From an uncultured Oscillibacter sp. (GTDB lineage Bacteria; Bacillota; Clostridia; Oscillospirales; Oscillospiraceae): a stretch of DNA of 11,805 nt. Below the pieces are notes generated by a model, which was given only the letters and a program-made list of their open reading frames with translations, was not told the origin of the DNA and did no database searches. The translations under genes and the position numbers were made by a program. The first letter of the stretch is position 1. Each line of letters starts with the position of its first letter. Shown here one piece after another: positions 1 to 11,805 of the stretch. The DNA is taken from assembly GCA_948435975.1 (NCBI GenBank), contig CAOJHG010000020.1, positions 1 through 11,805 on the forward strand. Reading direction: 5' to 3'.

Positions 1-45
1 GGATAAGGATTTCACAAAACCTTCTCGAAGGAGTATGGAGGCTTT

Positions 46-2325
46 ATGAAACGCGAAAGATTCTTTTATAAAAAGTTCAAAGCCCTGGAGACGGTACTGT
101 ATTTCCGGGAATATTCCCTGTTTTTCCGCTTTTACATCCTGATTTTAACAATTATCATTGTCCTTATCGTTGCCTTTTCCATTTACATCTCCAACCTTCT
201 CAGCCGGAATGAAGCCGTCCGGACCCAGCAGATCAACGAACAGGTCGCCGCCCGAACCGTCAGCCAGATGAACAACTCCATTTACTTTTTAAATCAGATC
301 CTGTCCGTCGCAGGCACCAACCGCTATGTCATCGACGCGGCAGTCCGGCCTGGGCTCTTCTACGCGGACCGCAATCAAAACGTAGTGGCCTTTATAAAGG
401 ATATCCCCAAAAACAACGTCTTCATCAACAAAATCTGGCTCTATGAGATCACGGATAATCTGGTGTTTGTCTCGGACGGCACCGTGTCTCCCTTTGACCA
501 GTACAGCAGCGCCAATGTGCTGGACGGCATCATGCGTCAGGCCGAGGACCGTACTGAGACGGCGGTCATCGGTTCGACGGAAAAAAACCAGACGGTCATC
601 ACGCTGCTCAATGGAGAAGTCTACCTTATGTACAGCGCCCTGCGGTCCAAGGACGGGGAATTCCTCTTCAAGCTTATCGCGAAAATCAATACGCCTTACC
701 TGTTTCAGGATACCGTGAAGGAAGTGGAAAATCTGGGCTACGGCATCGAAATCACCAGCCCGTCAGACGCGCTGCTGTACTCCAACCGCAGCCACATGGA
801 AAATATTTCCGATACGGCCGAAATCGCACTGCATGACGGCTCTTTTGGCTGGACCTATTCCCTGTACCCCTTGCAGTACGCCGGAAGCGACTGGCTGTAC
901 ATCACCCGCCAGGCAATCCCATTCATCGCCGCCGCCACGTTTTTCAGCCTGCTCCTGGCCCTGCTTCTGGCGGAGAAGATGTATGCCCCGATTTCAAAAG
1001 TGACAAAGAATATCCTGAAGACGGGCGGAGAGCTGCCCCAGCCCCCGAAGCGGCATGACGAAATCGGCTTTCTCTATCAAACCTACTCCTCCATCCTCCA
1101 GGACAAGAAGCGAGCGGAATATTTGATTCAAGACATCCGTCCGGAGCTGGAGAAGCAGCTTTTCCTTCTGCTCATAAATGGAGCCGAAATGGAGGAGTCC
1201 GCCTTGGAACAGCGTCTGGCCGATATCCACAGCGAACTCCAGACGCAGGGCATCTACCAGGTCATGACACTCCATTACACCGACCTGGACGAGAGCGGAG
1301 ATGTGGCGTCCTATTTGAGCATCCGCGAAATCGAGCGGGGCGTTGAAGCCCTGTTTCCCGCAAAAGCCGGTCATATCCGCTATGTCCAAAAGGGCCATAT
1401 CGGGATCATCCTCCTGCAATACCCCGCCGGGACCCCGGCGGACACCATAGCCTCTACAGAAGCGGCGTTTGAAGACCATGTCCAGTTGCTGCTCCAGGCC
1501 CAAGGTGTCCGGGTCCTGCTTGCCTGGGGCAATCCCCACGTGGCGCTGCGGAACATGCCCCTGTCCTGCCAGGAGGCGTATGACCGTCTGAAACGCCAGA
1601 TTTACCTGCAAAGCGACGGCGAGTCCTCCTGCGACGACGCTCCCGTCCCGGACGACATCACACAGGAATATTTCGCCAAGAAAATCGACCACTTGAAATC
1701 CCTCATGAACAGCAGCGACATCGCCTCCGCCGAGGCCTATCTCCATCAGCTCTTACAAGAGTTCCGGGGAACGGACCTGGCCCTGGCCCAGCAAAAACAA
1801 GCCTACGGGCGTCTGCTGGACACGCTCATCGAAAAATCCCTCCAGTTCCACGCCGGTTCCTGCTGCTCCACGGAGGACTATCAAGAGATGTACCGCTCGC
1901 TGGAGCTGAGCGCCGGTCAGGTCCAGCTGGCGCAGCGCATGGAACCCAACGTCGTCCGGATCTTCGGCTTTGTCCGGACACAGCTCCTGCGCAGGCAGAA
2001 CCGCATTGTGGAAAAGGCGAAGGAATACATCAGTGAAAATTATGACAACGGAGACCTGTCTGCGCAGATGATCGCGGACAGTATCGGCATCACCCCCTCC
2101 TATCTCTCCAACCTGTTCACGACGCAGACCGGCGAAAGCCTGGTGGCTTATCTCAACGAGTACCGGGTCCAGATCGCGATCCATCTCTTGCAGAGTACCT
2201 CCATCAGCATCAAGGAGATCGGATTCCGGACGGGGTTCAACACCTCCCAGAATTTTAACCGGGTATTCAAGCGGGTAACCGGGAAAACTCCCGGCAAGTA
2301 CCGGGAGAAGCGTTCGGAGCCGTAA
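46..2325 (+). CDS. Membrane-anchored AraC-family transcriptional regulator with extracytoplasmic sensor region
   Basis: A 759-residue protein predicted to sense a ligand outside the cell and bind DNA inside it. Residues 1-28 are basic and cytoplasmic. A first membrane helix lies at about 29-52 (ILILTIIIVLIVAFSIYI). An extracytoplasmic region spans about 53-290, and a second helix lies at about 291-311 (IPFIAAATFFSLLLALLLA). A long cytoplasmic linker leads to a C-terminal AraC/XylS double helix-turn-helix from residue 654 to about 755. That domain shows typical features: MIADSIGITPSYLSNLF, then IKEIGFRTGFNTSQNFNRVF, ending in KTPGKYR. This layout is known from YesN-like AraC regulators in Firmicutes, which often sit beside sugar-uptake operons. 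There is no receiver domain, so no histidine kinase is implied. GGAGG at 37-41 precedes the ATG by four bases. It lies directly upstream of, and codirectional with, the TRAP/glycyl-radical operon and is probably its local activator (inference). The ligand is not readable from sequence. Confidence 0.93.
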   Translation: MKRERFFYKKFKALETVLYFREYSLFFRFYILILTIIIVLIVAFSIYISNLLSRNEAVRTQQINEQVAARTVSQMNNSIYFLNQILSVAGTNRYVIDAAVRPGLFYADRNQNVVAFIKDIPKNNVFINKIWLYEITDNLVFVSDGTVSPFDQYSSANVLDGIMRQAEDRTETAVIGSTEKNQTVITLLNGEVYLMYSALRSKDGEFLFKLIAKINTPYLFQDTVKEVENLGYGIEITSPSDALLYSNRSHMENISDTAEIALHDGSFGWTYSLYPLQYAGSDWLYITRQAIPFIAAATFFSLLLALLLAEKMYAPISKVTKNILKTGGELPQPPKRHDEIGFLYQTYSSILQDKKRAEYLIQDIRPELEKQLFLLLINGAEMEESALEQRLADIHSELQTQGIYQVMTLHYTDLDESGDVASYLSIREIERGVEALFPAKAGHIRYVQKGHIGIILLQYPAGTPADTIASTEAAFEDHVQLLLQAQGVRVLLAWGNPHVALRNMPLSCQEAYDRLKRQIYLQSDGESSCDDAPVPDDITQEYFAKKIDHLKSLMNSSDIASAEAYLHQLLQEFRGTDLALAQQKQAYGRLLDTLIEKSLQFHAGSCCSTEDYQEMYRSLELSAGQVQLAQRMEPNVVRIFGFVRTQLLRRQNRIVEKAKEYISENYDNGDLSAQMIADSIGITPSYLSNLFTTQTGESLVAYLNEYRVQIAIHLLQSTSISIKEIGFRTGFNTSQNFNRVFKRVTGKTPGKYREKRSEP

Positions 2326-2362
2326 TGCGCCTGCGCGCCCTGGCGGACGCGGCGGCAGAAAG

Positions 2363-2404
2363 AAAGCGGCCTTTTGGAATGCTGCATTCCAAAGGGCCGT
2401 TTTT
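2363..2404 (+). terminator. Rho-independent terminator of the AraC regulator gene
   Basis: The arms at 2367-2381 (CGGCCTTTTGGAATG) and 2385-2399 (CATTCCAAAGGGCCG) pair over 15 bp with one G-U wobble around the three-base loop CTG. Five T residues follow at 2400-2404. The A residues just before the stem can pair with the T tract. It lies 40 bases after the regulator stop codon, so the regulator and the downstream operon are probably separate transcription units. Confidence 0.92.
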
Positions 2405-2509
2405 CCTATGCCCTGTCCTCGCAGATGAACATTTTTATCAGTAAGCACCCGTTTCTTCACATATTTAAAGATTTTCCCCAAAAAGGTTCATTGAGAAGAA
2501 TATTGTCAA

Positions 2510-2538
2510 TTTCCAACAAAAACAAAATCATGTATTCT
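2510..2538 (+). promoter_or_regulatory. Candidate promoter for the catabolic operon
   Basis: The intergenic stretch 2405-2560 is much richer in A and T than the genes around it. The best sigma-A-like pair is TTTCCA (2510-2515, four of six consensus bases) and TATTCT (2533-2538), 17 bases apart, with a TG at 2531-2532 that extends the -10 box. Start of transcription near 2545 would leave a very short leader before AAGGAGG (2547-2553), so the true promoter may lie further upstream. The weak -35 box would fit a promoter needing an activator such as the neighbouring AraC protein (inference). No convincing AraC-type repeats were identified by eye. Confidence 0.35.
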
Positions 2539-2560
2539 GAAAAAACAAGGAGGAACGACT

Positions 2561-3565
2561 ATGAAGCAAGAGATTGGCTGGGGCATGATTGGCTGCGGAG
2601 ACGTAACAGAACAGAAGAATGGGCCGGGCTTAGACCGCGCTGAGGGCTCAAGGCTCGTCGGGATCGCCAACCGGACGCGCTCCAAAGCAGAGGACTGGGT
2701 CCGCCGGCATGGCGCCGGACGGGTCTATGACTCGGTGGAGGCCCTTCTGGCCGAGCCTGCTATCGACATCGTATATGTGGCGACAACGCCGGACTGCCAC
2801 AAAAAATATGCCGTTGCCTGCGCCGAAGCCGGAAAGCATTGTTACCTGGAAAAGCCGGTGGCCCTCTCTTATGCAGAGGCAGAGGAGATCCAGGCCGCCT
2901 TCCGGAAAAGCGGCACGAAAATTTTTGTGGCCCATTACCGCCGGGGAATGACCCGCTACAAGGAAATCAAAAAGCTCCTGGAGAGCGGCGTCATCGGAAC
3001 GGTCCGGGGGATGCAGATCCTCCGCACGCAGAAGCAAACCGCGGAGGAACGCCTTCCGGACGCGGAAAAGCCCTGGCGGGTCCGGGCCGGTGTGTCGGGC
3101 GGCAGCCACTTCTTTGAGGGAGACATCCACATGCTGGACCTGGCGGACTATCTGATAGGCCCAGCGGCGGATTATAAGCTGGAGGCATCCAATGAAACCG
3201 GCTTTTACCAAGGCGCGGACGTCGTGTCCCTCTCAGCGTACACGGAGTCGGGCGTAATGCTCTCCGGCTTGTGGTGCTACGCGGCTTACCGGGAGCTGGA
3301 CCAGGTCCTGATTTTCGGAGACGGGGGCAGTATTTCGTTCCAGTACGGTCAGAATGACGGCCCGGTCAAAGTCGAAACCGAAGAGGGCGTTCGGGAGCTT
3401 CGGCCCTTCGTACACGAGAATATCGGAACGGAACAAATCCAGGATATCGTAAATGAGCTGCTGGGGAAGGGCCATTGTTCCAGCACGCTGGTTTCCGCCA
3501 TGCGGTCTTTGCGGATCGCGGAGGCGGCAGAGCGGCAGCGAAAAACCGGCCAGGACCTTGGATGA
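2561..3565 (+). CDS. Gfo/Idh/MocA family NAD(P)-dependent oxidoreductase
   Basis: A 334-residue cytoplasmic protein of normal length for the glucose-fructose oxidoreductase/inositol dehydrogenase/MocA family. The N-terminal Rossmann fold begins with GMIGCGDV (residues 8-15), the dinucleotide-binding glycine turn. The family motif EKP is at 97-99, where Lys98 is expected to take part in catalysis. The C-terminal sheet domain carries GGSHFFEGDIHMLDL, with His190 and Asp193 matching the usual substrate-site His and Asp. Members oxidise or reduce a hydroxyl/keto group of sugars, cyclitols or their acids; the substrate here cannot be told from sequence. AAGGAGG at 2547-2553, seven bases before the ATG, supports the start. 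It is the first gene of the operon, 47 bases ahead of the glycyl radical enzyme, so it probably acts just before or after the radical step (inference). It is not called IolG because the rest of the inositol pathway is missing. Confidence 0.92.
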   Translation: MKQEIGWGMIGCGDVTEQKNGPGLDRAEGSRLVGIANRTRSKAEDWVRRHGAGRVYDSVEALLAEPAIDIVYVATTPDCHKKYAVACAEAGKHCYLEKPVALSYAEAEEIQAAFRKSGTKIFVAHYRRGMTRYKEIKKLLESGVIGTVRGMQILRTQKQTAEERLPDAEKPWRVRAGVSGGSHFFEGDIHMLDLADYLIGPAADYKLEASNETGFYQGADVVSLSAYTESGVMLSGLWCYAAYRELDQVLIFGDGGSISFQYGQNDGPVKVETEEGVRELRPFVHENIGTEQIQDIVNELLGKGHCSSTLVSAMRSLRIAEAAERQRKTGQDLG

Positions 3566-3612
3566 CGCACATCAATTGGAAGACAGCAAGGAAAAAGAAT
3601 GGGGGCTTGTCT

Positions 3613-5961
3613 ATGAAGGAACGAGTAAGAGAACTGCGGACAAAAAATCTCATGCAGACGCCCGAGATCTGCGTGGAACGAGCACAAATCGTAACGGCGG
3701 CTTATGAGGAATACAAAAACCTGCCCGCCGTCCTGCTTCGGGCGAAGACCTTTGAGAAGCTTATGAACGAAATGACGATCTGGATTGCCGAAAACGAGCT
3801 GATCGTCGGCAATCAGGCAGAAGTTGCCAAAGGAGCGCCTGTGTTTCCGGAGTATTCCGTGGACTGGGTCCTGCGGGAGCTGGACGAATTTGAGGAGCGC
3901 ACCTCCAGCCGCTTCCGCCTGACGGAGGAAAACAGGGCGGTCCTGCGGGACCTTTTGCCCGCCTGGACGGGCCGCACCACAAAGGACCGGGCCCTGTCCA
4001 TCATCCCGCAGGAGGCCAAGGACGCCATGGACTGTCAGGCATTCCTCCTCTCCCCCCTTTCCAGCGGCCTGGGGCACATCGCCGTCAATTATCAAAAGCT
4101 GCTGGACTTCGGCCTGGAGGAGATCATGAACGAGATCCAGGAGCGGCGGTCCCACTGCACCCCGCTCCGGGCAGGAGATTTGGAACGGAAAGTGTTTTAC
4201 GACGCCTGCCTGATTGTGTGCGGCGCCATGATTGCATTTGCCGAGCGGTTCGCGGCGCTGGCGGAGGAGCAGGCCAAAACCGCGGAGGCAGCCCGGCAGT
4301 CGGAGCTCCTCGAAATCGCCCGGGTCTGCCGCAAGGTCCCCCGCAGGCGGGCGGACAGCTTCCAGGAGGCTCTGCAAAGCTTCTGGTTCCTGCATCTGTG
4401 CCTGCAAATCGACTCCAACGGACACAGCATGTCTCCCGGCCGCTTCGACCAGTATACCTGGCGCTGCTACCAGCATGACATGGACGCGGGGGTCTCTCCG
4501 GAATACGAGGAGGAGCTTCTGGGCTGCCTGTGGATCAAATTCTCTGAAATCAGCAAGCTGCGGGATTACATGGGTTCCCTGGCCTTCGGCGGATACCCCA
4601 TGTTCCAGAATCTGATTGTCGGCGGTCAGGATGTTCACGGGAACGACGCCACTAACGACGTGTCCCTGCTGTGCTGCAAGGTGACTTCCGAGCTGAAGCT
4701 GGCCCAGCCCTCCCTCTCCGTGCGCTGGCACAAAAACAGCCCGGTGTATCTGAAACGGGCGGCGGCGGAAGTGGCCCGGTCCGGCATCGGGATGCCCGCC
4801 TATTTCAATGACGAGTCCATCATCCCCGTCCTGCGCAACATCGGCTGCTCTTTGGAGGAGGCCCGGGATTACTGCGAAGTGGGCTGTGTGGAGCCCCATG
4901 TGGCGGGCAGGATGGAAGGCATGTATTCCTCCGGCTTCACCAATCTCTGCAAGATCCTGGAAGTCACGATTTTCAACGGCGAAGACCCCGTGACGGGGAA
5001 GACCATCGGCCTCCCCTCTGGGGACCGCTTTGAGGACTATCACGACTTCTACAACGCCTATCGCCGCCAGCAGCGGTATTTTATGGACCTGCATGTCCAG
5101 TGTGTCAGCGCGGTGGAGCTGGCCCATTCCACACTGTGCCCTACGCCCCTGGTGTCCTGCTTTGTGGACGACTGCATCGAGCGGGGCCTGGATGTGCGCT
5201 GCGGCGGCGCCCACTACAACTACACTTCCCCGAACGCGGTCGGTCTGGCAAACCTGAGCGACTCTCTCCTGGTGATGAAAAAGAAGATCTTTGGCGAGAA
5301 AAAATACACCTACGAGGACCTTCGCCGGATGCTCCGCGCCAATTACGAGGGATATGAGCCGGTGCGGCTGGAATTCCTCAATGGCGTTCCCAAATACGGA
5401 AACGACGACGATGAAGCCGACGAAATGGCCAGGATCTGCGGCGAAGATTACTGCAAGGATTTTAAGCGCTATCCCGGCTGGCGGGGGTCCTCCTATCAGC
5501 CCGGACTCCAGAGCATTTCGGCCCATGCCCTTTTTGTCGGCAGTCTGGGGGCTACGCCCGACGGGCGGACAAAGGAAATGCTGGTATCCGACGGCGGCGT
5601 CTCCCCGGCCCAGGGCCGGGACGTGAACGGTCCCACGGCGGAGATGCTTTCTGTGGCGAAGCTCAACCATCTGGAGGCCACCAACGGTGCATTGCTGAAT
5701 GTAAAATTTCATCCTGCGGCAGTCCGGGGCGAAATGGGGATGCAGAACCTGATCGCCCTGACGGACGCGTTCTTCCGCCTGGGGGCCCAGCATGTCCAGT
5801 ATAACGTGATGGACAGCGAGACCCTGCGGGACGCGCAGGAGCATCCGGAACGCCATGGCGACCTGATTGTCCGGGTGGCAGGCTTCAGCGTGTTGTTCAC
5901 CACCTTGGATGTGGTCCTGCAAAACGACATCATCGAGCGGACACAGCACGATTGCTGCTGA
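3613..5961 (+). CDS. Glycyl radical enzyme, dehydratase/lyase type (substrate unknown)
   Basis: A 782-residue member of the pyruvate formate-lyase-like glycyl radical superfamily. The radical glycine is Gly757 in RVAGFSVLF, 26 residues from the C-terminus as is usual. The thiyl cysteine and catalytic base are Cys425 and Glu427 in GCVEP, the signature of the dehydratase, choline-lyase and sulfolyase branches. A single Cys, not the Cys-Cys pair of pyruvate formate-lyase, rules out that activity. His155 (GLGHIAVNY) and His271-Ser272 (SNGHS) match substrate-site residues of glycerol dehydratase as I recall them. The position of that enzyme's substrate-binding Asp447 appears to be Ser439, so the substrate is probably not glycerol or propanediol. 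The start at 3613 is preferred because MKERVRELR is a typical family N-terminus; only a weak GGGGG (3601-3605) precedes it. An in-frame ATG at 3562 would add 17 residues. The protein ends in an unusual Asp-Cys-Cys after RTQH. The activase gene follows seven bases later. Confidence 0.93.
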   Translation: MKERVRELRTKNLMQTPEICVERAQIVTAAYEEYKNLPAVLLRAKTFEKLMNEMTIWIAENELIVGNQAEVAKGAPVFPEYSVDWVLRELDEFEERTSSRFRLTEENRAVLRDLLPAWTGRTTKDRALSIIPQEAKDAMDCQAFLLSPLSSGLGHIAVNYQKLLDFGLEEIMNEIQERRSHCTPLRAGDLERKVFYDACLIVCGAMIAFAERFAALAEEQAKTAEAARQSELLEIARVCRKVPRRRADSFQEALQSFWFLHLCLQIDSNGHSMSPGRFDQYTWRCYQHDMDAGVSPEYEEELLGCLWIKFSEISKLRDYMGSLAFGGYPMFQNLIVGGQDVHGNDATNDVSLLCCKVTSELKLAQPSLSVRWHKNSPVYLKRAAAEVARSGIGMPAYFNDESIIPVLRNIGCSLEEARDYCEVGCVEPHVAGRMEGMYSSGFTNLCKILEVTIFNGEDPVTGKTIGLPSGDRFEDYHDFYNAYRRQQRYFMDLHVQCVSAVELAHSTLCPTPLVSCFVDDCIERGLDVRCGGAHYNYTSPNAVGLANLSDSLLVMKKKIFGEKKYTYEDLRRMLRANYEGYEPVRLEFLNGVPKYGNDDDEADEMARICGEDYCKDFKRYPGWRGSSYQPGLQSISAHALFVGSLGATPDGRTKEMLVSDGGVSPAQGRDVNGPTAEMLSVAKLNHLEATNGALLNVKFHPAAVRGEMGMQNLIALTDAFFRLGAQHVQYNVMDSETLRDAQEHPERHGDLIVRVAGFSVLFTTLDVVLQNDIIERTQHDCC

Positions 5962-5968
5962 CAAGCCT

Positions 5969-6877
5969 ATGGATACAAAAAAGGGGATCTTGTTTGACAT
6001 CCAGCGGTTTTCCGTACACGACGGGACCGGGATCCGGACCAATGTGTTTTTCAAGGGCTGCCCGCTGCGCTGCGACTGGTGCAGCAACCCGGAATCCCAG
6101 GACCTCCGTCCGCAGCCGCTGTACGACGCAAAAAAGTGTATCGGCTGCGGAGGCTGTGTGCAGCGCTGCCCGTCGGGGGCCATTTCGACGGAAAACGGTT
6201 ATTCCATCGATACGCAAAAATGCTTTGCCTGTGCGGAGCTTCCCTGCGCGGCGGGCTGTTACGCCTCCGCCCTGACCATTGCGGGCCAGTCCTATACTGT
6301 GGAAGACATCATCCGGATCGTGAAGCGGGACGCGGTGTTTGACGGCGCTTCCAGCGGCGGCGTCACCATCTCCGGCGGCGAGGCCATGGTCCAGATCGAT
6401 TTCCTGGAAGCCCTGTTGAAAGCCTGCAAGGAGCAGGAGATCGATACCGCTATCGAAACATGCAGCGCCTGCGGCTGGGACAGCATCCGCCGGACCCTGC
6501 CCTATACGGACACCTATCTTTGCGATGTGAAGCACACGGACCCGGAAAAGCTCTGGCGGGAGACCGGCGGCCGTGCGGAGCATCTGCTGGAAAATATCCG
6601 CCGCCTGGCGGAAAACGGTGCGTACATCGTCGCCAGAGCCCCCCAGATTCCCGGCTTTAACACAGAGGACCGGGAAAGTGAGGACATCGGCCGCTTTCTC
6701 GTAAGCTGCGGCATCCAGCGGGTGGAAGTCCTGAATTTCCACAAGCTGGGGGTTCCGAAGTATACCAAGTGCTTTCTGGGGCGGACACCCAAGGACCGGG
6801 AGCCTTTGGAGCCGGAGGCCCTGGAACGGAAACTGGAAATTTTCCGCGGACTTGGCTTAGTGGCCGAAATCGGCTGA
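5969..6877 (+). CDS. Radical SAM glycyl-radical-enzyme activating protein
   Basis: A 302-residue protein that uses S-adenosylmethionine and a [4Fe-4S] cluster to place the radical on Gly757 of the preceding enzyme. The radical SAM motif CPLRCDWC supplies Cys31, Cys35 and Cys38. A ferredoxin-like insert carries two more four-cysteine sets, Cys57/60/63/67 and Cys85/88/93/97, as in activases of the dehydratase and decarboxylase branches; the pyruvate formate-lyase activase lacks them. SAM-binding features include ISGGEAM (GGE at 136-138). The start at 5969 gives MDTKKGILFDIQRFSVHDG, a typical N-terminus. No clear ribosome-binding site precedes it and the gap to the upstream stop is seven bases, so translation is probably coupled to that of the enzyme. 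Complete and undamaged. Confidence 0.95.
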   Translation: MDTKKGILFDIQRFSVHDGTGIRTNVFFKGCPLRCDWCSNPESQDLRPQPLYDAKKCIGCGGCVQRCPSGAISTENGYSIDTQKCFACAELPCAAGCYASALTIAGQSYTVEDIIRIVKRDAVFDGASSGGVTISGGEAMVQIDFLEALLKACKEQEIDTAIETCSACGWDSIRRTLPYTDTYLCDVKHTDPEKLWRETGGRAEHLLENIRRLAENGAYIVARAPQIPGFNTEDRESEDIGRFLVSCGIQRVEVLNFHKLGVPKYTKCFLGRTPKDREPLEPEALERKLEIFRGLGLVAEIG

Positions 6878-6888
6878 TCTCGAAATCC

Positions 6889-6906
6889 ATCGGATGCCCA
6901 TCCGAT
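6889..6906. repeat. Short perfect inverted repeat between activase and TRAP binding-protein genes
   Basis: ATCGGAT (6889-6895) and ATCCGAT (6900-6906) form a perfect 7-bp stem around the four-base loop GCCC, 12 bases after the activase stop. No T tract follows, so it is not a typical terminator. It could be an mRNA processing or stability hairpin or a small protein-binding site; the sequence does not decide. Confidence 0.6.
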
Positions 6907-6925
6907 CGATAATTAAGGAATGTAT

Positions 6926-6930
6926 GGAGG
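6926..6930 (+). promoter_or_regulatory. Ribosome-binding site fixing the start of the TRAP binding protein
   Basis: GGAGG ends seven bases before the ATG at 6938. An in-frame ATG at 6920 lies upstream of this site, so 6938 is the start. It also gives a clean lipoprotein signal peptide beginning MKKYLSLLL. Confidence 0.88.
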
Positions 6931-6937
6931 AATTGAA

Positions 6938-7993
6938 ATGAAAAAGTATCTCTCTTTGCTCCTGGCGCTCAGCATGGCGCTGACGCTCGCCGCCTGCGGC
7001 GGCTCCGGAAGCTCCGGAAGCAGCACCGGCGGCTTGGACGCTTCTGGCAGCGGCACCAGCGGCTCCGGCGATGGAAGCGCGGCACCTGCCGTCACGCTGA
7101 AATTCGCCTGCGACGACACTACCACCTCTTCTTATTACCTGGCCCTGGAGGAGTTTGAGAAGGAAGTGGAAGAGAAGTCCGGCGGCACGATTGCCGTAGA
7201 CCTGTACGGGGACGCTGCCCTGGGCAGCGCTACGGATACCATCGAGGGCATGAATCTGGGTACCATCGAGTGCGTTTTCGCATCCACCGCCGCCATCTCC
7301 GCCTTCGTCCCTGAATTCTATTATGTAGACGCGCCGTTCATCTTCCGCAACGCCGAACACGCGCATGCGGTCGTAGACGGTGAGGTCGGCGAAATCATCG
7401 CCCAGGCCAGCATGGACGGCCAGGGCATCCGTATCCTTGGCTGGTACGACACCGGCTTTCGCAACATCTACTCCACAAAGGCCGTCCGCAGCATCGACGA
7501 GCTCAAGGGCCTGAAGATCCGGACCATGGAGTCTGACCTTCACACGGCGACCTTCGAGTCTCTGGGCTGTATGCCCACCCCCATGTCCTCCTCGGAGGTC
7601 TACACTTCCCTCTCTCAGGGCACCATCGACGCGGCGGAAAACTGCTACTCTTATGTAGTCAATCAATCCATGTATGAGGTCTGCCCCTATATCATCAACA
7701 CCGGTCATTTCTATGGTTTCTGCGTCATCATGATTGCCGAGAAGGTCTTCCAGTCCCTGACGCCTGAGCAGCAGGAAATCGTTACCACTGCTGCCGCCAA
7801 CAGCGTGACCTATCAGAGAGACCTGATCGATCAGCAGAACACGGAAGCTGCGGACTTCCTGGCGGAAAAAGGCATTGAGTTCATTGACCTGGACCGGGAT
7901 GCTTTGAAGGAGACGGCTCAGAGCGTCTATACCAACTACGCCGACCGGCTGGATTCCGAGATCATGGAGAAAATCGAGAATACACAGGGTTAA
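6938..7993 (+). CDS. dctP: TRAP transporter substrate-binding lipoprotein (DctP family)
   Basis: A 351-residue extracytoplasmic solute receptor that captures a carboxylate-bearing substrate and delivers it to the TRAP membrane subunits. Residues 1-19 form a signal peptide ending in the lipobox LAAC, with Cys20 the predicted lipidated residue. Residues 21 to about 46 are a Gly/Ser-rich tether, as is common in Gram-positive bacteria. The mature part has the DctP pattern. LKGLKIRTMES contains Arg195, the conserved residue that usually pairs with the ligand carboxylate. It is followed by MPTPMSSSEVYTSLSQGTIDAAEN, the family signature (quoted here as two joined parts, MPTPMSSSEV and YTSLSQGTIDAAEN). 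The ligand is therefore probably an organic acid such as a sugar acid, but a sulfonate or other anion cannot be excluded. Hairpins lie on both sides of the gene, the 3' one large enough to raise its mRNA level above that of the membrane subunits (inference). Confidence 0.93.
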   Translation: MKKYLSLLLALSMALTLAACGGSGSSGSSTGGLDASGSGTSGSGDGSAAPAVTLKFACDDTTTSSYYLALEEFEKEVEEKSGGTIAVDLYGDAALGSATDTIEGMNLGTIECVFASTAAISAFVPEFYYVDAPFIFRNAEHAHAVVDGEVGEIIAQASMDGQGIRILGWYDTGFRNIYSTKAVRSIDELKGLKIRTMESDLHTATFESLGCMPTPMSSSEVYTSLSQGTIDAAENCYSYVVNQSMYEVCPYIINTGHFYGFCVIMIAEKVFQSLTPEQQEIVTTAAANSVTYQRDLIDQQNTEAADFLAEKGIEFIDLDRDALKETAQSVYTNYADRLDSEIMEKIENTQG

Positions 7994-8013
7994 CGGACCA
8001 AAGGAACCCAAAG

Positions 8014-8055
8014 AGGATACTGTGCATCTGCCAAACAGCAGATACACAGTATCCT
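8014..8055 (+). promoter_or_regulatory. Large intercistronic hairpin between dctP and dctQ
   Basis: AGGATACTGTG (8014-8024) pairs perfectly with CACAGTATCCT (8045-8055). After one C/A mismatch, ATCTGC (8026-8031) pairs with GCAGAT (8038-8043) around the loop CAAACA. This gives 17 pairs with one mismatch. It is followed by ATATCCAATAAG, not a T tract, so full termination is unlikely. Such hairpins after binding-protein genes can protect the upstream mRNA from 3' decay or allow partial termination, giving more receptor than membrane subunits (established for some transport operons; inferred here). Confidence 0.8.
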
Positions 8056-8083
8056 ATATCCAATAAGAGCCAAGGAGGGAGCT

Positions 8084-8593
8084 ATGAAAAAACTTTTGAA
8101 AACCCTGGCTGATTTTGAATCCTATGTTTGTGTGTTTTGTTTTGTGGTGATGGCATGTGGATGCTTCTTTCAGGTACTGAACCGCAATATCTTTCAGATC
8201 CCTATCAGCTGGACGGAAGAACTCTCCCGCTTCGCCATGGTCTGGATGGCGCTGCTGGGGTCTGAGATTGGCCTGCGGCAGCATAAGCAGATGAGCGTGG
8301 ACGCTGTCGTAAACCGTCTCCCCTTCCTTCCCAGGAAGCTGGTGGAATGCCTGGGCTGTCTCATCAACGCGGCTTTCGCCGGTATTTCCGCCGTTTACGC
8401 GGTCCAGTTCGTCGCCATTACTTATCAGAGCAATCAAATCTCCAGCGCGATGAACTGGCCTATGTGGATCGTATATTTAATCCTGCCGCTGAGTCTGTTT
8501 TTGATGTGCGCCTTTGAGATCTGGGAATTTACATACCTCCTGCTGAAGCGCCCCGGCCCCCAGCAGGACGCCGAAGAGAAAGGAGGAGACTGA
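8084..8593 (+). CDS. dctQ: TRAP transporter small membrane subunit (DctQ family)
   Basis: A 169-residue integral membrane protein. Four hydrophobic segments are visible at about residues 12-34, 46-63, 88-108 and 126-148, the usual DctQ topology. Between the first two is FQIPISWTEELSRFAMVWMALLG, here split as FQIPISWTEE and LSRFAMVWMALLG, the family's best-conserved stretch. It is followed by GLRQHKQMSVD, in which the R-x-x-x-x-M/V-x-V-D pattern is typical. The subunit pairs with DctM and forms part of the scaffold for sodium-driven uptake. AAGGAGG at 8072-8078 precedes the ATG by five bases. The stop is one base before the dctM start, so the two are translationally coupled. The charged tail (EEKGGD) is cytoplasmic. 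Confidence 0.93.
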   Translation: MKKLLKTLADFESYVCVFCFVVMACGCFFQVLNRNIFQIPISWTEELSRFAMVWMALLGSEIGLRQHKQMSVDAVVNRLPFLPRKLVECLGCLINAAFAGISAVYAVQFVAITYQSNQISSAMNWPMWIVYLILPLSLFLMCAFEIWEFTYLLLKRPGPQQDAEEKGGD

Positions 8594-8594
8594 T

Positions 8595-9872
8595 ATGTCC
8601 ACAAGTACTTTGGCGCTGCTGCTGTTCGGTCTTTTCGCGGTGTTGCTGATATGCAAGGTCCCTGTATCCTTCTGTCTGGGGATTGCCAGCACGGTTTGTC
8701 TGTTGATTCTGGGTTATCCGCTGACCGTCGTCGGACAGAAAATTTTTAACGCGCTGAACTCCTTTTCCATTATGGCAATTCCACTGTTCATCCTGGGCGG
8801 AAACATCATGTCAGAAGGCGGCATTTCCAAACGTCTGATCGAGTTCTGTGAATCGCTGGTAGGCAATATCCGGGGCGGTCTTGCGATCGTGGTCATCCTG
8901 GCCTGCGCCTTTTTTGCCGCGCTGTCCGGCTCCGGCCCCGCCACGGTCGTCGCTATCGGCAGTATGATGTATCCTGAGATGGTCCGGCGGGGCTATCCCA
9001 AGCATCAGGTGGCAGGATTGGTATCCGTCGCCGGGGGCCTGGGGCCCATCATCCCGCCCAGCATCATCATGGTGGTCTACTGCACCATGACCCAGACAAA
9101 CATCGCCAGCCTCTTTTCCTCCGGTTTTGTCGTGGGCGGGCTGCTGATCCTTGCGATGTGTGTCGTGACCTTTATACTGTCCAGAAAGCATCAATGGCCG
9201 GTGGCGGAGGAAAAATTTTCTATCAAACGGGCCGCTGTCTCCTTCCGCCATTCCATCCTTGCCCTGCTGATGCCGGTGATCGTCCTGGGCGGCATTTACT
9301 CCGGGCTGTTCACCGCTACCGAGGCCGGGGCCGTGTCGGTATTCTATTCCCTGGCGGTGGCGCTGTTCGTCTACCGGACGCTGTCCTGGAAGGACTTGAT
9401 CCCCATTTTCAAGACTTCCGCCGTCTCCTGTTCTGTGATCCTGTTCATTATGGGCACCTCCACGGTGTTCTCCTGGCTGTTCACCGTCAGCGGCATTTCG
9501 GGCTGGATCGTCAGTACAGTGACCAATGCTGGTCTTGGTTATTATCCTATCCTGATTCTCATTACCCTGATCCTGCTGGTGTTTGGCTTCTTCCTGGAGG
9601 GGATCGCCACCGTGACCATGCTGATCCCTCTCTTCCTGCCGGTAACGGCTGCCGTGGGCATCGACCCCCTGCATTTGGGCATGATCGTCACGATGACCAA
9701 TGTTATGGGCTGCATGACGCCGCCGGTGGCAAACAACATCTTTGCATGCAGCACCTTTACCGGACTGCCGATGGGCGAAATCAGCAAGGGCGAACTGCCT
9801 TATCTGGGGTGCTTCTTCTTTGTGCTGCTGGTCGTGGTGTTTTGTCCGCAGTTAATCACGTTCTTTGCGTAA
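8595..9872 (+). CDS. dctM: TRAP transporter large membrane subunit (DctM family)
   Basis: A 425-residue, strongly hydrophobic protein of normal length for the ion-coupled translocating subunit of TRAP transporters. Family landmarks are intact: SGSGPATVVAIGS (Ser111-Gly-Ser-Gly-Pro-Ala-Thr), GGLGPIIPPS (147-156), both in the regions known to form the sodium and substrate sites, and YSGLFTATEAGAV with TEAG at 242-245. A second inverted-half signature appears near the end as MTPPVANNIF. These support a working Na+-coupled symporter. Together with the binding protein and DctQ it forms a complete three-gene TRAP system. A ribosome-binding site (AAAGGAGG) lies inside the end of dctQ. Hydrophobic runs continue to the C-terminus (FFFVLLVVVFCPQLITFFA) with no truncation. 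Confidence 0.96.
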   Translation: MSTSTLALLLFGLFAVLLICKVPVSFCLGIASTVCLLILGYPLTVVGQKIFNALNSFSIMAIPLFILGGNIMSEGGISKRLIEFCESLVGNIRGGLAIVVILACAFFAALSGSGPATVVAIGSMMYPEMVRRGYPKHQVAGLVSVAGGLGPIIPPSIIMVVYCTMTQTNIASLFSSGFVVGGLLILAMCVVTFILSRKHQWPVAEEKFSIKRAAVSFRHSILALLMPVIVLGGIYSGLFTATEAGAVSVFYSLAVALFVYRTLSWKDLIPIFKTSAVSCSVILFIMGTSTVFSWLFTVSGISGWIVSTVTNAGLGYYPILILITLILLVFGFFLEGIATVTMLIPLFLPVTAAVGIDPLHLGMIVTMTNVMGCMTPPVANNIFACSTFTGLPMGEISKGELPYLGCFFFVLLVVVFCPQLITFFA

Positions 9873-9973
9873 TCCCCCATTTATTTATGGGTCAGACCCG
9901 GCGTTGCGCCTCTGTGCTTCTGTGATTCACGCAACAATAAGCGGACAGCCGCAAAATGCCGGATGGGCCAGAG

Positions 9974-9978
9974 AGGAG
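9974..9978 (+). promoter_or_regulatory. Ribosome-binding site fixing the start of the IolB-like gene
   Basis: AGGAG ends nine bases before the ATG at 9988. The reading frame stays open upstream to the end of dctM, but no better start with a binding site occurs there, and the family N-terminus fits the ATG. The 115-base gap after dctM otherwise holds only weak inverted repeats (GTTGCG 9903-9908 with CGCAAC 9930-9935; GCGG/CCGC at 9941-9952). Confidence 0.75.
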
Positions 9979-9987
9979 ATACGACCT

Positions 9988-10767
9988 ATGGAGGAAAAAC
10001 TGTTTGGCTATACCCAGTATGATGAGCACGGCGAGGCCGTCCTGTGTACTTATGAAAATGCGTATCGCGCTATGATGATGGATGTCCGCACGTACCACAT
10101 GAAGCCCGGAGAGAAGCGCAGCTTCTGCCGCTTTGGCGAGGAGTCCGCCGTACTGCTGCTGCGCGGGAAGGCAGTGTTTGCCTGGGACGGCGGACAGGAA
10201 CAGGTGCGCCGGAAGGACGTCTTTACCGACGGGCCTTTCGTCCTGCATGTCTGCGGCGGGAAGGCGGTGTCTGTGCAGGCGGAGGCGGAAACGGAGCTTC
10301 TTGTGGCCTGTACAAAAAACGATACGGCCTTTGCCCCAAAGCTCTACTGCCCAGAAGATGCGCCCTATCGGGCATTTGCAAAGGACAAATTCGGCGGTAC
10401 GGCAAACCGGCGTGTGAACACGATCTTTGACAAGGAAATCGCACCCTGGTCGAATATGGTGCTAGGCGAAACTCTGAACGACCTTGGAAACTGGTCCTCC
10501 TACCTTCCACACCGGCATCCACAGCCGGAGCTCTACTACTTCCGCTTTGACCATCCGGACGGATTCGGGGCCAGCTTTGTGGGTGACGATGTTTTCAAAA
10601 GCGTCGACGGCAGTTTTGCCGCCATCCCCGGGGGACGGGTCCATCCACAATCCGCCGCGCCAGGCTTTCAGATGTACACCTGCTGGCTGATCCGGCATCT
10701 GGACGGCGACCCATGGCTGCAATCCACCCGATTTGAAGACGAGCGTTTCCTATGGCTGAATGACTGA
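9988..10767 (+). CDS. KduI/IolB-family sugar-acid isomerase (5-deoxy-glucuronate isomerase-like)
   Basis: A 259-residue double-cupin protein. The C-terminal half carries the IolB pattern GNWSSYLPHRHPQPELYYFR, followed by DHPDGFGASFVGDD and then GGRVHP. Predicted metal ligands are His175, His177, Glu181 and His219, matching the His-x-His...Glu...His set of the family. IolB converts 5-deoxy-glucuronate to its 2-keto form in inositol breakdown. KduI does the same kind of aldose-ketose isomerisation on 5-keto-4-deoxyuronate. The GNWSSY motif favours IolB over KduI. The loop between the second His and Glu is short compared with Bacillus IolB as I recall it. No other inositol gene is nearby, so it probably acts on a related deoxy-uronate made by this operon (inference). 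It is the last gene of the unit, and it ends 191 bases before the terminator. Confidence 0.85.
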   Translation: MEEKLFGYTQYDEHGEAVLCTYENAYRAMMMDVRTYHMKPGEKRSFCRFGEESAVLLLRGKAVFAWDGGQEQVRRKDVFTDGPFVLHVCGGKAVSVQAEAETELLVACTKNDTAFAPKLYCPEDAPYRAFAKDKFGGTANRRVNTIFDKEIAPWSNMVLGETLNDLGNWSSYLPHRHPQPELYYFRFDHPDGFGASFVGDDVFKSVDGSFAAIPGGRVHPQSAAPGFQMYTCWLIRHLDGDPWLQSTRFEDERFLWLND

Positions 10768-10958
10768 ACGCAGATTGCAACGCAGTAAAATTATGGTATT
10801 TTTAGGAAAAATCTCTGTGTGGCAATTAGTGTTTCTGCGGACTATTCGAAAGTACAGGGTAAGTAGGGTCACGGTCAAGCATATTTATAATGGAGTGGGA
10901 ATTTCGTTTTAGGACTTCTTTGATGATGGCTCTTTCAAAACACAGAAATAGTTCAAAG
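10768..10958. other. AT-rich intergenic stretch after the operon
   Basis: No gene could be supported here. A 39-codon frame (10793-10912) has no ribosome-binding site and no recognised motif. ATTTTT/AAAAAT (10798-10812) is a weak A/T hairpin. TTCTTTGA (10916-10923) is an exact inverted copy of TCAAAGAA (10953-10960), which touches the left arm of the following terminator. Confidence 0.6.
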
Positions 10959-10998
10959 AAAAAGGCTAGTGAGAGTTCCGCTCCCACTAGCCTTTTTT
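10959..10998. terminator. Probable bidirectional terminator between convergent genes
   Basis: AAAAAGGCTAGTG (10959-10971) pairs with CACTAGCCTTTTT (10985-10997), a 13-bp perfect stem with a further GAG/CTC pairing inside the 13-base loop. Six T residues end the plus-strand side. A residues on the left arm supply a T tract for the minus strand. It lies between the plus-strand operon and the 3' end of the minus-strand leucine-rich-repeat gene, so it can end both. Confidence 0.93.
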
Positions 10999-11060
10999 CA
11001 ATTTTAGGATATCAGGGTAAATGCCCTCTGTAGCCTTCCAGACGGCAGCGGAGTGGTCTG

Positions 11061-11639
11061 CTACAGCGCCTGGAAACGGAGCTTCCTCTCCGCAGCGTAT
11101 TTCATGGCCGCAGAGCCATCTGGAGCACAAAGAATGAGCTTAGGGCAGTCTTCAAAAGCATCGGCGGCAATCTCTTCAATGCTGGCCGGGAAGACGATCC
11201 GCTCCAGCCCCATGCAGCCGGAGAAAGCCTGACAGCCAATCACCGTCACACCCTCCGGAATAGTAATACTGGTTATACCCGCACAGCCCTTAAAGGCCCG
11301 GCCGCCGATCTTCGTCACGCCCTCCGAGATGGTGACGCTAGTCAAGCTCGTATAGACGACGGGATCTTCCCCGGCAGTCTCTGTGTGCTGTTTGTCCATA
11401 GCCGCCTCTTTTTCAGGCAGGCCCGGCTCCCGCAGGCCGGGACAGTCCCGAAAAACCGACCGGTCAAGCTCCACGCTCTCTGGGACCGTCGCCCTGGTCA
11501 ATCCCGCACAGCCGACAAACGCGCACTCTCCAATTTTTGTCACGCCCTCCGGGATGGTCACGCCGGTCAGCCCTGTACATCCATAAAAGGCCCTGCTGCC
11601 GATTTTCGTCACACTCTCCGGGAGGGTGACGCTGGTCAA
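11061..11639 (-). CDS. BspA-like leucine-rich-repeat (LRR_5) protein, probably 5'-truncated
   Basis: A minus-strand frame built from about seven units of the 23-residue BspA/TpLRR pattern L-T-S-V-T-I-P-E-G-V-T-K-I-G-x-x-A-F-x-G-C-x-G. Clear units are followed by two decayed ones in the middle (VELDRSVFRDCPG and a stretch near EKEAAMDKQH), then three more and a short cap. Such proteins are usually surface proteins for binding or adhesion. Here there is no signal peptide, and the only in-frame start is a TTG at 11639 inside a repeat. Repeat coding continues upstream of it (GSGAFYGC, to about 11668), and the frame stays open further without resembling the family. The gene is probably missing its 5' end through recombination, or is a remnant. 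The stop is TAG at 11061-11063. The function is unknown. Confidence 0.7.
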   Translation of the reverse strand: MTSVTLPESVTKIGSRAFYGCTGLTGVTIPEGVTKIGECAFVGCAGLTRATVPESVELDRSVFRDCPGLREPGLPEKEAAMDKQHTETAGEDPVVYTSLTSVTISEGVTKIGGRAFKGCAGITSITIPEGVTVIGCQAFSGCMGLERIVFPASIEEIAADAFEDCPKLILCAPDGSAAMKYAAERKLRFQAL

Positions 11640-11669
11640 GCCCCTGCATCCATAAAAAGCCCCGCTGCC
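11532..11669 (-). repeat. Two adjacent 69-bp direct repeats inside the leucine-rich-repeat gene
   Basis: Units 11532-11600 and 11601-11669 share most bases; for example GTCAC(G/A)C(C/T)CTCCGGGA recurs exactly 69 bases apart. Sixty-nine bases equal one 23-residue protein repeat. A similar block occurs at 11307-11350 but out of the 69-base register, because of changed-length units between. Confidence 0.8.
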
Positions 11670-11693
11670 GTAGAACCGCCCCAGGAGCGGTAT

Positions 11694-11805
11694 GTGGCCG
11701 TGAACACCAGCTTTGCCCCGCTGGGCGAGTACCTTTCCCAGCAGACGGAAAACAGCGTTACCCTCTCTTTCGCAGACGTTGAGCGGGTGATCGGAAAGCC
11801 CCTCT
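11694..11805 (+). CDS. 5' part of a small hypothetical protein, cut by the window end
   Basis: A plus-strand frame running off the window, of which about 37 codons are visible. It starts at GTG 11694, with AGGAG (11683-11687) six bases before it; GTG 11700 is an alternative. It reads MAVNTSFAPLGEYLSQQTEN followed by SVTLSFADVERVIGKPL. The pattern of a hydrophobic start, L-x-x-Y-L, V-T-L-S-F and D-V-E-x-V-I-G-x-P-L resembles small bacterial domains of unknown function (of the DUF7662 kind, from memory) that continue with a Trp-Trp motif, which lies outside the window. The frame has no stop upstream for a long way into the leucine-rich-repeat gene, but that part is the reverse of repeat coding and is not taken as real. 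No function is assigned. Confidence 0.55.
   Translation, partial: MAVNTSFAPLGEYLSQQTENSVTLSFADVERVIGKPL

Follow-up and report, generated by a model that had tools for sequence, protein, structure and literature searches.

A conserved operon of Oscillibacter joins a glycyl radical enzyme, a TRAP transporter, and an IolB isomerase, and is a candidate for the radical dehydration of sugar acids

Which compound is taken up and degraded by an operon that combines a glycyl radical enzyme (GRE) and its activase with a Gfo/Idh/MocA oxidoreductase, a TRAP transporter, and an isomerase? The operon occupies positions 2561-10767 of the DNA analyzed herein (the window; 11,805 bases). The window is an entire contig of an uncultured Oscillibacter genome (2.26 Mb, 376 contigs, 61% complete), and, thus, gene content past its ends is out of view. 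A preliminary description reported seven codirectional and intact genes, a membrane-anchored AraC regulator upstream, no microcompartment genes, and a combination unlike the classical pathways. Gene families were assigned with Pfam and NCBIfam profiles. All seven genes were present on the plus strand with only a final stop in each frame, their families were as described, and no microcompartment shell genes were detected among the Pfam families of the window. No match was obtained when the window was scanned for tRNA genes and, at the gathering threshold, for Rfam families.

The upstream regulator (46..2325, plus strand; 759 aa) belongs to the AraC family (HTH_18, 7.4e-22), with its helix-turn-helix at residues 676-754. 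Two hydrophobic segments, noted by eye in the translation, mark it as the membrane-anchored type described earlier. Since an intrinsic-terminator-like hairpin follows on the plus strand (2362..2404; 20-bp stem, -29.2 kcal/mol, z -6.73, U tract), the regulator gene is probably its own transcription unit. From the oxidoreductase through the isomerase, the intergenic gaps are 47, 7, 42, 90, 1, and 115 nt. A further plus-strand hairpin lies between dctP and dctQ (8014..8055; -27.0 kcal/mol, z -8.19), and a terminator-like hairpin with a U tract is located 3' of the operon (10958..10998, inside a 71-nt fold; -25.5 kcal/mol, z -5.82). Of the eight start codons, counting that of the AraC gene, five have GGAG in front of them. 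The isomerase most likely starts at the ATG at 9988 and not at the upstream TTG of the frame at 9865, because AGAGGAG precedes the ATG and close relatives have approximately the same protein length.

The gene order, which the preliminary description had singled out for comparison, recurs in two further genomes from the genus (GRE identity, 76-89%), and the combination, which fits none of the classical pathways by its gene families, is conserved as a unit. In the genus, 3 of 86 genomes carry the GRE at E<=1e-220: that of the window (G000), G254, and G720. G254 has the order Gfo-GRE-activase-DctP-DctQ-DctM (73, 76, 64, 76, 71, and 86% identity). The Oscillibacter MAG locus L001 has the order GRE-activase-DctPQM-IolB (89, 80, 82, 84, 92, and 80%); its contig begins 199 bases upstream of the GRE gene, and its match sits at the same contig positions as the match on contig C19 of G720 in the genus search. 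The AraC gene beside the operon of G254 is only 29% identical to that of the window and is in the opposite orientation.

The operon is rare and patchy, as indicated by the few carriers in the genus, family, order, and class draws. The GRE was found in 12 of 300 genomes of the family at E<=1e-150, with identity above 41% restricted to the window and G254, and in 1 of 394 genomes of the order and 1 of 391 of the class, the window itself both times. In the phylum draw, 15 of 398 genomes, including the window, matched at E<=1e-180; the best other match was 46% identical (G1142), and several of those loci whose surroundings were read had other neighbors (aquaporin-like, shell-like, and other kinases). 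A contig scan with the GRE revealed one close relative, the remaining 19 loci being GREs at 25-32% identity. In the phylum of an Anaerolinea MAG (L011), 1 of 221 genomes matched; its three GREs lie outside the clade of the window GRE by their Cys-loop motifs. A plasmid search gave 47 records, every one below 60% identity. In the protein database, the 20 full-length GRE clusters nearest to the window GRE, its own cluster counted, include nine whose longest contig is identical in size to that of a DctP cluster (68392, 22679, 6099, 43764, 9541, 17366, 20345, 8892, and 5866), which hints indirectly at linkage as far as a GRE identity of 61-64%. In the wider clade, the sole GRE with a readable neighborhood, that of L057, adjoins TRAP genes; no isomerase or Gfo gene was seen on its 6.8-kb contig. 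This distant member has CVQ instead of CVE.

The GRE (3613..5961, plus strand; 782 aa; predicted sugar-acid dehydratase) contains the PFL-like and glycine-radical domains of the superfamily (PF02901, 7.7e-203; PF01228, 1.9e-31) and its conserved Cys and Gly. The catalytic residues are Cys425 and Glu427 (codons from 4885) and Gly757 (codon 5881). The adjacent gene encodes a radical-SAM GRE activase (5969..6877, plus strand; 302 aa; TIGR02494, 301 bits against a cut-off of 174.35; PF04055 and the ferredoxin-type domain PF00037). The only NCBIfam match of the GRE above its cut-off was the broad subfamily TIGR01774. The cut-offs of the NCBIfam equivalogs HypD, CutC, HpsG/HpfG, the indoleacetate and hydroxyphenylacetate decarboxylases, and the PRK09983 type were missed, the best score being 603.2 of 1109. 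The best PDB matches were the glycerol and diol dehydratases 1r9d and 5i2g (684 and 678 bits). We constructed a FastTree phylogeny of 115 GREs, comprising the listed database matches of at least 760 aa minus one fusion, the GREs of the loci, and four PDB sequences. With a midpoint root, the window GRE fell into a group of 89 members apart from the four solved GREs (support 0.818), and its own group of 14 had a support of 1.0; some inner nodes of the tree were weak. Therefore, the comparison with characterized families proposed in the preliminary description revealed no grouping with those tested by NCBIfam, PDB, and the tree. Members of this large clade are often labelled formate C-acetyltransferase in the source databases.

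Residue comparisons used glycerol dehydratase numbering, with site roles that are partly our assumption. The window GRE keeps H164, H281, S282, C433, E435, and G763, and, thus, the elimination machinery is present. The role of the Glu in the CXE motif and the eliminase class of GREs are covered in the accessible part of PMC7077986. Four other positions are substituted (D447S, Y640Q, S642I, and N645H), and N156 is also replaced. In all 18 clade rows tabulated, Y640, S642, and N645 are changed to Q, I, and H, and position 447 is S, T, N, or P, with Asp in none; the five rows of the diol-dehydratase type have D, Y, S/V, and N at 447, 640, 642, and 645. Identity as a glycerol or propanediol dehydratase was rejected based on D447S, Y640Q, and the separate grouping from the solved diol dehydratases. 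We infer from these residues that the GRE is a dehydratase for a substrate other than glycerol or propanediol. In our estimate, the wider claim that it is a sugar-acid dehydratase is reasonably probable.

The last gene of the operon (9988..10767, plus strand; 259 aa; PF04962, 1.8e-42; predicted deoxy-uronate isomerase) had been called IolB-like. The family assignment was confirmed, and the label may be sharpened to IolB. In a sample of 65 genomes from another family of this class, nine had a match; eight of these genes sit among iol genes (46-67% identical to the window isomerase), and the ninth, L095 (58%), is outside an iol locus. Among the matches listed (120 of 1014), relatives at 65-70% identity were named 5-deoxy-glucuronate isomerase, and their hosts were Lachnospiraceae, Erysipelotrichaceae, Blautia, and others. 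The window isomerase keeps 57 of 58 invariant columns, which we defined from 12 IolB relatives (11 in iol loci and L095; three were trimmed at the N terminus). The single exception, common to the window and L001, is Q107, which is replaced by A. The window isomerase also retains the HPQPE and HPQ motifs, to which we ascribe a metal role. Its score against TIGR04378 was 79.9 bits (cut-off, 205). However, the IolB of the iol locus L092 scored similarly low (94.5), and, thus, the low score is no argument against IolB; IolC, IolD, IolE, and IolG from the iol loci L091, L092, and L094 were above their own cut-offs. By sequence, the protein is IolB, with identities at the level of orthologues and a predicted activity. 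KduI proper was rejected since eight of the nine sampled close relatives are in iol loci. In the phylum draw, IolB was found in 1 of 119 genomes, the window only, and a phmmer search of the PDB with IolB gave no match at 1e-3.

The iol loci that the genus itself possesses (G155, G210, and G767) encode a different IolB, which is 41-43% identical to that of the operon, and, therefore, the gene in the operon likely came from another source. The 61%-complete genome of the window had no IolD and no IolC at E<=1e-15. G254 and G720 had only distant IolD-type matches (24-26%, versus 52-53% in G155, G210, and G767), and the IolC search at the same threshold found none in G254 and two weak matches (28%) in G720. 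Since the carriers possess no true IolD or strong IolC, IolB functions outside the known inositol pathway in these organisms, as far as incomplete genomes show, and a plain inositol operon was rejected on the same grounds. The absence of IolC is weak evidence because G155 and G210, which have a true IolD, also gave no IolC at this cut-off. The true substrate of IolB is 5-deoxy-glucuronate, not 4-deoxy-5-ketouronate (DHU), and the near-complete conservation of residues argues for an unchanged substrate and against DHU.

The slot 3' of dctM harbors IolB in two genomes and an open reading frame of the RpiB/LacA/LacB family in G254 (170 aa; 14753-15265 of locus L035). This protein scored 139.7 bits as RpiB (subfamily cut-off, 135) and 23.1 against PRK09273, a 211-aa family that we take to be the type of DhuI; therefore, it is not a clear DhuI. 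In the alignment, the Cys of the CGTG motif is retained, and three positions differ: the His that follows SD and the first tail Arg are both Phe, and the His that precedes the ND motif is Leu. These three positions are presumably the usual phosphate and ring-opening residues, and their loss is as expected for a linear, unphosphorylated substrate. DHU is the substrate type of both isomerase families. The accessible text of PMC12838403 names two nonhomologous isomerases of DHU: KduI, which belongs to the KduI/IolB family, and DhuI, which belongs to the RpiB/LacA/LacB family. Mainly because proteins from both families occupy the same slot of the operon in different genomes, we place a DHU-like aldehyde after the GRE. 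The substrate of the isomerase is likely a deoxy-uronate aldehyde, as suggested by this exchange.

The transporter consists of DctP (6920..7993, plus strand; 357 aa; PF03480, 2.5e-77), DctQ (8084..8593, plus strand; 169 aa; PF04290, 2.9e-28), and DctM (8595..9872, plus strand; 425 aa; TIGR00786, 376.8 bits against a cut-off of 268.45). All three were above Pfam cut-offs, and DctP and DctM also matched NCBIfam families. The start of DctP in database entry P0241 is six codons downstream of that used here. DctP has two nearly invariant arginines, R175 and R195. By sequence profile, its closest solved relatives are 4pdh, 4nq8, 4p9k, and 4pdd, which we take to be erythronate or pantoate binders; therefore, a smaller acid is possible. 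The isethionate binder 8t9t ranked ninth. The structural model of DctP (pLDDT 92.5) matched TRAP sugar-acid receptors among others, and solved relatives include 7BBR, 4N8Y, and 4X8R. According to the accessible part of PMC11668362, the ligands of these three are KDG (2-keto-3-deoxygluconate), galacturonate, and glucuronate, respectively, and arginines like R175 and R195 bind the substrate carboxylate; erythronate and pantoate are named there as ligands of unnamed IseP homologues, without entry codes. The arginines of DctP and its sugar-acid-binding relatives fit a carboxylate substrate.

Based on these observations, we tentatively propose that a hexuronate imported by the TRAP transporter is converted to KDG through radical dehydration, a scheme in which substrate, regiochemistry, and step order are predictions and which we consider plausible, at less than an even chance. 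The hexuronate, for instance galacturonate or glucuronate, would enter through DctPQM, and the activase would install the glycyl radical on the GRE. The thiyl radical of Cys425 would then abstract the hydrogen from C5, the carbon adjacent to the carboxylate, and loss of the hydroxyl at C4 would give DHU. IolB, or the RpiB-like protein in G254, would isomerize the aldehyde end to 3-deoxy-2,5-hexodiulosonate (DK-II). The oxidoreductase would reduce the C5 ketone of DK-II to KDG, which would be used by a kinase and an aldolase encoded elsewhere in the genome. The enzyme at the center of the scheme, a glycyl radical hexuronate dehydratase that forms DHU directly from free uronic acids and works with an isomerase taken over from the inositol pathway (IolB) in some species and from the RpiB family in another, is likewise a possibility that we hold with less than even confidence. 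The accessible part of PMC6353982, citing a thesis on the enolase superfamily, describes the direct dehydration of galacturonate to 5-keto-4-deoxygalacturonate. Thus, the net GRE step has precedent.

The oxidoreductase (2561..3565, plus strand; 334 aa; PF01408, 1.9e-25; predicted pathway reductase) scored below every NCBIfam equivalog cut-off among the matches listed (IolG, 94 versus 355 bits). Among its presumed functional residues, the EKP lysine and the motif histidine are retained, and Glu replaces the Asp that IolG has four positions before the His. In our opinion, the oxidoreductase more likely works at the end of the pathway, as a reductase, than at the start, as the oxidant of the preliminary description. 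We know of no Gfo/Idh/MocA reductase for DK-II. In G720, a KDG-kinase-like gene adjoins a KDPG aldolase gene, and KDG genes were seen in this genome only. This kinase-like gene barely passed the search (1.4e-16), and G254 had no IolC/KdgK-type kinase at E<=1e-15.

Two other explanations place the substrate outside the hexuronates. The GRE may be a dehydratase or lyase for another anion (a C4-C5 sugar acid, cyclitol acid, or sulfonate), with the isomerase acting on the deoxy product. The presumed erythronate or pantoate binders closest to DctP and the ninth-ranked isethionate binder are in favor of this explanation; however, the identity of IolB points to a six-carbon deoxy-uronate, and sulfonate-processing families were not found in the operon by Pfam or NCBIfam, and we regard it as somewhat unlikely. 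It is also conceivable that IolB and the RpiB-like protein are unrelated to a core of Gfo, GRE, activase, and TRAP genes that converts a small diol acid to a plain aldehyde or ketone. The isomerase gene does lie 115 nt past dctM and varies between genomes, and, besides that of the window, none of the 120 listed of 1014 IolB matches shares a longest-contig size with the 20 closest GRE clusters. However, in two species the gene after dctM is that of IolB, at a short distance in L001, and the alternative open reading frame in the same slot is also from an aldose-ketose isomerase family. This explanation is improbable in our judgement.

The remaining explanations retain a hexuronate and rearrange the steps. 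The isomerase may act first, converting the hexuronate to a ketouronate that the oxidoreductase reduces to an aldonate and the GRE dehydrates to KDG; the three enzymes would then take the places of UxaC, UxaB/UxuB, and UxaA/UxuA. The operon has an isomerase, an oxidoreductase, and a dehydratase, as does the isomerase pathway in the accessible part of PMC6353982. According to that of PMC3578941, KduI of Escherichia coli, which shares the Pfam family of the isomerase, promotes the breakdown of galacturonate and glucuronate. The GRE chemistry at the carboxylate end would be identical to that of the DHU scheme. However, a hexuronate needs ring opening, the RpiB-like isomerase of G254 has no His aligned to the presumed ring-opening residue, and IolB and DhuI are known for deoxy-uronates. 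We consider this order of steps unlikely. Alternatively, the GRE may remove the C5 hydroxyl and the oxidoreductase reduce the C4 ketone, and IolB would perform its usual reaction on 5-deoxy-glucuronate, bypassing IolG, IolE, and IolD. The orthologue-level identity of IolB and its 57 conserved columns (of 58) speak for this route. However, the product of IolB needs IolC and IolJ in the known pathway, and the three carriers have no strong IolC, which is weak evidence; moreover, the GRE would form a beta-keto acid, a compound prone to decarboxylate by general chemistry. We judge this bypass to be very unlikely.

On several occasions, new GREs have led to distinct anaerobic pathways of the gut, and uronic acids are abundant in pectin, mucus glycans, and drug glucuronides. 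If the DHU scheme is correct, the operon gives gut anaerobes a radical first step for the catabolism of uronates, and a radical sugar-acid dehydratase would be a further solution for uronic acids beside the isomerase route and the enolase-superfamily dehydratases. It would also suggest a function for the large GRE clade whose members often carry the formate C-acetyltransferase label. No literature joining GREs with uronates, DHU, or IolB in a pathway sense was found among the papers listed by a search that excluded subscription papers and preprints; the word 'uronate' is absent from the accessible part of PMC11574389.

Among known systems, the Ashwell pathway (UxaC, UxaB/UxuB, and UxaA/UxuA) similarly combines an isomerase, an oxidoreductase, and a dehydratase to give KDG; however, the oxidoreductase, GRE, and isomerase of the present operon match no Uxa or Uxu family in Pfam or NCBIfam. 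The myo-inositol iol operon (IolG, E, D, B, C, and J) shares IolB and a Gfo/Idh/MocA dehydrogenase of the same superfamily, whereas the present operon has no IolE, IolD, or IolC and its oxidoreductase is far under the IolG cut-off. The enolase-superfamily D-galacturonate dehydratases perform the proposed net reaction (accessible part of PMC6353982), but belong to an unrelated family, and the GRE would use radical chemistry. The KduI-KduD and DhuI-DhuD systems of pectin and glycosaminoglycan degradation also pair an oxidoreductase with interchangeable isomerases of the KduI/IolB or RpiB family, and KDG is the likely exit. In contrast, the present operon has a Gfo/Idh/MocA protein and no SDR reductase, encodes no lyase or unsaturated-uronyl hydrolase, and has IolB, not KduI; its DHU would come from the GRE. 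The glycerol and propanediol dehydratases (1r9d and 5i2g) share the GRE family, the Cys-x-Glu motif, the Gly radical, the equivalents of H164, H281, and S282, and an activase. However, five of their residues (N156, D447, Y640, S642, and N645) are replaced here, and a TRAP transporter and an isomerase are present, with no microcompartment genes. We rate the GRE and its operon as a new subfamily and a new operon, a variant of the known GRE eliminase systems rather than a new kind of system.

Among the protein-database matches listed for the glycyl radical enzyme (GRE) of the operon, 22 of 120 were GRE-DctM fusions that lack the glycyl radical domain (P0018, P0019, P0021-P0033, P0036-P0039, P0081, P0095, and P0099). 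Another match, P0035, is not a fusion; it retains the radical domain and is missing an internal stretch. Five shortened forms were compared with the intact protein P0006, which they matched at approximately 95-99% across the retained parts, and several different deletions were found among them. Judged from these sequences, the pattern appears as if one gut species had lost the GRE/TRAP operon repeatedly through in-frame deletion.

Other GRE genes were also noted. In the same genome as the window, locus L036 (contig C141 of G000, 1192-6156, minus strand) carries one activase gene flanked by two more GRE genes, one of which is truncated by the contig end; their products share 36-37% identity with the GRE of the window. 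A distant GRE relative at locus L057 (3930-6314) has Cys-Val-Gln in place of Cys-Val-Glu in its catalytic loop, and its gene adjoins those for DctM and DctP.

RNA folding identified a strong hairpin between dctP and dctQ (8014-8055; z -8.2), which is possibly an mRNA-stability element in favour of DctP. At the downstream end of the window, an incomplete gene for a BspA-type leucine-rich-repeat protein (11061-11804, minus strand) extends past the contig end.

Inositol loci with IolD, IolE, and IolB occur in two genomes of the same genus (L117 in G210 and L118 in G155). Searches of both genomes at E<=1e-15 revealed no IolC. The deoxy-ketogluconate step in these loci may use a different kinase.
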